In this document: positions 1-64,000 of the stretch, piece after piece
How positions within the stretch are numbered: position 1 is the first letter of the stretch
Layout: each line of letters opens with the position of its first letter
Source: a virus
Length of the DNA: 64,000 nt
Direction: 5' to 3' (one strand)
IMG/VR virus record: IMGVR_UViG_3300035670_000028
Span: 83,187 to 147,186 of that record
Made by a program: the position numbers and the translations under genes
Notes under the pieces: model-generated
Databases searched by the model: none
Seen by the model: only the letters and a program-made list of their open reading frames with translations
What the model was told of the DNA's origin: nothing

Positions 1-689
1 GGGCACAGCTTCGTGCCATGATCCTCGAGGTTCTCACTGAGGGTGAGGACGAGGGCGGTGATGAAGGCGGCGATGATCTCTTTGGTGACGCCGAGGGCGG
101 CGAAGACGAAGAGGGCGGAGATGAGGGCGGTGAGGAAGCGGGCGGCGAAGAGAGTGGAGATAAAGAGGGAGGAGATGAGGGTGGCGGCGAGGAAGGGGGT
201 GACGAGGAAGAAGCTGCCGACGACAGCGAAAAGGACGAGGAAAAGGAGCCTGAGCCCACAGGCCCGGTTGGAGACGAGGTCGATATCGCCCTGAAGGACG
301 TTATGGCTGACTTTGAGAAGCGCGCCCTGGACGCTGCAAAGGCGAAGGGAGAGCTCAAGCCTGTCGATGCGGTCAAGAAGGAGGGACGTGTGTCCCTTGC
401 ACGTCTACTGTTCGAGGAGGAGGAGACACCGCTCATGGACATGGGCACGTTCGCTGCAGATGTTGCTAGGCTCATCAGCAACTACGACTCCCTCATCGAC
501 ATGGAGGCAGTGATCTACACAAAGGCGAAGGATTTCCTGGAGAAGAAGTACGGCAAGGAGTACTCCGACCAGCTGGAGGATATACTCGCTCGTGAGTACA
601 ACATAGAATTCGACCACGAGTATGACCCAGAGAAAGCAGAGCAGCCGATCTTCGCAGTCGGCGCCACAGCGGCGGCCGCAGGCGCCTGA
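1..689 (+). CDS. Acidic Gly/Glu-rich virion-type protein, 5' partial
   Basis: The frame is open to the left edge, so the gene starts upstream. The first visible residues, AQLRAMILEVLTEGED, match the leader element shared by many proteins in this window. Next comes a low-complexity acidic stretch rich in Gly and Glu (about residues 20-85 of the visible part), then a helical, mixed-charge half and an Ala-rich end. A second leader-like element, SLARLLFEEEE, sits in the middle. The composition suits a scaffold or internal head protein, but no family is recognised. The next gene overlaps its last 68 bases. Confidence 0.7.
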   Translation, partial: AQLRAMILEVLTEGEDEGGDEGGDDLFGDAEGGEDEEGGDEGGEEAGGEESGDKEGGDEGGGEEGGDEEEAADDSEKDEEKEPEPTGPVGDEVDIALKDVMADFEKRALDAAKAKGELKPVDAVKKEGRVSLARLLFEEEETPLMDMGTFAADVARLISNYDSLIDMEAVIYTKAKDFLEKKYGKEYSDQLEDILAREYNIEFDHEYDPEKAEQPIFAVGATAAAAGA

Positions 690-1011
690 TCTCAATCGTC
701 GCCTGATCGACTATCAGACTCGTAAGTCGATCCATATCACTCTCACAAAGTCCACGCACGCAGATCTCAGGACCCTGCTCTTCAAGCGCGGCCTGTCCAT
801 GCAGGAGGTATTCAATCGGCTTGCGTCTCTCATCTGTGAGCAGAACCCACACCTTTCAAGGCTCCTCGACGGCATTGAGCTCGAGAAGAAGGAGCGGCAA
901 ATCAAGCAGGTTACACGCACAGACGCCGAGTCTATATTTGAGCTTATAGAGACAGCAAATCCCTTTGAGACTGAAGAGGACATAGAAGAGGAAGATGAGC
1001 ACATCGATTAA
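622..1011 (+). CDS. Ribbon-helix-helix-like small protein
   Basis: 129 residues. Residues about 33-80 (SIHITLTKSTHADLRTLLF, then GLSMQEVFNRLASLI) look like a beta strand and two helices of the ribbon-helix-helix type, found in small phage DNA-binding proteins. The end is strongly acidic. It overlaps the previous gene by 68 bases and the next by 17, so it belongs to one transcription unit. The DNA-binding role is inferred from the pattern only. A later start is possible because the long overlap covers just the basic N-terminal tail. Confidence 0.6.
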   Translation: MTQRKQSSRSSQSAPQRRPQAPDLNRRLIDYQTRKSIHITLTKSTHADLRTLLFKRGLSMQEVFNRLASLICEQNPHLSRLLDGIELEKKERQIKQVTRTDAESIFELIETANPFETEEDIEEEDEHID

Positions 1012-1366
1012 GAAAATAGTACTGGACATCATTGCGGGAGCAATTCAGCCTGTCTCAGGCTCGTCGCTGAGAATCGATGAGATGCAGAAGAAGATAGAGG
1101 ACCTCAGCGAGGAGAACACTAAGCTCAAGCGTCTCTATCTGAAGACCACTGTTGACATGAACAGCATGCAGGAGATTGTGAAGGTCATGGCAATGAATCA
1201 GGCACAGCTGGCGTCTGATCTCCACACGATATACACAGCTGTCAGGGACGCGGGCATCATCGAGGAGCTTGATGAGGAGGCACCCATGGAGACTGCTTCT
1301 GAGGCAACCTCAATGTGGGTCACGAGGTCAGGATCATTGGGCGGCACTGGCGGAATGCTAAACTGA
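995..1366 (+). CDS. Coiled-coil protein
   Basis: 123 residues. Residues about 28-60 form a heptad-rich coiled coil (MQKKIEDLSEENTKLKRLY). A second helical part follows, then a Gly/Ser-rich tail. No family is recognised. Its place directly before a membrane coiled-coil protein and a lipoprotein suggests a late or virion unit. Start is the ATG inside the end of the preceding gene. Confidence 0.6.
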   Translation: MSTSIKKIVLDIIAGAIQPVSGSSLRIDEMQKKIEDLSEENTKLKRLYLKTTVDMNSMQEIVKVMAMNQAQLASDLHTIYTAVRDAGIIEELDEEAPMETASEATSMWVTRSGSLGGTGGMLN

Positions 1367-1391
1367 TCGCATACCTAATCTTGAGGTGCTC

Positions 1392-1796
1392 ATGACAGAG
1401 ATCAATCTGACAGGCCTCACGACTGCTACTAAGGGCACGTGGGCCTGGGTAAAAGAAAACTGGCTCACCCTGGTTCTTGCTGTTGCGCTCATTGGCTGTG
1501 CCTACGTAATGCTTTCTCAGAAGTCGGCAATGAATGCTGTGCTCGAGCAGTACAGGGCACAAATAACTGAGTCGCACAACGACATCACGCAGTTAGAGAG
1601 TGTCGTTGAGAGTGAGAGAACAGCCAGAGAGACAATGCAGCGTGAGTTCAATGAGAGGATCAATGAGATCGACGAGCGCTACACGAAGGCGATAAACGAC
1701 ATACGCAGGGATCGTGCACGACGGATCAGAGAGCTCATGGAAAACACTCCAGAGCTCGACAATCGATTCGGCGAAAGGTTTGGGATACCTGAATGA
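1392..1796 (+). CDS. Inner-membrane spanin-like protein (Rz-type)
   Basis: 134 residues starting at the ATG after a good ribosome site (TTGAGG). There is one membrane segment near residues 18-38 (TLVLAVALIGCAYVML), then a long periplasmic coiled coil. That is the layout of phage i-spanins, which help disrupt the outer membrane at lysis. The gene ends in an ATGA overlap with a lipoprotein gene, the usual arrangement of i-spanin and o-spanin genes. Function is inferred from architecture and neighbour, since spanins share little sequence. Confidence 0.6.
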   Translation: MTEINLTGLTTATKGTWAWVKENWLTLVLAVALIGCAYVMLSQKSAMNAVLEQYRAQITESHNDITQLESVVESERTARETMQREFNERINEIDERYTKAINDIRRDRARRIRELMENTPELDNRFGERFGIPE

Positions 1797-2377
1797 TGTT
1801 AGCAAAAAGAATAGTGTCGCTGCTGTGTGCCTGCACGCTCCTGGTGGGCTGCAATAGAACGCCACCCGTGAGTCCAGAGGCTAACTCAACATCTGGCGGT
1901 GAGGAGTCACTCCTCGCTCCCTTGGTCGAGGAAGCGCTCACAGAGCTGCCCCTCGTTGAGGCGCCCACCGTGGAGAGAAACACGTCAACCACAGCGAGGA
2001 GGTACCGTGTCACACTCGGCATGCCTGCTCCCGCGTCAGGACTTCTGCTGAACGATGAGGCGGAGGCGTACGTGTTCGCTGAGTCAGAGGCGTTTGAGGC
2101 AAGGTGTAGAGCAGCAATAACGTCCCAACGAGATAGGGACGCTGTTCGCCTCAGCCTGGAAGTCGGTGAGCTGCGTCTCCAGATGAACTCAGATCGAGAG
2201 CGCTTTCGGATTATTCTGGACGGCAGAGATAGGGAGATACAGCGTCTCATGAGCCTAAATGAGACCCTCTCCGGCAGCGCCGACGAGTTCCCCTTGGAGG
2301 AAGTGCTGCTTGGCATTGGTGCCCTCGCCGTTGGCCTTGTGGGTGGCTTTGCTGTAGGTTTCCTCTACAATCCCTGA
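1793..2377 (+). CDS. Lipoprotein with C-terminal membrane segment (spanin-like)
   Basis: 194 residues. The N-terminus is a lipoprotein signal (LLCACTLLVGC, lipobox LVGC, mature Cys near residue 20). A helical periplasmic part follows, and a hydrophobic Gly-rich segment closes the protein (about 167-190, LGIGALAVGLVGGFAVGFLY). A lipid anchor at one end and a membrane helix at the other is the design of single-protein u-spanins. Here it follows an i-spanin-like gene with an ATGA overlap, so it may instead be an unusual o-spanin. Confidence 0.6.
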   Translation: MMLAKRIVSLLCACTLLVGCNRTPPVSPEANSTSGGEESLLAPLVEEALTELPLVEAPTVERNTSTTARRYRVTLGMPAPASGLLLNDEAEAYVFAESEAFEARCRAAITSQRDRDAVRLSLEVGELRLQMNSDRERFRIILDGRDREIQRLMSLNETLSGSADEFPLEEVLLGIGALAVGLVGGFAVGFLYNP

Positions 2378-2397
2378 TCCTCCTGTAAATCATACGC

Positions 2398-2405
2398 ATA
2401 TTTAG
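2398..2405 (+). promoter_or_regulatory. Late-type octamer ATATTTAG
   Basis: One copy of the recurring directional octamer, 38 bases before the GTG start at 2436. Inferred late promoter. Confidence 0.45.
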
Positions 2406-2435
2406 TAGAGTCCACAGAACGGACTGGAGATCACC

Positions 2436-3785
2436 GTGAAACTGAAGCACAGCACGCTCGAGAAGGCGATACGCGCCGCACTCTTTGAGGACATCACATA
2501 CCACATGCCTGACGTGGCCTACGGCATTCACGATAGGCCTGGCCCTAAAGAGGACACAGATCCTGACTTTAAGCCAACTGTTCCACCCCAGGTTCCACTT
2601 AAACCCACTGAGATGATGTCGACCCAGCTAGCGGACGAGAAGCCGCCTGTTGAGGATGAGAACTACGCGCCCACCTCCGTGTCAGATCTCAGGCAGGCAG
2701 CCTCTGCTCTCGCTTCAATGGTTCCACCTGATAAGGTTGAGCAGTTCTACAGGCAGATGCACAAGATGCTGGATGACGCGAAGACAGCAGACGCGGACGG
2801 AAAGACAGTTCGCTCCAAGCAGGTCCAGTCCGAGATTGAGGGTGAGGATGAGGAGGAAGGCATGATTTTGCGCAAGGAATCAAGGAAGAGGAACCGTAAG
2901 GTTGACATGCGGCGTGTTGCCGAGTCTATCCGAAAGCTCGCCAAGGTGATCAAGGAGGGACGCTGGGGCGACGAGCCGCTGGGCGCAGGTGATGAGAGAT
3001 CGAGGCTCCGGAGCCCATACGATCCCGAATACGCCAAGAGCAGGTACTACGATGAGCCTGAGTACCAGGACTTCAGCGACGTCGAGGAGGAGACAGCTCA
3101 GGAGGAGGTCGTTGAGGACGCTGATGAGTCGATCCTGAAGCAGCTCGCCCTTGAGTACGGCTTCGGCAAGGACGCCAACTCCATGAGGCAGGCGCTCCAC
3201 AGGCTGTTCAAGCTGATGAACTACATGATCACAAAGATCGGCGCGAAGAACATCGACATCATGATGGGAACTGTTGTGCCAGAGTTCGTGAACACTGCAG
3301 TTGAGGCAGGTATATTTGAGCCCGAGGACGCGACTGATCTAATGACCAATCCTGTTCACGTCAAGAAACTCGACTCGTTCAGGTTCTACTTCAATGAGCT
3401 CTATCGGCCCGTCTACCAGAAGCTTCGAGCTGGTGCTGAGAAGTCTGCACGTGATAAGATCGCGTCCCTCGGCATTCCAAAGGCCATTCAGGACACTGTT
3501 TTCAATCAGGCCACTGGTGGCGCTGAGAGGAAGATGTCGACCATCGTCAAGCGCCTCGAGAAGGCGGGGGTCTCAGCAGCTGATAAGCAGAAGGCGCTTG
3601 AGACAGTGCGTCAAAACTTCACAGCAATTCAGAAGGAGCTGAGCAACATTCCTGCAACCCTCTTGGACAGCGTGCACGATGAGGTCGACCGAATGGGAGA
3701 CAAGAAGAAGCAAGAGATGATTCTCAAGGCATTTGGTCTCACCAAGGAGTGGCAGGAGGAAGAAGCAGCACGTGCCAAGAGGTAA
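2436..3785 (+). CDS. Large helical leader-bearing virion-type protein
   Basis: 449 residues with a GTG start behind GGAGA. The N-terminus STLEKAIRAALFED is a variant of the shared leader, and a similar basic element lies near residues 155-175 (MRRVAESIRKLAKVIKEGR). The rest is helical and rich in Lys and Glu, with no signal peptide or membrane segment. An octamer promoter precedes it and several leader-bearing genes follow. No enzyme motif was seen. An internal head or scaffold protein is the best guess. Confidence 0.6.
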   Translation: MKLKHSTLEKAIRAALFEDITYHMPDVAYGIHDRPGPKEDTDPDFKPTVPPQVPLKPTEMMSTQLADEKPPVEDENYAPTSVSDLRQAASALASMVPPDKVEQFYRQMHKMLDDAKTADADGKTVRSKQVQSEIEGEDEEEGMILRKESRKRNRKVDMRRVAESIRKLAKVIKEGRWGDEPLGAGDERSRLRSPYDPEYAKSRYYDEPEYQDFSDVEEETAQEEVVEDADESILKQLALEYGFGKDANSMRQALHRLFKLMNYMITKIGAKNIDIMMGTVVPEFVNTAVEAGIFEPEDATDLMTNPVHVKKLDSFRFYFNELYRPVYQKLRAGAEKSARDKIASLGIPKAIQDTVFNQATGGAERKMSTIVKRLEKAGVSAADKQKALETVRQNFTAIQKELSNIPATLLDSVHDEVDRMGDKKKQEMILKAFGLTKEWQEEEAARAKR

Positions 3786-3787
3786 CA

Positions 3788-4207
3788 ATGCGTCGATTGC
3801 TCAAAGAGATGATGGAGAACTACCTGGACGATCTCGAGAGCCACACGCCTCAGATTCCTGAAGTTCCAATGCTCAGTAGGATGCCTGGCTCTCAGCAGCT
3901 CCCTGTCAAGCCACGCGCGACGACTTGGGTGGTCGACAAGAGCAAGAATTGCCTGCAGCGAACATTTGAGTTCGACTCTCACACTCGCATGTGCGACTTC
4001 GTTAGGGAGCTGCTCGACTATGAGATGTCGACGCAGCACTACGGCAGGATCCTGTGCGAGTTTCCAAGCGTGTCGATTGAGGTCCGGACCCACGATCTGG
4101 ACGCAGTGACAGAGCTCGACAAGGAGTACGCTAGACACTGCGACATGATTTTTGACGATGTGATTCACTTCCGACAGAATGAGAACTTTATAGATGACGT
4201 CTACTAA
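3788..4207 (+). CDS. Leader-bearing hypothetical protein
   Basis: 139 residues. The start was set at the ATG two bases after the preceding stop, which gives the N-terminus MRRLLKEMMENYLDDLE, a form of the shared leader. The remainder is a compact alpha/beta domain of unknown function (DFVRELLDYEMSTQHYGRIL in the middle). It overlaps the next gene by 14 bases, so the two are probably cotranscribed. Confidence 0.6.
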   Translation: MRRLLKEMMENYLDDLESHTPQIPEVPMLSRMPGSQQLPVKPRATTWVVDKSKNCLQRTFEFDSHTRMCDFVRELLDYEMSTQHYGRILCEFPSVSIEVRTHDLDAVTELDKEYARHCDMIFDDVIHFRQNENFIDDVY

Positions 4208-4643
4208 AAAACAGAAGATCGATGACGAGTGGTCAAGAGTGTCGCAGAATCCTGACAACATGATTGTGAGCGATGTCATTAAGGAGAGCATAGACAAGCT
4301 GCTCAGTGTCAAGGACACAGCGGTTTCATCAGTGCCACCAGTTGTCTCACTCTCTGGAGAGGGTATTGAGCTTAGCATGGAGATGAGCAGGATTGACATG
4401 GCACCCAATGGGTGGTCTGTGTCCTGCATTGCTGGGATGAGTGACGGATACTCTCTGATTGGCACAGATAGGAAGAAGTGGAAGAGGATAGCAGTCTGCG
4501 CTGAGCCAGGAGCAGCTCCTCTCTGGCAGGCAGACATAAGGGCTGATGTGATTCGCGTGGAGGTTGAATTCCCCGCAGCCACAGGTCTCAGCATTGTGAA
4601 TCTGTCTTGCTCCAACGAGCGTGAACAAACACGCGTACTGTGA
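4194..4643 (+). CDS. Hypothetical protein
   Basis: 149 residues starting with an ATG inside the end of the preceding gene. A charged N-terminal helix (about 1-45) is followed by a probable beta-rich domain (LSMEMSRIDMAPNGWSVSCI, IRADVIRVEVEFPA). No family is recognised. Its position between leader-bearing late genes suggests a virion-associated role. Confidence 0.55.
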   Translation: MTSTKKQKIDDEWSRVSQNPDNMIVSDVIKESIDKLLSVKDTAVSSVPPVVSLSGEGIELSMEMSRIDMAPNGWSVSCIAGMSDGYSLIGTDRKKWKRIAVCAEPGAAPLWQADIRADVIRVEVEFPAATGLSIVNLSCSNEREQTRVL

Positions 4644-4651
4644 ATATTTAA
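4644..4651 (+). promoter_or_regulatory. Late-type octamer ATATTTAA
   Basis: Overlaps just past the end of the preceding gene and lies 16 bases before the ATG at 4667. A copy of the recurring octamer. Confidence 0.45.
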
Positions 4652-4666
4652 GGGCTGGAGACCAAG

Positions 4667-4882
4667 ATGTCACACCCAGAAGATGATTATCAGGACGACC
4701 TAAATGAGTCAGAGATGGCTCGAACCTTTCAGTTCGACAAGTTTGTCGAGGACCTCGAGCGTCGAGAGAGGCTCCGCCGAGAGATGTATGAGAACGTTCC
4801 GACAGACCACAACCAGCTGAACAGGCAGCGTGACGCTCAGAATCGAGAGCAGCTTCACAACAGAATTCGGTGGTCTCGATGA
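4667..4882 (+). CDS. Small charged protein
   Basis: 71 residues, rich in Asp, Glu and Arg, probably helical (KFVEDLERRERLRREMYENV). It has a ribosome site (GGAGACC), a late-type octamer just upstream, and an ATGA overlap with the next gene. No family is recognised. Confidence 0.55.
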   Translation: MSHPEDDYQDDLNESEMARTFQFDKFVEDLERRERLRREMYENVPTDHNQLNRQRDAQNREQLHNRIRWSR

Positions 4883-5646
4883 GCACCAAGGACATTAAGT
4901 CCCTCGACATCCTTGTTAAGACTCTCGCCTCTCGAGTGATCAAGGAGACCCTATCACCGCTCCAGGGCAAGGAGACCGAGGAGGACCGCCAGCACGTGAT
5001 GGCCAAGGAGCTCCAGTCAATCCGCAAGGCGCCCAGGTCTAAGTCATCAAAGGACGAGGACCTCGAGGAGGCTGAGGACGAGGAGAAGAAGGAAGAGCCC
5101 TCAGATGATGAGGGTGAAGCTGAGTCTGCCCCTGAGGAGAAAAAGTCCTCTGAGTTCGTCTCCAAGAAGATTGCCACGGGCAAGGAGGAGCCAAAGAAGC
5201 CGAAGGCCGTGATTCCTGACCCCACAGAGATCAAGGACGTCACGTTCAATCAGGTCGTCAATATGATGAACATGATGCGATCAGGCAAGTCTGCGAAGGA
5301 TCCTGACACCAAGAAGAAGCTTGACTCCTACTTCAAGAACCTGAATCCCGGAGAGAAGCAGGCGCTCTTCGTGCTGTTAAGCGGTCTGACCCAGATTCTT
5401 GCAGGTGGTGTCGAGGGAGATGAGGCGCCTGATCCTGGCAAGGTTGGAATCAAGATACGGCCCAAGCCCTCTGACAAGGACCGACCTGCAAAGACGCCTG
5501 AGAAGGTCATGAAGACGCCCGGGTCACCTGCCTCCGTCACAAAGCCGACTCCTGCTGCCGATGAGAATCTTCCCATCATCGTGGGTGAGGCTGCTGATCG
5601 GTCAAATGTGCTGAACAGGGTTAGAAAACTTATGGTGAGGTCATGA
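4879..5646 (+). CDS. Lys/Glu-rich scaffold-like protein
   Basis: 255 residues from the ATG of the ATGA overlap. The N-terminus (VKTLASRVIKETLS) resembles the shared leader. Residues about 50-110 are highly charged and low in complexity. A central helical domain (about 115-170) and a Pro/Lys-rich linker follow. Such composition is common in phage core or scaffold proteins, but no family is recognised. The gene ends in another ATGA overlap. Confidence 0.55.
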   Translation: MSTKDIKSLDILVKTLASRVIKETLSPLQGKETEEDRQHVMAKELQSIRKAPRSKSSKDEDLEEAEDEEKKEEPSDDEGEAESAPEEKKSSEFVSKKIATGKEEPKKPKAVIPDPTEIKDVTFNQVVNMMNMMRSGKSAKDPDTKKKLDSYFKNLNPGEKQALFVLLSGLTQILAGGVEGDEAPDPGKVGIKIRPKPSDKDRPAKTPEKVMKTPGSPASVTKPTPAADENLPIIVGEAADRSNVLNRVRKLMVRS

Positions 5647-5966
5647 AGATCACTAAGAAGCAGCTTAGGATGCTCATAGAGCAGGCGGTCGTTGAGAGTG
5701 TGACCGGCGAGAGAATGCACCGGTGCTTCCACGGTAATTTAGTCCCATGGGGCACGCAGGAGTGTGTTGACGATATCTCAGCGCGCATGGACGACGCGCG
5801 GGCAGTTCGAGACGAGTGCGACAACCGCACTGACAAGCGTGATTACTACAACGGCGTGCTCAAGGTGCTCCGGCGCGAGCTCCGTGACGCTCAGAAGGTG
5901 CTAGGTCTCAACGTCGAGTCCGATCAGCCCGAGGACGACAACATCCTGCTGGACGACGAGGTCTGA
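5643..5966 (+). CDS. Small leader-bearing protein
   Basis: 107 residues beginning MKITKKQLRMLIEQAVVES, one of the clearest copies of the shared leader. After it come one Cys/His-containing stretch, a helical part (RDYYNGVLKVLRRELRDAQ) and an acidic tail. Function unknown. ATGA overlap with the preceding gene. Confidence 0.65.
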   Translation: MKITKKQLRMLIEQAVVESVTGERMHRCFHGNLVPWGTQECVDDISARMDDARAVRDECDNRTDKRDYYNGVLKVLRRELRDAQKVLGLNVESDQPEDDNILLDDEV

Positions 5967-5967
5967 C

Positions 5968-7251
5968 ATGGGCGGCGTAGCAGGACACCTCTCGCACCTC
6001 CATGAGTCAATGGACCTCACGTTCGGTGAGATCAAGAGCATCCTTCAGGATGTTGCCACGGCGAACATCAGCGCGCTCGAGAAGGTGGACGGACAGAACA
6101 TCTTCTTTGGCTGGGACGCGAAGACAGGCCAGGTCCGCACTGCTAGAAACTCCGGAGACATCGCGAAGGGCGGCATGACCCCCAAGGAGTACGCGGACAA
6201 GTGGAAGGGTCACCCAGCTGAGTCTGCGTTCATGAGCGGTTTCTCAGCGATTGAGCAGGCCATCAAGAGCATGAGCAAGAAGGACCTGACCGCGATCTTC
6301 GGCAAGAACAATGACAGGTACGTCAACGCTGAGATCATGTACAGCGGCAATCCCAACATGATCCAGTACGATGGAAACTACATCGTGGTGCACAACCTAC
6401 AGTCATTCGCCGGCGGTGAGCAGGGAGTCGTCGACACGGGAGAGTTCGACCAGCTTGTCGCCGCAATTGAGGGCTTCGATGCGAAGGTGTCTCGGCAGAA
6501 GTGGAAGGTGCACGGACCACAGCTCGTGGCGCTTAGGGACATCAGCGAGGGAAAGCACTACGACAGCCTAGTGGCAGCCCTTGATAGGGCATCAGGTGGA
6601 ATGTCCGACAGCGCGACAATCGGCGACTTTGTGGCTGAGAAGCTTCGTGCAGGCGCTGTGGGAAAACTGAAGATGCCCGAGGAGCGCAAGGAGCGGCTCA
6701 TCGCACGCATCATCGGCCTCACGCGCGGCGATGATCCAAAGTCCCTACCTGACCTCCGTGAGCTCAAGCAGGGACTGGACAAGGCGACGCAGGTCAAGAT
6801 CTCTGAGATGGCCTCCACATCCTCTGCCCGAGGCACAGCATCGGTGGTCGTTGCGCCCATTGAGCGTGCAATCAGTGACTTCGCCATTGAGGTGCTCAGG
6901 GGAATGCAGTCGTTCTTCGTCTCCGACCACGACACCGAGGTGCAGAGGCTGCGCGCTGAGCTCGAGGACGCAGTCAAGAAGCTGCAGTCCGCGAAGGGCG
7001 CCGACGCGAAGACAATAGGCGACATGCTTGTGAGGCATCTCGAGAAGCTGGGACACGTCGAGAACGTCGCGCAGTCCATCGAGGGTGTTGTCTTCGAGTA
7101 TCCTCCTGGCAGCAAGCAGCTCTACAAGCTTACAGGATCGTTCGCCATGGTCAATCAGATCATAGGACGTGCTCGACGGATGAGTGAGGGCGACGCACCT
7201 GTAACCGAGTCACGTAGTCGCGGATACTTAGCTGCATTCCTCCTAGGATGA
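5968..7251 (+). CDS. DUF6267-like protein with nucleotidyltransferase/ligase-type motifs
   Basis: 427 residues. The N-terminal part (HLSHLHESMDLTFGEIK, then EKVDGQNIFF) matches my memory of a conserved marine-phage family, DUF6267. KVDGQN at 39-44 looks like the lysine motif I (KxDG) of DNA/RNA ligases and capping enzymes. EIMYSG near 112, EGVVFEYP near 370 and LYKLTG near 385 could be motifs III, IV and V. If so, Lys39 would carry a nucleotide. This is motif reading only, and the protein may be an inactive relative. Neighbours are leader-bearing late genes. Confidence 0.6.
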   Translation: MGGVAGHLSHLHESMDLTFGEIKSILQDVATANISALEKVDGQNIFFGWDAKTGQVRTARNSGDIAKGGMTPKEYADKWKGHPAESAFMSGFSAIEQAIKSMSKKDLTAIFGKNNDRYVNAEIMYSGNPNMIQYDGNYIVVHNLQSFAGGEQGVVDTGEFDQLVAAIEGFDAKVSRQKWKVHGPQLVALRDISEGKHYDSLVAALDRASGGMSDSATIGDFVAEKLRAGAVGKLKMPEERKERLIARIIGLTRGDDPKSLPDLRELKQGLDKATQVKISEMASTSSARGTASVVVAPIERAISDFAIEVLRGMQSFFVSDHDTEVQRLRAELEDAVKKLQSAKGADAKTIGDMLVRHLEKLGHVENVAQSIEGVVFEYPPGSKQLYKLTGSFAMVNQIIGRARRMSEGDAPVTESRSRGYLAAFLLG

Positions 7252-7254
7252 CTC

Positions 7255-8454
7255 ATGCCCTACACAATCAAGAAAGAGAAGTGCAAGAAGTCAGACGGAG
7301 GCAGCGGCAGTCACAGGCTTCGATACACGGATAAGAGCGGAAAGAAGCACAGCTCCTGTCACTCATCCAAGAAGAGCGCGCAGGGATCAATTGCAGCGAT
7401 AGAGATGCGTCGAGAGGAAGACGAGATGAGTGTTAGGGAGGAAGTAATGTCTGAGATCTTATTGAGAGAGTCTATTCGTGTAATTTTAAGTGAAGCAGGC
7501 AATCTGTCAGCACGAGAAATGCAGAATAGAGCAAAGCGTTGGGATATCTTTCTACAAAAGATGAAAGAGAAGTCTCCGTTTTTTGATCTTGAAGACAATC
7601 AGTTTGTAATACCTGTCGCAGGAAATAAAGCACTTGTTTCAGCTCTCAAAACACAGGATCCTGATGCATACAATGCTGCATTTCAAAGTGGAATTACAAC
7701 GATTCCTCCTGGATCGATTTCGACTCCTTCTAATCTTAAGAAAACACCAGAGTTTGGAGGGCTGGCATCGGGTGCTAGACTAGCAAAAGAGCAAGGACAA
7801 ATCGATCAAATACAGGCAGCACTTGACTTAGTTTCTCCTGTCAATGTGTTTGTTGGAAACAAGAAGGCAAAAAATGTTGTTGCAGTTCAAAAAGTAGAAG
7901 GTACTCCAAAAGCAGATGCAGTTTTAGTCGATGAAGCAGGTAAAAAGGTTGCAGCTATATCTCTAAAAGATGCAGATACTCCTACACAGATGCAGCAGTG
8001 GGGAGGAATCGATAACTACGCTGATCATCCTGAAGTTATTGATTTCGTAAATGATCTTAAGGCAGTGCATGCAAATTCGCCCACAGGCAGAATTGAAACT
8101 GCATATTTTCGAAAGCTGAATGATCCTGAATTAGCTAGAAAAATATGTTATGGAAATGGCACAAGCTTTGAAAACAATTGTGACATGATTATTGCGTCCC
8201 AGGCACCAATTCAGATTAGTAGTTCAGGAAAAATAACAGCAACGAATATATTCTATGCGCCAGAAATACCGTCTGGTGAATGGGCACCTACTTTTTGGGC
8301 AACTTGGCGCACTGGCCGTGGTAAAAATCTGGGTCTAACAGATATTCGAGTTGGAGTTTATCCTCTTGCCTGGGGAAGCACAAGAGCAAACGAGCCGCTC
8401 CCATCATCTAAAAAATCTGCACGTACGACTAGATCAAGTAAAACCTCTAGATAA
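7255..8454 (+). CDS. Leader-bearing protein with PD-(D/E)xK nuclease-like fold
   Basis: 399 residues. Residues 1-50 form a small Cys/His-rich module (CKKSDGGSGSHRL, HSSCHSSKKSAQG). A leader element follows at about 69-82 (LLRESIRVILSEAG). The C-terminal domain has KADAVLVD (Asp221) and AISLKDA (Lys238), an arrangement seen in PD-(D/E)xK nuclease-like phage proteins. From about position 7480 the DNA becomes visibly richer in A/T and uses different codons from its neighbours, as if this domain was acquired separately. Nuclease activity is not established. Confidence 0.6.
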   Translation: MPYTIKKEKCKKSDGGSGSHRLRYTDKSGKKHSSCHSSKKSAQGSIAAIEMRREEDEMSVREEVMSEILLRESIRVILSEAGNLSAREMQNRAKRWDIFLQKMKEKSPFFDLEDNQFVIPVAGNKALVSALKTQDPDAYNAAFQSGITTIPPGSISTPSNLKKTPEFGGLASGARLAKEQGQIDQIQAALDLVSPVNVFVGNKKAKNVVAVQKVEGTPKADAVLVDEAGKKVAAISLKDADTPTQMQQWGGIDNYADHPEVIDFVNDLKAVHANSPTGRIETAYFRKLNDPELARKICYGNGTSFENNCDMIIASQAPIQISSSGKITATNIFYAPEIPSGEWAPTFWATWRTGRGKNLGLTDIRVGVYPLAWGSTRANEPLPSSKKSARTTRSSKTSR

Positions 8455-8473
8455 ACACAGCGAGTAGCTACAA

Positions 8474-8743
8474 ATGAAAAATTCATTAAGAACATCGATA
8501 AGAACAATTCTCAAGGAAGAGATCACCTCTGCCGACAAGAAGGAGATCGAGAAGATCGCCCGAAAGCAGGCAGAACTTACTCTCAGCCGCGAGCTTGGCC
8601 CGGACGTCATGAAGACCATTCGCGCTGAGGTCGAGAAGGTGACTGAGAAGACGCTCGGCGGCAAGGAGTCCCAGGCTCAGATCGAGGAGCTCGTGGTGGC
8701 AGTTGTCAAGCGCCTCTACAAGGACATCACGGTCGGCAGGTGA
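8474..8743 (+). CDS. Small helical leader-bearing protein
   Basis: 89 residues starting MKNSLRTSIRTILKEEITS, a clear copy of the leader. The rest is one long charged helix or coiled coil with no recognised family. The first about 30 bases still have the A/T-rich character of the previous gene, then composition returns to the local norm. A GTGA overlap links it to a tiny membrane peptide. Confidence 0.65.
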   Translation: MKNSLRTSIRTILKEEITSADKKEIEKIARKQAELTLSRELGPDVMKTIRAEVEKVTEKTLGGKESQAQIEELVVAVVKRLYKDITVGR

Positions 8744-8826
8744 CCAAGGAAGACCTCAAGTGGCCGCTAGGCCTCGTGCTCATGCTGTATATGCTGGGCT
8801 TCGCCCTGTACAGCAAGTTGTGCTGA
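8740..8826 (+). CDS. 28-residue membrane peptide
   Basis: A GTG start in a GTGA overlap opens a 28-codon frame. It encodes a charged start (VTKEDLKWP) and one hydrophobic helix (LGLVLMLYMLGFALY) ending SKLC. Size and coupling suit a small phage membrane protein, perhaps lysis-related, but nothing more can be said. Confidence 0.45.
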   Translation: MTKEDLKWPLGLVLMLYMLGFALYSKLC

Positions 8827-8834
8827 TGCCAGAG

Positions 8835-8846
8835 GTCCTATAGGAC
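8835..8846. repeat. 12-base perfect palindrome between convergent genes
   Basis: GTCCTATAGGAC lies in the 86-base gap between a plus-strand and a minus-strand gene that converge. It could form a short hairpin or bind a protein dimer. There is no T-run, so it is a weak terminator candidate. Confidence 0.35.
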
Positions 8847-8912
8847 ATCCGATTGCCGACCATGGTTATACCCATTCGTCGGATTCGAATCAATCTGTGA
8901 TCATTCTGGGGG

Positions 8913-9743
8913 TTACAGAATCGATCTGATGAGGGCTCGAAGCAGGGCCTCCGACTGCACCTTTGCTCCGCGCCGCTCGAGTGGGCAGCCGGCTGCGATC
9001 GATTGTGAGAGGATCGTGCCGATCTCCCGCTTGGCAGCGTCGGACATTGGTGGGAGAAGAGCTGAGAATCCCTTGATGTCGCCCTTGCACAGCATGTCTC
9101 TCATCTTGGTGCCGCTGATCTCCACGGTTGCAGTCCTGGGTATACCAACTCCTTGGATGCAGGGTGCCTCGCAGTCAGCTCCCACGCCAGCCCACAGGTC
9201 ACCGAACTGCGCCCTCATCGCCTCGTCCGGATAGTTGCCCACGATGTCCACACTGTCGGAGTAGATGCTGATCACAGTCTCGTCGACCCGTGCCGTCACA
9301 TTGAGGTAGGGCACTCTAAATGACTCACTTCCTGCGTCATATGCAGCCTTGAATGCCTCACACACCTCGAACACGTTCCTCACCGGTGCTGGGCCCACGC
9401 CGTCGTCTGGAGTGAGCAGCCTCACGCTGCTGGGAAGGTCGAGATTCGGTTTGAGAATGTTGGTCCAGATGTACTTCATGTCCGCCCCGAACACAGGGGT
9501 CTCACCGGGAGCGGGCACCTCAATCTTGCGGCCACCCTTTGTGAGAGGCCTCTTATCTGATGGGTCCTTGACCGACTTTGTGCCGCGACCAGAGTAGGAG
9601 ATGAACACACCCACCACGTCGTTCTCAGGAAGGGCTAGCTCCTTCGCAGCCTCTGTGACCCTTAGCCCTGCTGAGATCTGCACCAGCATGTGGTGCCCCG
9701 CGTGGTAGGGCTTCGCGCTCATAGGTACCAGACCAATTTTCAT
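8913..9743 (-). CDS. Cytidylyltransferase-fold nucleotidyltransferase
   Basis: 276 residues on the minus strand. The N-terminus MKIGLVPMSAKPYHAGHHML carries the HxGH nucleotide-binding motif (His14-His17) of the nucleotidylyltransferase superfamily, which transfers NMP groups onto phosphorylated substrates. ISGTKMRD near 215 resembles the second ISSTxxR-type motif. The substrate cannot be told. The protein ends in EALLRALIRSIL, a leader-like element placed at the C-terminus. GGAGAG lies ahead of the ATG. Confidence 0.75.
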   Translation of the reverse strand: MKIGLVPMSAKPYHAGHHMLVQISAGLRVTEAAKELALPENDVVGVFISYSGRGTKSVKDPSDKRPLTKGGRKIEVPAPGETPVFGADMKYIWTNILKPNLDLPSSVRLLTPDDGVGPAPVRNVFEVCEAFKAAYDAGSESFRVPYLNVTARVDETVISIYSDSVDIVGNYPDEAMRAQFGDLWAGVGADCEAPCIQGVGIPRTATVEISGTKMRDMLCKGDIKGFSALLPPMSDAAKREIGTILSQSIAAGCPLERRGAKVQSEALLRALIRSIL

Positions 9744-9759
9744 GTGTTCTCTCCGGAGT

Positions 9760-9767
9760 ATACTTAG
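9760..9767 (+). promoter_or_regulatory. Late-type octamer ATACTTAG between divergent genes
   Basis: Plus-sense copy in the 69-base region between the minus-strand nucleotidyltransferase and the gene at 9813. Confidence 0.4.
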
Positions 9768-9812
9768 CTGTGACAGCCATAACTATACTCCTGACCTGTC
9801 AAGAGATAACAG

Positions 9813-11093
9813 ATGAACGAGAGGCAGCTAAGAGGTGTGATACGACAGATTCTGCATGAGCAGAAAAGTCGAAGGACTCTTCTAGAGTACGGAGACGATG
9901 GCGATGGCGATGGCGGTGCACTCTATAAAGCATTTGTATCTCCATTTGTTGATGTCCTTCAGGCAACTAAACTCGCGAGTCAAGGCATTCTCAACTCGAT
10001 CAAGCTTGTTTTTAAGACACTAATCACGCTAAGTCCAAAGAAGCTTGTTGAGGCTCGAAATGACTACACAAAAGTCAAAGACACTCTAGACAAGGAATGG
10101 GGGCCTCTCATGAAGAAGGCCAGAGACTCTGTCGAGAACAGCGACTTTGGTCTTGTCACATTTGCAGTTGCTCCGAATCTATTTTTCGGGTATCAGCTTG
10201 CAAAGTTTGGAGCTGACGCGCCAGGAACCGTTGTTGATTATTTTGAGGGTGCTGGGTGGGACGTTCCTCTGGGTGAGTGGATAAGAAAGACACCCGATGA
10301 GAGAGACTCAAGTGGTAGAGGCGGAGGAGGACGTGACGATGATGAAAGTGAGGGTGGCATAATGAAGTCCCTCCGAACGTTCTTCTTTGGTGAGGGTGTT
10401 AGTAGCAAGATTGGACCTGACGGAAGACTGCTAAGCGAGGCAGAAGAGGATGAGAAAAAGCAAGACAAATCAGGCCTCTCTAAGTCCAACATCAATGAGA
10501 AGATTAACGAATACTTTGCAGAGACGGGCTTCGATAAGACGCTCGATGATCTAGCCGATCAGTTTGTGAAAGCAAAGCAAAATCACGCTGATAAGCTTGT
10601 TGCAGCCTCTAAGCAGCAGACAGACACTCTCAAGGCATTCGCAGCTGCGAAGGACATCCCTGAGTTCGAGAAGGTTATTGAGTCCTCAAAGAAGCTCGGC
10701 GCTGATGTCTCAGAAATACAGAAGAAAATTGATGAGCTCAAGAGAGACATCACAAAGAAGTCTGAGGATCTGCTCGAAGATCCAAAGTTCAAGGAAGACA
10801 TCAAGAAGAAAGCAAAGGGAAAAGAGCTTTCAGATGCCGACATGAAAAAGGCTACAGAAAATGCAGCAGCTAAGGCTGCTGAAGAGGCCATTGGTGAGCT
10901 CAAGAAAAGCGTGAGTGATGCCCTTAAAGAGTCATTCGACCAGATAAAAAAGCAGATACGAGATGAGCTGACAGATGACATGCCAGATCAAAAGAGCCCA
11001 TTCTACAAGGCATTTGCCGCATCACCTCGCGGTAAAGAGATTCTTGCAATAGTCGATAAAGCAGTCAACTCTGTGGGTCCCACCGGTGGATGA
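9813..11093 (+). CDS. Large leader-bearing protein with coiled-coil C-terminus
   Basis: 426 residues. It starts MNERQLRGVIRQILHEQ, a clear leader copy. Residues about 30-150 contain moderately hydrophobic helices (FVSPFVDVLQATKLASQGIL, LVTFAVAPNLFFGYQLAKFG). A Gly/Asp-rich linker follows near 170-185, then a long Lys/Glu coiled coil to the end. This resembles internal virion proteins or ejected proteins that interact with membranes, but no family is recognised. It overlaps the next gene by 8 bases. Confidence 0.6.
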   Translation: MNERQLRGVIRQILHEQKSRRTLLEYGDDGDGDGGALYKAFVSPFVDVLQATKLASQGILNSIKLVFKTLITLSPKKLVEARNDYTKVKDTLDKEWGPLMKKARDSVENSDFGLVTFAVAPNLFFGYQLAKFGADAPGTVVDYFEGAGWDVPLGEWIRKTPDERDSSGRGGGGRDDDESEGGIMKSLRTFFFGEGVSSKIGPDGRLLSEAEEDEKKQDKSGLSKSNINEKINEYFAETGFDKTLDDLADQFVKAKQNHADKLVAASKQQTDTLKAFAAAKDIPEFEKVIESSKKLGADVSEIQKKIDELKRDITKKSEDLLEDPKFKEDIKKKAKGKELSDADMKKATENAAAKAAEEAIGELKKSVSDALKESFDQIKKQIRDELTDDMPDQKSPFYKAFAASPRGKEILAIVDKAVNSVGPTGG

Positions 11094-11286
11094 TCTCCGC
11101 CTAATCATTCGTGAGATTCTGCTCGAGGAGTTCATCGGCAACAAGGGCGGAGTGAACTACTACCAGATGGGTGGCTCTATCGGAAAACCTGAGCTCTACA
11201 ATCTAGACTCCAAGGGAAGGCCCACAAGAGATCCGGGCGTCCCAGGACTCAAAAAGCGTAAGAGAAACAGAAAACGCAAAGAGTGA
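11086..11286 (+). CDS. Short leader-bearing basic protein
   Basis: 66 residues with a GTG start. MDDLRLIIREILLEEF is a textbook copy of the leader and makes up a quarter of the protein. The remainder is Gly-rich and ends in a very basic tail (LKKRKRNRKRKE), which could bind DNA. A leader plus a basic tail is what a small DNA-packaged internal protein might look like, but this is inference. Confidence 0.6.
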   Translation: MDDLRLIIREILLEEFIGNKGGVNYYQMGGSIGKPELYNLDSKGRPTRDPGVPGLKKRKRNRKRKE

Positions 11287-11291
11287 CTCAA

Positions 11292-11299
11292 ATATTTAG
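11292..11299 (+). promoter_or_regulatory. Late-type octamer ATATTTAG
   Basis: Lies just after the preceding stop and 10 bases before the ATG at 11310. AGGAAAG directly follows and could serve as the ribosome site. Confidence 0.45.
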
Positions 11300-11309
11300 G
11301 AAAGACGCC

Positions 11310-12236
11310 ATGAATAGAAGAGAAGAGCAGGTAATCCGCGATTACGTTCGAATGCAGTTGATAGAGCAGCGTCTACACGAGGCGTCGCAGGGAATGCTAA
11401 CAAAAGCACTCGAGACTGTCACTGATAAGATTGAGTCCGTTCTGAGCAATCTCAGGCAGCTAGGCGGCGATCGCAAAGAGCTACTAGACACGCTCAAGAA
11501 GAACGATGGAACTGAAGCCCTGTCTGCTATTCAGAAACAGGGTGGTGATCTCACAAAACTTGTGAGTGTCCTAAAGACTGCTACACCTGAGCTCAAGGAG
11601 GGCACGAGAGCCCACCGACGTCACCTCCTCGCAGAGGCTAGAATGCGAGTAACAGACAGGAGGGTGCTCATCAATGAGTCACTGACACTTTTTGCTGCAA
11701 CAGGGCTAGTGTTTGCAATCATTGGTGGAATTCCACTTGTGCTTAAAGCACTGGGATGGATTGTTGGTAAGACAAAGTTTAAGTCAGCAGCAGAGAAGAT
11801 AAACAAGGCAGCTGAGTTCTTCCATCACCTCGAAGAGGCGTGGATGAGTCTCATTCCAAATAAGCCGCTCTACGCTGTCTACATAATGCTCGAGAGTAAA
11901 AATGAACCGGAGCGTGTTGCGAATCTCAAGATATATGAAGAGGATCCAGAGAATCCTGTTAAGGGCGGCGTTGGATCCAGATCAATGACATTTGAGGAAT
12001 TTGAAAAGTCAAAGCTGAAAGTTAAGTACGAGAAGTACGCTTACGCAATCATTATGCTGCCGTGGCTCATAAGCGGTCTCACACAGCTCCATCATGCACT
12101 GCATGGGTGGCTTGGTGCGGTGGAAGCCGCTGCCACCGCTGAGAAGACGTTGTTTGTGGGCACTGCCACTGCCGATGTTGTGACAAAGGGTGCTGCAGAG
12201 CTATCTGCTGCTGCTAAAGCGCTGTCTTCTGTCTGA
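11310..12236 (+). CDS. Leader-bearing membrane protein
   Basis: 308 residues from the ATG behind AGGAAAG (an earlier GTG at 11283 would lie upstream of the octamer promoter). The N-terminus (VIRDYVRMQLIEQRLHEA) is a loose leader variant. Two hydrophobic stretches are visible, about 130-155 (LFAATGLVFAIIGGIPLVL) and about 245-270 (YAIIMLPWLISGLTQLHHAL). The first part is a coiled coil. It may be an internal protein that inserts in the host membrane during infection, or a baseplate or tail component. No family is recognised. Confidence 0.55.
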   Translation: MNRREEQVIRDYVRMQLIEQRLHEASQGMLTKALETVTDKIESVLSNLRQLGGDRKELLDTLKKNDGTEALSAIQKQGGDLTKLVSVLKTATPELKEGTRAHRRHLLAEARMRVTDRRVLINESLTLFAATGLVFAIIGGIPLVLKALGWIVGKTKFKSAAEKINKAAEFFHHLEEAWMSLIPNKPLYAVYIMLESKNEPERVANLKIYEEDPENPVKGGVGSRSMTFEEFEKSKLKVKYEKYAYAIIMLPWLISGLTQLHHALHGWLGAVEAAATAEKTLFVGTATADVVTKGAAELSAAAKALSSV

Positions 12237-12293
12237 TTTACAGATCTTCTGCGCACATTACTATTCTCTGAGATTTCTATCCTGGAGAGCGTA

Positions 12294-12659
12294 ATGTCGA
12301 AGACTGGCAAATCAAAGAAGTGGGTCCCACAAATTGAGTATGAGGAGGCAGAGAACGGCCTCACGTCCAACATACCATTTATCACTGTTCCAGACGGTGA
12401 GGAGATGCCTAGGATGCTCTTCGTCTTTGAGTCAAGGGACACGGGCGAGATCGAGCCAGGTCCGGAGGGTGAGGATGTGCCTGTGGTCGAGCTCAACCTG
12501 CATCAGTACGTGAACATGGTAAACCTGAAGATGGGTCTCACACCTGCTGAGTACGATAGAGTGCGGTTTGTTCTCGGCCTCGATCCCCTGAAGAAGGCTG
12601 AAGAGGCGGGCAAGAAGATAACAGATGCGGTTCGAAAGAAGGTTGAAGGATCTAACTGA
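12294..12659 (+). CDS. Hypothetical protein
   Basis: 121 residues with ATG behind GGAGAG. An acidic first half (residues 15-70) is followed by a helical half containing YVNMVNLKMGLTPAEYDRVR. No signal, membrane segment or enzyme motif is seen and no family is recognised. Confidence 0.55.
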   Translation: MSKTGKSKKWVPQIEYEEAENGLTSNIPFITVPDGEEMPRMLFVFESRDTGEIEPGPEGEDVPVVELNLHQYVNMVNLKMGLTPAEYDRVRFVLGLDPLKKAEEAGKKITDAVRKKVEGSN

Positions 12660-12691
12660 CTTCAATGTAAACGATGCGAACTTCACATATA

Positions 12692-12716
12692 ATTCCTTGC
12701 GGCTCTAGCAAGGAAT
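12692..12716 (+). promoter_or_regulatory. Hairpin enclosing the ribosome site of the next gene
   Basis: ATTCCTTGC and GCAAGGAAT pair perfectly over 9 bases with a 7-base loop. The right arm contains AAGGA, the Shine-Dalgarno sequence for the GTG at 12721. When folded, the site would be hidden, so translation should depend on transcripts that start inside or on an unfolding event, as known for some T4 mRNAs. Confidence 0.6.
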
Positions 12717-12720
12717 ACTA

Positions 12721-13383
12721 GTGGCATCAATTACAAGAGATATTGCAGTAAAGTCAATTCAGAGAATGACGCAGTTTCACAAAGAGACGAATGATCTCTT
12801 TGAGAAGTATGGCATGGATCTACTCTCTGATCTCGGAAGAAGAAATACTCTACTCTCTACTGCGCAAGAAAAATTCTTTAGTGATTCACTGAGAGAATCA
12901 GGCTATACTGTTTCCAGCGATGGTAGACCAGGACAGCCTGATATCATTGTGACAGATCCTGTAACAGGTCACACTTCTGAGCTAGAGTGCAAGCTAACAA
13001 CTAGAAACTCGTCAGGCGGTGTTGTTCTTCAGACAGATTATGAGACGCTGCAGAAGAAAGGGACACTCGACTACCTCTACGTGATTGCCAGCCCTGAGTT
13101 CACAGAGTTCTGTGTGCTATACTTCACAGGACTCACGTCGGATGACTTCAGGGTGCCGGCTGCTGGCTCTAGAGGCAAGGCGGGCATGGTCAAGCACCGG
13201 TGCTACAACAAAGCAACTGTTCTTATGGGTGAGTACAGGAGCCTGAGAGCTGATAATCTGTCACGCCTCGAATCGCTCATGGCGTCCAAAATTCCTCCGT
13301 GGAAGAGAAAAAAGTGTGAGAAGTCTCTAGAGTATTGGCGTTCAGCACCCGATCGGCATAGTGTTGTGCTGGAAACAATCTGA
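12721..13383 (+). CDS. PD-(D/E)xK restriction-endonuclease-like protein
   Basis: 220 residues with a GTG start whose ribosome site is inside a hairpin. GQPDIIVTD (Pro73-Asp74) followed by SELECKLTT (Glu89, Lys91) is a good PD-(D/E)xK catalytic pattern, preceded by a Glu in helix 1 (AQEKFFSD). The protein thus looks like a nuclease of the restriction-enzyme fold. Candidate roles are host DNA breakdown or a homing or defence-type cut, with no visible methylase partner. Translation control by the hairpin would suit a toxic enzyme. Confidence 0.65.
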   Translation: MASITRDIAVKSIQRMTQFHKETNDLFEKYGMDLLSDLGRRNTLLSTAQEKFFSDSLRESGYTVSSDGRPGQPDIIVTDPVTGHTSELECKLTTRNSSGGVVLQTDYETLQKKGTLDYLYVIASPEFTEFCVLYFTGLTSDDFRVPAAGSRGKAGMVKHRCYNKATVLMGEYRSLRADNLSRLESLMASKIPPWKRKKCEKSLEYWRSAPDRHSVVLETI

Positions 13384-13428
13384 CAACACGCATAGTTAGA
13401 TTGGACACCAATATACTGGAGAATTTCT

Positions 13429-13929
13429 ATGAAGTTTGACGCAGATCGTTTCGCAAAGCTCGCAGGCCTTCCAGCTAGTGACAAGGCTGGGGCAGCTGCA
13501 CCAAAGTCCTCCGCCTCGCGCTCTGTTATGACTGAGGGCCGCCGCGCTGCAAGGGCAAAGGCTCCCGTGCTCAATGAGTCTGCAGAGGTTCAGAAGCTTC
13601 GTGCTATCATTCGCAGAGAGACTCTCTCTGTCATCAAGGAGATGCGCGAGGGCGCACTCAGCAGGGTTCAGGGGAAGAAGTCTCTGAACGAGGCGGTCAC
13701 AATGGGCTTCTACGGTCCAGGGTTCGGTGGCAAGTCCTTTATCCTCGGCGGTCCAATGACCTCAGCTTCTCGTTTCGCCAGCCTCAAGGAAGTTGACGAG
13801 ATGGACGAGGTCGACGAGATGGACGAGGTCGACGAGATGGACGAGGTCGACGAGATGGACGAGGTCGACGAGATGGACGAGGCAGACGACAAGCATGAGA
13901 TGGACGAGGCAGACGACGACGAAGAGTGA
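13429..13929 (+). CDS. Prohead-core-like protein with EVDEMD repeats
   Basis: 166 residues starting MKFDADRFAKLAGL. A leader-type element lies near residues 54-75 (LRAIIRRETLSVIKEM). The C-terminus has five exact or near-exact EVDEMD hexapeptides and a very acidic tail. Acidic, repetitive, leader-bearing proteins are typical of phage head cores, but this assignment is inference. The repeats are exact at the DNA level in four of five units, which suggests recent expansion. Confidence 0.55.
   Translation: MKFDADRFAKLAGLPASDKAGAAAPKSSASRSVMTEGRRAARAKAPVLNESAEVQKLRAIIRRETLSVIKEMREGALSRVQGKKSLNEAVTMGFYGPGFGGKSFILGGPMTSASRFASLKEVDEMDEVDEMDEVDEMDEVDEMDEVDEMDEADDKHEMDEADDDEE
13789..13878 (+). repeat. 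Five tandem 18-base coding repeats
   Basis: Units of GAGGTCGACGAGATGGAC, the first diverged, in frame and encoding EVDEMD. Partial acidic copies continue to 13926. Confidence 0.95.
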
Positions 13930-13958
13930 TCTGATCTAGTTACATCTGCTTATACAAT

Positions 13959-13997
13959 CGACTCACCTCCGAGTACAATATTGCTTGAGGTGAGTCG
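13959..13997 (+). promoter_or_regulatory. Long hairpin covering the ribosome site of the gene at 14000
   Basis: CGACTCACCTC and GAGGTGAGTCG pair over 11 bases without mismatch around a 17-base loop. The right arm holds GAGGTG, the ribosome site, ending two bases before the ATG. This is the second such hairpin within 1.3 kb. Confidence 0.6.
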
Positions 13998-13999
13998 AA

Positions 14000-14404
14000 A
14001 TGCATAGTGTAGGTGATATTGTATTCATCGTCTCGAACAAGAAACGCCAGGTCTTTCCTGTGCAGGTCGTCGAGCAGGTGATTAGAAAGACACTTGAGGG
14101 TGAGCAGGTCACCTACAAGGTGAAGATTCCTGGTGCAGACACCAAGCCTGTCGATCTGCACGCAATCGATGGTACCGTTCACTTGTCACTCAAGGCTGTG
14201 CGGGAGTTCCTGTACTCTCAGGCGACAAGTGCAATCGATGAAGTCGTTAGCACTGCCCAGGAGCTGTGTGCCTCATTTGGGGGCGAACCTGACAACGGTC
14301 ATGTGACTGAGGCAGCTGCACACGAGAACGGCGCGTCCAACAAGGTAAAAGTGAAGCTAAGTGACGGGACCAGTGCAACGGTGACCCTACCTGATGTACA
14401 GTGA
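14000..14404 (+). CDS. GDIV-type small SH3-like protein
   Basis: 134 residues. It begins MHSVGDIVFIVSNKKRQVFP, the G-D-hydrophobic-V start shared by about 25 small proteins here, followed by strands typical of an SH3-like barrel. The C-terminal third is a separate helical part and a short beta stretch. No function is known. Expression is probably limited by the hairpin upstream. It precedes the exonuclease gene and may be coupled to it. Confidence 0.55.
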   Translation: MHSVGDIVFIVSNKKRQVFPVQVVEQVIRKTLEGEQVTYKVKIPGADTKPVDLHAIDGTVHLSLKAVREFLYSQATSAIDEVVSTAQELCASFGGEPDNGHVTEAAAHENGASNKVKVKLSDGTSATVTLPDVQ

Positions 14405-14408
14405 TAAC

Positions 14409-15227
14409 ATGGCAGAACGCAAGACTCGAGTGCTCCTGATCGACGGTTACAACATGCTCCACCGCTCACGGAGCGGCTGGACAAAGGGCGAGAATCCCAT
14501 CATCTTCAACTTCTTCAGGTCCTTCCGTGCTGTCGTGGACAAGTTCAAGCCTGACGTCACCTACTTCGTCCTCGAGGGGCGACCTGTCAAGCGGCTCGAG
14601 ACGATGGCCGAGTACAAGGGGCAGCGCGAGTACCACGACCGCGACGACTTCAAACGACAGCGCAAGTGGATCATCCAGAAGCTCAAGGAACGCTTCCCGG
14701 TTCGTGTGGTTCGGCACCCCCACTACGAGTGCGACGACGTCCTCGCCGCGCTTGCAACAGTGCGTCACCCTGACGCCGACTGTGTCGTGGTGTCCTCTGA
14801 CACCGACTTCCACCAGCTCCTCCAGAGCCACAAGAGCCTCAAGCTGTTCAATCCCGTCAAGAAGGAGTTTGTTCAGACGCCGGAGCACGACTACGTGGTC
14901 TGGAAGGCCCTCCGCGGTGACTCGTCCGACAACATTCCCGGCTTCAAGGGTATCGGTGACAAGCGCGCCCTGCAGCTCGTTTCCGATCCTGCTGCCCTCG
15001 AGGAGTTTCTCGCCGAGCCCGGCAATCGCGAGCTGTTCGACCGCAATATCAGCATGATCAGGTTCCACGACCTCAGCGCAGAGCTGTCTGCTCTCGAGAC
15101 GCACTTCTGCGACGCCGAGGTCGACTGGCAGTCTGTTCGGACTGACTTCAATGACATGAAGTTCTTCTCCATCACGACTCCCAAGTCCTGGGACAAGTTC
15201 GTCAAGACATTCGACAGCCTCACCTGA
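14409..15227 (+). CDS. 5'-3' exonuclease / flap endonuclease (FEN/RNase H family)
   Basis: 272 residues. The N-terminus RVLLIDGYNMLHRS holds the first metal-binding Asp, YECDDVLAALA and VVSSDTDFHQLL the next acidic clusters, and LRGDSSDNIPGFKGIGDKRA is the helix-3-turn-helix DNA-binding motif. The family includes T4 rnh and T5 exonuclease, which remove RNA primers and flaps. A ligase gene 6 kb away would complete lagging-strand processing. The ATG at 14409 gives a normal N-terminus; one at 14394 overlaps the previous gene. Confidence 0.9.
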   Translation: MAERKTRVLLIDGYNMLHRSRSGWTKGENPIIFNFFRSFRAVVDKFKPDVTYFVLEGRPVKRLETMAEYKGQREYHDRDDFKRQRKWIIQKLKERFPVRVVRHPHYECDDVLAALATVRHPDADCVVVSSDTDFHQLLQSHKSLKLFNPVKKEFVQTPEHDYVVWKALRGDSSDNIPGFKGIGDKRALQLVSDPAALEEFLAEPGNRELFDRNISMIRFHDLSAELSALETHFCDAEVDWQSVRTDFNDMKFFSITTPKSWDKFVKTFDSLT

Positions 15228-15278
15228 TTTACCCAGCGCAGCGTGCAGATAGGATTTCTGCATTCCACGGAGGTATGT

Positions 15279-15473
15279 ATGACAGCTCGTAAGCCGGTGA
15301 GTGACCGGGATCTTGTATCACTTAGACAGCGCGGCCTGATCCTCGCTGAAGAGACTGCTTTCTGGCAGGACGGCGTTCTAACAGTAGAAAACCTTATCAA
15401 TAAGCAGCAGAGGCTACTGACAGTCGATGTCAGCACTCTACTAGAGTCAAATAGAAGGGTGCTAAAGGGCTGA
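15279..15473 (+). CDS. Small hypothetical protein
   Basis: 64 residues from the ATG behind GGAGG. It contains LVSLRQRGLILAEETAFWQD and VENLINKQQRLL. No family is recognised. Its last base is the first of the GroEL start codon, so the two are translationally coupled. Confidence 0.55.
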   Translation: MTARKPVSDRDLVSLRQRGLILAEETAFWQDGVLTVENLINKQQRLLTVDVSTLLESNRRVLKG

Positions 15474-17110
15474 TGACTGCATTTAAGAACCTCACGTTCG
15501 GGGATGAGGCCCGAGAGAAGATCCAGCGTGGCGTCAATATTCTCTCCGACGCTGTGAAGGTCACAATGGGTCCTCGAGGCCGCAACGTGATCATCGAGAG
15601 GGAGTCTGGCCCACCGCACCTGACGAAGGACGGCGTGACAGTCGCCCAGGCAATCGACCTCAGGGACAGGTTCGAGAATCTCGGAGCGCAGATGGTGAAG
15701 GAGGCCGCACAGCGGAGCGCCGAGATCGCAGGCGACGGCACCACGACCTCCACAGTCCTCGCCCAGGAGATCTACAACGAGGGCCTCAAGATGATCTCTG
15801 CGGGATTCGAGCAGTCAGAGGTGTGCAAGGGCATCACGGACGCCGCGGCCGCCGTGATTCAGTCCGTGTCAGAGATCTCACGCCCCATTGTGAGCGATGA
15901 GGACATCGTGCACGTCGGAACAATTTCCGCCAACGGGGACCGAGAGATCGGTGAGCTCATTGCTCGGGCCCTGTCATCGGTGGGTCGTGATGGCACGGTC
16001 ACTGTCGAGGAGGCGAAGGGATTTGAGTCGACCCTCGACGTGGTCGACGGCACCCAGATTCCGCGCGGCTACCTCTCACCCTACTTCGTCACCAACCACG
16101 ACAAGCTCCTGTGCGAGCTCGACAACCCGTACATCATTCTCGTCAACAAGACCATTTCCTCCATCAAGGAGCTGCTCCCGTTGCTCGAGCGCCTGCACAA
16201 TGAGAAGCGATCTGCCCTTCTCATATCTGACGACCTCGACGCCGAGGCACTGCAGGCACTTGCTGTCAATAAGTTGAAGGGCATCCTGTCCATCTGCGCA
16301 ATCAAGGCCCCGGAGTTTGGGGACACGCGGGTCCACACGTTCGACGACCTGTCGCTTCTCACCGGCGCGTCTGTGATCAATGCAGCGACACTTGACTCAG
16401 GCAAGGCATTTGACACACTCACACTCACCGCCTGCAAGAAGGCCATTGTCACCAAGACGTCGACTACGCTAGTGGGCTGCAAGCCACCCAGCGCCGACCT
16501 CCTCACAGAGCGTGTGAAGTCCCTCAGGGAGAAGCTCAGCGACCCCTCGCTGCAGGGTCCAGAGAGGGAAGTGACGCAGCGTCGGCTCTCAAGGATATCC
16601 GGAGGAGTCGCTGTGCTTCGTGTCGGTGGATCCACGGAGATTGAACTGAAGGAGCGCAAGGACAGGGTCGATGACGCACTCCACGCAACCCAGGCTGCAA
16701 TCGAGGAGGGCATTGTTCCTGGTGGTGGAACTGCCTTGATCCGCGCCTCGAAGTGCTTGGATAAGCTTGTACAAAGGGATGAGGACAGCTACAATTGTGG
16801 AGTTAGAATCATGAGGACAGCGTGTGAGGCTCCCATGAGGCAGATTATTCTTAACTCCGGCGTGTCACCAGACATTATTCTGGAGCGTGTAAAGAAGATG
16901 AAGGGAAGCCAGGGCTATGACGCTCGAGGCGAGACATACAAGGACCTGATCGCTGTGGGAATCATTGATCCCACGAAGGTCGTCAAGTCAGCTGTGAAGC
17001 ACGCAGCTTCCGTTGCGTGCAACCTTCTGTCCATCGGTGCTGCTGTCACTTACGATGTGAGAGAAGCTTCTGACGACATGTCACAAGATAGTTCGCTTTT
17101 GTTCGGTTAA
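15473..17110 (+). CDS. groEL: GroEL-type chaperonin
   Basis: 545 residues, full length for the Hsp60 family and collinear throughout. The ATP site VTMGPRGRNV and GDGTTTSTVLAQEI is present, as is the C-terminal equatorial part GIVPGGGTALIRA. The end is SSLLFG in place of the bacterial GGM repeat. Phage chaperonins help fold capsid or other phage proteins in the host. No co-chaperonin (GroES or gp31 type) is seen nearby, so it may use a host one, one elsewhere, or none. Confidence 0.95.
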   Translation: MTAFKNLTFGDEAREKIQRGVNILSDAVKVTMGPRGRNVIIERESGPPHLTKDGVTVAQAIDLRDRFENLGAQMVKEAAQRSAEIAGDGTTTSTVLAQEIYNEGLKMISAGFEQSEVCKGITDAAAAVIQSVSEISRPIVSDEDIVHVGTISANGDREIGELIARALSSVGRDGTVTVEEAKGFESTLDVVDGTQIPRGYLSPYFVTNHDKLLCELDNPYIILVNKTISSIKELLPLLERLHNEKRSALLISDDLDAEALQALAVNKLKGILSICAIKAPEFGDTRVHTFDDLSLLTGASVINAATLDSGKAFDTLTLTACKKAIVTKTSTTLVGCKPPSADLLTERVKSLREKLSDPSLQGPEREVTQRRLSRISGGVAVLRVGGSTEIELKERKDRVDDALHATQAAIEEGIVPGGGTALIRASKCLDKLVQRDEDSYNCGVRIMRTACEAPMRQIILNSGVSPDIILERVKKMKGSQGYDARGETYKDLIAVGIIDPTKVVKSAVKHAASVACNLLSIGAAVTYDVREASDDMSQDSSLLFG

Positions 17111-17113
17111 TAT

Positions 17114-17142
17114 GTGCAAAGTTCGCTCTAACGTGGTAGGAT
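17114..17142 (+). promoter_or_regulatory. Promoter GTGCAA-N17-TAGGAT
   Basis: Class with a GTGCAA -35-like element. It sits right after GroEL and ahead of the gene at 17181 that leads into the sigma operon. Confidence 0.55.
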
Positions 17143-17180
17143 GAATCAACCCCTGCAATCAATGCTAGGAGATACTTGAG

Positions 17181-17522
17181 ATGAGTAACAGACACAATAA
17201 CGCAAACAGAGACCGGCACCAGGATAATGACGACGTTGTTGTCGACAACACCTATGACGTGACCGGTAATACCTACACACGCCAGACGCTAGAAGCCCTC
17301 AGCGAGGGAGAGCTCGGACACATCGAGACCACGATGATTAGACACATCAATTCACTGCGTTCGAAGGGCAAGAAGACGTATCCTTACGAGGTGGAGCTCT
17401 GCTACGTTCAGGACGAGATCAATCGGCGGGCTGATATGATTGCTGCAGCCGCCGAGTACGCGAAGCGTCACAACCCGGGCTGGAGTCTTCAGGGCGATCA
17501 GGCCGGAGTTGACGCAGAATGA
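17181..17522 (+). CDS. Hypothetical protein
   Basis: 113 residues behind AGGAG. The first 30 are polar (Asn, Asp, Arg-rich), then comes a helical domain (LSEGELGHIETTMIRHINSL, VELCYVQDEINRRADMI). No family is recognised. It ends in ATGA with the sigma factor gene, so it is likely expressed with it, from the GTGCAA promoter upstream. Confidence 0.55.
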   Translation: MSNRHNNANRDRHQDNDDVVVDNTYDVTGNTYTRQTLEALSEGELGHIETTMIRHINSLRSKGKKTYPYEVELCYVQDEINRRADMIAAAAEYAKRHNPGWSLQGDQAGVDAE

Positions 17523-18298
17523 AGGACACTCTCGAATCATTCTTCCAGCAGGTTGGCAAGACTGATCTGCTTACACGTGACCAGGAGATCGAACTGTCCA
17601 AGCTCATCGAGTCGGGCGACAAGAGAGCCCGTGACAAGATGATCAAGGCCAACCTCCGGCTAGCCATCAGCATCGCCAAGCAGTACCAGAACAAGGGCTG
17701 CGACATGGAGGACCTGATCCAGGAGTCCTCCATCGGCCTGATCAAGGCGATCGATCGATTCGATTGGCGCCGCGGCTTCAAGTTCTCAACCTACGCCTGC
17801 TGGTGGATCAAGCAGTCCGTGCGTCGGCACATCGCTTCCCACAGTGCCTCCTTCAAGCTGCCTGCCTACGCGAAGAACATGATGTTCAAGATCCAGCAGG
17901 CGGCCGCCGAGTACGAGGAGGAGTTCGGTCAGCGACCCACGCAGCAGGAGATCGCAGATCTCCTCGGCGTCTCCACTGACATGATCAGCTCCATGATCGA
18001 CTGCGCGATGCCCACCGTGTCCATCGACAAGGCGATCGGTGCGGATGGCAGTGGCAACACCAAGACCCTGCGTGACGTCCTTCCTGATGACTCCGACCCT
18101 GTGGACGTCGTGATGGACAAGCAGAAGATTGTTGGTGTTCTGCGTCACGCGCTGAGCACACTCACTCCCCGTGAGGAGCGCATTGTTCGCCTTCGGTTTG
18201 GAATCGCCGAGGACGACAACGACACTGATAACTTTCCGATCACTGAGACAGAGTACAATGCACTTCTCGTTGAGAAGGCAGCTAAGGAGAAGCGCTGA
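17519..18298 (+). CDS. Phage sigma factor lacking region 4.2
   Basis: 259 residues. Region 1.2/2 is clear (NLRLAISIAKQYQNKG, DLIQESSIGLIKAIDRFD, FKFSTYACWWIKQSVRRHI for 2.3-2.4), then region 3 (RPTQQEIADLLGVS) and region 4.1 (ALSTLTPREERIVRLRFGIA, about 211-230). The protein then ends in a 29-residue tail with no region 4.2 helix-turn-helix, the part that reads the -35 box. It should therefore read mainly a -10-type element, which fits the octamer found before late genes. The next, overlapping gene encodes a helix-turn-helix protein. Confidence 0.9.
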   Translation: MKDTLESFFQQVGKTDLLTRDQEIELSKLIESGDKRARDKMIKANLRLAISIAKQYQNKGCDMEDLIQESSIGLIKAIDRFDWRRGFKFSTYACWWIKQSVRRHIASHSASFKLPAYAKNMMFKIQQAAAEYEEEFGQRPTQQEIADLLGVSTDMISSMIDCAMPTVSIDKAIGADGSGNTKTLRDVLPDDSDPVDVVMDKQKIVGVLRHALSTLTPREERIVRLRFGIAEDDNDTDNFPITETEYNALLVEKAAKEKR

Positions 18299-18591
18299 TG
18301 AGCATGCCCAAGGGTTTCAAGTCTCGAAAGGGTTACGCGACCATCACGGAGATTCCGGGTGGCATGGACTACCGGAGAATCGCGGAGCGAATGTCCGCTG
18401 ACGGCGACAAGATGAACCACGCGACCGCACGCAACGTCTTCCTCAAGGCGATGATGAAGATCGCTGGACCCATCCACGAGCTGTATCAGATGGACACCTC
18501 TGAGGATTCCGTGATGAGAACTGCGAAGGATCCGGAGTTTCAGGCAGGCGTTGTTGACATGCTGGATGAGTACGGTCCCAGCAAGATCTAG
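18298..18591 (+). CDS. Small helix-turn-helix protein, possible sigma region 4 partner
   Basis: 97 residues, start overlapping the sigma stop (TGATG). Residues about 24-56 (MDYRRIAERMSADGDKMN, then HATARNVFLKAMMKIA) read like the sigma region 4.2 or related helix-turn-helix, in which an initiator helix is followed by a recognition helix. Since the sigma encoded just before lacks that part, this protein could supply it or act as a co-activator, as gp33 does with gp55 in T4. The partnership is inference from position and pattern. Confidence 0.6.
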   Translation: MSMPKGFKSRKGYATITEIPGGMDYRRIAERMSADGDKMNHATARNVFLKAMMKIAGPIHELYQMDTSEDSVMRTAKDPEFQAGVVDMLDEYGPSKI

Positions 18592-18599
18592 GAGAGCAC

Positions 18600-18953
18600 A
18601 TGGCAAGAGGTCTTAAAATCGAGTGGCGGGTCTACAGTGCTCGCCGTCGAATTTCGGTGAAAGCGCTAATTGAGCAAGGCATCGTAACTGACTATGGCAG
18701 CTTTGTCGCCTACTGTGAGACGATGTCAGTCATTCCAATGTCGGAGTCTGACTTTAACGCAGAGGCTAGCCTTCACGTTAGAGTCTCTGTTGCTGAAGAA
18801 GCAGCGAACAAGGATGAGAAGTCTACTGATGCTCCTGCTAATGTGATTGAAGCCACTGTGTGGCTGGCGGGTGTAAAGGAGGAATTGCCGCCTGCACCTG
18901 AGGAGAAGAAGACGAGCAAGAAGCCCAAGAAGCAGGAAATCTCGCAGGACTGA
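18600..18953 (+). CDS. Hypothetical protein in the sigma operon
   Basis: 117 residues behind AGGAGAG. A folded part of about 85 residues (KIEWRVYSARRRISVKALIE) is followed by a Lys/Pro/Glu-rich tail. No family is recognised. Its place two genes after sigma raises the chance of a role in transcription, but nothing in the sequence proves it. Confidence 0.55.
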   Translation: MARGLKIEWRVYSARRRISVKALIEQGIVTDYGSFVAYCETMSVIPMSESDFNAEASLHVRVSVAEEAANKDEKSTDAPANVIEATVWLAGVKEELPPAPEEKKTSKKPKKQEISQD

Positions 18954-18955
18954 TA

Positions 18956-19177
18956 ATGAGTCCGTTTATTAAGCGTGTGGTGTTCGGATGCACAATTGTG
19001 CTCAACACTGTTCTATTCGCTTATAACCTGCTTGAGAGGGAGGACATTCCCTCCGCAGCCCTCAATGTCTGCGTGTGCATCATCTCATGGATAGGCATCT
19101 ACTTTGTGAATGCCGCTGAACAACTGGATAAGCAACTAGGAAACACAACAGGAGAATACGATGACGACGATGAATAA
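18956..19177 (+). CDS. Small two-helix membrane protein
   Basis: 73 residues with two hydrophobic segments, about 8-24 (VVFGCTIVLNTVLFAYNLL) and 34-52 (ALNVCVCIISWIGIYFV), and an acidic tail. It starts two bases after the preceding stop and overlaps the next gene by 17 bases. Function unknown. Confidence 0.55.
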   Translation: MSPFIKRVVFGCTIVLNTVLFAYNLLEREDIPSAALNVCVCIISWIGIYFVNAAEQLDKQLGNTTGEYDDDDE

Positions 19178-19412
19178 GGAAATCATTCACGAGCTGGTTG
19201 AGAAGGTGATCGACCTGGAGCACGAGATCAAGACCCTCCAGGAGAATCGCAAGGACATCCTTGACGAGTACAAGGACAAGATCGATCTCAAGGTGTTCAA
19301 CGCAGCCCTCAAGATCGCCCGCATCAAGGCGAAGCTGGCGCAGACCTCCGATGAGTCCCTCGACGAGGTGCTCGATGCGGTCGAGGACAAGATCTGCGTC
19401 AACGTGGGCTGA
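19161..19412 (+). CDS. Small coiled-coil protein
   Basis: 83 residues behind AGGAG. It is nearly all helix (EKVIDLEHEIKTLQENRKDI) followed by DLKVFNAALKIARIKAKL. The pattern of a short coiled coil followed by a second helix pair loosely recalls DUF2312/GapR-like DNA-binding proteins, but the resemblance is weak. It precedes the deformylase gene by two bases. Confidence 0.55.
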   Translation: MTTMNKEIIHELVEKVIDLEHEIKTLQENRKDILDEYKDKIDLKVFNAALKIARIKAKLAQTSDESLDEVLDAVEDKICVNVG

Positions 19413-19414
19413 AG

Positions 19415-20098
19415 ATGACTACACGAAAGGTCCTCAGCTATCCTGACCCCCGTCTCAGGGAGATCTCTGAGCCTGTCACGCAGTTCGACGACGAGCTCAA
19501 GACGATCGTCCAGGACATGGTGGACACCATCGAGGTGATGGGCGGGGCAGGTCTCGCAGCTCCGCAGATCGGTGTGCACAAGCGTGTCCTCGTGATCAAG
19601 AGCAAGCTCTTCGTCGAGGAGAGCCCCGACGCCTCCTACAGCCCAGAGACGTGGGTCCTGGTTAATCCTGTGATTCGTGCCTCTGGCAGCACCCAGCGTT
19701 GGTCCGAGGCGTGCCTCTCTGTGCCACTAGGCAGCGGCAATGTCGATCGGCACGAGGACGTCGAGGTGAAGTACCAGCGCCTCGACGGCACTGAGAACAC
19801 TGTCACTGTGAAGTGGCCCCTGTCAGGCGCCCTTCAACACGAGGCAGACCACCTGAACGGCATCCTCTACATCGACCACTTGGGTACCCTCGAGCGATCG
19901 CTCGTGGTCAGAAAGGTGGAGAAGATGCACAAGCGCCTGAGTGAGCTCGCCGAGGCGAAGAAGGAGCAGGAGATCCTGGACCTCAGGGGGTCAAAGGCTC
20001 TCCTCAAGTACAGGGCAGAGAAGGCTGGACAGGCGGTTCCCGAGAAGCGCCGCGACAAGCCCGGCAAGAAGTTCGGAAGACTAAAGAAGCGCAAGTGA
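19415..20098 (+). CDS. def: Peptide deformylase
   Basis: 227 residues. All three family motifs are present: GAGLAAPQIG, EACLSVP (usual form EGCLS, with the metal-binding Cys) and QHEADHLNG with the metal-binding His pair and catalytic Glu. It removes the formyl group from new proteins. A lysine/arginine-rich extension of about 60 residues follows the catalytic domain (ending PGKKFGRLKKRK), which is unusual and may aid ribosome or nucleic acid binding. Phage deformylases are known in marine phages. Confidence 0.92.
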   Translation: MTTRKVLSYPDPRLREISEPVTQFDDELKTIVQDMVDTIEVMGGAGLAAPQIGVHKRVLVIKSKLFVEESPDASYSPETWVLVNPVIRASGSTQRWSEACLSVPLGSGNVDRHEDVEVKYQRLDGTENTVTVKWPLSGALQHEADHLNGILYIDHLGTLERSLVVRKVEKMHKRLSELAEAKKEQEILDLRGSKALLKYRAEKAGQAVPEKRRDKPGKKFGRLKKRK

Positions 20099-20111
20099 GA
20101 CTTGTGGTCGA

Positions 20112-20144
20112 CCAGCAGCACTCGACGAAAAAGAGTGCCGCTGG
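20112..20144 (+). terminator. Hairpin after the deformylase gene
   Basis: CCAGC-A-GCACTC pairs with GAGTGC-C-GCTGG (11 pairs, one mismatch) around an A-rich loop, followed by TTTGCCGTTT. It sits 14 bases after the stop and just before the next promoter, the right place for a terminator. Confidence 0.55.
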
Positions 20145-20156
20145 TTTGCCGTTTAA

Positions 20157-20185
20157 GTGCAATCCTAGATCAGACGGTGTAGTAT
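20157..20185 (+). promoter_or_regulatory. Promoter GTGCAA-N17-TAGTAT
   Basis: Follows the terminator hairpin and precedes the ATG at 20192 by six bases, leaving almost no 5' leader. Confidence 0.55.
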
Positions 20186-20191
20186 TGAACC

Positions 20192-20356
20192 ATGGCTAAG
20201 GCAAAGAAGATCAACAAGCGAGGCATCGCCCGGTCGCACTTCTTTGCCACGGTGGGCGACCTTGCACGGTGGCGCGGTCGCACGGCTATTTTCAAGGACC
20301 AACGACTTGAGGCAGACCGCAGGGCGTGTCGTGTGAGGGTGACAGACCATGAGTGA
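20192..20356 (+). CDS. Small basic protein
   Basis: 54 residues, rich in Lys and Arg (MAKAKKINKRGIARSHFFAT, GRTAIFKDQRLEADRRACR). The ATG is six bases after a TAGTAT -10 element and there is no good ribosome site, so it may be read from a leaderless transcript. The end overlaps the next gene by 8 bases. The charge suggests nucleic acid or ribosome binding. Function unknown. Confidence 0.5.
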   Translation: MAKAKKINKRGIARSHFFATVGDLARWRGRTAIFKDQRLEADRRACRVRVTDHE

Positions 20357-20618
20357 CATGAAGATGTTTGAGATATACATGTTCTCCGATCAGGTGAACA
20401 AGAGCGGCCACGGTGGCCACGTTCGATTCGTCGCCGCCAAGGACGAGCACGATGCTAGCCACAAGGTGGCCTTCGTGTGGGGACACTGGTGGCGCACGTG
20501 CGGCATCCGAGAGGTGGACATGCACTACTGGTGTGACACCCACTCCACCCTGGTGGAGGGCAAGTCTGCGCACTCACTGTCACTGCAGGCGTACAACGAG
20601 TACTGTGGAAAGGTCTGA
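20349..20618 (+). CDS. Small His/Trp-rich protein
   Basis: 89 residues with conspicuous His and Trp (GHGGHVRFVAAKDEHDASHK, FVWGHWWRTCGIREVDMHYW). No family is recognised. It lies between a small basic protein and DNA ligase, in the same unit. The His/Cys content could allow metal binding, but no fixed motif is visible. Confidence 0.55.
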   Translation: MSDMKMFEIYMFSDQVNKSGHGGHVRFVAAKDEHDASHKVAFVWGHWWRTCGIREVDMHYWCDTHSTLVEGKSAHSLSLQAYNEYCGKV

Positions 20619-20628
20619 GGAGAGTCAC

Positions 20629-21855
20629 ATGCTGGTGAGCGAGATCCTGGAGAGTGTTCAGAATGAGTCGGGCTCCAACGCGAAGATGGAGATCCTCCGA
20701 CGACACAAGGGCAACAAGATCCTCGTGAAGGCACTTCGAATGGGGCACGACCCGTTCACGCCCTTTCACGTGGTGAAGGTTCCCGCTGTCACCAAGAAGC
20801 AGCGCGCCGCACTCTCCCAGGAGTCAGACCGCTGGGGAGGCTTCTTCACTGCGGCTGGCAAGTGTGCTGCCCGCAAGGTGACAGGCAACGCCGCAGTGGA
20901 GACGATCCATGCTGCCCTGTGCGGCGCCACGGAGGCTGAGGAGAAGTGGATGCGCAAGATCCTCAAGAAGCACATGGCGATCGGTGCGTCCGAGAAGACC
21001 ATCAACAAGGTGATGCCGGGCACCGTGCCCACCTTCGACGTGCAGCTCGCCCAGAAGTTCGAGGAGAAGCGCCTCGCGGGCCGAAAGCAGGTTGCTGTGG
21101 AACCCAAGCTGGACGGCATCCGGTGCTTCGCCGTGGTCCGAGACGGCAACGCCACCCTGTTCGCCCGCAGCGGCAAGCAGATCACCAACTTCGACGACAC
21201 GATCGGCGCGGAGCTCGCCACACTCGAGGACGGGTGCTACGACGGCGAGATCATGGGCAAGGACTTCACTGCCCTCATGCAGCAGGCCTACCGGAAGGAC
21301 GACGTTGACGTCAGGGACACTTACCTCGCCCTGTTTGATTATCTACCCATCGAGGAGTGGGATAGCAAGGAGACGGCCCTGGGCTGCTCCAAGAGGTACG
21401 CCGCCCTGAGCACCCGACTGAAGCCCGGGCTGAAGCACCTGCGCCTCGTGCCCCGCACCCTCACGGAGCCGAGCTACGGGCCGATCAAGGCGCTGCACGA
21501 CACGTACGTCTCCCAGGGCTACGAGGGCGCGATGGTGAAGGACGTCGAAGCGCCCTACCTTTTCGGCCGCGGTCACGAGGTGATGAAGCTCAAGGCCTTC
21601 CACGACGCCGACCTCCGGATCGAGGGGTTCATCGAGGGCACGGGCAAGCACGAGGGCAAGCTGGGATCTGTCCTGGTCGACTACGAGGGCGTGCAGGTGC
21701 AGGTGGGCTCCGGGTTCAGCGATGAGCTTCGAGAGCAGATCTGGGCTGACCAGAAGTCCTTCCTCGGCCGGATGATCGAGGTGCGGTACCAGGAGGTGAC
21801 TCCGGACGGCTCGCTGCGGTTTCCCACCTTCAAGTGCTTCCGAAATGATCGCTGA
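20629..21855 (+). CDS. ATP-dependent DNA ligase
   Basis: 408 residues from the ATG behind GAGGAGAG. Motif I is VEPKLDGIRC with the nucleotide-accepting Lys160, followed by LFARSGKQ (motif Ia), CYDGEIMG (III), GYEGAMVKD (IV) and VMKLKAF (V), and a C-terminal OB-type domain. The 130-residue N-terminal region is helical and lacks a BRCT domain. It should seal nicks after exonuclease processing. Length and order match phage and viral ATP ligases. Confidence 0.93.
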   Translation: MLVSEILESVQNESGSNAKMEILRRHKGNKILVKALRMGHDPFTPFHVVKVPAVTKKQRAALSQESDRWGGFFTAAGKCAARKVTGNAAVETIHAALCGATEAEEKWMRKILKKHMAIGASEKTINKVMPGTVPTFDVQLAQKFEEKRLAGRKQVAVEPKLDGIRCFAVVRDGNATLFARSGKQITNFDDTIGAELATLEDGCYDGEIMGKDFTALMQQAYRKDDVDVRDTYLALFDYLPIEEWDSKETALGCSKRYAALSTRLKPGLKHLRLVPRTLTEPSYGPIKALHDTYVSQGYEGAMVKDVEAPYLFGRGHEVMKLKAFHDADLRIEGFIEGTGKHEGKLGSVLVDYEGVQVQVGSGFSDELREQIWADQKSFLGRMIEVRYQEVTPDGSLRFPTFKCFRNDR

Positions 21856-21877
21856 CTGACTGATTACGCTGTCAACT

Positions 21878-21908
21878 CTCCGCTAGGCTCATACTTATGC
21901 TAGCGGAG
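21878..21908 (+). promoter_or_regulatory. 9-base inverted repeat with the octamer in its loop
   Basis: CTCCGCTAG and CTAGCGGAG pair perfectly. The 13-base loop contains ATACTTAT. The right arm includes part of the purine-rich site before the ATG at 21919. Confidence 0.5.
21891..21898 (+). promoter_or_regulatory. Late-type octamer ATACTTAT
   Basis: Copy located in the loop of the inverted repeat, 20 bases before the ATG at 21919. Confidence 0.5.
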
Positions 21909-21918
21909 CAGGGTATAA

Positions 21919-22314
21919 ATGACAGCAAACAATCAGTACTACATGGGTGAGAACTTTGTGCCGGCGTATCAAATGTCGGCAACGCCCTTCGTCACATCTT
22001 CAAACGTGACGCTTGGACAGACGAAGGAGATAGCGTTCGGAAACGTGACCCGTTTCCTGATCGTCAAGAACACCGGCGCCTCGAGCACGATGTTGGCGGT
22101 GGGGTTCACACAGAACGGCCTCAAGCCTGCCAACTCCAACTACTTCCTGCTCAGCGGCTCCGAGGCATTCTCAGCTGAGCTTCGTGTGGACAGGGTGTTC
22201 ATCTCTGGCAGCGCCGGCGCCCCGAACTTCACAGTCGTGGCGGGCCTCACAGGCGTTGATCCTAGCAGGTTCCTCCTGGTCACCTCCTCAAACGGATTCA
22301 ACGGAGTAGGTTGA
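21919..22314 (+). CDS. Virion-type beta-rich protein
   Basis: 131 residues, rich in Ser, Thr, Gly and Asn with alternating strands (NVTLGQTKEIAFGNVTRFLI, AELRVDRVFISGSAGAPNF). The composition is that of head decoration or fibre-type proteins. A late-type octamer lies just upstream and a lectin-fold protein gene follows six bases later. No family is recognised. Confidence 0.55.
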   Translation: MTANNQYYMGENFVPAYQMSATPFVTSSNVTLGQTKEIAFGNVTRFLIVKNTGASSTMLAVGFTQNGLKPANSNYFLLSGSEAFSAELRVDRVFISGSAGAPNFTVVAGLTGVDPSRFLLVTSSNGFNGVG

Positions 22315-22320
22315 GTCGAT

Positions 22321-23082
22321 ATGGCGGACAATGGCTTCGCCACCGGGTTTGGAACGAGCTTTGGTCCAGGTGGATTTGGCGCAGGATTCGCTGCAGCACC
22401 TGAAACTGCAGGTCCTATCTTGACTGGCCTTGTGCTGCAGTATGACATCGGCAATGCGACATCCTATCCTGGGTCTGGCAACACAGTGTACGATCTACAG
22501 GGAAACAGCAATGCCACACTGGTGAATTCACCCACGTACTCCAGCGGTTACTTACAGTTCGACGGCACGAACGAATACCTGATGACGAACACATCGCTCG
22601 CATCCAAGGTGACGACCGATATCACATCGATCTCGATGTGGGCATATCCAATGGACAACGGTGTACTCCTCAGCGAGCAAGGATCAACTTCTCTCAATGC
22701 TGGCTGGCACGACTCGCAGATGGAGATGGTGGCCGGCACGATGAATTTTGGAATGTGGAATGGCACGGGCATCACATCGATAACCTCAGCGATCGCCACA
22801 CCCCTCAACGCCTGGTACAACTTCACCATGGTGTACAATGGCACGAAGCTCACTGCCTACGTCAACGGTGCCAACGCAGGAGAAGTGACTTTTGCCCGCG
22901 TTAATCCAATCGAGGGTGGAACCGGAATACACTACGCGATCGCAGCGGAGGACTCTACTGATATGGGTGACGGTAGCTACGCCAACATGCGTCTAGGCCA
23001 GTTCCTAGTGTACAGTGTGGCACTCACAGCGGATCAAGTGCTGGAGAACTTCAACGCCACGAGAACCACCTATGGGATTTAA
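22321..23082 (+). CDS. LamG/concanavalin-like domain protein
   Basis: 253 residues. After a Gly/Phe-rich start (residues 1-27) comes a single jelly-roll lectin-type domain of the LamG-like kind. LQYDIGNATSYPGSG opens it, YLQFDGTNEYL and ISMWAYPMDNGVL follow, then WYNFTMVYNGTKLTAYVNG and LGQFLVYSVALTADQVLENF. Such domains bind sugars on phage tail or head fibres. It probably takes part in virion attachment. Its partner is the preceding beta-rich protein. Confidence 0.75.
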   Translation: MADNGFATGFGTSFGPGGFGAGFAAAPETAGPILTGLVLQYDIGNATSYPGSGNTVYDLQGNSNATLVNSPTYSSGYLQFDGTNEYLMTNTSLASKVTTDITSISMWAYPMDNGVLLSEQGSTSLNAGWHDSQMEMVAGTMNFGMWNGTGITSITSAIATPLNAWYNFTMVYNGTKLTAYVNGANAGEVTFARVNPIEGGTGIHYAIAAEDSTDMGDGSYANMRLGQFLVYSVALTADQVLENFNATRTTYGI

Positions 23083-23104
23083 GTGAGCGAAGACCCTGTC
23101 GAGT

Positions 23105-23134
23105 GTGCAAATTGACTCATTCGTGTGTTATACT
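23105..23134 (+). promoter_or_regulatory. Promoter GTGCAA-N18-TATACT
   Basis: Upstream of the gene at 23154, which also has a good AGGAG site. Confidence 0.55.
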
Positions 23135-23153
23135 GTTGACATAGGAGAAGCGC

Positions 23154-23537
23154 ATGAGCTCAACGTACGAGAGAAACAGGATGATCGCCCAGCTTAAGCT
23201 CCTCGAGGCCGGTGTGGTACCAGTCGATCGAGGCTTCCTCGCCTCTATCGCGAAGGGGCCTGCTAGACCCCTTAAGGTCGTTCGCGACAGCCTCTCGTCC
23301 CTCTCGCCGGAGGAACGTCGAAAGTCGACTCGCAAGTTCCGCAAGCTGCACCGCAAGGTTGCGAAGGAGCTCATGAAGAAGGCCAATCGCGTGGAGAAGG
23401 CTCGAGCCCGAGGAATGCAGGAGTTCCTTGCTGCGAGCGAAAAGGGCCCCTCGAGGCCCACACCCAAGTGCCATGATGCCAGAAACCGCGAGGTGTGGCA
23501 GTACTTCATGCACCTCGCCGCAACCGGAAAGATCTGA
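23154..23537 (+). CDS. Small basic helical protein
   Basis: 127 residues, highly basic and helical in the middle (STRKFRKLHRKVAKELMKKA). The end contains paired His and Trp residues. It has its own GTGCAA-class promoter and AGGAG site. No family is recognised. A nucleic acid-binding role is plausible from charge only. Confidence 0.55.
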   Translation: MSSTYERNRMIAQLKLLEAGVVPVDRGFLASIAKGPARPLKVVRDSLSSLSPEERRKSTRKFRKLHRKVAKELMKKANRVEKARARGMQEFLAASEKGPSRPTPKCHDARNREVWQYFMHLAATGKI

Positions 23538-23542
23538 GGCGC

Positions 23543-23550
23543 ATACTTAT
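23543..23550 (+). promoter_or_regulatory. Late-type octamer ATACTTAT
   Basis: Six bases after the preceding stop and 22 before the ATG at 23573. Confidence 0.45.
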
Positions 23551-23572
23551 TGACATTGTCAGGAGTCAGCTG

Positions 23573-23830
23573 ATGGATCAGAGAACAATGAAGGCGAAGG
23601 AAGAGCTCGCGGTGTACAAGGCGATTAGCAGACTGCCCATGCAGGTCGAGGAGATGACCCTCCTACTCAAGAAGGACTTCGGACAGCTTGTGGTCGAGCA
23701 CGAGCTTGACCTCTGCCAGGGAAACATGATGCGTGCCTGGCTCATGTCCGAGGTGCGCCGGCACAAGATGCAGCACCTGAGTGGAAATCGAAGCCAAGAG
23801 GTTCAGGACCTCCTCGATCGCATGCTCTGA
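23573..23830 (+). CDS. Small helical protein
   Basis: 85 residues from the ATG behind AGGAG. It is mostly helical (VYKAISRLPMQVEEMTLLLK, CQGNMMRAWLMSEVRRHKMQ). No family is recognised. The frame is open further upstream, but that part would cover the octamer promoter and lacks a ribosome site. Confidence 0.5.
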   Translation: MDQRTMKAKEELAVYKAISRLPMQVEEMTLLLKKDFGQLVVEHELDLCQGNMMRAWLMSEVRRHKMQHLSGNRSQEVQDLLDRML

Positions 23831-23882
23831 TACAAATCGATTCTCCTGGCAATAATTGCCTCTGTTCCTAGAAGGAGGACAA

Positions 23883-24200
23883 ATGGCAGGATCTGATAGC
23901 ACAAACGCACCTGGGCGTCCATGGACGATTGTAGGCACATTCTCAACGTACGAGGCTGCTTCCGCAAAGGCAGCCCAGCACAAGGGCCCGAGGAACGTCG
24001 AGGTGAAGATCAAGAAGCTGTCGACAGGCTTCACGGTTCGAACTCGTCAGGAGGAGCGTGCGGCATCTCCTGTTCATCAGGAGTCCGCGCCCTCAGGCGC
24101 AGTGAAGAAGACCAAGATGAAGGCGAAGGAGCGGCGTGCTCTGGAGCGCAGCGCCAGCGCTGAGGACTCTCTTGATTCGCCTGCTGAAAAAACTTCCTAA
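23883..24200 (+). CDS. Small basic SPOR-like or dsRBD-size protein
   Basis: 105 residues behind AGAAGGAGG. The first 60 form a compact beta-alpha unit (WTIVGTFSTYEAASAKAAQH, NVEVKIKKLSTGFTVRTRQ) that resembles small phage single-domain proteins. The rest is a Lys/Ser/Ala tail. No family is firmly recognised. Its end overlaps the TilS gene by 29 bases. Confidence 0.5.
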   Translation: MAGSDSTNAPGRPWTIVGTFSTYEAASAKAAQHKGPRNVEVKIKKLSTGFTVRTRQEERAASPVHQESAPSGAVKKTKMKAKERRALERSASAEDSLDSPAEKTS

Positions 24201-24780
24201 CACCGTATACGTGGCAGTGTCAGGTGGTGTTGACTCGATGGCAGCACTTGACTTCGCCCGCCGCGGCAAGCGGGCAGTTCACGTGCTTCACTTCGACCAC
24301 GGCACAAAACACGGCTCCGAGGCGAGAAAGTTCATCGAGGCGTACTGCTCATCGGAGCGTATTCCTCTGACAATCTCATCACTGCAGCGTCCCAGGGATC
24401 CCAGTGAGTCACTAGAGGAGTACTGGCGCAATGAGAGGATCAGGTTCTTTAGGGAGCACACTGACGCTCCGATTGTGACAGCGCACCACTTGGACGATGC
24501 AGTTGAGTGGTGGATCTTCACCTCTCTTCACGGATCGCCTAGGCTCATGTCGTACAGTAATGACGCGACGGGTGTGATCAGGCCCTTCCTCGCGACGCCA
24601 AAGGACGAGCTTGTCTCGTGGTGTGAGAGGAAGGGTGTGCCGCACGTGAGCGATCCCAGCAATGAGTCGAGAAATCACAGCAGGAATAGGATTCGTCACG
24701 ATATTGTGCCGCATGCCCTCGTAGTCAATCCTGGGCTTCGGACTGTAATCAAGAAGAAGATTGTGGAGGAGCTAGGATGA
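24172..24780 (+). CDS. tilS: tRNA(Ile)-lysidine synthetase, minimal form
   Basis: 202 residues from a TTG start behind GAGG. PP-loop SGGVDS at 17-22, LHFDHGTKHGSEARKF (39-54), AHHLDDAVEWW (104-114), GVIRPFL (134-140) and SDPSNES..RNRIRHDIVP (160-180) are all hallmarks of TilS. TilS attaches lysine to C34 of the CAU-anticodon isoleucine tRNA so that it reads AUA. It has only the N-terminal catalytic domain, about half the length of E. coli TilS. A CAU-anticodon tRNA gene lies 1.9 kb downstream. A GTG at 24136 is a less likely start. Confidence 0.88.
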   Translation: MIRLLKKLPNTVYVAVSGGVDSMAALDFARRGKRAVHVLHFDHGTKHGSEARKFIEAYCSSERIPLTISSLQRPRDPSESLEEYWRNERIRFFREHTDAPIVTAHHLDDAVEWWIFTSLHGSPRLMSYSNDATGVIRPFLATPKDELVSWCERKGVPHVSDPSNESRNHSRNRIRHDIVPHALVVNPGLRTVIKKKIVEELG

Positions 24781-25085
24781 CTGACAAGAAGATATTCTAT
24801 ATTGTTGAGGCATTGCGGTGGGGTGATCGCGAGAGTCACTCATACATTGTTGGACTGTACAGTGAGCTCGACCGTGCGAAAGCCGCAGCCGATGCGCACT
24901 CAGAGTACCGCGGAGGTAAGTACTCTTGCCAGGTGTTCCAGTGCGCTGTTGATGAGGAAGTTGACACTGACTGGAATGCGTCACTTCTGTATGAGTCCAA
25001 GTGTGCATTTGAGATAGACAAGGACGCAGCAGACTTCAGGTCAATTCTTGAGACGCTCTCAAAGCGTGCAAAGGAGCGCCAGTGA
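24777..25085 (+). CDS. Small hypothetical protein
   Basis: 102 residues, ATGA overlap with TilS. It has an alpha/beta pattern (IFYIVEALRWGDRESHSYIV, LYSELDRAKAAADAHSEYRG) reminiscent of small phage proteins with a beta-hairpin followed by a helix. No function is known. It is probably cotranscribed with TilS. Confidence 0.55.
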   Translation: MTDKKIFYIVEALRWGDRESHSYIVGLYSELDRAKAAADAHSEYRGGKYSCQVFQCAVDEEVDTDWNASLLYESKCAFEIDKDAADFRSILETLSKRAKERQ

Positions 25086-25348
25086 ACGATAAGTCAGAAT
25101 CAGGTCTTAAAATCTCGCTGGCGATCTCCGGCATCATCTTGCTATTGGGCGCCATCTACCTAGCGTTCACCAGGGAGCAGAGATCCGCTGTGGAGAGAGT
25201 AGAGGCCCTTCGAAGACGGTGCGAGTCGACAGGCGGAGTGTACATTGAGGGCACATCTGGACCCTATGGCGGCGACACGCAGTTCTCCCTCTGCATTCCT
25301 GAGCGCGCATTCGAGTGCATCGACTCCGAGATAGTGGATGTCGAGTGA
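25082..25348 (+). CDS. Small membrane-anchored protein
   Basis: 88 residues with a GTG start in a GTGA overlap. There is one membrane helix at about 10-28 (ISLAISGIILLLGAIYLAF), then a periplasmic or cytoplasmic domain with three Cys. No lipobox is seen. No family is recognised. Confidence 0.55.
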   Translation: MNDKSESGLKISLAISGIILLLGAIYLAFTREQRSAVERVEALRRRCESTGGVYIEGTSGPYGGDTQFSLCIPERAFECIDSEIVDVE

Positions 25349-25527
25349 TGGATGAAAAGGCCCACATTGATAGTATCGTCGTCGCGATCCGTCAGAGGAT
25401 GCGGGCCCGATGGCCAAAATTGCAAATTCTTCAGGAGCTTGGTAAACAAGTGCCCATGGACCTGCTATTCATATGCTACAAGGCAGCTGCCCTGATGGAG
25501 CGCGATTACGGCAGGAGAATGGACTGA
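25348..25527 (+). CDS. Small hypothetical protein
   Basis: 59 residues, ATG overlapping the previous stop (TGATG). It is helical and basic in the middle (IVVAIRQRMRARWPKLQILQ). It ends 10 bases before the tRNA-Ser gene. Function unknown. Confidence 0.5.
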   Translation: MDEKAHIDSIVVAIRQRMRARWPKLQILQELGKQVPMDLLFICYKAAALMERDYGRRMD

Positions 25528-25529
25528 TC

Positions 25530-25537
25530 TTACTTAT
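25530..25537 (+). promoter_or_regulatory. Octamer-like TTACTTAT abutting tRNA-Ser
   Basis: Ends one base before the tRNA acceptor stem. If it were a -10 element it could not transcribe the 5' end of the tRNA, so it may be coincidental or serve downstream genes. Confidence 0.25.
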
Positions 25538-25626
25538 AGAGGGGTGCGTGAGTGGTTGAAACGGCGGCACTGGAAATGCCGTGTGCCCGCAAAAGGGCAC
25601 CGGAGGTTCGAATCCTCTCCTCTCTG
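25538..25626 (+). tRNA. tRNA-Ser (GGA)
   Basis: 89 bases that fold as a class II tRNA. The 7-pair acceptor is AGAGGGG/CCTCTCT, the anticodon stem CGGCA/TGCCG has loop CTGGAAA (anticodon GGA at 25572-25574), the variable arm is TGTGCCC/GGGCAC, and the T-loop is TTCGAAT. The discriminator is G, as in serine tRNAs. The CCA end is not encoded. It reads UCC and UCU. Confidence 0.92.
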
Positions 25627-25644
25627 CTAGAGACAGGGTGACGC

Positions 25645-25652
25645 ATATTTAA
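25645..25652 (+). promoter_or_regulatory. Late-type octamer ATATTTAA
   Basis: 18 bases after the tRNA and 7 bases before the ATG at 25659. Confidence 0.4.
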
Positions 25653-25658
25653 CGATTC

Positions 25659-25742
25659 ATGCGATCACCACTTGATACCAAGGTAGTATGGGTGATGATA
25701 ATCACCACAGGACTAGTCATTTACTTCAGCATTTTTAGGTGA
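25659..25742 (+). CDS. 27-residue membrane peptide
   Basis: A short frame encoding MRSPLDTK followed by one hydrophobic helix (VVWVMIITTGLVIYFSIF). It lies between tRNA-Ser and the next gene, with an octamer just upstream but no clear ribosome site. Plausible as a small phage membrane peptide, low certainty. Confidence 0.35.
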   Translation: MRSPLDTKVVWVMIITTGLVIYFSIFR

Positions 25743-25746
25743 TAAC

Positions 25747-26007
25747 GTGATCTGGAACTATAGAATCATAAGACACCACAGTTCTCACACAGGTGACACA
25801 GGTGATGTTTGGTTCGCTGTGCACGAGGTGTACTACGATGAATCAGACAATCCTGTTGGCATCACTGAGCGACCGATCGCACCGCAGGGTCAGACGTTAG
25901 AGGAGGTGCTGAAGGACATGGAGCTCATGAAAGCAGCTGCAGATAAGCCCACGTTGGATTACACGCTATTCTCTGACACGGAACGAGGTAACAATGACGG
26001 TGAGTAG
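25747..26007 (+). CDS. Conserved-type small phage protein
   Basis: 86 residues with a GTG start. The pattern WNYRIIRHHSS..WFAVHEVYYDESDNPVGITERPI, ending in LEEVLKDMELMKAA..PTLDY, matches a small protein I recall from many phages, with no known function. It is probably one beta-sheet domain followed by a helix. Confidence 0.6.
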   Translation: MIWNYRIIRHHSSHTGDTGDVWFAVHEVYYDESDNPVGITERPIAPQGQTLEEVLKDMELMKAAADKPTLDYTLFSDTERGNNDGE

Positions 26008-26056
26008 AAAGTGTCCCTGTGATCATCTGTGTGCCTTCTGTGGAGTAGTCTTGTGA
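25994..26056 (+). CDS. 20-residue Cys-rich mini-protein (tentative)
   Basis: ATG inside the end of the previous gene, encoding MTVSRKCPCDHLCAFCGVVL. Four Cys in CxC and CxxC spacing could hold a metal. It ends in a GTGA overlap with the next gene, which supports translation, but a frame this short may be chance. Confidence 0.3.
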   Translation: MTVSRKCPCDHLCAFCGVVL

Positions 26057-26286
26057 GCGGTGTGTACATGCATATGCAGGACGGACAGCTCTACCTGCTC
26101 AGGTGGGCACAAAGAGTCCTCACCTCACCGGCGCAGCTCGAGGCGATCGCCTACAATCAGCCTGGCCTTCGTGTGATTCAGGACGTCAATAGGATTGACT
26201 TTGTCACGCTGAGTCCTGAGGCGCTTCGCAGGCCCTCAGTTCCTCCAGTTGATCCCGCTTCCTCACCCCGGGGAGTTGACGAGTGA
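26053..26286 (+). CDS. Small hypothetical protein
   Basis: 77 residues from the GTG of the GTGA overlap (ATG at 26068 is an alternative). It contains QDGQLYLLRWAQRVLTSPAQ, then a Pro/Ser-rich tail. No family is recognised. GTGA overlap with the next frame. Confidence 0.5.
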   Translation: MSGVYMHMQDGQLYLLRWAQRVLTSPAQLEAIAYNQPGLRVIQDVNRIDFVTLSPEALRRPSVPPVDPASSPRGVDE

Positions 26287-26468
26287 TCGCGCTTTATTAC
26301 GGCATTCTCATCTCCTTGCTAATTCTTCCGCCGGCTGTCGCGATCAAATGCGATACCTATGTCAAGGAGGTTGTGTATGAACAATCGTCTGCTAATGATA
26401 AAGGTGTTCCTGTGGCGGCTGGTGTCAATTCCGATATCAGCTATCGCGACCTATGTCTACACCGGTGA
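26283..26468 (+). CDS. Possible small membrane protein, overlaps next gene
   Basis: 61 residues in a GTGA overlap with the preceding gene. The N-terminus is a hydrophobic helix (LYYGILISLLILPPAVAI), and the rest has little structure. Its last 92 bases overlap the DUF2061-like gene in another frame. Start coupling favours it, while the out-of-frame tail looks non-conserved. It may be real only in its first half. Confidence 0.35.
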   Translation: MIALYYGILISLLILPPAVAIKCDTYVKEVVYEQSSANDKGVPVAAGVNSDISYRDLCLHR

Positions 26469-26595
26469 GATGAGGAGCTCGATCGAGCTCACAGTGATCC
26501 TCACCATTGTCCTCACCACATGTCAGTTTGTGTACGAGAAGATGTGGCGCGCGTTCTTGGTGGATAGGCTGAAAAAGGTTCTAAAGAAATTGTAA
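26377..26595 (+). CDS. DUF2061-like small membrane protein
   Basis: 72 residues from the ATG behind a strong AAGGAGG. KVFLWRLVSIPISAIATYVY and TGEMRSSIELTVILTIVL, then YEKMWRAF, fit the two-helix DUF2061 pattern (WR, TG and a late E..W). These proteins sit in the inner membrane and have no settled function. It ends just before the promoter of the CAU tRNA. Confidence 0.65.
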   Translation: MNNRLLMIKVFLWRLVSIPISAIATYVYTGEMRSSIELTVILTIVLTTCQFVYEKMWRAFLVDRLKKVLKKL

Positions 26596-26618
26596 AGACA
26601 CCTGACGCAATCTATAAT
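26590..26618 (+). promoter_or_regulatory. Promoter TTGTAA-N17-TATAAT before the CAU tRNA
   Basis: Perfect TATAAT. The expected start near 26625 lies seven bases before the tRNA 5' end at 26632. Confidence 0.6.
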
Positions 26619-26631
26619 ATAAACATACTTC

Positions 26632-26714
26632 GGGCCGTTGGCGGAATTGGTCAAACGCAGTCGCCTCATAAGCGATCGCCTTCGGGTTTGGGGGTTCGAG
26701 TCCCTCACGGCCTA
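26632..26714 (+). tRNA. Class II tRNA with CAU anticodon (leucine-like body)
   Basis: 83 bases. Acceptor GGGCCGT/ACGGCCT, D-arm GCG..CGC with GG in the loop, anticodon stem GTCGC/GCGAT with loop CTCATAA (anticodon CAU at 26667-26669), a 13-base variable arm that can form a short stem around TTCG, and T-loop TTCGAGT. The discriminator is A and CCA is not encoded. The GGCGGAATTGGT D-arm and long variable arm resemble leucine tRNAs. The CTCATAA loop is that of tRNA-Ile2 or Met, and C4-G69/C5-G68 match TilS determinants I recall for tRNA-Ile2. Its amino acid is uncertain. Confidence 0.85.
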
Positions 26715-26734
26715 CTAATTGTTGATTGAAAGAT

Positions 26735-27769
26735 ATGGAAACAGCTCTAAGTTTTGATGATGTGTTGCTGCTGCCGCAGCACTCCGATATCGCGCACAGG
26801 GGAGACATTGACATCAGCGTCGACCTCAAGAGATTCGGAAAGATTCGAAGCCCCATCATCTCCTCACCGATGGACACGGTGACAGGTGGACGTCTAGCAA
26901 AGATGATGTGGCACTTGGGAGGCCTAGGCATCATTCACCGCTACAACTCAGTGACATCACAGTGCGATGAGGTGGATACTGCCTGCACTACTTCAGGTGT
27001 CTCAAATCCCACACACCACTGCGGTGCTGCTGTGGGTGTGACAGGCGACTACCTTGAGCGCGCTGTGAGGCTTGTTGAGAAGGGCGCGTGCCTCATTTGC
27101 GTCGATGTCGCACACGGCGACCACTCACAGGTGGTGTACGCAGTCGAGAGAATCCGCAAGGAAGTGGGAAGCAGAGTCCACATCATGGCGGGCAATGTGG
27201 CGACTCGAGAGGGATTTGACCTGCTTGTCAGGTCGGGCGCGGACAGTGTTCGTGTTGGAATTGGCGGCGGATCGATCTGCAGCACACGCACACAGACAGG
27301 TCACGGCGCACCGACCCTGTGGTCCATCATTGAGTGCGCGAAGTCGGAGAACTCAGGCGAGGCAGCCATCATCGCAGACGGCGGCATTAAGACATCAGGT
27401 GACGCTGTCAAAGCTCTCGCGGCAGGAGCTGATGCTGTCATGCTGGGATCAATGCTGTCTGGAACTGATGAGACTCCGGGCGATCCTGTCTGGATGAACC
27501 TGCGGTCCTACAAGAAGTACAGGGGCATGGCCTCAGTGGAGGCACAGGTTTCCTGGAGGGGACACGCAGCCTCAGAGGAGGGTGTCACTGCATGGGTGCC
27601 CTGCAAGGGTCCGCTTCACGAGGTGCTCGGATCGATCGAGCGTGGAATTCGTAGCGGCCTCTCCTATTCCGGAGCAGTCAGCATCGCAAACCTGCAGGCA
27701 AAGGCGAAGTTTATGAGAATCACGCCTGCAGGTATACTAGAGAGCACTACACACATCAACAACATCTGA
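26735..27769 (+). CDS. IMP dehydrogenase / GMP reductase family enzyme
   Basis: 344 residues, a single TIM barrel without CBS domains. [14 protein letters not shown] opens it, and [20 protein letters not shown] holds the catalytic Cys182. [20 protein letters not shown] and [11 protein letters not shown] follow. The C-terminal part ([19 protein letters not shown]) is nearer IMP dehydrogenase than GMP reductase. It would turn IMP into XMP toward guanine nucleotides, or GMP into IMP. The size equals GMP reductase, so the reaction stays open. Confidence 0.88.
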
Positions 27770-27775
27770 GGTCAC

Positions 27776-28012
27776 ATGGATAATCAAGAGACAGCGACTA
27801 GCACTTCCTCACTTCTTGTCACTGCGCTGCAGAGCCACTTCAAGGCAAAGCGCGATCAGGCGGTGGCACACCTGAGCGTTTACATCAACAATCCGGTGGG
27901 AGTGGGCGACCACCAAAATCTCCTCAAGGAGTGTGTGGACCTAGTTGACCAGATCAGCGCAGCAGAGGAAAACATGCGTGTTGTTCAGAAGCTCTTCGTG
28001 AGGAAGGACTGA
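27776..28012 (+). CDS. Conserved-type small phage protein
   Basis: 78 residues behind GAGGTC. LQSHFKAKRDQAVAHLSVYI and NNPVGVGDHQNLLKECVDLV match a helical small protein seen in many phages, with no known role. Probably a helical bundle. Confidence 0.6.
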   Translation: MDNQETATSTSSLLVTALQSHFKAKRDQAVAHLSVYINNPVGVGDHQNLLKECVDLVDQISAAEENMRVVQKLFVRKD

Positions 28013-28015
28013 GTC

Positions 28016-28231
28016 ATGCCCTCCATTAGAACAGGTGACAAGGTCTGCTTCATCATGAATATGAGCATGAAGGGCACAGTCGTTGAGACCTACGAGAGAC
28101 GGCACAACACAATGATGGTGGATGGCCCCCTCTCCACGTCAATATACGCGCGAGTTAGGCTGACTAATCCACGTCCGGGTGTCGATCCCCTCATCGAGTG
28201 CAGACTTCAGGATCTCATGCGAGATGACTGA
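28016..28231 (+). CDS. GDKV-type small SH3-like protein
   Basis: 71 residues, IRTGDKVCFIMNMSMKGTVV at the start and VRLTNPRPGVDPLIECRLQD at the end. The G-D-x-V opening, a G-V-V-type second strand and a final R-L-x-D-L follow the family pattern of this window. Function unknown. It overlaps the GIY-YIG gene by 8 bases. Confidence 0.5.
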   Translation: MPSIRTGDKVCFIMNMSMKGTVVETYERRHNTMMVDGPLSTSIYARVRLTNPRPGVDPLIECRLQDLMRDD

Positions 28232-28505
28232 CTCCGCATGGTGGCTCTATGTGGTTGAGTGCTCAGACGGCACTCTCTACTGTGGAGTCACCACGAGCAT
28301 TTCGCGGCGAGTGAGTGAGCACAACACTTCTCAACGTGGAGCGAAGTACACAAGATCACGGAGGCCTGTGAGCCTCGTCTACTCTGAGCAGTGCAGCAGC
28401 AGGTCAGACGCGCTCAGGAGGGAGGCCGCCTTCAAACGGATGACACGCAGGCAGAAATTGCACCTGATTCATCAATACGGTGCTGTTCTTTGTGCGATTC
28501 CATAG
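28224..28505 (+). CDS. GIY-YIG nuclease domain protein
   Basis: 93 residues from the ATG inside the preceding stop region. LYVVECSDGTLYCGVTTSISRRVSEH carries the GIY-YIG core (here LYV and YCG) with the catalytic Arg, and FKRMTRRQKLHLIHQYG ends like the YhbQ/UPF0213 type. This class contains single-domain endonucleases. A free-standing phage copy might be a repair or homing-type enzyme. There is no intron around it. Confidence 0.85.
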   Translation: MTDSAWWLYVVECSDGTLYCGVTTSISRRVSEHNTSQRGAKYTRSRRPVSLVYSEQCSSRSDALRREAAFKRMTRRQKLHLIHQYGAVLCAIP

Positions 28506-28538
28506 TTACAATTGACGTGACATCCACGGGAGGTGATC

Positions 28539-29102
28539 ATGAGAGTGTTAGTTATCTCTGGCGAAGTTTCCCTTCCGCGTCCGTTCGCCTACGGACTCAC
28601 TGGTGCCTCCGATGTGAAAACCATCGGAATCGTTGATCAGGACTTTCTAGCGCTATGTGAGAAATATGGAGACTCGAGGAGCATCTCATCGTCTGAGATG
28701 CAGAGCTTCATGAAGAGTGCAGTTGAGCACACAACAAGTGTTGTTCGAAACACAGACATTGATGTTGTCGTCGGCGTAGGATATGGTGCCCAGGTCCTAT
28801 CGAACCTCAACAATGCATATGAGTGGAGGGGCCCCTCTGTGTTTGTCTACTCTGAGGGCACTACACGTGTGAGTGTCACATCTAGGCCACTGCCGGAAGA
28901 GGTTGACTTTGACACTCGACCAGTTCGTTCAGTTGTAGTTGTTGTTGATGACTCCACACAGAAGATTGGCTCATCGGTCAAGAGAATATCTCAGGATCTA
29001 GACGTTGTCATGCACCTGAATGTGAGCTCAAAGATGTGGGACAGCTTGTTCTATAAACATGGAGTGATTTCAAGCTGTGTGCATTCAATTGCACTTCCGT
29101 AG
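28539..29102 (+). CDS. Hypothetical alpha/beta protein
   Basis: 187 residues behind GGAGG. MRVLVISGEVSLPRPFAYGL opens an alpha/beta domain, with VVVGVGYGAQVLSNLNNAY and VRSVVVVVDDSTQKIG later on. It looks like a Rossmann-type or hydrolase-like fold (GYGAQ as a nucleophile-elbow-like turn), but no family is recognised. It converges with the minus-strand gene at one base distance. Confidence 0.55.
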   Translation: MRVLVISGEVSLPRPFAYGLTGASDVKTIGIVDQDFLALCEKYGDSRSISSSEMQSFMKSAVEHTTSVVRNTDIDVVVGVGYGAQVLSNLNNAYEWRGPSVFVYSEGTTRVSVTSRPLPEEVDFDTRPVRSVVVVVDDSTQKIGSSVKRISQDLDVVMHLNVSSKMWDSLFYKHGVISSCVHSIALP

Positions 29103-29103
29103 G

Positions 29104-29706
29104 TCACTCGTATGTAATGTACAATCCCTCTAAAGTTGCTGTGACATCATCTGTGGCTGTTGATGTTGCAGATATCTCCACTTCAATCCACGATCCTGTT
29201 GGATCTGACGATGAGACGTATGGTGCGTTTACAAACACATAGCCATTCGAATCTGTTATTGCTGTAAATGTTCCTAGTGTTGTTACCACGCCTATCGTCT
29301 TGAGACTCACAGTGCAGCTCACTTCTGTCAAGCCTGCGCCTGATGTCATGTAAATGAGTGCAGAAGCATCTGAACCTACGGTGCCTGCTGGCATGTAGAG
29401 ATATCCTGCCGTCGACGTGGTTGTATTTGGACTTGCATTAGCTGTCTTAGCTGTCACTGTCTCCGTGATGCTTACATTAGGACCCATGGGCGCGTCACGT
29501 GGTAATTGACAAGTCTGAACTATTCTGTCGTATAGAGACGTAACTGTCTCTGACGTGAAATATGAAGTTCCGTCACTTAGCCTGACAACAGTTTCACTTG
29601 TATTTGGATCCTGCTTGACTTCTAAAATTTCTGTGCAGTTGACATACACAGGAAGGAGACGATTTACACGCTGCTTGTCTTTTGCATTTACTAGTACTAG
29701 TGTCAT
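29104..29706 (-). CDS. Virion-type Thr/Ser-rich protein
   Basis: 200 residues on the minus strand. A first part (about 1-70) may be a small barrel (LLPVYVNCTEILEVKQDPN, VVRLSDGTSYFTSETVTSLY). The rest is a beta-rich Thr/Ser/Val domain (TAGYLYMPAGTVGSDASAL) typical of fibre or decoration proteins. It has an octamer in its own sense just upstream, as do plus-strand late genes. Composition is A/T-rich compared with neighbours. No family is recognised. Confidence 0.55.
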   Translation of the reverse strand: MTLVLVNAKDKQRVNRLLPVYVNCTEILEVKQDPNTSETVVRLSDGTSYFTSETVTSLYDRIVQTCQLPRDAPMGPNVSITETVTAKTANASPNTTTSTAGYLYMPAGTVGSDASALIYMTSGAGLTEVSCTVSLKTIGVVTTLGTFTAITDSNGYVFVNAPYVSSSDPTGSWIEVEISATSTATDDVTATLEGLYITYE

Positions 29707-29713
29707 GATGCAA

Positions 29714-29721
29714 CTAAGTAT
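29714..29721 (-). promoter_or_regulatory. Late-type octamer ATACTTAG, minus strand
   Basis: Seven bases before the minus-strand start at 29706. Shows that the octamer follows gene direction. Confidence 0.5.
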
Positions 29722-29782
29722 AGAACCGTGTATAAAATCATATAGGCGTGGCTAAACTAGACTAGGAGGTTAGATATGCCGA

Positions 29783-30139
29783 GTGTACTATCGGGCACGT
29801 GATCGGGCCATGAAGAATGGGCTGCCCTTTCACGTTGCAGCGGTCCTGAGACGGGCGGGTCAGATCGTCCGAATCGGCGTCAATTCCTTCAAGACGCATC
29901 CAAAGTTCATGCGCACTTACCCAGACGGCAGTAACGCAGCGCACATGCACGCCGAGATGGATGTCCTGCGTTTTGCGGAGCCTGGCGACGAGCTCGAGGT
30001 GATGCGATTCCGAAAGTGCGGTGAGTTTGGGATGGCAAAGCCCTGCAAGTACTGCATGCAGCACATCCTCGAATCTGGTGTGCGCAAGGTGAAGTACACA
30101 GATGAGTCTGGTGTCTGGAAGACTATTAAGATCAAGTGA
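29783..30139 (+). CDS. Cytidine/dCMP deaminase-type zinc enzyme
   Basis: 118 residues. HMHAEMDVL (His56, Glu58) and KPCKYCMQHILESGVRKV (Cys88, Cys91) form the zinc site of the cytidine deaminase superfamily. It would deaminate a cytosine nucleotide (dCMP is likely given dUTPase and ThyX in the window) or a base in RNA. It is shorter than usual dCMP deaminases. The start is odd: a strong AGGAGG points at an ATG (29776) of an 8-codon out-of-frame ORF, and the first in-frame candidate is GTG 29783. Confidence 0.75.
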   Translation: MYYRARDRAMKNGLPFHVAAVLRRAGQIVRIGVNSFKTHPKFMRTYPDGSNAAHMHAEMDVLRFAEPGDELEVMRFRKCGEFGMAKPCKYCMQHILESGVRKVKYTDESGVWKTIKIK

Positions 30140-30157
30140 TGCTTAGAATGGAGACTT

Positions 30158-30370
30158 ATGAATAATCTAGAAAAAGCAGACGAAGCGAGAGTGGGTGACA
30201 TCTGCAACTACTGGAACAAGACAGTGATTGTCCACAAGCTGGGACCTGAGCCTGGATGGGCTGAGGTTCTCAAGATCAAGAATCCCAACATTCCAAGCCA
30301 AGTTTCAGGCGTGCCATTTTCAGTTCGTCTCACACAGCTGAATATTGTGAAGCGGGCACGGACGTCTTAA
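30158..30370 (+). CDS. GDIC-type small SH3-like protein
   Basis: 70 residues, ARVGDICNYWNKTVIVHKLG near the start and SVRLTQLNIVKRARTS at the end. It fits the family pattern with G-D-hydrophobic near residue 14 and a final hydrophobic strand. Function unknown. Confidence 0.5.
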   Translation: MNNLEKADEARVGDICNYWNKTVIVHKLGPEPGWAEVLKIKNPNIPSQVSGVPFSVRLTQLNIVKRARTS

Positions 30371-30371
30371 T

Positions 30372-30650
30372 GTGGCCATCAAGTCTGGAGACGCTGTCCA
30401 ACTCAATCCTACGTCGATTTCATCACACTTTTTTGACCTACGACGCTTCTTTCCTGACGATGATGATTGGAATTTTATCAGCTCACTTCCAAGCACTGTG
30501 GGACTTGTTGTTAGAGTTCGGACAAGGGAGATGAGCTTTCCCACAATTGCTAGAGGGGTTGAGGAGGTAAGAGTTATTCAGACAGCAGAGGTTGTGTGGC
30601 CCAGTGGAAGGGTGAACAACTGCCCAGTTGAATTTTTGAATAGGGTCTGA
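30372..30650 (+). CDS. GDAV-type small SH3-like protein
   Basis: 92 residues with a GTG start. MAIKSGDAVQLNPTSISSHF, then STVGLVVRVRTREMSFPTIA, then VVWPSGRVNNCPVEFLNRV. The order opening GD-V, middle G-V-V and final W-strand matches the family. It is adjacent to another member, as if duplicated in tandem. Confidence 0.5.
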   Translation: MAIKSGDAVQLNPTSISSHFFDLRRFFPDDDDWNFISSLPSTVGLVVRVRTREMSFPTIARGVEEVRVIQTAEVVWPSGRVNNCPVEFLNRV

Positions 30651-30656
30651 TATACT

Positions 30657-30893
30657 ATGCCAGTGGAGAAGCTCATCACAATCAGCCTTCCTGAGAGGTC
30701 CATCGCGACACTTCTCAACATCGTCGAGCAGAACGTGAGAGATGCCGAGCAGGAGCTAAGCGTAGGTCTTCAGCACGAGGACACCAGCGTGATCGCTGAC
30801 TCAGAGGCTACTCTTCGTGCGCTGGATCCAATTTATCGTGAGCTAGCGCGGCTAGGAACCACAGAGGCGCGTCAAGGAGAGAAATACAGATGA
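30657..30893 (+). CDS. Small helical protein
   Basis: 78 residues. A beta strand opening (KLITISLPERSIATLLNIVE) leads to a helical hairpin or coiled coil. No family is recognised. It ends in an ATGA overlap with the metallopeptidase-like gene. The TATACT just before its ATG is too close to be its own -10. Confidence 0.5.
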   Translation: MPVEKLITISLPERSIATLLNIVEQNVRDAEQELSVGLQHEDTSVIADSEATLRALDPIYRELARLGTTEARQGEKYR

Positions 30894-31585
30894 CTCAGGA
30901 ATCGATTGAGATGCCACCACTAGTGGCAAAGTTTTTAAGCGAGGTTGTTCTAAAGATTAATCCTGACTTTCGAATCAGGAACAAGGCAAAGCCGGTTGGT
31001 CTTTACTCGTGGGTGAGGCCAATTGCAAAGATCTTCAACAAAGGATTTGACACTAGATACATCACTGTCATCAATGGCGAGTGTTGGTTTCCCGCGTCAT
31101 ACTTCGACAAGGATGGCACAAAGTTCATCGGTGACGATCGAAGAACTGTGGAGATTCTCGCGCATGAGGCTATTCACGAATTCGATCGTAAGCGACTGGG
31201 AACGATTCCTTTCACTTGCATGTATTTATTCCCACAGATACTCGCTGTGTTCTCTCTTCTTTCTGTTCTTGCTGTGTGGAACATGTGGTGGCTTCTCTGC
31301 CTCCTCTTCCTCTTATTTCTAGCACCCATTCCTGCACCTGGTCGTACTTGGATCGAGGTGCGCGGCTACAAGACCAACATGACCTTCAGCAGGATGAGTG
31401 GTTGGGATCCTTATCTTGTGTCATTTGGAATCATTGACACAAACTTTGTAGGTCCAAACTACTACTACATGATGCCCTTTCGCGACTGGGTCGCTAGGCG
31501 ACTGCTTGACTTCTCACATGAATCTGAGCCCATTTACGCGTCAATGATTGCCTGGTATAGGAAGAACATGATGGTGTCACCATGA
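30890..31585 (+). CDS. Membrane zinc metallopeptidase-like protein
   Basis: 231 residues. LAHEAIHEFDR (His92-Glu-x-x-His96) is a zinc-peptidase motif, followed by one or two hydrophobic helices (about 105-145, FPQILAVFSLLSVLAVWNMW) and RTWIEVRGYK with a possible third ligand Glu. It sits in the membrane with the active site facing the cytoplasm or lumen depending on topology. Substrate unknown. ATGA overlaps on both sides place it in one operon with the next two genes. Confidence 0.7.
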   Translation: MTQESIEMPPLVAKFLSEVVLKINPDFRIRNKAKPVGLYSWVRPIAKIFNKGFDTRYITVINGECWFPASYFDKDGTKFIGDDRRTVEILAHEAIHEFDRKRLGTIPFTCMYLFPQILAVFSLLSVLAVWNMWWLLCLLFLLFLAPIPAPGRTWIEVRGYKTNMTFSRMSGWDPYLVSFGIIDTNFVGPNYYYMMPFRDWVARRLLDFSHESEPIYASMIAWYRKNMMVSP

Positions 31586-31941
31586 GTGGCGAGAAGAAGT
31601 ATCAGGAGATTGCTGAGGAGATCGGTCGCCTCGTGCAGGAGAAGAACGAGGCGTACGGAGACTCATTCGGGCAGGCGTGCAGGATCCTCGAGGTACTGTA
31701 CCCCTGGGGAATCCAGCCGACGCAGTACAGGGACGCGCTAGCAATCACTCGAGTGATCGATAAGCTCTTCAGGCTGGCAAACAAGAAGGATGCCTTCGGA
31801 GAGTCTCCGTGGCGTGACATATGCGGCTACGCCATTCTTGGCGTGGCAAATGACGCTCGCGTAAATGAGAGCACAGATCTGCAGCGCTCCCAGTACATCG
31901 ACCCGTTCGAGGTCGTTGAAATTGTGAGGGAAGAAAAGTGA
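31582..31941 (+). CDS. DUF1599/MazG-like protein
   Basis: 119 residues. KNEAYGDSFGQACRIL and ITRVIDKLFRLANK, then DICGYAILG, follow the all-helical MazG-like/DUF1599 pattern, linked in the literature with nucleotide pools or modified bases. The Glu/Asp residues in the helices could bind magnesium and an NTP. It overlaps a metallopeptidase before it and a cytidylyltransferase after it. Confidence 0.65.
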   Translation: MSGEKKYQEIAEEIGRLVQEKNEAYGDSFGQACRILEVLYPWGIQPTQYRDALAITRVIDKLFRLANKKDAFGESPWRDICGYAILGVANDARVNESTDLQRSQYIDPFEVVEIVREEK

Positions 31942-32411
31942 CAGTAGGATTCACATGCGGATCATTTGATCTCCTTCACGCTGGTCATGCCCTCATGCTT
32001 GAGGAGGCAAGAAGTCACTGCGATAAGCTAATTGTGGGCCTACAGACAGACCCCACCATCGATCGTCCTGAGAAGAACAAGCCTATCATGAGCCTCTCAG
32101 AGCGGCTCATTTTGCTCAGGTCAATTCGATGGGTGGATGAAGTGTGCACGTACAGCACAGAGGCTGAGCTCTTCACTCTTCTCAAGAGCCTTATGCCTGA
32201 TGTGAGGATCATCGGCGCTGATTGGAAGGGAAAGCAGTTCACTGGGTGGGAGCTGCCAATTCGCGTGGTCTTCAACACACGAGACCACGAGTACTCAACG
32301 TCATCGCTCAGGCAGAGAGTCGCCGGCGCCGAGCTCGAGCGAGCTGCTTCAGATGCCCTTGCGCCCTACATGAAGGATGTGACAAAGCTACCTCAGAAGC
32401 AGCGACAGTGA
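31938..32411 (+). CDS. Glycerol-3-phosphate cytidylyltransferase-like enzyme
   Basis: 157 residues with a GTG start. GFTCGSFDLLHAGHALMLEE carries the HxGH motif (His14-His17), IIGADWKGK and YSTSSLRQRV match the second nucleotide-binding block of TagD/RfaE-type enzymes. These transfer CMP or AMP onto a phosphosugar or phosphoalcohol, as in making cell-surface precursors. A second nucleotidylyltransferase is encoded at 8913-9743. The role in the phage is not known. Confidence 0.8.
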   Translation: MTVGFTCGSFDLLHAGHALMLEEARSHCDKLIVGLQTDPTIDRPEKNKPIMSLSERLILLRSIRWVDEVCTYSTEAELFTLLKSLMPDVRIIGADWKGKQFTGWELPIRVVFNTRDHEYSTSSLRQRVAGAELERAASDALAPYMKDVTKLPQKQRQ

Positions 32412-32449
32412 CACCAGAATAATAGCTGTTCCTCCTCCGCACTGTCGAC

Positions 32450-32457
32450 ATATTTAC
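32450..32457 (+). promoter_or_regulatory. Late-type octamer ATATTTAC
   Basis: 26 bases before the ATG at 32483, which opens a block of late-type genes. Confidence 0.45.
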
Positions 32458-32482
32458 TAGTGTTCCGCGGAGAGAGTGTCGC

Positions 32483-33313
32483 ATGCATCATTCTGGAGCA
32501 ACTTATCAATCACACACATGGGAGCCTGTGTTAGGCGACAGCGTTGTCAACACGAATCCGGGCTGCAAGCACAAGGGATCAGAGGGAATTGTTGTAGACA
32601 TTGCAGACCTCCCTAAGGACGCTGGAAAGACAGTTACCTACTGCTGCACAAACTCAGGTGACAATTGGTACAAGGGTGACTTTCTCACCAAGACGATGGA
32701 TCAGCTCTCGCCTCTCGGCGGCGCTGTAACTGAGGGCGCATCCTACCACGTTCACAAGGGAGTGGGCGTCGACAGGCCCATTTATCGTCCAGGCACTCCA
32801 AAGTTCTTTCAGCTCATGACTGAGATGCGGGCTCTCACCAATGCCGGCGTCTACGTGCCGAGGAGCGGGTGGGAGTCAGAGCTCCTATCGACAGACATTG
32901 GAAGGTGGGCAACTTTTGAGGGCAAGCGTGTGCCACTCGACTTTCCCATCCTGGAGAGATCAGGAGACTGGGACGGACCCTGCGAGAAGTGCAAGGAAGA
33001 GGTCGAGGCTGAGGAGAGTGTCCTGCCCGAGGCGAAGTACAAGGGCAAGGAGGTCGAGCTCGGGAAGCCCAAGAAGGGTTCCGGAGGCAAGGCGTACGTA
33101 TACGTTAGGGATGATAAGACAGGCAATGTAAAGAAGGTCTCGTTTGGATCTTCCATGCCCGACGCCATGGGTGACTCTGACGCTGCTAAAAAGCGTCGCA
33201 AGGCTTTCGGCGATCGACATAACTGCTCGGATAAGAAGGACAGAACGAAGCCGGGATATTGGGCATGCCGCGCGACCAAGTTCTTTGGTCGTAATATTTC
33301 AGGATGGTGGTGA
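32483..33313 (+). CDS. Virion-type protein with conserved C-terminal module
   Basis: 276 residues. The N-terminal part (VLGDSVVNTNPGCKHKGSEG, then KTVTYCCTNSGDNWYKGDF) could be an SH3-like barrel. The C-terminus (GKAYVYVRDDKTGNVKKVSF, then DRHNCSDKKDRTKPGYWACR) matches a Cys-containing module I recall in many marine phage structural proteins. An octamer promoter starts this block and a cysteine-peptidase-like gene follows. Exact role unknown. Confidence 0.6.
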   Translation: MHHSGATYQSHTWEPVLGDSVVNTNPGCKHKGSEGIVVDIADLPKDAGKTVTYCCTNSGDNWYKGDFLTKTMDQLSPLGGAVTEGASYHVHKGVGVDRPIYRPGTPKFFQLMTEMRALTNAGVYVPRSGWESELLSTDIGRWATFEGKRVPLDFPILERSGDWDGPCEKCKEEVEAEESVLPEAKYKGKEVELGKPKKGSGGKAYVYVRDDKTGNVKKVSFGSSMPDAMGDSDAAKKRRKAFGDRHNCSDKKDRTKPGYWACRATKFFGRNISGWW

Positions 33314-33316
33314 CAC

Positions 33317-33772
33317 ATGCCTCGTCGAGCAGCACAAACAGCCGCGGTCAAGAAGCCTCGTAGAAGCTCTTCTAAACCCAAGCAGAAGAAGTCGACAGGT
33401 GGCGACTGCTACGAAGCAGCCGCTAACTTCATCATGCGCAGATCGACACTGCACATGATGTCAGGCGGTAAGGTGGGCGGAAGCGCCGAAGAGGTTGCGA
33501 ATTTCATCGTTGTTCACGCTGAGGTGATGGGTCAGGGCCCACTCGAGGGAACATCATTCGGTCACGCTTTCGTTATTGATACTGCATCTGACACGGTGAT
33601 CGATCAGTCCAACGGTAGAGACATCAGACTTCCTAGAATGATTTACTACGCGATCGGCGCAATTGAGGAGATAGGCAACTATCACGAGTACACGCCGGAA
33701 GAGGTCATGGAGAACCTCATCAAGTACAAGCACTATGGCCCCTGGGATCTCAAGACCTCCAGTGGACTTTGA
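33317..33772 (+). CDS. Cysteine-peptidase-like protein
   Basis: 151 residues. After a basic tail (1-27), GDCYEAAANFIM (Cys31), TSFGHAFVIDT (His83) and VIDQSNGR (Asp96/Asn99) are placed like the triad of papain/transglutaminase-fold enzymes. A similar protein is common in marine phages. Enzyme activity is inferred from spacing. It could act in virion maturation or on host proteins. Confidence 0.6.
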   Translation: MPRRAAQTAAVKKPRRSSSKPKQKKSTGGDCYEAAANFIMRRSTLHMMSGGKVGGSAEEVANFIVVHAEVMGQGPLEGTSFGHAFVIDTASDTVIDQSNGRDIRLPRMIYYAIGAIEEIGNYHEYTPEEVMENLIKYKHYGPWDLKTSSGL

Positions 33773-33784
33773 GGAGAACCTGTG

Positions 33785-34165
33785 ATGGACAAGGACAACA
33801 TTTTTACGATGGCCTCTGTGAAGGGTGCCTCCGTTAGCGCTGATGATCTCGCGACTGCTGAGGAAGCGCTGGCGGGTGCAGAAGTGTCTGAGGCTGTGTA
33901 CGAGCGAGTCAGGCGTGCAGTTCGAAAGACGCTGAGAGAGGACATCGGTAAGGTGTGGATGGACTACGGTCACTATGGCAGTGACACTGACGCGCCTCCC
34001 GACCACGACACATCCTCCTGGTCTCCCTTGGATGACGTTGAGGACGACGCGCGAGAAGTTCTCTCAGCACCCTATGTGAGTAGGAATAGGACAGTGGAGG
34101 CGAAGCTCCGTCTCAGAATTCGTGCAATCATGAAAGAGTCTAATCACCGCAGCAGGAAGTCATGA
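33785..34165 (+). CDS. Leader-bearing small protein
   Basis: 126 residues from the ATG behind GAGGAG. Two leader-like elements are present, one near residue 36 (VSEAVYERVRRAVRKTLRED) and one at the C-terminus (AKLRLRIRAIMKESN). Between them is an acidic Asp/Ser/His-rich part. ATGA overlap with the M15 fusion gene. Function unknown. Confidence 0.55.
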   Translation: MDKDNIFTMASVKGASVSADDLATAEEALAGAEVSEAVYERVRRAVRKTLREDIGKVWMDYGHYGSDTDAPPDHDTSSWSPLDDVEDDAREVLSAPYVSRNRTVEAKLRLRIRAIMKESNHRSRKS

Positions 34166-35664
34166 GACATCCTTTTAGCGAGACTCGTCTATCTGAGACG
34201 AAGTGGATTCGAACCTTTGCACGGAGCACACAGTCCAGTGAGCTCGTGTGGCATCGTGATCGAGAGGACAGAATTGTTCGGGTTGTTGAGGGAAGCGGCT
34301 GGATGCTCCAGATGGATGGACAGCTCCCGATAGACCTCAAGCCTGGATCCATTCACAGGATTCCTGCTCGATCTTGGCACCGCGTGATCATGGGTGAGAG
34401 CGCATCTGGTCTCACTGTGCTCGTTGAGAAGCTGAAGAAGGGTGATAAGGTAAAGGTCGACGGCAAGAAGGCAACAGTCAAAGTGCCTGACGGTCGAGGA
34501 GATCTTATCGGTGTGGACTTCGACGACCCTGATGACATGGAGATGGTTCCCTCGAAGGACGTCAAGAAGCTCAAGGAAGATAAGATAGGTTTTGGAAGCT
34601 ATGATACCTGGTCTGATCCAAGTGTGGCTTTCAAGGACAGCGACCTCAATGTTACAGACAAAGCGCAGAAGTTCGCCATGCTTATGGACAAGGTCGCTGA
34701 GGAGCTGGGTCTACCTGAGCCTGTGATCACGAGCGGCCTGCGCCCGCCAGATCGTCAAGTAAAAGCGATGCTAAATCTCTGGAAGAACCACGGATCGCAG
34801 TACGTGATCGATCTCTACGCTCAGAAGTGCAAGAGCTGCAGCGACGCTGCAGGACAGGTTGCTGAGGAGTTGGTCGCTCTTTGGGATGAGAACAAGATTC
34901 CTCTACTTGGTGGTGTGCCCAAGAGTGTTTTTAAGCAATCCATGGAAATAGTTGCAGGCAGTCCTATTTCTGAGCACCAGAACGGCAACGCGCTAGACTA
35001 CGGTATCAAGACAAACCCGGGTGACAACATCAAGAGAATGGTCGACCACATAGGAGGGAAGGGACTCGCCACGTACGAGCTTATCGATGAGACGCAGGGC
35101 CAGGCCCCACACTGGCACGTCAGCGTCTACTCAATTACGCCTTCGGGCATCAAGTACTTGGAGACACCAAACATGTCAGAGGCCAAGAAGAAAAAGATGC
35201 CGGGCGAGCCTGAGTATTACGTTGGCGACAAGTCAAAGAAGACCAAGAGCAACAAGCAGATGGCGCAGGAGATCAATAAGTGTGCCAAGGAGCCTCGTCC
35301 CAAGAGCTGCTACGACGAGTGGTCTGCCGACAAGACGTACAAGAAAAAGAAGAATGAGTCAGCTGACCTGGTGGATGATGTGCTCGACGAGGCGCTCGAC
35401 GACATGTTAGACGATATCCTGACAGAGAAGATCAGCGAGAAGACCAGGAAGACGCTCAAGAAGAAGGCTGAGAAGGCCAACATGCCCCTCGGAGCGCTCA
35501 CAGGCGTGTATAGGAAGGGACTTGCAGCGTGGCTCTCAGGACACAGACAGGGAGTGTCTCAGCATGCCTGGGCAATGGGAAGAACGAACAGTTTTATAAG
35601 GGGCGGCAAGGCTCGCAAGGTTGACAAGTCAGAGTGGAAAAAGGTCCAGAAGCACAGGAAGTGA
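34162..35664 (+). CDS. Cupin - M15 peptidase - phage C-terminal domain fusion
   Basis: 500 residues in at least three modules. Residues 1-90 resemble a cupin (WIRTFARSTQSSELVWHRD, IPARSWHRVI). Residues about 165-335 are an M15-type peptidase: ITSGLRPPDRQ (Arg194), SEHQNGNALDYGI (His272, Asp279) and PHWHVSVY (His319) give the zinc site, so it may cut peptidoglycan stem peptides. The end (about 430-500, GHRQGVSQHAWAMGRTNSF) matches a DUF5824-like phage module. It may be a virion-borne lytic enzyme. Confidence 0.75.
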   Translation: MRHPFSETRLSETKWIRTFARSTQSSELVWHRDREDRIVRVVEGSGWMLQMDGQLPIDLKPGSIHRIPARSWHRVIMGESASGLTVLVEKLKKGDKVKVDGKKATVKVPDGRGDLIGVDFDDPDDMEMVPSKDVKKLKEDKIGFGSYDTWSDPSVAFKDSDLNVTDKAQKFAMLMDKVAEELGLPEPVITSGLRPPDRQVKAMLNLWKNHGSQYVIDLYAQKCKSCSDAAGQVAEELVALWDENKIPLLGGVPKSVFKQSMEIVAGSPISEHQNGNALDYGIKTNPGDNIKRMVDHIGGKGLATYELIDETQGQAPHWHVSVYSITPSGIKYLETPNMSEAKKKKMPGEPEYYVGDKSKKTKSNKQMAQEINKCAKEPRPKSCYDEWSADKTYKKKKNESADLVDDVLDEALDDMLDDILTEKISEKTRKTLKKKAEKANMPLGALTGVYRKGLAAWLSGHRQGVSQHAWAMGRTNSFIRGGKARKVDKSEWKKVQKHRK

Positions 35665-35665
35665 C

Positions 35666-35977
35666 ATGAGCAAGCACCTGAGACAGCTTATACGTGAGGA
35701 ACTGCGTCGCCAGCAGCTCAATGAGTCAAAAATTGAAGCCGGCGCTGAGTACGATCGGACAAAGGAAGCACCGAAGAGGGCATTTGAGGCCATCCTGAAG
35801 CGAAAAGCCGCTGAGATGGGACCTAACATGCTCGGCCAGATGCGCCCAGGATCACCGGATCACCTGCGGCTCATCGAGGACGCGCTGGATGAGGCAGGAA
35901 TTGCTGACGCAGGCCTTCGGGGGCTCATCAGTGGCCCTTTCAAGATGATACCACCCCACTTCCTGCTTCGAATCTGA
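35666..35977 (+). CDS. Leader-bearing small protein
   Basis: 103 residues starting MSKHLRQLIREELRRQQLNES, a textbook leader. A charged helical part follows, then a Gly/Pro-rich end (GPFKMIPPHFLLRI). The frame is open upstream, but those codons overlap the previous gene, so the ATG two bases past its stop was chosen. Function unknown. Confidence 0.65.
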   Translation: MSKHLRQLIREELRRQQLNESKIEAGAEYDRTKEAPKRAFEAILKRKAAEMGPNMLGQMRPGSPDHLRLIEDALDEAGIADAGLRGLISGPFKMIPPHFLLRI

Positions 35978-35997
35978 TATTTGCCCGCTGAGAAGTG

Positions 35998-36005
35998 ATA
36001 TTTAG
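35998..36005 (+). promoter_or_regulatory. Late-type octamer ATATTTAG
   Basis: 31 bases before the ATG at 36037. Confidence 0.5.
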
Positions 36006-36036
36006 ACCGGTGTACAACTGATTGGAGTGCTTTAAG

Positions 36037-36705
36037 ATGAGGAATCGCTCTTCTAACACAGCAGAGACAAGGAAGATGCGCGATCTGCGCCTCTCCATCC
36101 GCCGCGCAATCAAAGAGTGCGGCATGGATGACACAATGCCCCACCCAGACGACTCAGCGATGATGTCCGATGAGCCCGCAGAGATGCACGGTCCCGAAGA
36201 GACAGGTGCCTTCGACGCGCCTGACGAGGAGCATCCCGGCTACATGCTGCTGGGCAACCTGAAGAAGCTAGCAGTCAAATCTGCTGAGCTGGCTGATCTC
36301 GCATCACCCTGGGATGATGCCGAGCCCTGGATTGAGAGCAAGGTGAACTCTGCAGCACAGCACATCGACGCGATCCACGACTACATCATGTACAGCGTCC
36401 TCGATCAGGACTTCGATGCCGAGGGGCACGAGGACATGATGCATGAGTGCGGCGAGATGATGGGCGACATGATGACAGAGCCTATGGGCCGCAATATGGG
36501 TGATGGCGGTCCTGCGACGATGGCACGGGGCCAGCTGTTCCAGATCGCTAAGAAGTCACAGTCACTTTCCGATCGGCTCACAGACGCTGACACCCTTCCG
36601 GAGTGGCTGCAGTCGAAGGTCGCCATGGCGTACCAGACGATCGCGACTGTAAGCGATTATCTCGACTACAAGATGATGAGAAATGACAGCGGTGATCCTG
36701 TCTAG
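36037..36705 (+). CDS. Leader-bearing protein with duplicated helical domain
   Basis: 222 residues. The N-terminus contains MRDLRLSIRRAIKECG, a leader copy. Residues about 68-122 (LKKLAVKSAELADL, WIESKVNSAAQHIDAIHDYI) and about 166-215 (LFQIAKKSQSLSDRL, WLQSKVAMAYQTIATVSDYL) repeat the same helical domain, joined by a Met/Glu/Asp-rich linker. Similar repeated domains occur in marine phage proteins of unknown function. Confidence 0.6.
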   Translation: MRNRSSNTAETRKMRDLRLSIRRAIKECGMDDTMPHPDDSAMMSDEPAEMHGPEETGAFDAPDEEHPGYMLLGNLKKLAVKSAELADLASPWDDAEPWIESKVNSAAQHIDAIHDYIMYSVLDQDFDAEGHEDMMHECGEMMGDMMTEPMGRNMGDGGPATMARGQLFQIAKKSQSLSDRLTDADTLPEWLQSKVAMAYQTIATVSDYLDYKMMRNDSGDPV

Positions 36706-36715
36706 GAGACATGAA

Positions 36716-37285
36716 ATGACGAAGCTTACTAAGACACAGCTACAGAGAGTAATCAAGGAGGAGCTAGCTGCTGTTCTCTCCATGGACACACTTCCCTTGT
36801 CGTTGGAGTCGGGCATGGGCGCCGACGTCTCCCTTGAGGAGGAGATGATGGGCCTTCTCGCTTGTCTCCGCTGCGCAGGTGTGTGGTTCCACGCCGCGCA
36901 CCACGTCACGAAGGGCACGGGCTTCATTGGCGACCACAAGGATCTGTATGGAGAGATCTACGGCGCTCTCAATGACGACTACGACGGCGCAGCTGAGAAG
37001 GCTGTGGGTCTCACTGGCAACGAGGACGTTGTCTGCCCACACTCAGTCATGGCCTTGGCGATCGACAAGATGGGCAAGTACCCCTCACCCTCAGGCGCCT
37101 CCGCGGCCTCAATTGCCTCGACGGGCCTCGAGATCATGCGTGACCTGAACGATCACGTTGAAACAGTCTTCAAGAATCTTGAGGAGACAGGCCAGCTTGC
37201 ACTAGGACTCAATGACTTCCTCGCTGCCGCTGCCAACGACTACACGAAGTACATTTACCTCCTTCAGCAGAGAGCAAAGGGATGA
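36716..37285 (+). CDS. Dps/ferritin-like protein behind a leader
   Basis: 189 residues. MTKLTKTQLQRVIKEELAAVL is the shared leader. After a linker the domain runs from about 43 to the end. FHAAHHVTKGTGFIGDHKD (His62, His74) and NDDYDGAAEK (Asp90, Glu94) reproduce the His-x11-His and Asp-x3-Glu ferroxidase ligands of Dps proteins, with one extra residue between the pairs. Dps binds DNA and oxidises iron. A leader ahead of it suggests it is packaged in the head. That last step is inference. Confidence 0.7.
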   Translation: MTKLTKTQLQRVIKEELAAVLSMDTLPLSLESGMGADVSLEEEMMGLLACLRCAGVWFHAAHHVTKGTGFIGDHKDLYGEIYGALNDDYDGAAEKAVGLTGNEDVVCPHSVMALAIDKMGKYPSPSGASAASIASTGLEIMRDLNDHVETVFKNLEETGQLALGLNDFLAAAANDYTKYIYLLQQRAKG

Positions 37286-37288
37286 ACT

Positions 37289-38065
37289 ATGTCAATAAGT
37301 GACTACATACACAAGAGAATGTTGAAGCATGCCGGTCTGCTCAGTGAGAGTGCCACCGCTGAGAACTATAAGAAGGAGTGGGAGACTGCATTCAATCAGT
37401 ACAGTGATCTCTACAAAGATCTAAATCAAGTAAGACCTCGTGGAGTGAGCATGCAGAACATGTCAGTCGAGGATCTCAACGCTGAGATCGAAGACATGCG
37501 AGAGAGAATAAGTGCAAAGATTGCTGCGAAAGAGGCCGGCCTACCTGATCCTGAAGAGGAGTACAATAGACAGGGTGGCTACGGACAGTACGAGTCAAAG
37601 GGAACGAAACTGTCTCGCGGCAGCCTGCAGCAGATCATCAAGGAAGAGGTGTCTCGAGTCCTCTCTGAGATGGAGATCGTCAATGCGGACTCGGGAGAGA
37701 TTCTCACAGTCGATAAGCTCCCACCAAAGTATGCCGGCCGCCTAACGAAGGCTGACGGCTACGATGCCCTCTACGATCCGGACTTTGAGGCGCTGCGAAA
37801 GGATCTCACTCTTGATCCAGATACCGCACTGGATATGCTCGAGGAAGAGGCCGCAGAGATGTACGGAGATGTCCAGGGTGACCTAGGCACCGCGATCGAT
37901 ATGGCCATGGGCCTCAAGATGTCGTTCCCCAAGGAGTGGGCAGCAGCGCTCACCACCAGAAGAATCAAGGACATGTACTACGATGACATGGGACCAGACG
38001 GTGGTCCTGAGTACGATTCTCTGGACGATGCGTTGGCACGGTTCCTCGCAGAGCGCATGGGATGA
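37289..38065 (+). CDS. Leader-bearing hypothetical protein
   Basis: 258 residues. It starts MSISDYIHKRMLKHAGLLSE, and a full leader sits inside at about 108-130 (SRGSLQQIIKEEVSRVLSEM), ahead of an acidic helical C-terminal half. Residues 28-90 form a coiled coil. The internal leader divides the protein in two, as if two genes had fused. No enzyme motif is visible. Confidence 0.55.
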   Translation: MSISDYIHKRMLKHAGLLSESATAENYKKEWETAFNQYSDLYKDLNQVRPRGVSMQNMSVEDLNAEIEDMRERISAKIAAKEAGLPDPEEEYNRQGGYGQYESKGTKLSRGSLQQIIKEEVSRVLSEMEIVNADSGEILTVDKLPPKYAGRLTKADGYDALYDPDFEALRKDLTLDPDTALDMLEEEAAEMYGDVQGDLGTAIDMAMGLKMSFPKEWAAALTTRRIKDMYYDDMGPDGGPEYDSLDDALARFLAERMG

Positions 38066-38080
38066 TTTATACAATAGACA

Positions 38081-38088
38081 ATACTTAT
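38081..38088 (+). promoter_or_regulatory. Late-type octamer ATACTTAT
   Basis: 40 bases before the ATG at 38129, followed by AG as in several other copies. Confidence 0.5.
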
Positions 38089-38128
38089 AGCCAGTGATAT
38101 CTCGATAAATTATCTGAAAGGGTTAACA

Positions 38129-39175
38129 ATGCGTCTTACAGAGAGCCAGCTTAGATCGATTATCAGAAGAGCAGTCCTTCTCAACAGTAGAATAAGTGAG
38201 GGAACAGACGATGCAGTCGATCCTGCTGTTTCAGATAATATTAAGAAGGGACTAGATATAACTGCAGGTCCTTCTGATGTTATCAAGTATCTCAACGGCC
38301 CGGGAGTAGATCCTCGTGTGAGAGCTGTTCTTTCCATGGGATCAAAAGATGGTGAACCCGGCGATGAGAAAGCTTCACCAAAGACAACTAGTGTAAAGAT
38401 CGGCAGTCTAATACCCACACAGCGAGAGATTGAGCTTACAAAGTCCATTTCATATCCTCTCTCTAGTGTTAAGTCAATGAAGAAGATGTCAAGTGGTGGA
38501 ACACAGCGTGTGGGACCTCCTGGGAATGATTTTATCGTTATCAACGGAAATTTGATTATCGATGGTCACCATCGCTGGTCTTCACTATTCGCTGCTGCAG
38601 GACCCGATGCAGAGATCGCTGCAATCGACTTAGGAATGCCTGAGTCGAGCGCCGCTGAAGTTTTAGCTGCAGTGCAGGTCGCGATCGCTTCTACACTTAA
38701 GGGTGGCGAGAAGGTACCTGAGGCAAAAGCAGGGGGTAAGAATATTCTTGGCCAAAGTGCTGATGGAATCAAGTCTCTCATTGAATCTTCCGTGGGTGAA
38801 ACAACAGAGGCAGGAGAGCTCCTTTCAGACGATTTTGTTAAGCAATGCATGGAAGACGAAAAGCTTTCAAAGCACTTGGGAATTTCTGACGCCGGTGCAG
38901 ATTCTGTTGAGTCTGCACGTGAAGCCATTATTGGTAAGGTTTCTGAATTTCTTTCTCAAATGAACCAGCCAGCAGATGGCTCACCTCCCCGCGTAGACAT
39001 GCCACAGATTGATAAGGCGGGCGGTGGTGTAAAGGGTGTTATGAACGCGCTAGCGTCTGGAGATGTCAACTATAAGCCGCCCTTTGTCTCAAAGGAGTCT
39101 AGAACGCGCCCAAGAAATGATGATCAGATCGTCCTCGAGCGCTGGCAGAAGCTGGCCGGCCTGATTAAGGGCTGA
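38129..39175 (+). CDS. ParB/sulfiredoxin-like domain protein behind a leader
   Basis: 348 residues. MRLTESQLRSIIRRAVLLNS is a clear leader. KIGSLIPTQREIELTKSISY followed by FIVINGNLIIDGHHRWSSLF (DGHHRW at 145-150) is the core of the ParB/sulfiredoxin-like fold, which binds nucleotides and in some proteins cuts DNA. The rest is helical, ending RWQKLAGLIKG. Similar proteins occur in marine phages. The gene has its own octamer and is slightly A/T-richer than its neighbours. Confidence 0.7.
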   Translation: MRLTESQLRSIIRRAVLLNSRISEGTDDAVDPAVSDNIKKGLDITAGPSDVIKYLNGPGVDPRVRAVLSMGSKDGEPGDEKASPKTTSVKIGSLIPTQREIELTKSISYPLSSVKSMKKMSSGGTQRVGPPGNDFIVINGNLIIDGHHRWSSLFAAAGPDAEIAAIDLGMPESSAAEVLAAVQVAIASTLKGGEKVPEAKAGGKNILGQSADGIKSLIESSVGETTEAGELLSDDFVKQCMEDEKLSKHLGISDAGADSVESAREAIIGKVSEFLSQMNQPADGSPPRVDMPQIDKAGGGVKGVMNALASGDVNYKPPFVSKESRTRPRNDDQIVLERWQKLAGLIKG

Positions 39176-39176
39176 G

Positions 39177-39184
39177 ATATTTAG
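39177..39184 (+). promoter_or_regulatory. Late-type octamer ATATTTAG
   Basis: Two bases before the GTG start at 39187 of the thermonuclease-like gene. Either leaderless or used for the gene after it. Confidence 0.35.
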
Positions 39185-39186
39185 CT

Positions 39187-39525
39187 GTGGAAGCTCACCT
39201 GTATACATATAGGGCACATGTGAGTGCCGTGTACGACGGTGACACGCTGACTGCTGACATTGATCTGGGCTTCTCTGTCGTGCTCCGTAGACAGTCCATT
39301 CGTCTCGCGCGTATTAATGCGCCCGAGGTGAGGGGCACGTCAGCTGAGATGGGAATTAGAAGCAGGGACGCCCTTAGGGACCGCGTCCTCGGCAAGGACG
39401 TCCTACTGCGCACAATCAAGGACTCACGCGAGAAGTACGGCAGGTGGCTCGGCGAGGTGTGGGTAGATGGCGTGTGTGTGAACGACTGGCTCCTTTCAGA
39501 AGGACTCGCTTTAAAATACACCTGA
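39187..39525 (+). CDS. Thermonuclease (SNase)-like nuclease
   Basis: 112 residues with a GTG start. VYDGDTLTADIDLGF, IRLARINAPEVRG and SREKYGRWLGEV hold the calcium-binding and catalytic residues of staphylococcal-nuclease family enzymes (Arg in IRLARI, Glu in APE, Arg in YGRWL). The domain is short and has no signal peptide, so it works inside the cell or the virion. It might degrade host DNA or serve recombination. Confidence 0.82.
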   Translation: MEAHLYTYRAHVSAVYDGDTLTADIDLGFSVVLRRQSIRLARINAPEVRGTSAEMGIRSRDALRDRVLGKDVLLRTIKDSREKYGRWLGEVWVDGVCVNDWLLSEGLALKYT

Positions 39526-39543
39526 TACCGGACCGGGCGCACG

Positions 39544-39551
39544 ATATTTAG
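39544..39551 (+). promoter_or_regulatory. Late-type octamer ATATTTAG
   Basis: Just after the preceding stop, 39 bases before the ATG at 39591. Confidence 0.5.
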
Positions 39552-39590
39552 CCTCGTAAACTCTCTATTTGCGGTATGAGGAGGCTTATC

Positions 39591-40403
39591 ATGAACCTGG
39601 GCATATGGGTGGATGATCCTGTGAAGGACGTTCAGACGTCAAAGTTCTGGGATAGCGTCAAGGAGCACGGCTTCACGACAGCTGCACTCATGCTTGAGAG
39701 CTCGAGTGATGGATTTGATCCCAAGTATAACGAGAGGACACTCGAGCTTGTGAAGGGAAGGGCACTGATTCGTGACATCGAGCTGGTGCTCACCGTGTGG
39801 CCCGAGCCCAACAGGAAGTACCTGCAGGAGTTTGAGGCGAAGATCGGAAGGCTGCTGTCCGCGTCAGGTGCTGCAGGCCTCGAGTTCGACTGCGAGGGCA
39901 ACTGGCTGAAGTCGAAGGTGAGAGGCTTCTCTTCACTTGACAAGGCAGGCGATGAGCTCGTTGCAGTTTTCAGCAGGGTCTCAGACAAGCACGAAGTGCG
40001 GACAGAGCTCACGACATATCCCTATCACGCAGAGAACAGTCGCGCCGCCGATGTCGCGCCGCACTGCAACAGGATCCTCCCGCAGGCATACAGCGTCAGG
40101 GGAAGGTCCGAGGGTGAGGTGCCCTGGGATGACAGGCTGGGCCCTGGAAACATGCAGAGACTGACTCTGGATAGGGCTCTGCAGGTTCCAGGTGTCGGAG
40201 GCCATGGTGGACCACTCGTCTCATGCGCCCTCGCTGCCTACGATCAGGAGTGGCCTGGACACACAGGCGAGGAGGCGATGAGGGTCGCTTACGACGCCGC
40301 TATGAAGTACAACCCAATGGAGATCAGATTCTGGAGCTCCAAGTGGGTGTTCGGTGTGAAGGCTAACGGATACGCTTCGAGATTCATAAAAGGAATTAGG
40401 TGA
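39591..40403 (+). CDS. Glycosidase-like TIM-barrel protein
   Basis: 270 residues from the ATG behind GAGGAGG. LGIWVDDPVKDVQT opens a TIM-barrel-type protein, LEFDCEGNW has the acidic cluster expected on a glycosidase strand, then ILPQAYSVRGRS and EIRFWSSKWVFG. The fold recalls GH25-like or DUF1906-like cell-wall enzymes. It directly precedes an amidase gene, so it may take part in lysis. The exact family was not settled. Confidence 0.55.
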   Translation: MNLGIWVDDPVKDVQTSKFWDSVKEHGFTTAALMLESSSDGFDPKYNERTLELVKGRALIRDIELVLTVWPEPNRKYLQEFEAKIGRLLSASGAAGLEFDCEGNWLKSKVRGFSSLDKAGDELVAVFSRVSDKHEVRTELTTYPYHAENSRAADVAPHCNRILPQAYSVRGRSEGEVPWDDRLGPGNMQRLTLDRALQVPGVGGHGGPLVSCALAAYDQEWPGHTGEEAMRVAYDAAMKYNPMEIRFWSSKWVFGVKANGYASRFIKGIR

Positions 40404-40407
40404 CAAT

Positions 40408-41097
40408 ATGACACGTGCGATTAGACACTTGGACCTGTGCGGCGAGCAGAAGAATCCTCCTCCACCCAAGGTGGGGCCGAAGGGCAAGGTGAATATTGCC
40501 CTCGTCAGGGCGGGAAAGGTTGTTGTCAGGAATCCTGCAACAGTCACAGGCATTGGAATCCACCAGACAGCCTGCGTGTTTGGGCCCTCTGCTGATCCTG
40601 AGAAGCGGTATAGGCGCGCACTAAATGTGCCCTGCCACGCCCTCGCTTTCAGGGACGGCGTGTTCGCCACTGCGTTCCCACTAGAGTGGTACATGTACCA
40701 CGGTAATGAGCTCAACGCGTTCTCTCTGGGCCTAGAGATTGAGGGTCACTACCCAGGCGTGCCTGATGATCCAGCCACACCCAAGCGCGAGGACATTCAG
40801 AGCACGTGGGGCGGAAATCCCACACCGTTCGATGATCTGGCAATCGAGACATCACGTGCCGCTCTCAAGCATCTTGTTGAGACTGGCAGAAACAAGAACA
40901 TGCCCATCCAGTACATCTGGGCGCACAGGCAGAGCAACGGTCAGAAGCCCAGTGACCCGGGCTACCAGATCTGGAAGCACGTGGTCCTCGAGTACGGCTG
41001 CACGCAGCTAGGCCTCAAGACCCAGTGCTCGAAGACGTGGCGCAACGGCAAGGCGATCCCAGCAGTGTGGGATCCCACTGCGACTGCCAAGTACTGA
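40408..41097 (+). CDS. N-acetylmuramoyl-L-alanine amidase (amidase_2 type)
   Basis: 229 residues. TGIGIHQTACVFGP (His52), WYMYHGNELNAFSLGLEIEG and YIWAHRQSNGQKPSDPGYQI carry the zinc ligands and acidic residue of the peptidoglycan-recognition/amidase_2 fold. It cuts the amide bond between muramic acid and the stem peptide. It has no signal peptide, so it would need a holin or be virion-borne. The neighbouring glycosidase-like gene and the M15 fusion form a lytic set. Confidence 0.82.
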   Translation: MTRAIRHLDLCGEQKNPPPPKVGPKGKVNIALVRAGKVVVRNPATVTGIGIHQTACVFGPSADPEKRYRRALNVPCHALAFRDGVFATAFPLEWYMYHGNELNAFSLGLEIEGHYPGVPDDPATPKREDIQSTWGGNPTPFDDLAIETSRAALKHLVETGRNKNMPIQYIWAHRQSNGQKPSDPGYQIWKHVVLEYGCTQLGLKTQCSKTWRNGKAIPAVWDPTATAKY

Positions 41098-41103
41098 TGC
41101 TCC

Positions 41104-41133
41104 GTGTAAAATAAAGAGGGTCCAGGCTACAAT
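41104..41133 (+). promoter_or_regulatory. Promoter GTGTAA-N18-TACAAT
   Basis: In front of the phenylalanine hydroxylase gene. The GTG start at 41139 lies five bases after the -10, near the expected transcript start. Confidence 0.55.
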
Positions 41134-41138
41134 TGTCT

Positions 41139-41939
41139 GTGCTCGACGTAAATCACCCGGGTTTCCACGATCCTGAGTACAGGAGACGCCGCGATCAAAT
41201 CGCCGAGTCCGCGAGGAGGTACGTGTTCCCCGGCCCCGTCGAGAGAGTCCAGTACACCTCGGCGGAGCAGGGAGTGTGGTCAAGCATCAATCAGATACTG
41301 CGACCCATGCACGATGAGCTCGCGTGCGACATGTATCTCAGGTCGCGTCCAATAGCGCAGCTTGACCCAGAGAGAATTCCTCAGCTTGACAGCATCAATA
41401 AGCGGCTGCTCTGGGAGACGGGCTTTCACCTCACACCTGTCGATGGGCTCGTGACGCCGCGCCTGTTCCTGTCCACACTGGCGGAGGGACGCATGCTCTG
41501 CACGCAGTACATCAGGCACCACAGCGTGCCCTTGTACACACCTGAGCCTGATGTCGTCCACGAGCTGCTGGGTCACGTTGTCATGTTCTTTGACCGCGAC
41601 TACTGTGACTTGAATAGGGACATCGGCAAGGCAGCGCGCGTGCTCTCAGATGACTCCCTGATTGAGCTTGAGAGGCTGTATTGGTATTCAATTGAGTTCG
41701 GCCTCGTGAGGGATCTGGGGGTCACCAGGGCGTTCGGAGCAGGGCTTCTGAGCTCGGCGGGTGAGATGGGCGCGATGGGCTCTGTGACCCACAGGCCCTT
41801 TGTCCCTGAGGAGATCGTCAGCACGCCGTACGACACTATGCACATGCAGAGCGCGCTGTTCTGCGCAGACTCTGTGGACCACATGTTTAGAGAGATCAGG
41901 AGGTACATTGGACACCTCCGCAGGAGGGAGAATGTCTGA
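41139..41939 (+). CDS. phhA: Phenylalanine-4-hydroxylase-like enzyme
   Basis: 266 residues, the length of bacterial single-domain aromatic amino acid hydroxylases. HPGFHDPEYRRRRDQIAE, IPQLDSINKRLLWETGF, GLVTPRLFLSTLAEGR, TQYIRHHSVPLYTPEPD, VHELLGHVVMF (His131, His136) and YWYSIEFGLV (Glu176) give a full set of pterin and iron-site motifs. It would turn phenylalanine into tyrosine with a pterin cofactor and oxygen. A phage copy is unusual. Start GTG 41139 was chosen because TTG 41133 overlaps the -10. Confidence 0.9.
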   Translation: MLDVNHPGFHDPEYRRRRDQIAESARRYVFPGPVERVQYTSAEQGVWSSINQILRPMHDELACDMYLRSRPIAQLDPERIPQLDSINKRLLWETGFHLTPVDGLVTPRLFLSTLAEGRMLCTQYIRHHSVPLYTPEPDVVHELLGHVVMFFDRDYCDLNRDIGKAARVLSDDSLIELERLYWYSIEFGLVRDLGVTRAFGAGLLSSAGEMGAMGSVTHRPFVPEEIVSTPYDTMHMQSALFCADSVDHMFREIRRYIGHLRRRENV

Positions 41940-42204
41940 AGAAGTGAGAGAGCTGTGCGGTCTCAAGGTGGGTGACCACGTCTGGTTTGTGCTCAAGGAC
42001 GGACTTGCCCGCGTTGGGAAAGTGAGTGGATTCTTTCTGGAGGAGGGTCGTGAGCCTGCCGTGCACGTGTTTGACATGACCGACCAGCGACACCGCTACA
42101 TGGAGGCAGGTCAGCTTTCCTCTAAACCCCTGACCGACGCGAAGAAGAAACGCCACCGGAAGACGAAGGAGAAACCGCAGAGAAAAAGCACAAAGGTGTT
42201 TTAA
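41932..42204 (+). CDS. GDHV-type small SH3-like protein with basic tail
   Basis: 90 residues behind a strong AGGAGGGAG. CGLKVGDHVWFVLKDGLARV, GKVSGFF and AVHVFDMTDQRHRYMEAGQL follow the family plan. The last 25 residues are Lys/Arg-rich, as if to bind nucleic acid. It overlaps the hydroxylase gene by 8 bases. Confidence 0.55.
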   Translation: MSEEVRELCGLKVGDHVWFVLKDGLARVGKVSGFFLEEGREPAVHVFDMTDQRHRYMEAGQLSSKPLTDAKKKRHRKTKEKPQRKSTKVF

Positions 42205-42208
42205 GGCC

Positions 42209-42237
42209 GTGCAAAGTTGGTTCATACGTGATATTGT
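42209..42237 (+). promoter_or_regulatory. Promoter GTGCAA-N17-TATTGT
   Basis: Upstream of the gene at 42278, directly after the preceding stop. Confidence 0.55.
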
Positions 42238-42277
42238 GAGCATGTGGCTGCAGCCACCGAGACAAGGAGCAATTAGA

Positions 42278-42511
42278 ATGTCACCCCATCACATCGCACT
42301 ACAGACCATTGCATGCTACGGTAGAGTTCGAACTGGCAACTTTCCAGACGACTCGCATCAGGCGCTCAGTGACTTGTGTGAAAATGGTGCCCTTGATATT
42401 ATTGAAGACGACTCAGGCGACACATGGTTCAAGCTGTCCGATCACGGCAAGGACCAGCTGCTCGAGCTGAACTGCCTCTTCAACTCCAACAACGCTGCGC
42501 AATTGAACTGA
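42278..42511 (+). CDS. Small winged-helix-like protein
   Basis: 77 residues from the ATG behind AAGGAG. SDLCENGALDIIEDDSGDTW and FKLSDHGKDQLLEL look like the last helix and wing of a winged helix (an ALxxLxxxGLI..-type pattern). This is suggestive of DNA binding, but the domain is short. It opens an operon that runs through UvdE. Confidence 0.5.
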   Translation: MSPHHIALQTIACYGRVRTGNFPDDSHQALSDLCENGALDIIEDDSGDTWFKLSDHGKDQLLELNCLFNSNNAAQLN

Positions 42512-42512
42512 T

Positions 42513-42764
42513 ATGGCACTAGTCTCTCGCGCTCACGGCAAGCTTCTTGCAGCGGGGTTCCTGCCTTCACAGCAGACAGAGGACTACGAGCGATGGATCG
42601 ACGCATCACGCCGTGGAGACGACATCTCTTTCTACAAGAGTGGTAAATCTACAGACGTCTTCAGAGTTCACGGCCGTGAGCAGGACAAACCTGAGTTCGA
42701 TGAGTTCAACAGCTATTACACACAAAATCTGTCAGAGGCAATTCGAGTCAGCAGGTTCAAATGA
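42513..42764 (+). CDS. Small hypothetical protein
   Basis: 83 residues. DYERWIDASRRGDDISFYKS and FDEFNSYYTQNLSEAIRVSR. It is polar and mostly helical. No family is recognised. ATGA overlap with the zinc-ribbon gene. Confidence 0.55.
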   Translation: MALVSRAHGKLLAAGFLPSQQTEDYERWIDASRRGDDISFYKSGKSTDVFRVHGREQDKPEFDEFNSYYTQNLSEAIRVSRFK

Positions 42765-42967
42765 CAACACGCGCAAAGTGCAGTGAATGTGGCAGCTTCT
42801 TCTCCCCGCGGCGCCTCGCTCTTGGATACAGGACGTGCCTCGAGTGCGGCGAGCAGAGCATTCAAGTTGTCAACGAGCAGCGCAAGAAGCAGTGCGCTCC
42901 CGCCTACAACAAGGGCGCATACCAATTTATCACGGACATGCAGATGGTGAGGGACCTCGGACGATGA
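42761..42967 (+). CDS. Small zinc-ribbon protein
   Basis: 68 residues. CSECGSFFSPRRLALGYRTC followed by LECGEQ gives CxxC-x15-CxxC, a zinc ribbon. A short basic helical end follows. Such mini zinc ribbons are common in phages and may bind nucleic acid or protein. ATGA overlaps on both sides. Confidence 0.6.
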   Translation: MTTRAKCSECGSFFSPRRLALGYRTCLECGEQSIQVVNEQRKKQCAPAYNKGAYQFITDMQMVRDLGR

Positions 42968-43182
42968 AGAAGTTCAAGATCAGATACGAGATGGAGACTG
43001 TGCTCGACGTCGCCGCACTGTGGCCTGGTGGTGACGCTCCCGAAAATCCCACTGTCGACGATGTCGTTCGCCTCATCAACAAGTACGGAGGAATCTATCG
43101 AGTGCTTGACACATGGAACCTGCACCAGTGCGACAGTGACTGGAGCGTGACTGACTACACGACGACGGGAGCAATCAAGTGA
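42964..43182 (+). CDS. Small hypothetical protein
   Basis: 72 residues from the ATG of the ATGA overlap. IRYEMETVLDVAALWPGGDA and VDDVVRLINKYGGIYRVLDT form an alpha/beta pattern. No family is recognised. GTGA overlap with UvdE. Confidence 0.55.
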   Translation: MKKFKIRYEMETVLDVAALWPGGDAPENPTVDDVVRLINKYGGIYRVLDTWNLHQCDSDWSVTDYTTTGAIK

Positions 43183-44126
43183 GTGATATTCGACTCGGCT
43201 ACGCGTGCATCAACATGGAGCTGCAGGAGTCCAAGGACAAGGTGCAGTGCAGCCGCGGCATGATCAGGCGCACCTTCGACAAGCAGGGGCTGCCTGCTGC
43301 CTCCAAGCTTGCCCTGGCCAATGTCACCGACCTCGCCCGTGTGATCAAGTGGAACAACGACAGGGGCATCAAGGTGTTCCGCATCACGTCCTGCCTGTTC
43401 CCATGGGCGAGCGAGTACAAGCTCGAGCAGCTCCCTGACTTCGAGCGCATCAGCAAGGCTCTGGCACACGCGGGCAAGCTCGCTCGAGACGCAGGCCAGC
43501 GGCTCTCCTTCCACCCAGGCCCTTTCAACATCCTCACCTCACCCAAGCAGAAGGTGGTGGACAACTCGTACATCGACCTCGAGATTCACGGTAAGATCTT
43601 CGACCTGATGGGCATGGCACGGGACCACTGGAGCAAGATCAACATCCACATTGGTGCCTCCTACGGCAGTCCCGTTGAGAGCATGGAGCGGTGGTGCCGC
43701 AACTTCGAGGGCCTGTCTGAGTCAGTGCGGTCCAGGCTCACCGTTGAGAACGACGACAAGCGGAGCCTCTATTCCGCCAAGATGCTGTATGAGGGCGTCT
43801 TCAAGCGGGTCGGCGTCCCGATCGTCTGGGACTCACACCACGACGAGCTCGGTCCCCAGGACAGCAGTCCCCAGGAAGCATTCTCGATGGCAGCAGCGTC
43901 CTGGCCCAAGGGGATACGTCCCGTGTGCCACCACTCGAACTCCAAGAAGCTGTTCGAGGACAGCACTGTTGCGGACAACGCTCACAGTGATTTCTACTTC
44001 AAGCCCTTTCCGGAGTTCGCAAAGGGCGTCGATGTCGTCCTCGAGGCGAAGGCGAAGGAGCGTGCTCTGTTCAAGTACACGAAGGACTTTGGTGGAGAGA
44101 GATGGACAACTTCGAGCACCAACTGA
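43179..44126 (+). CDS. uvdE: UV damage endonuclease (UvdE family)
   Basis: 315 residues, GTG start in a GTGA overlap. RLGYACINMEL, FRITSCLFPWA, LSFHPGPFNIL, HIGASYGSP, RLTVENDDKRS, VWDSHHDELG and PVCHHSN..AHSDF cover the metal ligands and conserved blocks of the UvdE TIM barrel. The enzyme nicks DNA 5' of UV photoproducts. It suits a phage exposed to sunlit water. Ligase, exonuclease and a Pol X-like protein in the window could complete repair. Confidence 0.93.
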   Translation: MSDIRLGYACINMELQESKDKVQCSRGMIRRTFDKQGLPAASKLALANVTDLARVIKWNNDRGIKVFRITSCLFPWASEYKLEQLPDFERISKALAHAGKLARDAGQRLSFHPGPFNILTSPKQKVVDNSYIDLEIHGKIFDLMGMARDHWSKINIHIGASYGSPVESMERWCRNFEGLSESVRSRLTVENDDKRSLYSAKMLYEGVFKRVGVPIVWDSHHDELGPQDSSPQEAFSMAAASWPKGIRPVCHHSNSKKLFEDSTVADNAHSDFYFKPFPEFAKGVDVVLEAKAKERALFKYTKDFGGERWTTSSTN

Positions 44127-44344
44127 AGGTTCTCATCAAGTACGTGCAGGATCGAATGTGTGCTGGTGCGTTCGTGATGTATCAGCCTGAGTTCATCACT
44201 ATTGCCTACTTTGATGCCAATGGTGGCCTGAACGTGCTAGCTGATGTGAAGCAGACAAATGATACCCTCTACACGTTCTCTCAGCTCTACGCTCAGATTA
44301 ACGAGAAGCTGCGTCTTAAGCGTGAGTTTGGGCACGAGATGTAA
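44102..44344 (+). CDS. Small hypothetical protein
   Basis: 80 residues, start inside the end of uvdE (25-base overlap). FVMYQPEFITIAYFDANGGL and LYTFSQLYAQINEKLRLKRE. One beta sheet and a helix, no family recognised. It ends at the -35-like element of the dUTPase promoter. Confidence 0.55.
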   Translation: MDNFEHQLKVLIKYVQDRMCAGAFVMYQPEFITIAYFDANGGLNVLADVKQTNDTLYTFSQLYAQINEKLRLKREFGHEM

Positions 44345-44367
44345 ACTTCTGTTAGCACACCTATAGT
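44339..44367 (+). promoter_or_regulatory. Promoter ATGTAA-N17-TATAGT
   Basis: In front of dUTPase. The -35-like element overlaps the stop of the preceding gene. Confidence 0.5.
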
Positions 44368-44389
44368 ATCATCTCACAGGAGAATTGAA

Positions 44390-44842
44390 GTGGAAAGAGT
44401 ACTGACAGATCCTATCGTCGTCAAGATCAAGCAGCTGCACGCCCATGCTGTGGTTCCCAAGTATCAGACGCCTGGCTCAGCCGGAGTCGACCTGCACGCT
44501 ATCGAGGACTGCGAGATCTGGATGGGAGCGCAGGCCATTATTTCAACTGGCATCGCCATGGCCATTCCACTTGGGTACGAGGGACAGATCAGGCCTCGAT
44601 CGGGTCTGGCAGCGAAGAAACTGATCACGGTGCTCAACAGTCCAGGCACAATCGACTCAGACTACCGCGGTGAGATCAAGGTGATCATGATCAACCACGG
44701 TGAGGGTCTCTTCAGGATCAAGAGGGGCGAGAGAATCGCACAGATGGTGTTCACACCGGTCGTCCGCGCTGAGTTCGAGGCAGTGGGAGACCTGGAAGAG
44801 ACTGAGCGCGGATCCGGTGGGTTCGGCTCTACCGGCAGATAA
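44390..44842 (+). CDS. dut: dUTP diphosphatase (dUTPase)
   Basis: 150 residues with a GTG start. All five motifs of trimeric dUTPases are present: TPGSAGVDL, RPRSGLA, SPGTIDSDYRGEIKV, RGERIAQMVF and ERGSGGFGSTG. It turns dUTP into dUMP, keeping uracil out of DNA and supplying ThyX, which is encoded 0.8 kb downstream. It has its own promoter and CAGGAGA upstream. Confidence 0.95.
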   Translation: MERVLTDPIVVKIKQLHAHAVVPKYQTPGSAGVDLHAIEDCEIWMGAQAIISTGIAMAIPLGYEGQIRPRSGLAAKKLITVLNSPGTIDSDYRGEIKVIMINHGEGLFRIKRGERIAQMVFTPVVRAEFEAVGDLEETERGSGGFGSTGR

Positions 44843-44861
44843 TCTACACAGGAGAAATAGC

Positions 44862-45182
44862 ATGGCACTTAGAGAAATCAACAGCGAAGACATTGTGGGT
44901 ATCACACAGGATGGTAGGCTGACGATCGTGGACTGCTACGCACCGTGGTGTGGCCCATGCGGAGCTCTCATGCCCAGGCTCGAGGCGGTGAGCGTTGAGT
45001 ACGCTGATGTCAATTTTGTGAAGATCAATGCTGACAATAACCAGGAGTTCATGAAGGAGCACGAGATCCGAAGCATTCCGACCCTGCTCTTCTACAAGTC
45101 AGGTGAGGTGGTCCACACCATGCACGGTGTCCCGAATGAGAAACGGATCTGCGACAAGATCGAGGAGCTCCGGAGGGCTTGA
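44862..45182 (+). CDS. trxA: Thioredoxin
   Basis: 106 residues from the ATG behind AGGAGAAATAGC. VDCYAPWCGPCGALMPRLEA contains the WCGPC active site, and SIPTLLFYKSGEVV the cis-Pro loop. Usual thioredoxin length. It could reduce a phage or host ribonucleotide reductase, or act as a polymerase factor, but neither gene is in the window. Confidence 0.95.
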   Translation: MALREINSEDIVGITQDGRLTIVDCYAPWCGPCGALMPRLEAVSVEYADVNFVKINADNNQEFMKEHEIRSIPTLLFYKSGEVVHTMHGVPNEKRICDKIEELRRA

Positions 45183-45187
45183 CACGG

Positions 45188-45400
45188 ATGATGAGCAACT
45201 TCATCGAAGACCAATTGAAGTATCACACGTCCATGAAGCGCTTCGTGACCCGACTTCCGGCGAGGTTTCAGTGGACGATCCATAACGTGGTGGCGCACCC
45301 ACTCTCTGAATTGCTCTACCAATTGGGGTTCGAGGACTGGGGGAATTGGATCCATGATGAGACTGCGCCATATCACGAATCGGGTACCGGGAGAGGTTGA
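45188..45400 (+). CDS. Conserved-type small phage protein
   Basis: 70 residues. FQWTIHNVVAHPLSELLYQL and WGNWIHDETAPYH match a small protein (HN..AHP, HD.T.P) I recall from many phages, perhaps with a metal site formed by its His and Asp. Function unknown. Two ATG codons in a row; either may serve. Confidence 0.6.
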   Translation: MMSNFIEDQLKYHTSMKRFVTRLPARFQWTIHNVVAHPLSELLYQLGFEDWGNWIHDETAPYHESGTGRG

Positions 45401-45402
45401 CA

Positions 45403-45639
45403 ATGCCGCATGAGGGTGATCTTCTCAGACTCGAGCCTGGGTTGAAGTGGCATAATGCCTACATTATTGATAGCAGCGATAACATCATCGAGGAAGTGCA
45501 TTTTAGGGAGGATGATGTTGCCTTGTTCCTTTCAGCCAGGCGTAGTGCCTGGGATCCGGATGGAATGAGGTACCGCTGTCTCGTGGGTGATAAGATCTTG
45601 CTGATCAACCCCAACTGTCTTAGGGAGGTGGCGAAGTGA
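45403..45639 (+). CDS. GDLL-type small SH3-like protein
   Basis: 78 residues. MPHEGDLLRLEPGLKWHNAY, ALFLSARRSAW and CLVGDKILLINPNCLREV follow the family plan. A TTG at 45397 is an alternative start. GTGA overlap with thyX. Confidence 0.5.
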   Translation: MPHEGDLLRLEPGLKWHNAYIIDSSDNIIEEVHFREDDVALFLSARRSAWDPDGMRYRCLVGDKILLINPNCLREVAK

Positions 45640-46388
45640 GCGAAGCGTACCAGAAGAGAATCGAGCTGTACGGAGATGGGATCGGCAGTGTGGAGTACGT
45701 CCAGCACATGGGCACCGATCTCACGGTGGTGAACAGTGCTCGGGTGAGCTTCGGCAAGCACAAGGACGAGCTCGATGCCGGGGATGAGAAGCTCATTCGA
45801 TACCTGATCAAGCACCGGCACACCTCAACCTTAGAGCACAACCAGATCACATTTCGTTTCATGGTGCCCTTATATGTCGCAGCTCAGCATATGAGACACC
45901 GCACGTGGAGTTACAATTCCATCTCTCGCCGCTACACCGATGAGAACCTCCGCTTCTATGAGCCCCCCGCCTTCCGCACTCAGCACGCGAGCAACAGGCA
46001 GGCGAGCAACGCCAATGAGCGCATTGACCCCATGCTGAACCGGGAGGACGAGTCCCATCCCAAGTGGGGCGAGTGGATCAAGCCATATCACGCAGCCCAG
46101 GCTGTGCGGGATCACCACCTCTCCTCTGTCGAGCTCTATGAGAGGCTGCTCGCTTCAGGAGTGTGCCGTGAGCAGGCCCGAGGTGTCCTGCCGCAGAATC
46201 TCTACACTGAGTACTACGGCACTGTGGACGCCTCGAATCTCCTAAAGTTCATCGATCTTCGCACACACGAGGGAGCTCAGTGGGAGATCCAGCAGGTGGC
46301 GAAGGCGTGTCTAGACATTGCTACCGACCTGTGGCCTGTGACTGTTGGTGCGTATCGAGAGGTCCTGGAAAAGGGATCGCATAGTTAA
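45636..46388 (+). CDS. thyX: Flavin-dependent thymidylate synthase ThyX
   Basis: 250 residues with a GTG start in a GTGA overlap. MRHRTWSYNSISRRYTDEN is the ThyX signature (RHRxxSxxxxSxR), and LPQNLYTEYYGTVDASNLLK and RTHEGAQWEIQQVAKACLDI finish the active site. It makes dTMP from dUMP using FAD and methylene-tetrahydrofolate, working with the dUTPase upstream. Confidence 0.95.
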   Translation: MSEAYQKRIELYGDGIGSVEYVQHMGTDLTVVNSARVSFGKHKDELDAGDEKLIRYLIKHRHTSTLEHNQITFRFMVPLYVAAQHMRHRTWSYNSISRRYTDENLRFYEPPAFRTQHASNRQASNANERIDPMLNREDESHPKWGEWIKPYHAAQAVRDHHLSSVELYERLLASGVCREQARGVLPQNLYTEYYGTVDASNLLKFIDLRTHEGAQWEIQQVAKACLDIATDLWPVTVGAYREVLEKGSHS

Positions 46389-46392
46389 TCAC

Positions 46393-47046
46393 ATGAAGGT
46401 CGTCCTCTTCGGAAATCGGTACCTCCGCGACAGGGAAGAGGAAGTCCTGAATGCGCTTACACACACGCTGGGCCTAGGACTCGCATGTGGAATGTCAGCC
46501 GCACTGTTCTGGAGGGGCTCACAGCTCAGCAGCCTTCACGCTGCCGCTGGTCTGGCTTACGGCATCGCGCACGTCATCGTGTACCTAGCCTCAGTTGCCT
46601 ACCACTACGCTGAGCACCCACCGCTCAAGACGCGGCTCAGAGTGCTGGATCAGGCAGCAATCTACTCAGCGATCGCAGGCACATACACGCCCGTCCTCGC
46701 GCTGGGCATTCCCAGCCCATGGAACGCTGGACTGCTGATCCTCACTTGGACTGCGTGTTTGGTTGGGATCATCTACAAGGTGAGGCACTGGGATCAGCCT
46801 GAGCGCGGCTCACTGGCGACTTACCTCTCGTTTGCCCTCGCGGGATCCCTGCTGTTCCTGATCGTGGGATCTGGTCCCATCGACGAGTCACGCCGAGTCT
46901 TCATGGCGTCAGGCGTCCTCGATATTGCAGGACTAGCGTTCTACGTGTGGCACTACAAGAGATTCTTCCACACTGCATGGCACGTGCTGGTGATGATCGG
47001 AAACCTCGTGCACTTCTACGCCGTGTGGCACTACTTCATGGTGTGA
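46393..47046 (+). CDS. Hemolysin III / PAQR-type membrane protein
   Basis: 217 residues with about seven membrane segments. EEVLNALTHTLGLGL, YHYAEHPPLKTRLRVLDQAA, IYSAIAGTYTPVLALG and HTAWHVLVMIGNLVHFYAVW hold the Ser/His/Asp-type conserved positions of the hemolysin III/PAQR family. Bacterial members are poorly understood membrane hydrolase-like proteins. A phage copy is unusual and might alter host membranes. It converges with the minus-strand gene and overlaps it by 11 bases. Confidence 0.82.
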   Translation: MKVVLFGNRYLRDREEEVLNALTHTLGLGLACGMSAALFWRGSQLSSLHAAAGLAYGIAHVIVYLASVAYHYAEHPPLKTRLRVLDQAAIYSAIAGTYTPVLALGIPSPWNAGLLILTWTACLVGIIYKVRHWDQPERGSLATYLSFALAGSLLFLIVGSGPIDESRRVFMASGVLDIAGLAFYVWHYKRFFHTAWHVLVMIGNLVHFYAVWHYFMV

Positions 47047-47791
47047 TGCGGTCGAGCTCATCGGACCTCGACCTCACGAAGAAGTGCTCGAGGTGCCGAT
47101 CCACAGCCCTACGAATGAGCCGAGTGTGCTCGTCTGTGGCGTGTCCTTCATCCGTGTTCCTGTTGATGTAGTCACGCAGGTATCGGGATGTCAGAGCCTG
47201 AAATGTGTCGGGCGTCACCTGGCACATTGGAAGGTACGAGTAGCTGCAGATCTCCTCCACTCGAGCGTCGATCTCGTGTGGGCAGAAGAGGTGATCCTCG
47301 AGCGACTGCTCATCCAGGCCAATCTCAGGTGACCAGTCGTGGACGCAGTGCTGCACAGCGTGCCTCAGCTCATGGACGAGTGTGGCCACTAGCTCAGCCC
47401 GTAGGCGGTCCATTGCACCCCAGCCCGGAGGCAGCACGATGTCGATCCTCACGATGGCGTCCCGTGCCAGCTCAGGATCGTCCGAGAGGTAAGTGTAACC
47501 CTCCACGCACATGTCACCCTGATCACCGCTCCTTATGCACACCTCGATCTCGAGGTCCTGCAGCTCATCGATCGGAAGTGTGAGGTCCTCCCTCGCCTCA
47601 GATCGCAGCGTGCTCCTGTCGTCCCTCACTGTGAGGTCCAGCGAGTCGTGCGTCACCTCGACGAGCCACTTGTCATCCGCGCTTCGATTGGACAGCCGCT
47701 GCGCTAGCGCACACATGCACTCGTCTGCGAAAGCTTCCGCTACCCGCCGCGTGTGCGTGTGACTCATTTGATTCTGCTGCTGCTCGTCCAT
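47036..47791 (-). CDS. Zinc metallopeptidase-like protein
   Basis: 251 residues on the minus strand. LVATLVHELRHAVQHCVHDW (His140-Glu-x-x-His144) is a zinc-peptidase motif and HEIDARVEE supplies a plausible third ligand. An N-terminal charged region of about 100 residues precedes it. There is no signal peptide. Similar proteins occur in marine phages. Substrate unknown, with virion maturation or host take-over both possible. Confidence 0.65.
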   Translation of the reverse strand: MDEQQQNQMSHTHTRRVAEAFADECMCALAQRLSNRSADDKWLVEVTHDSLDLTVRDDRSTLRSEAREDLTLPIDELQDLEIEVCIRSGDQGDMCVEGYTYLSDDPELARDAIVRIDIVLPPGWGAMDRLRAELVATLVHELRHAVQHCVHDWSPEIGLDEQSLEDHLFCPHEIDARVEEICSYSYLPMCQVTPDTFQALTSRYLRDYINRNTDEGHATDEHTRLIRRAVDRHLEHFFVRSRSDELDRITP

Positions 47792-48027
47792 AAAGTACCA
47801 TCACTAGTAAGTAGGCTATCCCATGTCTAGACCGCCTGTCCTATCATACACACCCACCGCGCTGTGTTCACACTGTACCATCCGTGACACACAGTAGTAT
47901 CTCCGTGCTATTCCCTGTCAAAAGATGTGAGGAACATAGGGGCCGGACACGGAAGCTTCTGGGATCATCCTGGTTCACTTCTCAGTTGTATTTTCGCAGA
48001 GAAGTGAATAAGATACCCAGAGGTCAC
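47792..48027. other. Intergenic region
   Basis: 236 bases between the divergent starts of the minus-strand metallopeptidase and a zinc-ribbon gene. Reading on the minus strand, CTACTTACTAG about 17 bases before the start at 47791 resembles the late octamer. On the plus strand there is a TAGTAT near 47894 without a clear -35. No RNA gene was recognised. Confidence 0.4.
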
Positions 48028-48279
48028 ATGTCATCATCTATGAAACGGGTAGCCAGGAAGCAGGAGCTTGCCAAGCGCAAAGCCGCAAGAAAGTCCATGC
48101 GTGTCATGGAGCGGGTGCTCAACAGCATGCCCAAGAACTGCTCACAGTGCAACAGAGAGTTTGATCCCAACGCGCCGAGGGCTCTTGACGAGTGGCGAGC
48201 AACAGTGTCGCCCACAGGTATATCTATAGCGTGCCCGCTTTGTTCCATCGCTCGCGGTGTACAGCAGGGCAGTTTGTGA
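48028..48279 (+). CDS. Small zinc-ribbon protein
   Basis: 83 residues from the ATG behind AGAGGTC. A basic helix (KRVARKQELAKRKAARKSMR) leads to CSQCNREFDPNAPRALDEWR and CPLCSIAR, a CxxC..CxxC zinc site. It resembles a family of small phage zinc-ribbon proteins. Probably nucleic acid-binding, function unknown. Confidence 0.6.
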   Translation: MSSSMKRVARKQELAKRKAARKSMRVMERVLNSMPKNCSQCNREFDPNAPRALDEWRATVSPTGISIACPLCSIARGVQQGSL

Positions 48280-48285
48280 TATACT
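48257..48285 (+). promoter_or_regulatory. Promoter GTGTAC-N17-TATACT
   Basis: Overlaps the end of the zinc-ribbon gene and serves the gene at 48342. Confidence 0.5.
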
Positions 48286-48341
48286 GATGCACTGTAGAAC
48301 GCTGAAGGTTTTCGCCTGCGCGACGCTACCAAGAGGAATAA

Positions 48342-48728
48342 ATGAAGTGTTTCAAGTACACTAATAGGCCCAAGTCCTATATCACAGTGAAGCTGCTTCA
48401 CGAGCCGCACGGCGAGGGGACAGACTCTGTCGTCTCAATCGGATGCACGCTCAAGGGTGACATGCAGAATCCAACGTGGAAGGTGCATGTTCCTGTCGAC
48501 CTCGCTGAGTCTGTGGGCCAGGAGCTCGTTCGTATCGCTCGAGCGGCCCGAGAAGAGAAGTCAAAGGCAGGCGCCCAGATAACACGAGCTCCTGTCCTGC
48601 GAAAGTGTGAGGATCCTTCGCCACCGGAGCAGAGAGCTGTGCCTCTCACACCGGATGAGATGAAGGCACACACTGACAAGGCTGTTGACGAGGGACGTGT
48701 CGTGAAGCGATCGAAGAGGGAGAGCTGA
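48342..48728 (+). CDS. Hypothetical protein
   Basis: 128 residues behind GAGGAA. A beta-rich first half (KSYITVKLLHEPHGEG, TWKVHVPVDLAESVG) and a charged second half. No family is recognised. It is followed without a gap by the next gene and has its own promoter. Confidence 0.55.
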   Translation: MKCFKYTNRPKSYITVKLLHEPHGEGTDSVVSIGCTLKGDMQNPTWKVHVPVDLAESVGQELVRIARAAREEKSKAGAQITRAPVLRKCEDPSPPEQRAVPLTPDEMKAHTDKAVDEGRVVKRSKRES

Positions 48729-49067
48729 ATGCAGAAGAAGAAACTCGAAGTTCCTGTTAATCTGAACGAGGTGAAGGAGCATGAGGGGTTTGTGCTGGGT
48801 GAGACTGTCTACTGCCTCCGCTACCCTGACAAGCAGGCCTCGAGGGGCGAGATCTCACAGATCCACCTGGGTGAGCCTGTGGGACCGTACATCACCTACA
48901 GCTGTGAGGCGACTGGCCAGTTTAGGAAAGCACTCCTCTCCGAGACCTACAAGGAGCCACCAGTTAAAGTCAAATCAGACGCTGAGAAGTTTATTGCAAA
49001 GTCCCTTCGAAAGGATCAGGCCCACGCGCTCAAGCTCAAGGAGAAGGAGAAAGAGAAGGGCAAATGA
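48729..49067 (+). CDS. GETV-type SH3-like protein with basic tail
   Basis: 112 residues. FVLGETVYCLRYPDKQASRG, EISQIHLGEPVGPYITYSCE and TGQFRKALLSETYKEP form a probable barrel, related in plan to the GDLV proteins and to a small protein I recall from many phages. The last 30 residues are Lys/Glu-rich helix. ATGA overlap with the next member. Confidence 0.5.
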   Translation: MQKKKLEVPVNLNEVKEHEGFVLGETVYCLRYPDKQASRGEISQIHLGEPVGPYITYSCEATGQFRKALLSETYKEPPVKVKSDAEKFIAKSLRKDQAHALKLKEKEKEKGK

Positions 49068-49279
49068 GAGTCGGCTCTCTTGTTAAAATGTCACCCAATG
49101 TGGGCGACGTATTGAATAGAGATCATCCTTTTTGCGGTCTGATATTCGATATCGAAAGAGGATTCTATAAGCGTAAGGGAAGTCCTTCATCTGACCGTGT
49201 GCACGTTCTGTGGTGCAACGGAGAGATTTCTGCTTGTCCCTGTGTCTGCGTTTTGGATATAAATCAGGAGAATGACTAA
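49064..49279 (+). CDS. GSLV-type small SH3-like protein
   Basis: 71 residues. MRVGSLVKMSPNVGDVLNRD, CGLIFDIERGFY and DRVHVLWCNGEISACPC match the family order (G-x-L-V, second strand, W-containing strand). Its last base is the first of the next start. Function unknown. Confidence 0.55.
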   Translation: MRVGSLVKMSPNVGDVLNRDHPFCGLIFDIERGFYKRKGSPSSDRVHVLWCNGEISACPCVCVLDINQEND

Positions 49280-49455
49280 TGCTCTATGAATATGTGTGTA
49301 AGCGGTGTGACAGAGAGTTTGTTGAGGAGCAAAAGATGTCCGATCCCAAGATCGAGACGTGTGAGAAGTGCGGTGGGAGTGTTGAGCGCCAGATATCTGG
49401 CGCGCCCCTGTTCATCCTTAAGGGATCGGGTTGGTACAAGGACGGATACAAATGA
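49279..49455 (+). CDS. FmdB-type zinc-ribbon protein
   Basis: 58 residues behind CAGGAG. MLYEYVCKRCDREFVEEQKM and ETCEKCGGSVERQIS give the CxxC..CxxC ribbon of the FmdB family, and FILKGSGWYKDGYK is its usual end. Members are small regulatory or nucleic acid-binding proteins and are frequent in phages. ATGA overlap with the next gene. Confidence 0.85.
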   Translation: MLYEYVCKRCDREFVEEQKMSDPKIETCEKCGGSVERQISGAPLFILKGSGWYKDGYK

Positions 49456-50180
49456 GCGTCCTCTGGCGTGATATATCACTCAGCGATCGGCTCGGAAGCC
49501 GACGTCTCATCGAACCATCTGAGTACGCTCGCATGCGAGTTAAGCAGAACGTGATCGCGCAGGAGAGTGAGTGTGGATATCAGCGCCAGACGGGCAGGAC
49601 TTTTCGAATGATGCTGCGTGTGATGGAGAACGCAAACAGGGGCAAGAGGACCCTAATTGTTGTGCACTCCAAGTCACAGAGCCGCATGCTGCACGAGCTG
49701 GCGAAGGACTGGATTGACCAGCTTGCCATTCAAGCGTCAGGTGCGAAGGAGTACAACAGCGGCTACCACATCATTGGAAAGGTTGCATCGAGCGGCCCAC
49801 TCATCAGCATTATGACAGCCGACCTGGGTGCCTTCGGCGGCGCCTCGTATGACTTCACTGTGGTTGACAATGCCATCACCGACATGTTCTACATGGGATA
49901 CAAGTCACCTCCACAGGGGCTGATCGACATGATGCTCAAACTGCAGAGCGTGCGTAATAGTGATGCCGCCCAGGAGGATGAGTTGATCTCGTCAGATGGG
50001 TCTCCTTGGCAGTCCGGTGACCTGTTCATGATGTCTGGCGCTAACGTGGTAGGCACTCTGCTGTCAGTTGACCGAGTTGGGGGCATACCTATCGGTCTCA
50101 AGGTGCTGTACGATCAGAACATGCTGCACTTCCCTTGGGAAGCGCTAGACGTCTTTCACAAGGTATCGAGCATCAGCTGA
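49452..50180 (+). CDS. P-loop-like ATPase-fold protein, degenerate
   Basis: 242 residues. YQRQTGRTFRMML (45-57) resembles the Walker A of terminase/helicase ATPases, with Arg where Lys is usual. KRTLIVVHSKSQS and ASYDFTVVDNAI fit strands 2 and 3 with a Walker B-like acidic end. The C-terminal part (SGDLFMMSGANVVGTLLSVD, GLKVLYDQNML) looks like a small beta barrel. It may be an inactive or special NTPase. No family is recognised. Confidence 0.5.
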   Translation: MSVLWRDISLSDRLGSRRLIEPSEYARMRVKQNVIAQESECGYQRQTGRTFRMMLRVMENANRGKRTLIVVHSKSQSRMLHELAKDWIDQLAIQASGAKEYNSGYHIIGKVASSGPLISIMTADLGAFGGASYDFTVVDNAITDMFYMGYKSPPQGLIDMMLKLQSVRNSDAAQEDELISSDGSPWQSGDLFMMSGANVVGTLLSVDRVGGIPIGLKVLYDQNMLHFPWEALDVFHKVSSIS

Positions 50181-50200
50181 TCGTCTCTAGGAGAAATGAA

Positions 50201-50935
50201 ATGAGGCCAAGGGCATATCTGTTTTTAATAGCAGCAGTCACATTATTTTTAGTTCTTTTCACGTTCCTATCACATGCTCACAGTGAGACACGAGGGGTTA
50301 TCTACGTTCCTGATCAAGAGACTCTACCCGCTGAGGTACCCACTCCACCCATCTTTGATAACCTCACGCTGATAGCCAAGGAAGAGGATCCGAAGCCAGA
50401 TGTGCGAATTCCACGATTTCGCCAGATGCAGCTCGCGCTAGCGCGCATATGTGTGAGCGAGGCAGGGTTTCAGGTTCGCACCAATGACTGCAACTTGATC
50501 TATCAGGCGCTGCGCACGAGGAGCAGCACGGGAGAGATCACCCTGGCGATCATGCGGTCGTACTCCAGGCGAAGCTTCGATCGCACGAGGACCGACAGGC
50601 GCAGGTGGATCGCTCACCTAAACCATGAGTTTAGAGAGCCGTCCGGCTGGGAGATTATTTCAGTGCCTTGGAGCACGAGGCGTCAGGGATTCATCAACGT
50701 GTACGAGTACGCAGGTCGCCTGATTCGAACACGTCCTGCTAACAAGTGCGGTGTCCGGGTCGATCACTGGGGAGCACCAGGATTTAGGAGAGAAATGCAC
50801 CTCGAGCAGGGCTGGAGACTAGTTGAGTGCGGTGAGACGCTGAATGATTTCTGGACTATGCCAAGAAGAGAGCGACGCACATCACGAGTAAATAGAGAAG
50901 TGATATCACATTCAGCAGATTCTGCTTCGCACTGA
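50201..50935 (+). CDS. Exported or membrane-anchored hypothetical protein
   Basis: 244 residues from the ATG behind TAGGAG. An N-terminal hydrophobic segment (residues 7-24, FLIAAVTLFLVLFTFLSHA) is a signal peptide or anchor. Then LALARICVSEAGFQVRTNDC, IYQALRTRSSTGEITLAIMR and RTDRRRWIAHLNHEFREPSG. I recall similar sequences in phages, with no named function. It may act in the periplasm. Cys pairs could form disulfides. Confidence 0.55.
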   Translation: MRPRAYLFLIAAVTLFLVLFTFLSHAHSETRGVIYVPDQETLPAEVPTPPIFDNLTLIAKEEDPKPDVRIPRFRQMQLALARICVSEAGFQVRTNDCNLIYQALRTRSSTGEITLAIMRSYSRRSFDRTRTDRRRWIAHLNHEFREPSGWEIISVPWSTRRQGFINVYEYAGRLIRTRPANKCGVRVDHWGAPGFRREMHLEQGWRLVECGETLNDFWTMPRRERRTSRVNREVISHSADSASH

Positions 50936-50964
50936 GTGTAAATCTACTTTGATGTGTCTATAAT
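50936..50964 (+). promoter_or_regulatory. Promoter GTGTAA-N17-TATAAT
   Basis: Serves the gene at 50979, whose ATG lies 14 bases after the -10. Confidence 0.6.
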
Positions 50965-50978
50965 TGTGGAGAGGACTT

Positions 50979-51461
50979 ATGAATGAAATTCTTGAGCGAG
51001 ATCTTTACCTGAAGTATCCGAAGATCTTTAGAATGGAAACATCCGGAAGCGATCAGGATAACTTTTGCTCGCTTGACGTGAGTGACGGGTGGTATGATCT
51101 CATCAGTGAGCTCTGCAGCTGTATTCAGCATCACATCGACTGGAAGAACTGTGAGGGAAAGTACGAGTCGCACAAGAAGCACAGGACATCCGAGGAGCTT
51201 GAGAAGAGTAGAGTACCACAGGTAGTCGCGACTCAGGTGAAGGAGAAGTTCGCAGGACTTCGATTCTACTATACGGGTGGCGACGACGAAATCAGCGGAA
51301 TGATCACTCTGGCTGAATCATTTTCTGCCAGAATCTGTGAGACCTGTGGCTCACCTGGCAGAAAATCGGGCCCTGGATGGATTCGCACACTCTGTAAGAA
51401 GCACGCAGAGGAAGAGGGCAGGAAGCATGGAGACGCAGAAGAGGATACCGAAAACGGGTGA
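50979..51461 (+). CDS. Conserved-type phage protein with Cys motifs
   Basis: 160 residues behind GAGAGGA. VVATQVKEKFAGLRFYYTGG, MITLAESFSARICETCGSPG and GWIRTLCKKHAEE form a pattern (KEKFxxLRfY, CExCG, LCxxH) I recall from many phages; it probably binds zinc. Function unknown. It overlaps the next GDLV gene by 35 bases. Confidence 0.6.
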   Translation: MNEILERDLYLKYPKIFRMETSGSDQDNFCSLDVSDGWYDLISELCSCIQHHIDWKNCEGKYESHKKHRTSEELEKSRVPQVVATQVKEKFAGLRFYYTGGDDEISGMITLAESFSARICETCGSPGRKSGPGWIRTLCKKHAEEEGRKHGDAEEDTENG

Positions 51462-51636
51462 TCTTGTTCGTCAGAAGAATTCGCTGAGAGGCGATTATAG
51501 ATACGGCCATGTTCTCACAACATCGTATCCTCACCGGGACGATGCAGAGTGGACTGATCACAAGGTCTTCTGGTATGACGGCGGTGATGTGGCCTTTGAG
51601 TGGTGCGGACACCTGGAGGTGGTGAGCGATGAGTGA
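51427..51636 (+). CDS. GDLV-type small SH3-like protein
   Basis: 69 residues. RIPKTGDLVRQKNSLRGDYR, YGHVLTTSYP and WYDGGDVAFEWCGHLEVVSD show every step of the family plan, ending in the typical LEVV. Start overlaps the previous gene and its end overlaps the next by 8 bases. Confidence 0.6.
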   Translation: METQKRIPKTGDLVRQKNSLRGDYRYGHVLTTSYPHRDDAEWTDHKVFWYDGGDVAFEWCGHLEVVSDE

Positions 51637-52006
51637 GCTAGACAGACACCTCGATGTGTACGATGACTACCACATTGGTGGGTACCCACGCCGTCTACCC
51701 ATAGACAAAAACCCGCCACTAGCCAAATGTGCAAAGCCATTCGATCTGCAGATCGGAGATCTTGTCTGCTGGGCAGGCACCCCTGGCAAGAACAAGCATC
51801 ATGACTGGTGGGTTAGACGATTTGGTGAGAACCCTATGGGAATAGTTCTAGACACTAGGTGGATGCTCTCAGACTGGGATCAGAAGGGCGTCACACTAAA
51901 TATTGCAGAGTGGCGCTATGTCGCAGAGGCTGCGATCATGTGGAGTAATGGTGAGCTCACGAACTCCTCGTTTGGTGCACTCAAGAGGAAGAGCCGAGCA
52001 AAGTAG
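51629..52006 (+). CDS. GDLV-type protein, extended form
   Basis: 125 residues. An N-terminal 40-residue extension precedes LQIGDLVCWAGTPGKNKHHD, then MGIVLDTRWMLSDWDQKGVT and EWRYVAEAAIMWSNGEL. The barrel plan is the same, with a longer middle and a basic end. Function unknown. Confidence 0.55.
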   Translation: MSELDRHLDVYDDYHIGGYPRRLPIDKNPPLAKCAKPFDLQIGDLVCWAGTPGKNKHHDWWVRRFGENPMGIVLDTRWMLSDWDQKGVTLNIAEWRYVAEAAIMWSNGELTNSSFGALKRKSRAK

Positions 52007-52029
52007 CCTGTACAACTGCGATCAGATGA

Positions 52030-52037
52030 ATACTTAT
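52030..52037 (+). promoter_or_regulatory. Late-type octamer ATACTTAT
   Basis: 19 bases before the GTG at 52057 and followed by AG. Confidence 0.45.
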
Positions 52038-52056
52038 AGAGTGAAGGAGCTCTTGA

Positions 52057-52221
52057 GTGAGATACACTGAGGAGACATTCGAGGAGATCCAAAAGGACGG
52101 CAGTATCGTCCTACGCAAAGTGATTGTCCCCGTATACGTCCCAGTTGACCAGGAAATAAGCCAAGAGCGGGATAGAGGGCTGTTCGAGATACAAATCTGG
52201 GGAAACCCTTCAGCTGACTAG
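52057..52221 (+). CDS. Small hypothetical protein
   Basis: 54 residues with a GTG start behind AAGGAG (7-base spacing). MRYTEETFEEIQKDGSIVLR then KVIVPVYVPVDQEIS. It is beta-rich in the middle. No family is recognised. An octamer lies upstream. Confidence 0.5.
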   Translation: MRYTEETFEEIQKDGSIVLRKVIVPVYVPVDQEISQERDRGLFEIQIWGNPSAD

Positions 52222-52229
52222 GCACGTGG

Positions 52230-52502
52230 ATGAGTTCGAAGCCTGAGAGAGATGTGCTGCCCCCCATGTGGCGCACTGGGGACCTGGTCATCATCAAAAT
52301 GGGAGACACAGGCGTTGAGGCTCCTGGCATCATCATTGAGACCTCGCGCGAGTGGATCAACCACATTGGCGGCGAGTGGTGCCACACTGCTCTCTGCCAG
52401 GGTGTCCTTCACAAGATAATAGAGAGCTTCTCGAAGCCGACACGGATTGTTCGAAGAGTGACTGACACATCGGAGGAGTTTTGGGACAAAGTAAGAAGAT
52501 AG
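52230..52502 (+). CDS. GDLV-type small SH3-like protein
   Basis: 90 residues. MWRTGDLVIIKMGDTGVEAP, GIIIETSREWINHIGG and EWCHTALCQGVLHKI follow the family plan, with a C-terminal helix added. Its end overlaps the next member by 22 bases. Confidence 0.55.
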   Translation: MSSKPERDVLPPMWRTGDLVIIKMGDTGVEAPGIIIETSREWINHIGGEWCHTALCQGVLHKIIESFSKPTRIVRRVTDTSEEFWDKVRR

Positions 52503-52702
52503 GCTTGGGCTCACTGGTTCAGATCGACCTCGATCCTCCCGATATGAAGACTCGTGTGGGTGTTGTGACCGACGTGATAAAAGTACTTCATCCCAGCTGG
52601 GACGAGCACCACGAGATAAAGACAGACTCGTATGAGGTGCTTGTCGATGGCGAGAAGATGATTATACACGGCATTAAGCGCCTCAGGCTAGTGGAGCGGT
52701 GA
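52481..52702 (+). CDS. GSLV-type small SH3-like protein
   Basis: 73 residues with a TTG start inside the preceding gene (a TTG nearer the motif is possible). KIGLGSLVQIDLDPPDMKTR, VGVVTDVIKVLHPSW and SYEVLVDGEKMIIHGIKRLR match the family plan. Function unknown. Confidence 0.5.
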   Translation: MGQSKKIGLGSLVQIDLDPPDMKTRVGVVTDVIKVLHPSWDEHHEIKTDSYEVLVDGEKMIIHGIKRLRLVER

Positions 52703-52705
52703 CAC

Positions 52706-52825
52706 ATGCACATCTGCCACGAGGAGATACTCGCGCTCCTATCCATCGTGCCGCTCGTCTCAGTCCACGTCCCTAAGCTCAGGGCCTGGATCCACAGGCG
52801 CCTTCGCGGGCGCTGCAAGCATTAA
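52706..52825 (+). CDS. Small basic-hydrophobic peptide
   Basis: 39 residues. EEILALLSIVPLVSVHVPKL then RAWIHRRLRGRCKH, a hydrophobic helix with a basic end. It may associate with membranes. Its stop codon lies in a 14-base palindrome. Uncertain because of its size. Confidence 0.35.
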   Translation: MHICHEEILALLSIVPLVSVHVPKLRAWIHRRLRGRCKH

Positions 52826-52830
52826 TGCTT
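52817..52830. repeat. 14-base perfect palindrome
   Basis: AAGCATTAATGCTT spans the stop codon of the preceding small frame. It could be a hairpin-like end or a protein-binding site. Confidence 0.4.
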
Positions 52831-52911
52831 GCTCTCATCGAGAATAGATACATTTGTACACATCTGAGTATAATGTGGTTCCCTTAGTTGGGAAACGAAA
52901 GGTTATTAGAT

Positions 52912-53184
52912 ATGCAGAAGATTAGTTTTATGTTTGCGTTCGTTCTTGCTCTCTTCGTGGGTTGCAGTACTGCCGGTAATGAAGTCGACGCAGGCTGCAC
53001 GTCCTGCGCGCCCGCTGCAGCACCGGCGGCCACAGAGCCCGCTTCCGAGGCCGCGCCTGCCGCAGAGGTGCCCGCCGTTGAGGCTGCTCCAGTCGTTGAG
53101 AGCGTCGCACCCAATGATGCCGTCGTCGCCTCAGAGGCGCCAGCCCCTGAGGCCGCGCCTGCTGTGTCTGTAGAGACGCACTGA
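52912..53184 (+). CDS. Ala/Pro/Glu-rich lipoprotein
   Basis: 90 residues. MQKISFMFAFVLALFVGCST is a lipoprotein signal (lipobox FVGC, mature Cys at 18). After two more Cys (DAGCTSCAPAA) the rest is a low-complexity Ala/Pro/Glu stretch. It would sit on the inner face of the outer membrane or the outer face of the inner one. Superinfection exclusion or lysis is possible. It has a TATAAT upstream and a terminator behind. Confidence 0.65.
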   Translation: MQKISFMFAFVLALFVGCSTAGNEVDAGCTSCAPAAAPAATEPASEAAPAAEVPAVEAAPVVESVAPNDAVVASEAPAPEAAPAVSVETH

Positions 53185-53206
53185 TAGCTCAGCGATCACA
53201 AGTTGG

Positions 53207-53236
53207 AAGGGCGTCCGGCTAGAGTCGGGCGCCCTT
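53207..53236 (+). terminator. Hairpin terminator after the lipoprotein gene
   Basis: AAGGGCG pairs with CGCCCTT, with further CCG/CGG pairing inside, followed by TCGATTTA. It sits 22 bases after the stop and before the next gene. Confidence 0.6.
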
Positions 53237-53254
53237 TCGATTTAATGAGAGATC

Positions 53255-53551
53255 ATGACTGTTAACATGCAGCCAGGCGATCTGGTCAGGATTCTAGACG
53301 AGCACAGTAATTTGCTCGCTGTGGGTTTATACCTTGGAAGGGTTGTGCCTGAGCACGAAGGTATTACTTACGAGGAACTGCAGGAGGACCTATACGAATT
53401 CCGCAAGGAACAGAGGACTAGTCCCTTTTTCTACTCGGTGCCAATGGCATGGCACCATCGAGTCATCGTTGGCGGCAGAGTGACGCACCTAAACACTTCT
53501 TTCTTCACCCTGTTGCCTATTATGGACGATGAGAGTGAGTCTCCTGTGTAA
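53255..53551 (+). CDS. GDLV-type protein
   Basis: 98 residues. MQPGDLVRILDEHSNLLAVG, LYLGRVVPEHEGITYEELQE and HHRVIVGGRVTHLNTSFFTL match the plan. The insertion in the middle (LQEDLYEFRKEQ) is helical. An ATG at 53267 is an alternative start. Confidence 0.6.
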   Translation: MTVNMQPGDLVRILDEHSNLLAVGLYLGRVVPEHEGITYEELQEDLYEFRKEQRTSPFFYSVPMAWHHRVIVGGRVTHLNTSFFTLLPIMDDESESPV

Positions 53552-53574
53552 ATCTGGAAGCCCTGAGATATATT
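53546..53574 (+). promoter_or_regulatory. Promoter GTGTAA-N17-TATATT
   Basis: The -35-like element overlaps the preceding stop. The ATG at 53581 is six bases after the -10, suggesting a leaderless transcript. Confidence 0.55.
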
Positions 53575-53580
53575 CTGAGC

Positions 53581-53913
53581 ATGACAGAGCAAGCTATCGA
53601 TAGACAACCTGAGCGGCGCCTCGCCCGCACAATCGCGCATGCGGTCGTGATGCACCTCCAAGATGAGTCAGGTGATGGTGACGCACACCTCACCATCAGC
53701 GACAGGTCCATGGCCTACGAGGTGAGGGAAGAGATCCTCAAGGAGTGCAAGTGGCTGAAGGACTGCACCGGGCTCATTACCCCTCCAGAGGGTGGCTCAT
53801 TCTTTATTCTTCTGTCTGACCAGTCGAATGAGAACATCACTATCACCGACAACATCAGCCTCGAGGTGCCCAGCTGGGTGGGCCTGAGAATTCGACACGG
53901 ACACTGGCGATGA
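53581..53913 (+). CDS. Hypothetical protein
   Basis: 110 residues. RRLARTIAHAVVMHLQDESG and VREEILKECKWLKDCTGLIT, with a beta-rich end (FFILLSDQSNENITITDN). No family is recognised. It lacks a ribosome site and follows a -10 by six bases, so it is likely translated from the 5' end of its mRNA. ATGA overlap with the next gene. Confidence 0.5.
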   Translation: MTEQAIDRQPERRLARTIAHAVVMHLQDESGDGDAHLTISDRSMAYEVREEILKECKWLKDCTGLITPPEGGSFFILLSDQSNENITITDNISLEVPSWVGLRIRHGHWR

Positions 53914-54122
53914 TAGACGAGGGTGATCTGGTTCGCCCCCGATTCACCAACGCCTTTCAGTCAGGGACGTCGGGCGCCTACAAAGTCACAGTGAATGATG
54001 TGGGCCTGGTCACTTTTGTGCAGCGCCCCGAAGATCGCCCCCGCGACGTCCTGTGTCTATTTAAGGAGCGCGCCTCCTGGTGGCATGTTGATGAGCTGGA
54101 GGTCGTGAGTGACAGAGGGTGA
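53910..54122 (+). CDS. GDLV-type small SH3-like protein
   Basis: 70 residues. MIDEGDLVRPRFTNAFQSGT, VGLVTFVQRPEDRPRDVLCL and WWHVDELEVVSDRG give the full plan including the LEVV end. It overlaps both neighbours by a few bases, and the next gene is another member. Confidence 0.6.
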   Translation: MIDEGDLVRPRFTNAFQSGTSGAYKVTVNDVGLVTFVQRPEDRPRDVLCLFKERASWWHVDELEVVSDRG

Positions 54123-54330
54123 ACTCGTGATGTACGGTCCGGAGTACACTCGATACATCGAGAAGTATCCGAGGCGAGACGGCCTGAGGGACCGCACTCA
54201 CGATGTGATGATAATTGTGAGGGGAAAATTCCCAGACGCAAAGCTTGACCTGGTCCTCGTCCTGGGGAACGGCGAGATATTTCCAACACACCTCCACTGG
54301 CTTGTCCCAGCGTGTGAGAATACTGTATGA
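54109..54330 (+). CDS. GELV-type small SH3-like protein
   Basis: 73 residues with a GTG start. MTEGELVMYGPEYTRYIEKY, HDVMIIVRGKFPDAKLDLVL and GNGEIFPTHLHWLVPAC fit the family plan with Glu in place of Asp. Overlaps the previous member by 14 bases. Confidence 0.55.
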   Translation: MTEGELVMYGPEYTRYIEKYPRRDGLRDRTHDVMIIVRGKFPDAKLDLVLVLGNGEIFPTHLHWLVPACENTV

Positions 54331-54337
54331 TTTGCTA

Positions 54338-54355
54338 GTCATACTTTTGTATGAC
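54338..54355. repeat. Short inverted repeat GTCATAC-TTTT-GTATGAC
   Basis: Seven pairs with a TTTT loop behind the GELV gene. It may end transcription or be a protein site. No T-run follows. Confidence 0.35.
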
Positions 54356-54393
54356 AAGTGAGCATGACAGGTGAGAATAAAGTCATCAACGCT

Positions 54394-54422
54394 GTGCAAT
54401 GATCCGCTGCCTATGTTATACT
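54394..54422 (+). promoter_or_regulatory. Promoter GTGCAA-N17-TATACT
   Basis: The -10 also has a preceding TG. The ATG at 54429 is six bases downstream, near the expected start of the RNA. Confidence 0.6.
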
Positions 54423-54428
54423 GATAGC

Positions 54429-54659
54429 ATGGCAATCAAACAACTGCAGAAGCGAACCGGCAAGATCGAGATCGACCTCACAGGCCCACAGGGGAACGCC
54501 TTTGTGCTCCTCGGTCTGGCAGAACGGCTCGGTCGGCAGATGGGCTACACGGCCCGGCAGATCGAGCTCATCCAGGACGAGATGCGGCTCGCTGACTACG
54601 AGTGCCTGCTGCAAACCTTCGACCGAGAGTTCGGTCACATTGTTGATCTCTACCGCTGA
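54429..54659 (+). CDS. Conserved-type small phage protein
   Basis: 76 residues. GKIEIDLTGPQGNAFVLLGL, then RQIELIQDEMRLADYECLLQ and FDREFGHIVDL match a small protein I recall in many phages, role unknown. No ribosome site; the start codon lies six bases past the -10, so translation probably begins at the RNA 5' end. Confidence 0.65.
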   Translation: MAIKQLQKRTGKIEIDLTGPQGNAFVLLGLAERLGRQMGYTARQIELIQDEMRLADYECLLQTFDREFGHIVDLYR

Positions 54660-54667
54660 GGTGATAC

Positions 54668-55246
54668 ATGGGAATCGGAAAAATCGAACTGTCTGAAGCG
54701 CAGGGTGTGGCCCAGCGCGTCCTGAAGCACATCTCTCCCGCCATGGAGCGGATCGAGGTGGCTGGTTCCATCAGGCGTGGCAAGCCCGTGGTGGGTGACA
54801 TTGAGCTCGTGGGGATCCCATCCAATCGGGCCCGTCTCATCCGACTCCTGGGCGAGACCGGCGCCCACATCAAGCCCGGAGTTCCTGGGGCGGTGCCCTG
54901 GGATCCCAAGGAGGACGCGAAGTACATGCGTGTCCGCCTCGCCGAGGGCATGAACCTGGACCTGTTCCTTGCCTCCCACGAGAACTGGGGCGGACTGTAT
55001 CTCATGCGCACAGGCGGCGCAACTGGACCCGATGGGAGCTCCTTCTCTGGGTTCGTTCCCGGCATGTTCGGACGGTGGAAGAAGCTGTCGGGCGGCGGCC
55101 GAATGACCGGATGCCAGCCTACCACGAAGGACGGCGAGCAGCTGCCCCTCCGCGAGGAGCAGGACTTCTTCGATCTCCTCGGCATGGGGTTCGTGCCCCC
55201 GGAGGAGCGGGTCTCGAAGGCTGTGATCAAGAAGTACGCTCGCTGA
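54668..55246 (+). CDS. Pol X-type nucleotidyltransferase
   Basis: 192 residues. EVAGSIRRGKPVVGDIELVG (Gly33-Ser34, Asp44, Glu46) and MNLDLFLA form the Pol beta/X active site, with Glu where the second Asp is usual. LASHENWGGLYLMRTGGATG and FFDLLGMGFVPPEERV follow as in phage members of this group. It would add nucleotides in repair or end processing. It lacks the usual lyase and helix-hairpin-helix domains, so it is a minimal form. Confidence 0.8.
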   Translation: MGIGKIELSEAQGVAQRVLKHISPAMERIEVAGSIRRGKPVVGDIELVGIPSNRARLIRLLGETGAHIKPGVPGAVPWDPKEDAKYMRVRLAEGMNLDLFLASHENWGGLYLMRTGGATGPDGSSFSGFVPGMFGRWKKLSGGGRMTGCQPTTKDGEQLPLREEQDFFDLLGMGFVPPEERVSKAVIKKYAR

Positions 55247-55261
55247 GCGGAGGAGAGAGAA

Positions 55262-55747
55262 ATGGCTGAGTTCAAGATTACGGATCCTGAGATCATCAGG
55301 AAGCTCGATGCCCTCACGGAGGCGCAGCGGCAGGCGGTGGCAGATCAGCTCGAGGCCGATCTGAGGGCTGTGCACTCGGTTGTGGCAGAGGCGAAGGCAG
55401 CAATGGGTGCCCCCGCTCCCTGGAACCTGTTCCTCGATGATCTCCGGGATCCTCCCCCAGGCCGCGAGTGGGTGGTGTGCAGGAGCACCGAGGAGGCCCT
55501 GGCCGCTGTGGCTGAGAGGGGCATGCCCACCTTCGCCTCCCTGGATCACGATCTGGGAGGCGATGATACCACCATGGTGTTCCTCCGGCGGCTCGCTGCC
55601 GAGCACTGGGATGGGAGTTCCCCGCCCCCGGAGAGCGTGGTTCACAGCGCGAACCCGGTGGGAAAGATGAACATCATCTCCTTCATGGATAGCTGGCGGC
55701 GGAGCAGCTCGTTCATCCAGGGCCTCGGGCCCCGGGGTGGAGAGTGA
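55262..55747 (+). CDS. Cyclic-phosphate processing receiver-like protein
   Basis: 161 residues. A helical 50-residue N-terminus is followed by NLFLDDLRDPPPGREWVVCR (Asp59, Asp60) and FASLDHDLGGDDTTMVFLRR, the pattern of the cREC/receiver-like domain predicted to handle cyclic-phosphate RNA ends. The substrate has not been shown to my knowledge. Its phage role could be RNA repair or signalling. It lies behind the Pol X-like gene. Confidence 0.7.
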   Translation: MAEFKITDPEIIRKLDALTEAQRQAVADQLEADLRAVHSVVAEAKAAMGAPAPWNLFLDDLRDPPPGREWVVCRSTEEALAAVAERGMPTFASLDHDLGGDDTTMVFLRRLAAEHWDGSSPPPESVVHSANPVGKMNIISFMDSWRRSSSFIQGLGPRGGE

Positions 55748-55756
55748 GGAGCAGCA

Positions 55757-56065
55757 ATGAGTAACACCTCAGAGTTCTACATCATCAACGATCGCTTTGC
55801 CGGCGAAATCCTCACCCAGTTCGATTACAACGATTCAGATGAGTGGCAGTGGGATGGCGATCACATCCTCGAAGATAGTGGCATTGAAGCGATCAACCGC
55901 TCTGCTCGTTTCGCCACAAGGGAGGAAGCAGCCAAGGCTCGGGATATCGTTGAGGTAGTTTTCAATCTGAATGGCATTCCAAAAAGCGAAAATGATTTCA
56001 TCGTGCTGAAGATCACATCCACAGTTAAGATCACTGAGGCTCTCGTTAACGAGGTTGAGCAATGA
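55757..56065 (+). CDS. Small hypothetical protein
   Basis: 102 residues behind GAGGAGCA. FATREEAAKARDIVEVVFNL and FIVLKITSTVKITEAL form an alpha/beta unit, with an acidic aromatic first part (EFYIINDRFAGEILTQFDYN). No family is recognised. ATGA overlap with the next gene. Confidence 0.55.
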   Translation: MSNTSEFYIINDRFAGEILTQFDYNDSDEWQWDGDHILEDSGIEAINRSARFATREEAAKARDIVEVVFNLNGIPKSENDFIVLKITSTVKITEALVNEVEQ

Positions 56066-56541
56066 GCTGCAATACTGTTAGGCTCTGCCTGGGAGAGCGA
56101 AATGTGGGCCAGTTTGGCCTGAAGAATGTGGTGTGCGTGTTCGATCCACCGGAGCACGCACGGGCAGCGTACAAGGGAACGCCCCTCACTCCCGGTGAGA
56201 TATACCTCTACCTGGGCGAGATCTCGAACATGCCTGGCCATGGCGCATTCGCCACCAGCAAGGGCCAGGTGCTGTGGGGCTACCACACCGAGAACTTCTG
56301 GGTGGTGCTCGAGGGCGTGCAGATCGCAGCAGGCTCAGATCAGCACGGCTCAGAAACCCTCGATATCGATGAGCAGCACTACGAGCCTGAGCCCGAGGAG
56401 CCGGGCGTTGAGATCACCGAGGCAGAGGAGCGCGGGATCCGGTGGGCAATGGAGCTCATGGATCGCGCTGGGATCGGCGGAGGCTCGCTGGGGGATGCTG
56501 ATGAGCTCGCGGAGAGGATGCGCAAGGAGGGATTCAAGTGA
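56062..56541 (+). CDS. SH3-like (GEIY-type) protein with helical tail
   Basis: 159 residues. PLTPGEIYLYLGEISNMPGH and GQVLWGYHTENFWVVLEGVQ give a barrel pattern related to the GDLV group (G-E-hydrophobic, GH..F, G-hydrophobic-W). It is followed by an acidic linker and helices (AEERGIRWAMELMDRAG). Function unknown. Confidence 0.55.
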   Translation: MSCNTVRLCLGERNVGQFGLKNVVCVFDPPEHARAAYKGTPLTPGEIYLYLGEISNMPGHGAFATSKGQVLWGYHTENFWVVLEGVQIAAGSDQHGSETLDIDEQHYEPEPEEPGVEITEAEERGIRWAMELMDRAGIGGGSLGDADELAERMRKEGFK

Positions 56542-56589
56542 GGCCGCTTCCCTGATACACTCGGCCTCCTGAGCTTACAATGGAGGCAC

Positions 56590-57597
56590 ATGGATTACTC
56601 GAACTTTCTCACAATCGCTGCAGTTGGTGGATCCCTCGTATCGGCATGGGCGGTGCTCAAGTACGCGCTCCTGGGAACCTACCGGCTCAACAGCGATTCT
56701 GCCAGGAGGTTCCTCGATCGCATTAAGCGGGATTCAACATGGACCTGGGAGTTGGGCACCGAGCTCACCGTAGATCCAAAGTATCCTCTGGTGCACGAGA
56801 CACTGGCAGTGCTGCAGGGCATGCCCATCTTCTTCTCGAAGGTGGAGCGGCTCCTGACAGCAGGGTGGCAGGGTAAGGAGGAGATGTGCACCGTTACATT
56901 CCTCAGGTGGCACCGCACGAGGATGCTGCAGTACCTCACGAGAGAGATCACGCACAGCGCCATCACTGTCTCTGCTCTATCACCTGGGTGTGTTGATCGG
57001 CTGGGCGAGCTCGAGCCGGGTGGAATGAAAGAGTTCTTCCTGAACGAGGGGAGCTACGAGGACATTGAGGCTGATGTGGCCCAGGTTGCCCTGGGAGGTC
57101 TGAAGCGCACGAGCATGCTCCTGTACGGGCCACCCGGGAACGGCAAGACGAACTTCATCAGGCAGCTCGCCAGGAAGTACTCACTCCCGATCTACGTGAT
57201 CTACTTCAGTCCGGACTACAACAACCTCGATATTGCCCGCATGTTCTCAGAGGTGCCGAGGAGGTGTATCATCCTGTTCGAGGACTTCGACAACTACTTC
57301 GATGGCCGCACGTGCACCATGAAGAATGATCAGGTGAAGTTCACCTTCGACTCGATCATCAATGCCCTGGATGGCGTGCACAATGATTACAGGGGTGTGG
57401 TGTTCGCCATGACCGCGAACAATATCGACAGGATCGATCCTTCCCTGAAGTGCCGCCCATCCCGATTCAAGTTCGTGCGCGAGTTCGGAAATCCAGACCG
57501 GAAGCTCCGTGAGCGGATCCTGGGCTCTGCCGAGCGGGCAGAGGAGACTGAGGGCCTCTCCTTGGATGCGGTGTTCAACAGTCGAGAGAAGGCTTGA
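56590..57597 (+). CDS. Membrane-anchored BCS1-like AAA+ ATPase
   Basis: 335 residues behind GGAGG. One N-terminal membrane helix (about 8-28, IAAVGGSLVSAWAVLKYALL), then MLLYGPPGNGKTNFIRQLAR (Walker A, 180-187), CIILFEDFDNYF (Walker B, 226-234), AMTANNIDRIDPSL (sensor 1) and CRPSRFKF (arginine region). The layout recalls BCS1-type AAA proteins, which move folded proteins across membranes. Phage members of this family exist, but their work is not known. Confidence 0.82.
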   Translation: MDYSNFLTIAAVGGSLVSAWAVLKYALLGTYRLNSDSARRFLDRIKRDSTWTWELGTELTVDPKYPLVHETLAVLQGMPIFFSKVERLLTAGWQGKEEMCTVTFLRWHRTRMLQYLTREITHSAITVSALSPGCVDRLGELEPGGMKEFFLNEGSYEDIEADVAQVALGGLKRTSMLLYGPPGNGKTNFIRQLARKYSLPIYVIYFSPDYNNLDIARMFSEVPRRCIILFEDFDNYFDGRTCTMKNDQVKFTFDSIINALDGVHNDYRGVVFAMTANNIDRIDPSLKCRPSRFKFVREFGNPDRKLRERILGSAERAEETEGLSLDAVFNSREKA

Positions 57598-57603
57598 CGA
57601 CAA

Positions 57604-57864
57604 TTGAATCGCTACTTTAAATACGATCAGAGCATTTTGATCGTGTCTGAGTCGATTGTGTCCCACCTCAAGGGGACCAGCGATCCCATCACGCCCCTCG
57701 AAGAGTTGCAGAAAGACGTCGAGTGGCTGCGGTGGCGCATCAATGAGTGCTGGGATCCCTCTGAGGACCCGCACACGCAGCACTACGATGACCTCGTGCG
57801 CATGCTAGCAGCTGAGGCTGTCGATCTCTACGACCACTTCGTCGGCAATGGCGATAAAGTCTAG
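57604..57864 (+). CDS. Small hypothetical protein
   Basis: 86 residues with a TTG start. LEELQKDVEWLRWRINECWD and YDDLVRMLAAEAVDLYDHFV, mostly helical and acidic. No family is recognised. A later start is possible. Confidence 0.45.
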   Translation: MNRYFKYDQSILIVSESIVSHLKGTSDPITPLEELQKDVEWLRWRINECWDPSEDPHTQHYDDLVRMLAAEAVDLYDHFVGNGDKV

Positions 57865-57907
57865 AGACTAGTTACACAAAAGTAAAAGAGTTGCACTAGC
57901 TAGACAG

Positions 57908-57915
57908 CTACTTAT
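57908..57915 (+). promoter_or_regulatory. Late-type octamer variant CTACTTAT
   Basis: Four bases before the ATG at 57920. GTTGCA-N17-TATCTT overlaps it and could be an alternative promoter. Confidence 0.35.
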
Positions 57916-57919
57916 CTTC

Positions 57920-58723
57920 ATGAGAAGGTACGCGTGGCTCAGCGACACTCACATGAATCTCTCTGCCCTCCCGTTTCTCAAGCGCCTCCACCTGATGGGG
58001 GTCAAGAAGATGGGAGCCGATGGCATCTTCATCACCGGCGACATCTCATCAGGTGACTGGCTTGAGTCAGACCTGCGCTTCCTGGCGAGGCACTTCGACG
58101 GTCCCATATACTTTGTCCTGGGCAACCACGATTACCACAAACGACACATTGCCTCAGTCCATGACGATATAAGGCGAGTCTGTAAGGATCATCCCAACCT
58201 GGTCTGGATGACAGAGGCAGGGATCGTTCCTCTCACCGAGGATGTGGCGCTCATCGGAACCGAGGGCTGGTACGATGCGATGCACGGCGATGAGAAGTTG
58301 TTGAGATACACCACAGACTGGTTCCTCACCTTCGACTTTCTCCATGAGAGGGGACACGAGCAGCGAGTCGACCTGTGGCGGGAGATGGCACAGGAGTCTG
58401 CACGAGTGATTGAGGAGAGGTTGACTGAGGCACTCGACACCTACAAGACCGTGTACATCATCACACACTTTCCGCCGTGGAAGGAGGCCACCCGTGATGT
58501 GGGCACGATCCTCGAGAAGTTCTGGCTCCCATACAACACGAATGTGGCGATGGGAGAGGCAATCGAGAGGGCAGTGGGCGGAAGGAGAAAGAAGCGTGTG
58601 ATCGTGCTCGCTGGACACACCCACACGCCGTGCAGGGTCCGTGTGAGCAACTCAATTGAGTGTGCAGTTGCGGGCGCTTCCTACTTCGGCAGGGTTCAAC
58701 CTGAAAGCACCATCATCGTCTGA
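57920..58723 (+). CDS. Metallophosphoesterase
   Basis: 267 residues. SDTHMNLSAL, FITGDISSGDW, FVLGNHDYHKR, IITHFPPWKEA and LAGHTHTPCRV are the five metal-binding blocks of the calcineurin-like phosphoesterase fold. It hydrolyses phosphate esters, with substrates in phages including nucleic acid ends and nucleotides. It is the length of single-domain enzymes such as phage phosphatases. Substrate not determinable here. Confidence 0.9.
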   Translation: MRRYAWLSDTHMNLSALPFLKRLHLMGVKKMGADGIFITGDISSGDWLESDLRFLARHFDGPIYFVLGNHDYHKRHIASVHDDIRRVCKDHPNLVWMTEAGIVPLTEDVALIGTEGWYDAMHGDEKLLRYTTDWFLTFDFLHERGHEQRVDLWREMAQESARVIEERLTEALDTYKTVYIITHFPPWKEATRDVGTILEKFWLPYNTNVAMGEAIERAVGGRRKKRVIVLAGHTHTPCRVRVSNSIECAVAGASYFGRVQPESTIIV

Positions 58724-58726
58724 CTT

Positions 58727-58734
58727 ATACTTAG
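58727..58734 (+). promoter_or_regulatory. Late-type octamer ATACTTAG
   Basis: Four bases before the ATG at 58739 of a leader-bearing gene. Confidence 0.45.
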
Positions 58735-58738
58735 AGAA

Positions 58739-59251
58739 ATGCAGAGAAATTCTACGCTTCGCCGCCTCATACGAGAGATGCTCCTCACAGAGGACGCCAT
58801 TGAGATGGGTGCCATTCGCAAGTCGCTGGAGATGGTGAAGGGCAAGCAATTCAAGAAGGTGCTCGATGACACGAACGAGAAGATAGGCAAAGAGAAAGAC
58901 ACAAATCCTGAGGAAGTTGAGTCACTCAAGTCTGCTTTGAGCGTGCTCAACATGATCGCTCAAGCTCCCGAGGCTGTGAAGGCCCTTGAGAAGGGCATTA
59001 AGATCGAGGACCTCTACGCCGCTGCAGCGAAGATGAACGACAAGCAGAAGAAGATAAACGACCTCTGGGACCAGATGACGATCGATCCTGAGAAGTCTGC
59101 CGTTCTTGATAAGAGCATCATCGATGAGTTCACGAAGGAGATGCAGACCAAGGTGGCGAGACTTCCTGATGAGGCATTCCTACCGAACACTGATGAGCAG
59201 CTGGACGCCTACCTGAAGCAAAAGAAGGGCGTGCGAGTCTCAAAGGGTTGA
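58739..59251 (+). CDS. Leader-bearing helical protein
   Basis: 170 residues starting MQRNSTLRRLIREMLLTED, a clear leader with a possible LTE processing site. The rest is helical and rich in Lys, Glu and Asp. The octamer is immediately upstream. No family is recognised. An internal virion protein is the most natural guess. Confidence 0.65.
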   Translation: MQRNSTLRRLIREMLLTEDAIEMGAIRKSLEMVKGKQFKKVLDDTNEKIGKEKDTNPEEVESLKSALSVLNMIAQAPEAVKALEKGIKIEDLYAAAAKMNDKQKKINDLWDQMTIDPEKSAVLDKSIIDEFTKEMQTKVARLPDEAFLPNTDEQLDAYLKQKKGVRVSKG

Positions 59252-59256
59252 AACGT

Positions 59257-59796
59257 CTACTCCCAGTAGACGGTCTCACCACGTCTGTAGTGCTTTAGGT
59301 TTGCCTTTGCGTCCTCTCTCGTGAAGTGGTTGTCCTTCAGCGTGAGGAAGTTGTTGGGAAGAAGTGCGAACTGGCCGCTCTCGAGGCCAATGAGATTGAG
59401 TGGCTTGTGCTCAGATGGGTATCGGGAGAAACCGTCAGCCCAGTCAATCATGACTCCGGTGTGCCGACCCTTTGCCTTGAAAGGCGCGTGTACATCACAC
59501 TGCAGCCCCTCGAGGTACTTCGCGTAGAAAGTCTCAGTGTCGTCTCCCATTGAGGCCCAGGGCATGAGCTGCTCCCTCGATATGCTGAAGTCTGACGTGG
59601 TTGACATCGCGTGCAGTGGTAGTCCGCTCCAGTGAGCTCCCGACTCCAGGAACACGTGGCACATGAGCGTCTGATATTCCCTCGCGTACACGCCGTGCCA
59701 TATTCCCTGTGTGACGCCATCGGGCATGTTGAGACCGAGAAATTTGTTGCTCACGTTGACGTATATGTGAAATGGTAGGTTTGCGTGCTTTCCCAT
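59257..59796 (-). CDS. Hypothetical protein, minus strand
   Basis: 179 residues. IYVNVSNKFLGLNMPDG, IWHGVYAREYQTLMCHVFLE and SGAHWSGLPLHAMSTTSDFS, later FALLPNNFLTLKDNHFTRED. It contains a Cys/His/Trp-rich core and no membrane segment. I recall similar proteins in marine phages without a function. It sits between two plus-strand leader-bearing genes, with only five bases to the first. Confidence 0.55.
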   Translation of the reverse strand: MGKHANLPFHIYVNVSNKFLGLNMPDGVTQGIWHGVYAREYQTLMCHVFLESGAHWSGLPLHAMSTTSDFSISREQLMPWASMGDDTETFYAKYLEGLQCDVHAPFKAKGRHTGVMIDWADGFSRYPSEHKPLNLIGLESGQFALLPNNFLTLKDNHFTREDAKANLKHYRRGETVYWE

Positions 59797-59847
59797 GGAA
59801 CAATATTACACAGTGATCTTTCTCGATAAACAATGTGAGGCGTGATG

Positions 59848-59855
59848 ATACTTAA
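59848..59855 (+). promoter_or_regulatory. Late-type octamer ATACTTAA
   Basis: 21 bases before the ATG at 59877. Confidence 0.45.
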
Positions 59856-59876
59856 GATCACTTGAGGTAGACACAC

Positions 59877-61052
59877 ATGCGTAAGATTCCACTTAAGTTC
59901 TCCGACATTGATTTTGGTACCGATGAGTTTGGCTACATTGAGACAATGCCGGGTGAGGATCCTGATGACGCGGACATGAGGTACACTAAGTACCTCCGCG
60001 ACAAGGGCGTCATGGCTCGAGTGGATCAAATGGGCAACGTCGTTGTTGAGAGTGTGCAGAACAGGCACAGGCTTCTTCGAGAGACAATTCGGGCCCTGCT
60101 TAGGGAGACCGAGGGTGTCGTCACAACGGGAACACCAGTCCCAGGAGACGCTGATCCCAAGAGGCAGGCGCACATCTTTGACTTCGATGACACGCTCGGC
60201 CTCACAAAGAACTCGAATGGTGTCATGCTGTACAAGGATGGAAAGCCTGCTCACAAGACGAAGGAAGAGGCTGAGAAGTGGCTCAAGTCAATGGGCGTCA
60301 CCTCCAAGAACTATCTTGTTGGCCCTGGAGGTGAGGCATTTGAGACACCTGCAGGGCTCGATGGAATCGCAGCATACATTGACTCAGCGGGCCTCGCAAA
60401 GCTGCAGAAGCAGATTCCTCGCTCCCAGTCATCTGTGAGCCCAAATGCTCCTGTTGATAAGGAGGGCGAGTCTCTCTACATTGACTTCACACCCTCCGCC
60501 TATGTGGATGTCGACACGACAGATCCTATTGGCTCAACGATCCAGAAGCTAAAGACCGCAAACAGCCAGGGCTCTGAGACAATGGTTATCACGGCTCGAG
60601 CCTCTGACAAGAAAAAGCCCGGCGTCAATTTTGCAGGACAGAAAGTGGAACCCTCGAATGCTGAGGACATGCAGAAGTTTCTCTCCTCGCAGGGAGCGGC
60701 TCCGTCCCAGGGTGTGCTCGGCGTGCAGGGCGCGAACAAGGGAAATGAGATCATTAATAAGTTCTTCTCATCTAGATCACCAGATGAGCAGCCTGAGGAA
60801 GTTCACTTCTACGACGACCTCTCCAAGAACACGGAGGAGGTTGACGCAGCTGTCAGCGGAAAGGTTCCCGCCGAGACCTTCATCTACGGTCCAGGTGAGT
60901 TCGCCCACGATGAAGCTAGTCCGGACAATCCAAGCAAGTCATCACCTGCCAATCCTGAGCTCGTCGCCAAGCAGGACGAGGAGGGTGATGTCAAGAAGGA
61001 GGGTCTTGATCCCTACCTCGCCCGAATTCTCCAGCTGGCCGGTATCCGATAG
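59877..61052 (+). CDS. HAD-like phosphatase with internal leader
   Basis: 391 residues. After 60 residues of N-terminal region comes the leader NRHRLLRETIRALLRETEG (62-80). AHIFDFDDTLGLT (Asp102, Asp104) is HAD motif I, MVITARASDKKKPG motif II, and VHFYDDLSKNTEEVD motif IV. Such HAD domains act as nucleotide or DNA 3'-phosphatases or on sugars. The end (YLARILQLAGIR) carries the LAGL/LAGI element seen in several neighbours. Substrate unknown. Confidence 0.7.
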   Translation: MRKIPLKFSDIDFGTDEFGYIETMPGEDPDDADMRYTKYLRDKGVMARVDQMGNVVVESVQNRHRLLRETIRALLRETEGVVTTGTPVPGDADPKRQAHIFDFDDTLGLTKNSNGVMLYKDGKPAHKTKEEAEKWLKSMGVTSKNYLVGPGGEAFETPAGLDGIAAYIDSAGLAKLQKQIPRSQSSVSPNAPVDKEGESLYIDFTPSAYVDVDTTDPIGSTIQKLKTANSQGSETMVITARASDKKKPGVNFAGQKVEPSNAEDMQKFLSSQGAAPSQGVLGVQGANKGNEIINKFFSSRSPDEQPEEVHFYDDLSKNTEEVDAAVSGKVPAETFIYGPGEFAHDEASPDNPSKSSPANPELVAKQDEEGDVKKEGLDPYLARILQLAGIR

Positions 61053-61055
61053 CCC

Positions 61056-61063
61056 ATACTTAT
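61056..61063 (+). promoter_or_regulatory. Late-type octamer ATACTTAT
   Basis: 16 bases before the ATG at 61080, with CAGGAGG in between. Confidence 0.5.
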
Positions 61064-61079
61064 CTTCAGGAGGTGCCAC

Positions 61080-61676
61080 ATGAGCACGTCATTGAAGATA
61101 CAGATAGGCATAGGAATCGCAATACTCGTCCTCGCGATCGCCGGAGTCATCTGGGGCATCTCGAGCCACAGTGAGCCCGGTCTCATGTCAGTGTGCTGGA
61201 GTCAAAGCACGGGCACAGCACTCTACGACTGCGAAGGCGGTGAGGAGATCAGGTGGCCCCGTGAGCGGATCCCACTCTCAGTCAGCACTGATGGCCTGAT
61301 AGGGGAGACGCAGACAGCGATCGACCTGATCAACAGTCAGGTGGGATGTGAGCTCCTGACGTACGCGATGTACGATGACACATCAAACGACATCATCATC
61401 ACCTCGGAGGGCGTGCTTGACCAGAGCACATCGAGGGGCGGCGCGACATGGCACCTGATGGACGGCACGAGGATGAGAGCTCGTATAGATCTCTATGCAC
61501 CCGGTGACCTGGCCCAGCGTGTCATCGTGCATGAGCTCGGGCACGCGCTAGGCCTAGCTCACGACTCTTATCCCGCCTCAATCATGTATCCCACACAGAG
61601 GAGCTCGACAGACCTCCAGTTCATTCGAGTGTCAGACAGCGACAGGGCACTGCTTCGAGATCTCTACTGCGATTGA
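61080..61676 (+). CDS. Membrane-anchored matrixin-like metzincin
   Basis: 198 residues. One N-terminal membrane helix (about 7-27). VIVHELGHALGLAHDSYPAS (His151, His155, His161) with IMYP (Met169) is the full metzincin HExxHxxGxxH zinc site and Met-turn. An N-terminal helix and Cys residues suggest it works in the periplasm or outside. Phage-encoded metzincins are unusual. It could degrade periplasmic or envelope proteins. An octamer promoter lies upstream. Confidence 0.78.
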   Translation: MSTSLKIQIGIGIAILVLAIAGVIWGISSHSEPGLMSVCWSQSTGTALYDCEGGEEIRWPRERIPLSVSTDGLIGETQTAIDLINSQVGCELLTYAMYDDTSNDIIITSEGVLDQSTSRGGATWHLMDGTRMRARIDLYAPGDLAQRVIVHELGHALGLAHDSYPASIMYPTQRSSTDLQFIRVSDSDRALLRDLYCD

Positions 61677-61928
61677 TCACGTCACAAAGTCAGTGCTCTT
61701 GAGGGCAAGCACGCGAATCATGCTCTCCCTAGACTTGATCTGTGAAAGTGTCTCCCTCTCTCTCTTGACACCATCAAGTGACTTTGGAGGCTGACCAAAC
61801 TCCCTGTACACGCCCTCCAGCAGAAACTGATGTATCTCAAGTTCTTCAAGTAAGACGTGCAGCATAAGAGTTCGCTCTAAACACTCACCGAACCCATGTT
61901 GAATCTTTTCATCGTCGTGTGATTTCAT
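61677..61928 (-). CDS. Small helical protein, minus strand
   Basis: 83 residues. GECLERTLMLHVLLEELEIH and ESMIRVLALKSTDFVT. It abuts the metzincin stop without a gap. A minus-sense octamer (ATACTTAA) lies four bases before its ATG. No family is recognised. Confidence 0.5.
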   Translation of the reverse strand: MKSHDDEKIQHGFGECLERTLMLHVLLEELEIHQFLLEGVYREFGQPPKSLDGVKRERETLSQIKSRESMIRVLALKSTDFVT

Positions 61929-61932
61929 ACTT

Positions 61933-61940
61933 TTAAGTAT
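61933..61940 (-). promoter_or_regulatory. Late-type octamer ATACTTAA, minus strand
   Basis: Four bases before the minus-strand start at 61928. Confidence 0.45.
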
Positions 61941-61957
61941 GGTTTGTCAAATTGTGT

Positions 61958-61986
61958 GTGCAAGCAGAACAAAGCTGTGGTAGACT
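61958..61986 (+). promoter_or_regulatory. Promoter GTGCAA-N17-TAGACT
   Basis: Precedes the tandem GDLV array. Six bases after the -10 is an ATG (61993) for an 8-codon frame, MTQEVAQL, whose stop overlaps the first array gene. Confidence 0.6.
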
Positions 61987-61992
61987 TATAGC

Positions 61993-62019
61993 ATGACACA
62001 AGAGGTCGCACAGCTATGA
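61993..62019 (+). CDS. 8-residue leader peptide (tentative)
   Basis: MTQEVAQL, then TGA that overlaps the ATG at 62016 (ATGA). It would start at the transcript 5' end and couple into the next gene. Too short to prove. Confidence 0.25.
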   Translation: MTQEVAQL

Positions 62020-62231
62020 GGATCGGTGATCTCGAGCACTTCGCCCCCGGAGATCTGGTCCGGATCTGCCTCCCTCGGAAGCAGCTCTCTCCTCCCCGAG
62101 TGGAGGCCCTCCGAGGCCAGGCTGGATTGATCGTGGCCACCCAGGGCTCCGGCTTCAATGTGAGGTTCGATGTTCTGGTGGGCGGCACCGTTCAAGAGGG
62201 TATCTTCGCCCTCGATCTGGAGCACGCGTGA
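62016..62231 (+). CDS. GDLV-type small SH3-like protein, array gene 1
   Basis: 71 residues. HFAPGDLVRICLPRKQLSPP, GQAGLIVATQGSGFNVRFDV and GIFALDLEHA: GDLV opening, G-L-I-V strand and closing D-L-E. First of nine overlapping members. ATGA with the next. Confidence 0.6.
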   Translation: MRIGDLEHFAPGDLVRICLPRKQLSPPRVEALRGQAGLIVATQGSGFNVRFDVLVGGTVQEGIFALDLEHA

Positions 62232-62410
62232 GCACACACAATTTCTCCCCCGGCGATCTCGTGTGCATCATTTATGGCTCCGCAGCTCCGAAGCCCTATC
62301 TCGTTATTGATGCGTGGATCTCCTTCGGGCAGCCTAGGTGCACGATCATCACATCCCGAGGCCCGGTTAGCCTGTGGGCGAGCGAGCTCTTTCGTGTGGA
62401 GGCACCGTGA
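62228..62410 (+). CDS. GDLV-type small SH3-like protein, array gene 2
   Basis: 60 residues with a GTG start in the overlap. FSPGDLVCIIYGSAAPKPYL, VIDAWISFGQPRCTIITSRG and VSLWASELFRVEAP. The plan is complete but compact. Overlaps the next gene (TGATG). Confidence 0.6.
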   Translation: MSTHNFSPGDLVCIIYGSAAPKPYLVIDAWISFGQPRCTIITSRGPVSLWASELFRVEAP

Positions 62411-62613
62411 TGAACGGCGGCCTGAGGGTGGGAGATCTCGTTCGTGTTATCCGCGCTCCGGACCAGCCCAAGTGGGTTCGTGATCTCGCGGGCCAGGTGG
62501 GGATCGTGGTGGAGATCGGATCTCCCTCGAACACGCACGGTAGGAATGTGGTGGTGATCGGTGGCTCCCCACACCCGGGATTCCACCACCTCGATATGGA
62601 GAGGGTGCAGTGA
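62410..62613 (+). CDS. GDLV-type small SH3-like protein, array gene 3
   Basis: 67 residues. LRVGDLVRVIRAPDQPKWVR, LAGQVGIVVEIGSPSNTHGR, then VVVIGGSPHPGFHHLDMERV. One of the most typical members. ATG overlaps the previous stop and the next start overlaps its own. Confidence 0.6.
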   Translation: MNGGLRVGDLVRVIRAPDQPKWVRDLAGQVGIVVEIGSPSNTHGRNVVVIGGSPHPGFHHLDMERVQ

Positions 62614-62900
62614 TGGGCAGGCAGAGCATTTACACCCTCAGGCCCGGAGATCTCGTTCGCGTGCTGGCAACTCCGGATATCATGAGGAATTACCCTGATT
62701 ACGCCCACTGCACCGGCACAGTGATCGAGATCCGGCCCGATGAGTTCTACGCGGATACCCAGCGGCCCGATGGCGGCCCATGGCAGGTGGCGAGGATCTT
62801 CGTTCCCGGTGTGGGGAAGCGCTACGGTGGCTCACCCACGAAGGAGTGGAGCCTGAAAGTGTGGGGCGAGGATCTCGAGCTCCTGCAGGAGGCTGAGTGA
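62613..62900 (+). CDS. GDLV-type protein, array gene 4
   Basis: 95 residues. YTLRPGDLVRVLATPDIMRN, HCTGTVIEIRPDEFYADTQR and WSLKVWGEDLELLQEA. Longer middle than its neighbours. A GTG three bases earlier is an alternative start. Confidence 0.6.
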   Translation: MGRQSIYTLRPGDLVRVLATPDIMRNYPDYAHCTGTVIEIRPDEFYADTQRPDGGPWQVARIFVPGVGKRYGGSPTKEWSLKVWGEDLELLQEAE

Positions 62901-63187
62901 TGATTGAAGTAGGTAAGCTCTATTCTTGCTCCAAATACTTCCTCCTGCTTTATCCAGATACAGATAGTGCTTCTCTTGCTTTTGAAGCTGGTAAAATCTC
63001 CGAACCTTTTCACGCTACCTACTACTGGAGCAAACAGTTTGGTAAATCTGTAAGCTATTGTAATCCAAAAACTCCTCTCCTTGTTCTCGCAGTAGAGGAA
63101 AAATATGTTGAGGTTCTGGTAGGAGATAAACGGGGTTGGATTATCAATATAGATTGGCTAGAGATTAAGGAGATCTCTTGCACATGA
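62900..63187 (+). CDS. GKLY-type SH3-like protein, array gene 5, A/T-rich
   Basis: 95 residues. MIEVGKLYSCSKYFLLLYPD, ATYYWSKQFGKSVSYC and LLVLAVEEKYVEVLVGDKRG, ending WLEIKEI. Its DNA is clearly A/T-richer than the rest of the array and its opening differs from GDLV, so it may have come from another source into the array. Confidence 0.55.
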   Translation: MIEVGKLYSCSKYFLLLYPDTDSASLAFEAGKISEPFHATYYWSKQFGKSVSYCNPKTPLLVLAVEEKYVEVLVGDKRGWIINIDWLEIKEISCT

Positions 63188-63390
63188 GCCCGCACCCCGG
63201 AGATCTCGTGAAGCTAACCTCAACTCAGGGCGCTGTGAGCATTGGCATCCTCATGGAGGAGAAGCACTCGCACGGCCTGGGCATGAAGGTGCCACCCACA
63301 ATGGTGATCTGGCAGGTTCTCATCCCGCAGGGGGTGTACTCCCACATTCGCGAGGAGGGGTGGAAGATCGAGGTGCTCAGTGCTGCCTGA
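63184..63390 (+). CDS. GDLV-type small SH3-like protein, array gene 6
   Basis: 68 residues. MSPHPGDLVKLTSTQGAVSI, GILMEEKHSHGLGMKVPPTM, IWQVLIPQGVYSHIREEGW and KIEVLSAA. Starts inside the end of the previous gene. A TTG at 63178 is an alternative start. Confidence 0.6.
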   Translation: MSPHPGDLVKLTSTQGAVSIGILMEEKHSHGLGMKVPPTMVIWQVLIPQGVYSHIREEGWKIEVLSAA

Positions 63391-63574
63391 GCCCGGCGAT
63401 CTGTGCAGGTGCAAGGAGGGGCGCGGATACTCCTGGTGGGGAGAGCACCTGTGGCTGATGGTGGAGCCTCAGGGCCCCCGCCGCCACGGTGTGATCTCTG
63501 CAGTGTTCCTCAGATCCGATGGCGATCTGATCGAGGCACCGGCATCATTCTTCGAGGTGATCGGTGGCGAGTGA
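63380..63574 (+). CDS. GDLC-type small SH3-like protein, array gene 7
   Basis: 64 residues with a GTG start inside the previous gene. LPEPGDLCRCKEGRGYSWWG, LWLMVEPQGPRRHGVISAVF and IEAPASFFEVIGG. The plan is kept with Cys in place of Val. Confidence 0.55.
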   Translation: MLPEPGDLCRCKEGRGYSWWGEHLWLMVEPQGPRRHGVISAVFLRSDGDLIEAPASFFEVIGGE

Positions 63575-63755
63575 TCGTATTCGTGCAGGAGATCTCGTGT
63601 GGGCGCTCGATGAGCACGGGATAACATCCACCCTCGGGCTCCTGATCCGGATGGGATTATCTAAATCCAACAATGATCTCGCCCTGGTTCTGGAGTGCAC
63701 AGGCAGGATCACATGGCACTACCTCACAGATCTAACACCGGTTGAGGATGAGTGA
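63564..63755 (+). CDS. GDLV-type small SH3-like protein, array gene 8
   Basis: 63 residues with a GTG start. RIRAGDLVWALDEHGITSTL, GLLIRMGLSKSNNDLALVLE and ITWHYLTDLTPVEDE. Complete plan, including a closing W-strand and D-L. Confidence 0.6.
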   Translation: MASDRIRAGDLVWALDEHGITSTLGLLIRMGLSKSNNDLALVLECTGRITWHYLTDLTPVEDE

Positions 63756-64000
63756 TGGGTAGGAAGAGGCGCAGCTTCGTATCGAGGATCAAGCCAGGGG
63801 CACTGGTAACCTGTGATAACAAGGTTCTGCCCTGCATGTGCACTGCGCTCGATCCCCACCAGGATCCCTGGAATGTTCCCCGCAAGGTGGCACTGGGGAG
63901 GGGTGAGGCTGCCCTCGTGGTGGAGAAGCACTCGCGCTCGATCGGTGCGCACATTCCGGTTTGGGTGCTGCTGATCAGGGGAGAGTTCGCCTTCGTGGAT
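63755..64000 (+). CDS. GALV-type SH3-like protein, array gene 9, 3' partial
   Basis: 82 codons to the window edge without a stop. SRIKPGALVTCDNKVLPCMC opens it, then VALGRGEAALVVEKHSRSIG and IPVWVLLIRGEFAFVD. The position and start overlap continue the array, so it goes on to the right. Confidence 0.55.
   Translation, partial: MGRKRRSFVSRIKPGALVTCDNKVLPCMCTALDPHQDPWNVPRKVALGRGEAALVVEKHSRSIGAHIPVWVLLIRGEFAFVD

What the first reader, a model, noticed from the sequence alone, without database searches (positions are those of the whole stretch)
62016..64000. Nine-gene tandem array of GDLV proteins with overlapping start and stop codons
Seen: nine consecutive small genes, each overlapping the next by a few bases, run to the edge of the window. 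The DNA around the motif is also alike (GGAGATCTCGT at several starts), which points to recent tandem duplication. A single GTGCAA-class promoter precedes them. The array may be a place where the phage makes new small effectors.
Basis: partly seen in the sequence, partly recalled or inferred. Interest (0 to 1): 0.68.

Follow-up and report, generated by a model that had tools for sequence, protein, structure and literature searches.

The report
Overlap-joined SH3-like gene arrays in phages
The end of this phage contig holds a row of nine small overlapping genes, most of them coding for SH3-like proteins; in a large group of related uncultured, apparently marine phages such genes are joined by one shared stretch of DNA that is at once the end of one gene, the ribosome-binding site and the start of the next, and whole genes are gained, lost and reshuffled at those joints.

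Summary
Nine small ORFs (62016-64000) overlap head to tail by 4 or 11 bp and run off the contig end. Seven carry GDL[VC], one GALV, and one (gene 5, AT-rich) lacks the motif. A GTGCAA-N17-TAGACT promoter-like site precedes them. "Recent tandem duplication" is not supported: beyond the motif the genes share almost no DNA.

The larger result lies outside the window. The same phage has a second array whose genes overlap by exactly 14 bp. I found 79 stretches of this kind in IMG/VR and none in 84,980 prokaryote genomes. All 23 array contigs tested encode a DnaE polymerase akin to this phage's. At these joints LEVISESR* of one gene and MKVGDLV of the next are read from one ~30-bp segment that also holds the Shine-Dalgarno site. 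The Shine-Dalgarno Glu codon is GAG in 273 of 281 cases, against 48% elsewhere. Replacing GGT, which supplies the stop codon, abolishes all search hits. Near-identical contigs differ by single cassettes with breakpoints at the joint, and downstream neighbours differ in 78 of 90 cases.

The proteins are predicted five-strand SH3/KOW-like barrels under purifying selection (omega 0.13). Their function is unknown; a repertoire of small host-interaction proteins is my best inference.

The parts
61958..61986 (+). promoter-like site GTGCAA-N17-TAGACT before the array
   Evidence: GTGCAA-N16-18-TAnnnT found 8 times on the + strand of the genome against 0-3 in shuffles; consensus only
62016..62231 (+). 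array gene 1, 71 aa, MRIGDLEHFAPGDLV; homologous to gene 3
   Evidence: ORF; 40% identity to gene 3, E=6e-8; matches family profile built without window rows, E=0.0017
62228..62410 (+). array gene 2, 60 aa, PGDLV; GTG start in 4-bp overlap, SD GGAG inside the end of gene 1
   Evidence: profile match not significant
62407..62613 (+). array gene 3, 68 aa (GTG start; ATG alternative at 62410), VGDLV; predicted SH3-like barrel
   Evidence: AF2 pLDDT 80; profile E=2.4e-6; Foldseek to PetP, Spt5/NusG KOW
62610..62900 (+). array gene 4, 96 aa (GTG; ATG alternative at 62613), PGDLV
   Evidence: profile match borderline, E=0.64
62897..63187 (+). array gene 5, 96 aa (GTG; ATG alternative at 62900), no GDLV (VGKLY), GC 0.40: foreign-looking member
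   Evidence: GC and joint; no family or phage match
63184..63390 (+). array gene 6, 68 aa, PGDLV; ATGA overlap with gene 5; distant paralog of gene 9
   Evidence: 33% over 33 aa to gene 9, E=5e-4; profile E=0.0009
63380..63574 (+). array gene 7, 64 aa, PGDLC; 11-bp overlap, SD GAGGTG in the end of gene 6 (IEVLSAA*)
   Evidence: profile borderline
63564..63755 (+). array gene 8, 63 aa, AGDLV; 11-bp overlap, SD GAGGTG in the end of gene 7 (FEVIGGE*)
   Evidence: profile E=0.012
63752..64000 (+). array gene 9, cut by the contig end, PGALV

Best explanation
The window array is one of two arrays of small, mostly SH3/KOW-like single-domain genes in a phage of a DnaE-encoding, uncultured and apparently marine lineage. 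Each gene is a self-contained cassette whose 3' end carries the ribosome-binding site, and often the start codon, of the next gene. One promoter could therefore drive a translationally coupled row, and any cassette that ends and begins with the joint can be added, lost or swapped without breaking a frame. In its canonical form, seen in the second array of this phage and in many relatives, the joint is TGGAGGTNATCAGTGAAAGTCGGTGA: LEVISESR* in one frame; SD, spacer and MKVGD in the other. Shown by sequence: the architecture, the codon constraint at the joint, purifying selection on the proteins, single-cassette differences between near-identical contigs, and similarity breaks at joints. Inferred: that recombination between joints (rather than only selection for intact genes) causes the shuffling, that translation is coupled, and that the proteins are accessory host-interaction proteins.
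For: Joint: of 476 adjacent family pairs, 392 overlap by exactly 14 bp. The SD Glu codon there is GAG in 273 of 281, against 411 of 854 elsewhere in the same genes and 87 of 124 in family genes not followed by another member. Search: 79 stretches with GGT in the motif, 0 with GGA/GGC/GGG, 0 in 84,980 prokaryote genomes. Same joint in the second array of this phage and in a relative found through DnaE, not through the motif. Cassette exchange: single-cassette presence or absence between about 99%-identical contigs, L095/L126 (232 bp) and L103/L105 (176 bp). Of 192 similarity segments between arrays, 157 start and 147 end at a joint, against 46 and 29 for random placement, and 128 cover just one cassette. 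Downstream neighbours of orthologous cassettes differ in 78 of 90 pairs. Proteins: omega 0.13; five-strand barrel with pLDDT 89; Foldseek and profile hits to KOW domains, PetP and YorP. Lineage: all 23 array contigs have DnaE 38-66% identical to this phage's over the best piece, whereas the reference phages listed reach at most 30%; 16 of 18 relatives searched have a T4-type gp23 capsid.
Against: The window array itself uses 4- and 11-bp overlaps, not the 14-bp joint, and no close relative exists to show gain or loss there. Only four of its nine proteins match the family profile clearly. Contigs were found with a start-motif pattern, so start-side conservation is partly ascertained. Joints within a contig are hardly more alike than between contigs (mean difference 6.99 against 7.26 of 32 positions, SD 0.13), so there is little sign of local homogenisation. 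Gene calls are mechanical. No expression data. Host and marine origin are not shown directly.
Confidence: 0.72

Rival explanations
1. Ordinary tandem duplication followed by divergence: the array grew by unequal crossing-over, and the joints are alike only because each copy inherited them.
For: Some members are recognisable paralogs (genes 1 and 3, genes 6 and 9). Adjacent members in related arrays are slightly more often alike than non-adjacent ones (33 of 476 against 148 of 3445 at 60% or more).
Against: Members have diverged almost beyond alignment while most positions of the joint DNA stay 80-100% conserved. Neighbours are usually unrelated and shuffled between contigs. No extended DNA repeats in the window.
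Confidence: 0.2
2. Only dense packing and translational coupling: overlaps save space and couple translation. The conserved joint is constrained by SD, start, stop and the two peptide ends, and shuffling is ordinary phage mosaicism filtered by selection for intact genes; the joint itself plays no part in recombination.
For: 4-nt and 1-nt overlaps are the commonest overlap lengths in prokaryotes (PMC3887535), and six of the eight window joints are of that kind. Little homogenisation of joints within contigs.
Against: 82% of family links in related arrays use one 14-bp overlap, where 4 nt makes up about 45% of prokaryotic overlaps (PMC3887535). In L095/L126 the breakpoint lies at the joint and the product is a hybrid of both copies.
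Confidence: 0.3
3. The GDLV proteins are unrelated small ORFs that share a short motif by chance or codon bias.
For: Window genes 2, 5 and 9 do not match the family profile and genes 4 and 7 only weakly. No Pfam or PHROG family passes a cut-off.
Against: A profile built without window rows scores genes 1, 3, 6 and 8 above all 640 shuffled proteins. Same motif position and, for the one modelled, the same fold; omega 0.13 in relatives.
Confidence: 0.08

Closest known systems
Boundary sequences in phage mosaicism (proposed for lambdoid phages, from memory; cited generally in PMC3029335)
   Same: Short conserved sequences at gene borders where modules are exchanged
   Different: There they separate unrelated genes in a few places and cannot be found at most mosaic boundaries (PMC3029335); here one joint recurs between up to 13 members of one fold and is wholly inside coding sequence
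Translationally coupled overlapping genes (ATGA/TGATG; reviewed in PMC12548453, seen as abstract only)
   Same: Start of the next gene overlaps the stop of the previous one; SD lies in the upstream gene
   Different: A single 14-bp overlap with fixed sequence repeated through whole arrays, tied to the N- and C-terminal peptides of one family
KOW/SH3-like small barrels (NusG and Spt5 KOW, eS4, uL24, PetP, B. subtilis YorP, phage DUF4314)
   Same: Predicted fold; G-D-[LV]-V at the first strand
   Different: No significant sequence membership; free-standing 55-95 aa proteins in large variable sets
Integron gene-cassette arrays
   Same: Works like: promoter, then a row of interchangeable small genes
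   Different: No room for an attC-like site between overlapping genes; the joint is coding sequence with RBS and start, and no dedicated integrase is implied
Far-T4 phages (PMC4360716)
   Same: Uncultured phages with T4-type gp23 capsid
   Different: Membership not tested; the arrays are not described there (no mention of tandem or overlap)

Membership tests
KOW domain family (Pfam PF00467) | Score above the Pfam gathering cut-off | tested here: not met
   Best 15.1 bits against 22.3 for gene 3
SH3-like barrel fold | Five-strand small barrel | tested here: met
   By prediction only. AF2: five strands, pLDDT 89 for a canonical member; window gene 3 pLDDT 80, four strands by DSSP; Foldseek prob 1.00, TM about 0.6-0.77 to KOW/PetP/YorP, but E not below 0.009 in the PDB
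Overlap-joined cassette array (defined here) | 14-bp overlap aGTGAAAGTCGGTGA with SD in the upstream LEV codons | tested here: not met
   Window array: 4- and 11-bp overlaps with SD in the upstream end. A variant of the 14-bp joint is met in the second array of the same phage, G000:64380-65084
Overlap-joined cassette array (defined here) | Whole-cassette gain or loss at the joint | tested here: inconclusive
   Met in relatives; no close relative of the window array was found
Translationally coupled operon | SD and start of each gene inside or at the end of the previous ORF | tested here: met
   All eight window joints, by inspection of the sequences printed
Translationally coupled operon | Translation of a gene depends on translation of the one before | not testable with these tools
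   Needs reporter or ribosome profiling
Integron cassette array | attC sites and integron integrase | not tested
   Genes overlap, leaving no room for attC between them; integrase not searched
Phage boundary-sequence exchange | Exchange endpoints at short conserved gene-border sequences | tested here: met
   For relatives: 157 of 192 starts and 147 of 192 ends at the joint; not for the window array itself

The most novel reading that the evidence does not exclude
A lineage of DnaE-encoding, T4-capsid phages carries a cassette system in which one overprinted coding segment (C-terminus, Shine-Dalgarno, start codon and N-terminus) is also the recombination joint. It lets the phages assemble and reshuffle large repertoires of SH3-like proteins without an integrase.
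Probability: 0.5. Interest if true: 0.78.

Novelty: new variant of a known kind. Interest (0 to 1): 0.66.

Why it matters
It ties gene overlap, translation and modular evolution together in one short sequence and makes the old boundary-sequence idea for phage mosaicism directly testable. It also groups hundreds of unannotated small phage proteins (799 non-redundant at 80% in 79 stretches) into one genetic architecture and probably one fold, and predicts that their conserved C-terminus LEVISESR is largely a ribosome-binding site in disguise rather than a functional peptide.

Tried and rejected
Relatives of single window genes by protein or DNA search in phages and IMG/VR: none. Array proteins against reference phages: only spurious hits at E of 0.04 or more. 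Array DNA against phages: none for one array; for the G009 array only a GMP reductase-like gene inside it matched. Recent tandem duplication: rejected for the window. Local homogenisation of joints: only about 2 SD, not claimed. Cyanophage reading (PetP, PsaE and NdhS among the fold hits): no Photo_RC gene in 18 genomes, not pursued. L086/L100 indel: a segment outside the array logic that looks like it ends in a tRNA, dropped. Anti-defence or defence families: two weak PADLOC hits only. Literature: no paper with the string KVGDLV; no description of such arrays found. The literature check is limited to open-licence papers.

Full report
Observation. The window is the right end of a 147,186-bp IMG/VR virus record (G000:83187-147186), so the array is cut by the contig end. 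Nine + strand ORFs at 62016-64000 follow each other with overlaps of 4 bp (six joints) or 11 bp (two joints). Six carry GDLV, one GDLC, one GALV. Gene 5 (62897-63187) has no GDLV, and its GC of 0.40 stands out against 0.54-0.64, so it looks acquired. Every start after the first is preceded, inside the end of the previous gene, by a Shine-Dalgarno-like GGAG/GGAGG/GAGG (my reading of the upstream sequences printed). GGAGATCTCGT occurs four times, but beyond the motif only one gene pair exceeds codon-shuffled controls, so recent tandem duplication is not supported. Genes 1 and 3 (40% identity) and genes 6 and 9 (33% over 33 aa) are old paralogs. The upstream site GTGCAA-N17-TAGACT (61958-61986) belongs to a class seen 8 times on the + strand of the genome, against 0-3 in ten shuffles and 1 in the reversed sequence.

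The rest of the phage. A profile search within the genome finds more members: a second array at G000 63.4-66.9 kb, upstream of a DnaE-type polymerase gene, and scattered members at 132-137 kb. In the second array, genes at 64380, 64561, 64742 and 64917 each overlap the gene before by exactly 14 bp; the N-terminus MK[VAP]G[DE] and the C-terminus [SG]E[GA][GR]* are read from the same DNA.

Relatives. DnaE finds 25 related contigs. One of them, a 202-kb contig (G009), has a similar array with several 14-bp overlaps ending in SESR*, found without using the joint as a query. A search for two MKVGDLV starts 160-190 bp apart, written with GGT so that GGTGA supplies a stop in the upstream frame, gave 79 stretches in IMG/VR and none in 84,980 prokaryote genomes. 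The same pattern with GGA, GGC or GGG gave none in IMG/VR. All 23 array contigs tested carry a DnaE 38-66% identical to this phage's over the best piece, while the reference phages listed reach about 30%. 16 of 18 genomes searched have a T4-type gp23 capsid; this contig itself gave none. None has a Photo_RC (psbA/psbD) gene. Array genomes have 11-29 family members; six other DnaE or flanking-gene relatives, some of them fragments, have 0-1.

The joint. In 847 distinct family genes, 392 of 476 adjacent links overlap by 14 bp; in prokaryotes generally 4 nt makes up about 45% of overlaps, followed by 1 nt (PMC3887535). The consensus is TgGAGgTnaTcA|gTGAAAGTCGGTGAttTgGT: LEVISESR* in the upstream frame; SD, spacer, start and MKVGDLV in the downstream frame. 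The Glu codon in LEV is GAG 273 against GAA 8 at such joints, 411 against 443 elsewhere in the same genes, and 87 against 37 in members not followed by another. This half of the joint was not part of the search pattern, so it is independent evidence of selection on the DNA. Omega over the gene bodies is 0.13 for 66 ortholog pairs, so the proteins are real and under purifying selection.

Cassette exchange. L095 and L126 are 99% identical over the compared region, but L126 has one extra cassette (232 bp) between two shared ones, with 14-bp joints on both sides. The product in L095 keeps the start codon and Asp codon of the left copy and continues with the right gene, so the breakpoint lies at the joint. 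L103 and L105 differ in a similar way by 176 bp, with the breakpoint three bases past a 24-bp near-identical repeat. Of 192 short similarity segments between arrays (114 locus pairs, some of them related), 157 start and 147 end at the joint, against 46 and 29 for random placement, and 128 span exactly one cassette. Orthologous cassettes have different downstream neighbours in 78 of 90 comparisons. Joints are not notably homogenised within contigs. The mechanism may therefore be homologous exchange at the joint, or general mosaicism with selection for intact genes; I cannot separate the two.

Proteins. AlphaFold2 gives a five-strand barrel for a canonical member (pLDDT 89) and a related model for window gene 3 (pLDDT 80). 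Foldseek finds KOW domains (eS4, NusG, Spt5), PetP, PsaE, NdhS and YorP with probability near 1.00 but E not below 0.009 in the PDB, and many unnamed phage proteins. A profile search of PDB sequences hits Spt5 and NusG weakly. No Pfam, PHROG or PADLOC family is met at its cut-off or in more than a few members. With a profile built without window rows, window genes 1, 3, 6 and 8 score above all 640 shuffled proteins, genes 4 and 7 are borderline, and genes 2, 5 and 9 do not match.

Interpretation. The window array is most likely an older or looser form of the same architecture: SH3-like cassettes, each supplying the ribosome-binding site of the next, behind one promoter. Shown: overlap structure, codon constraint, purifying selection, presence/absence and shuffling in relatives. 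Inferred: translational coupling, recombination at joints as the cause, and a role as variable host-interaction proteins (about 0.3 for the last).

Noticed in passing
G000:69182-73276 (locus L010 9182-13276): The dnaE gene carries an in-frame insert of about 140 aa (Cys start, HN end followed by Thr) absent from the relatives compared: a probable mini-intein.
   Followed up: partly
G000 696, 16901, 61141, 63063, 65664, 92999 and 118807; in the window, about 9.8 and 35.6 kb: Seven otherwise unlike proteins share the N-terminal peptide M(R)ITxxQLRxIIR[EQ] or a variant of it; possibly a sorting or capsid-targeting signal.
   Followed up: partly
window + strand: 14373, 17114, 20157, 23105, 42209, 54394, 61958: Promoter-like class GTGCAA-N16-18-TAnnnT, mostly shortly before start codons; 8 on the + strand of the genome against 0-3 in shuffles.
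   Followed up: partly
61080-61676: Membrane-anchored or secreted protein with HELGHALGLAHD, a matrixin-like zinc protease motif, just before the array.
   Followed up: no
L063 4337-5003 and 6048-7070: In relative G009 the array is flanked by a GIY-YIG-like and an SprT-like protease gene and interrupted by a GMP reductase-like gene.
   Followed up: no
62897-63187: AT-rich array gene 5 has no relative in any collection searched, although its composition suggests recent import.
   Followed up: partly
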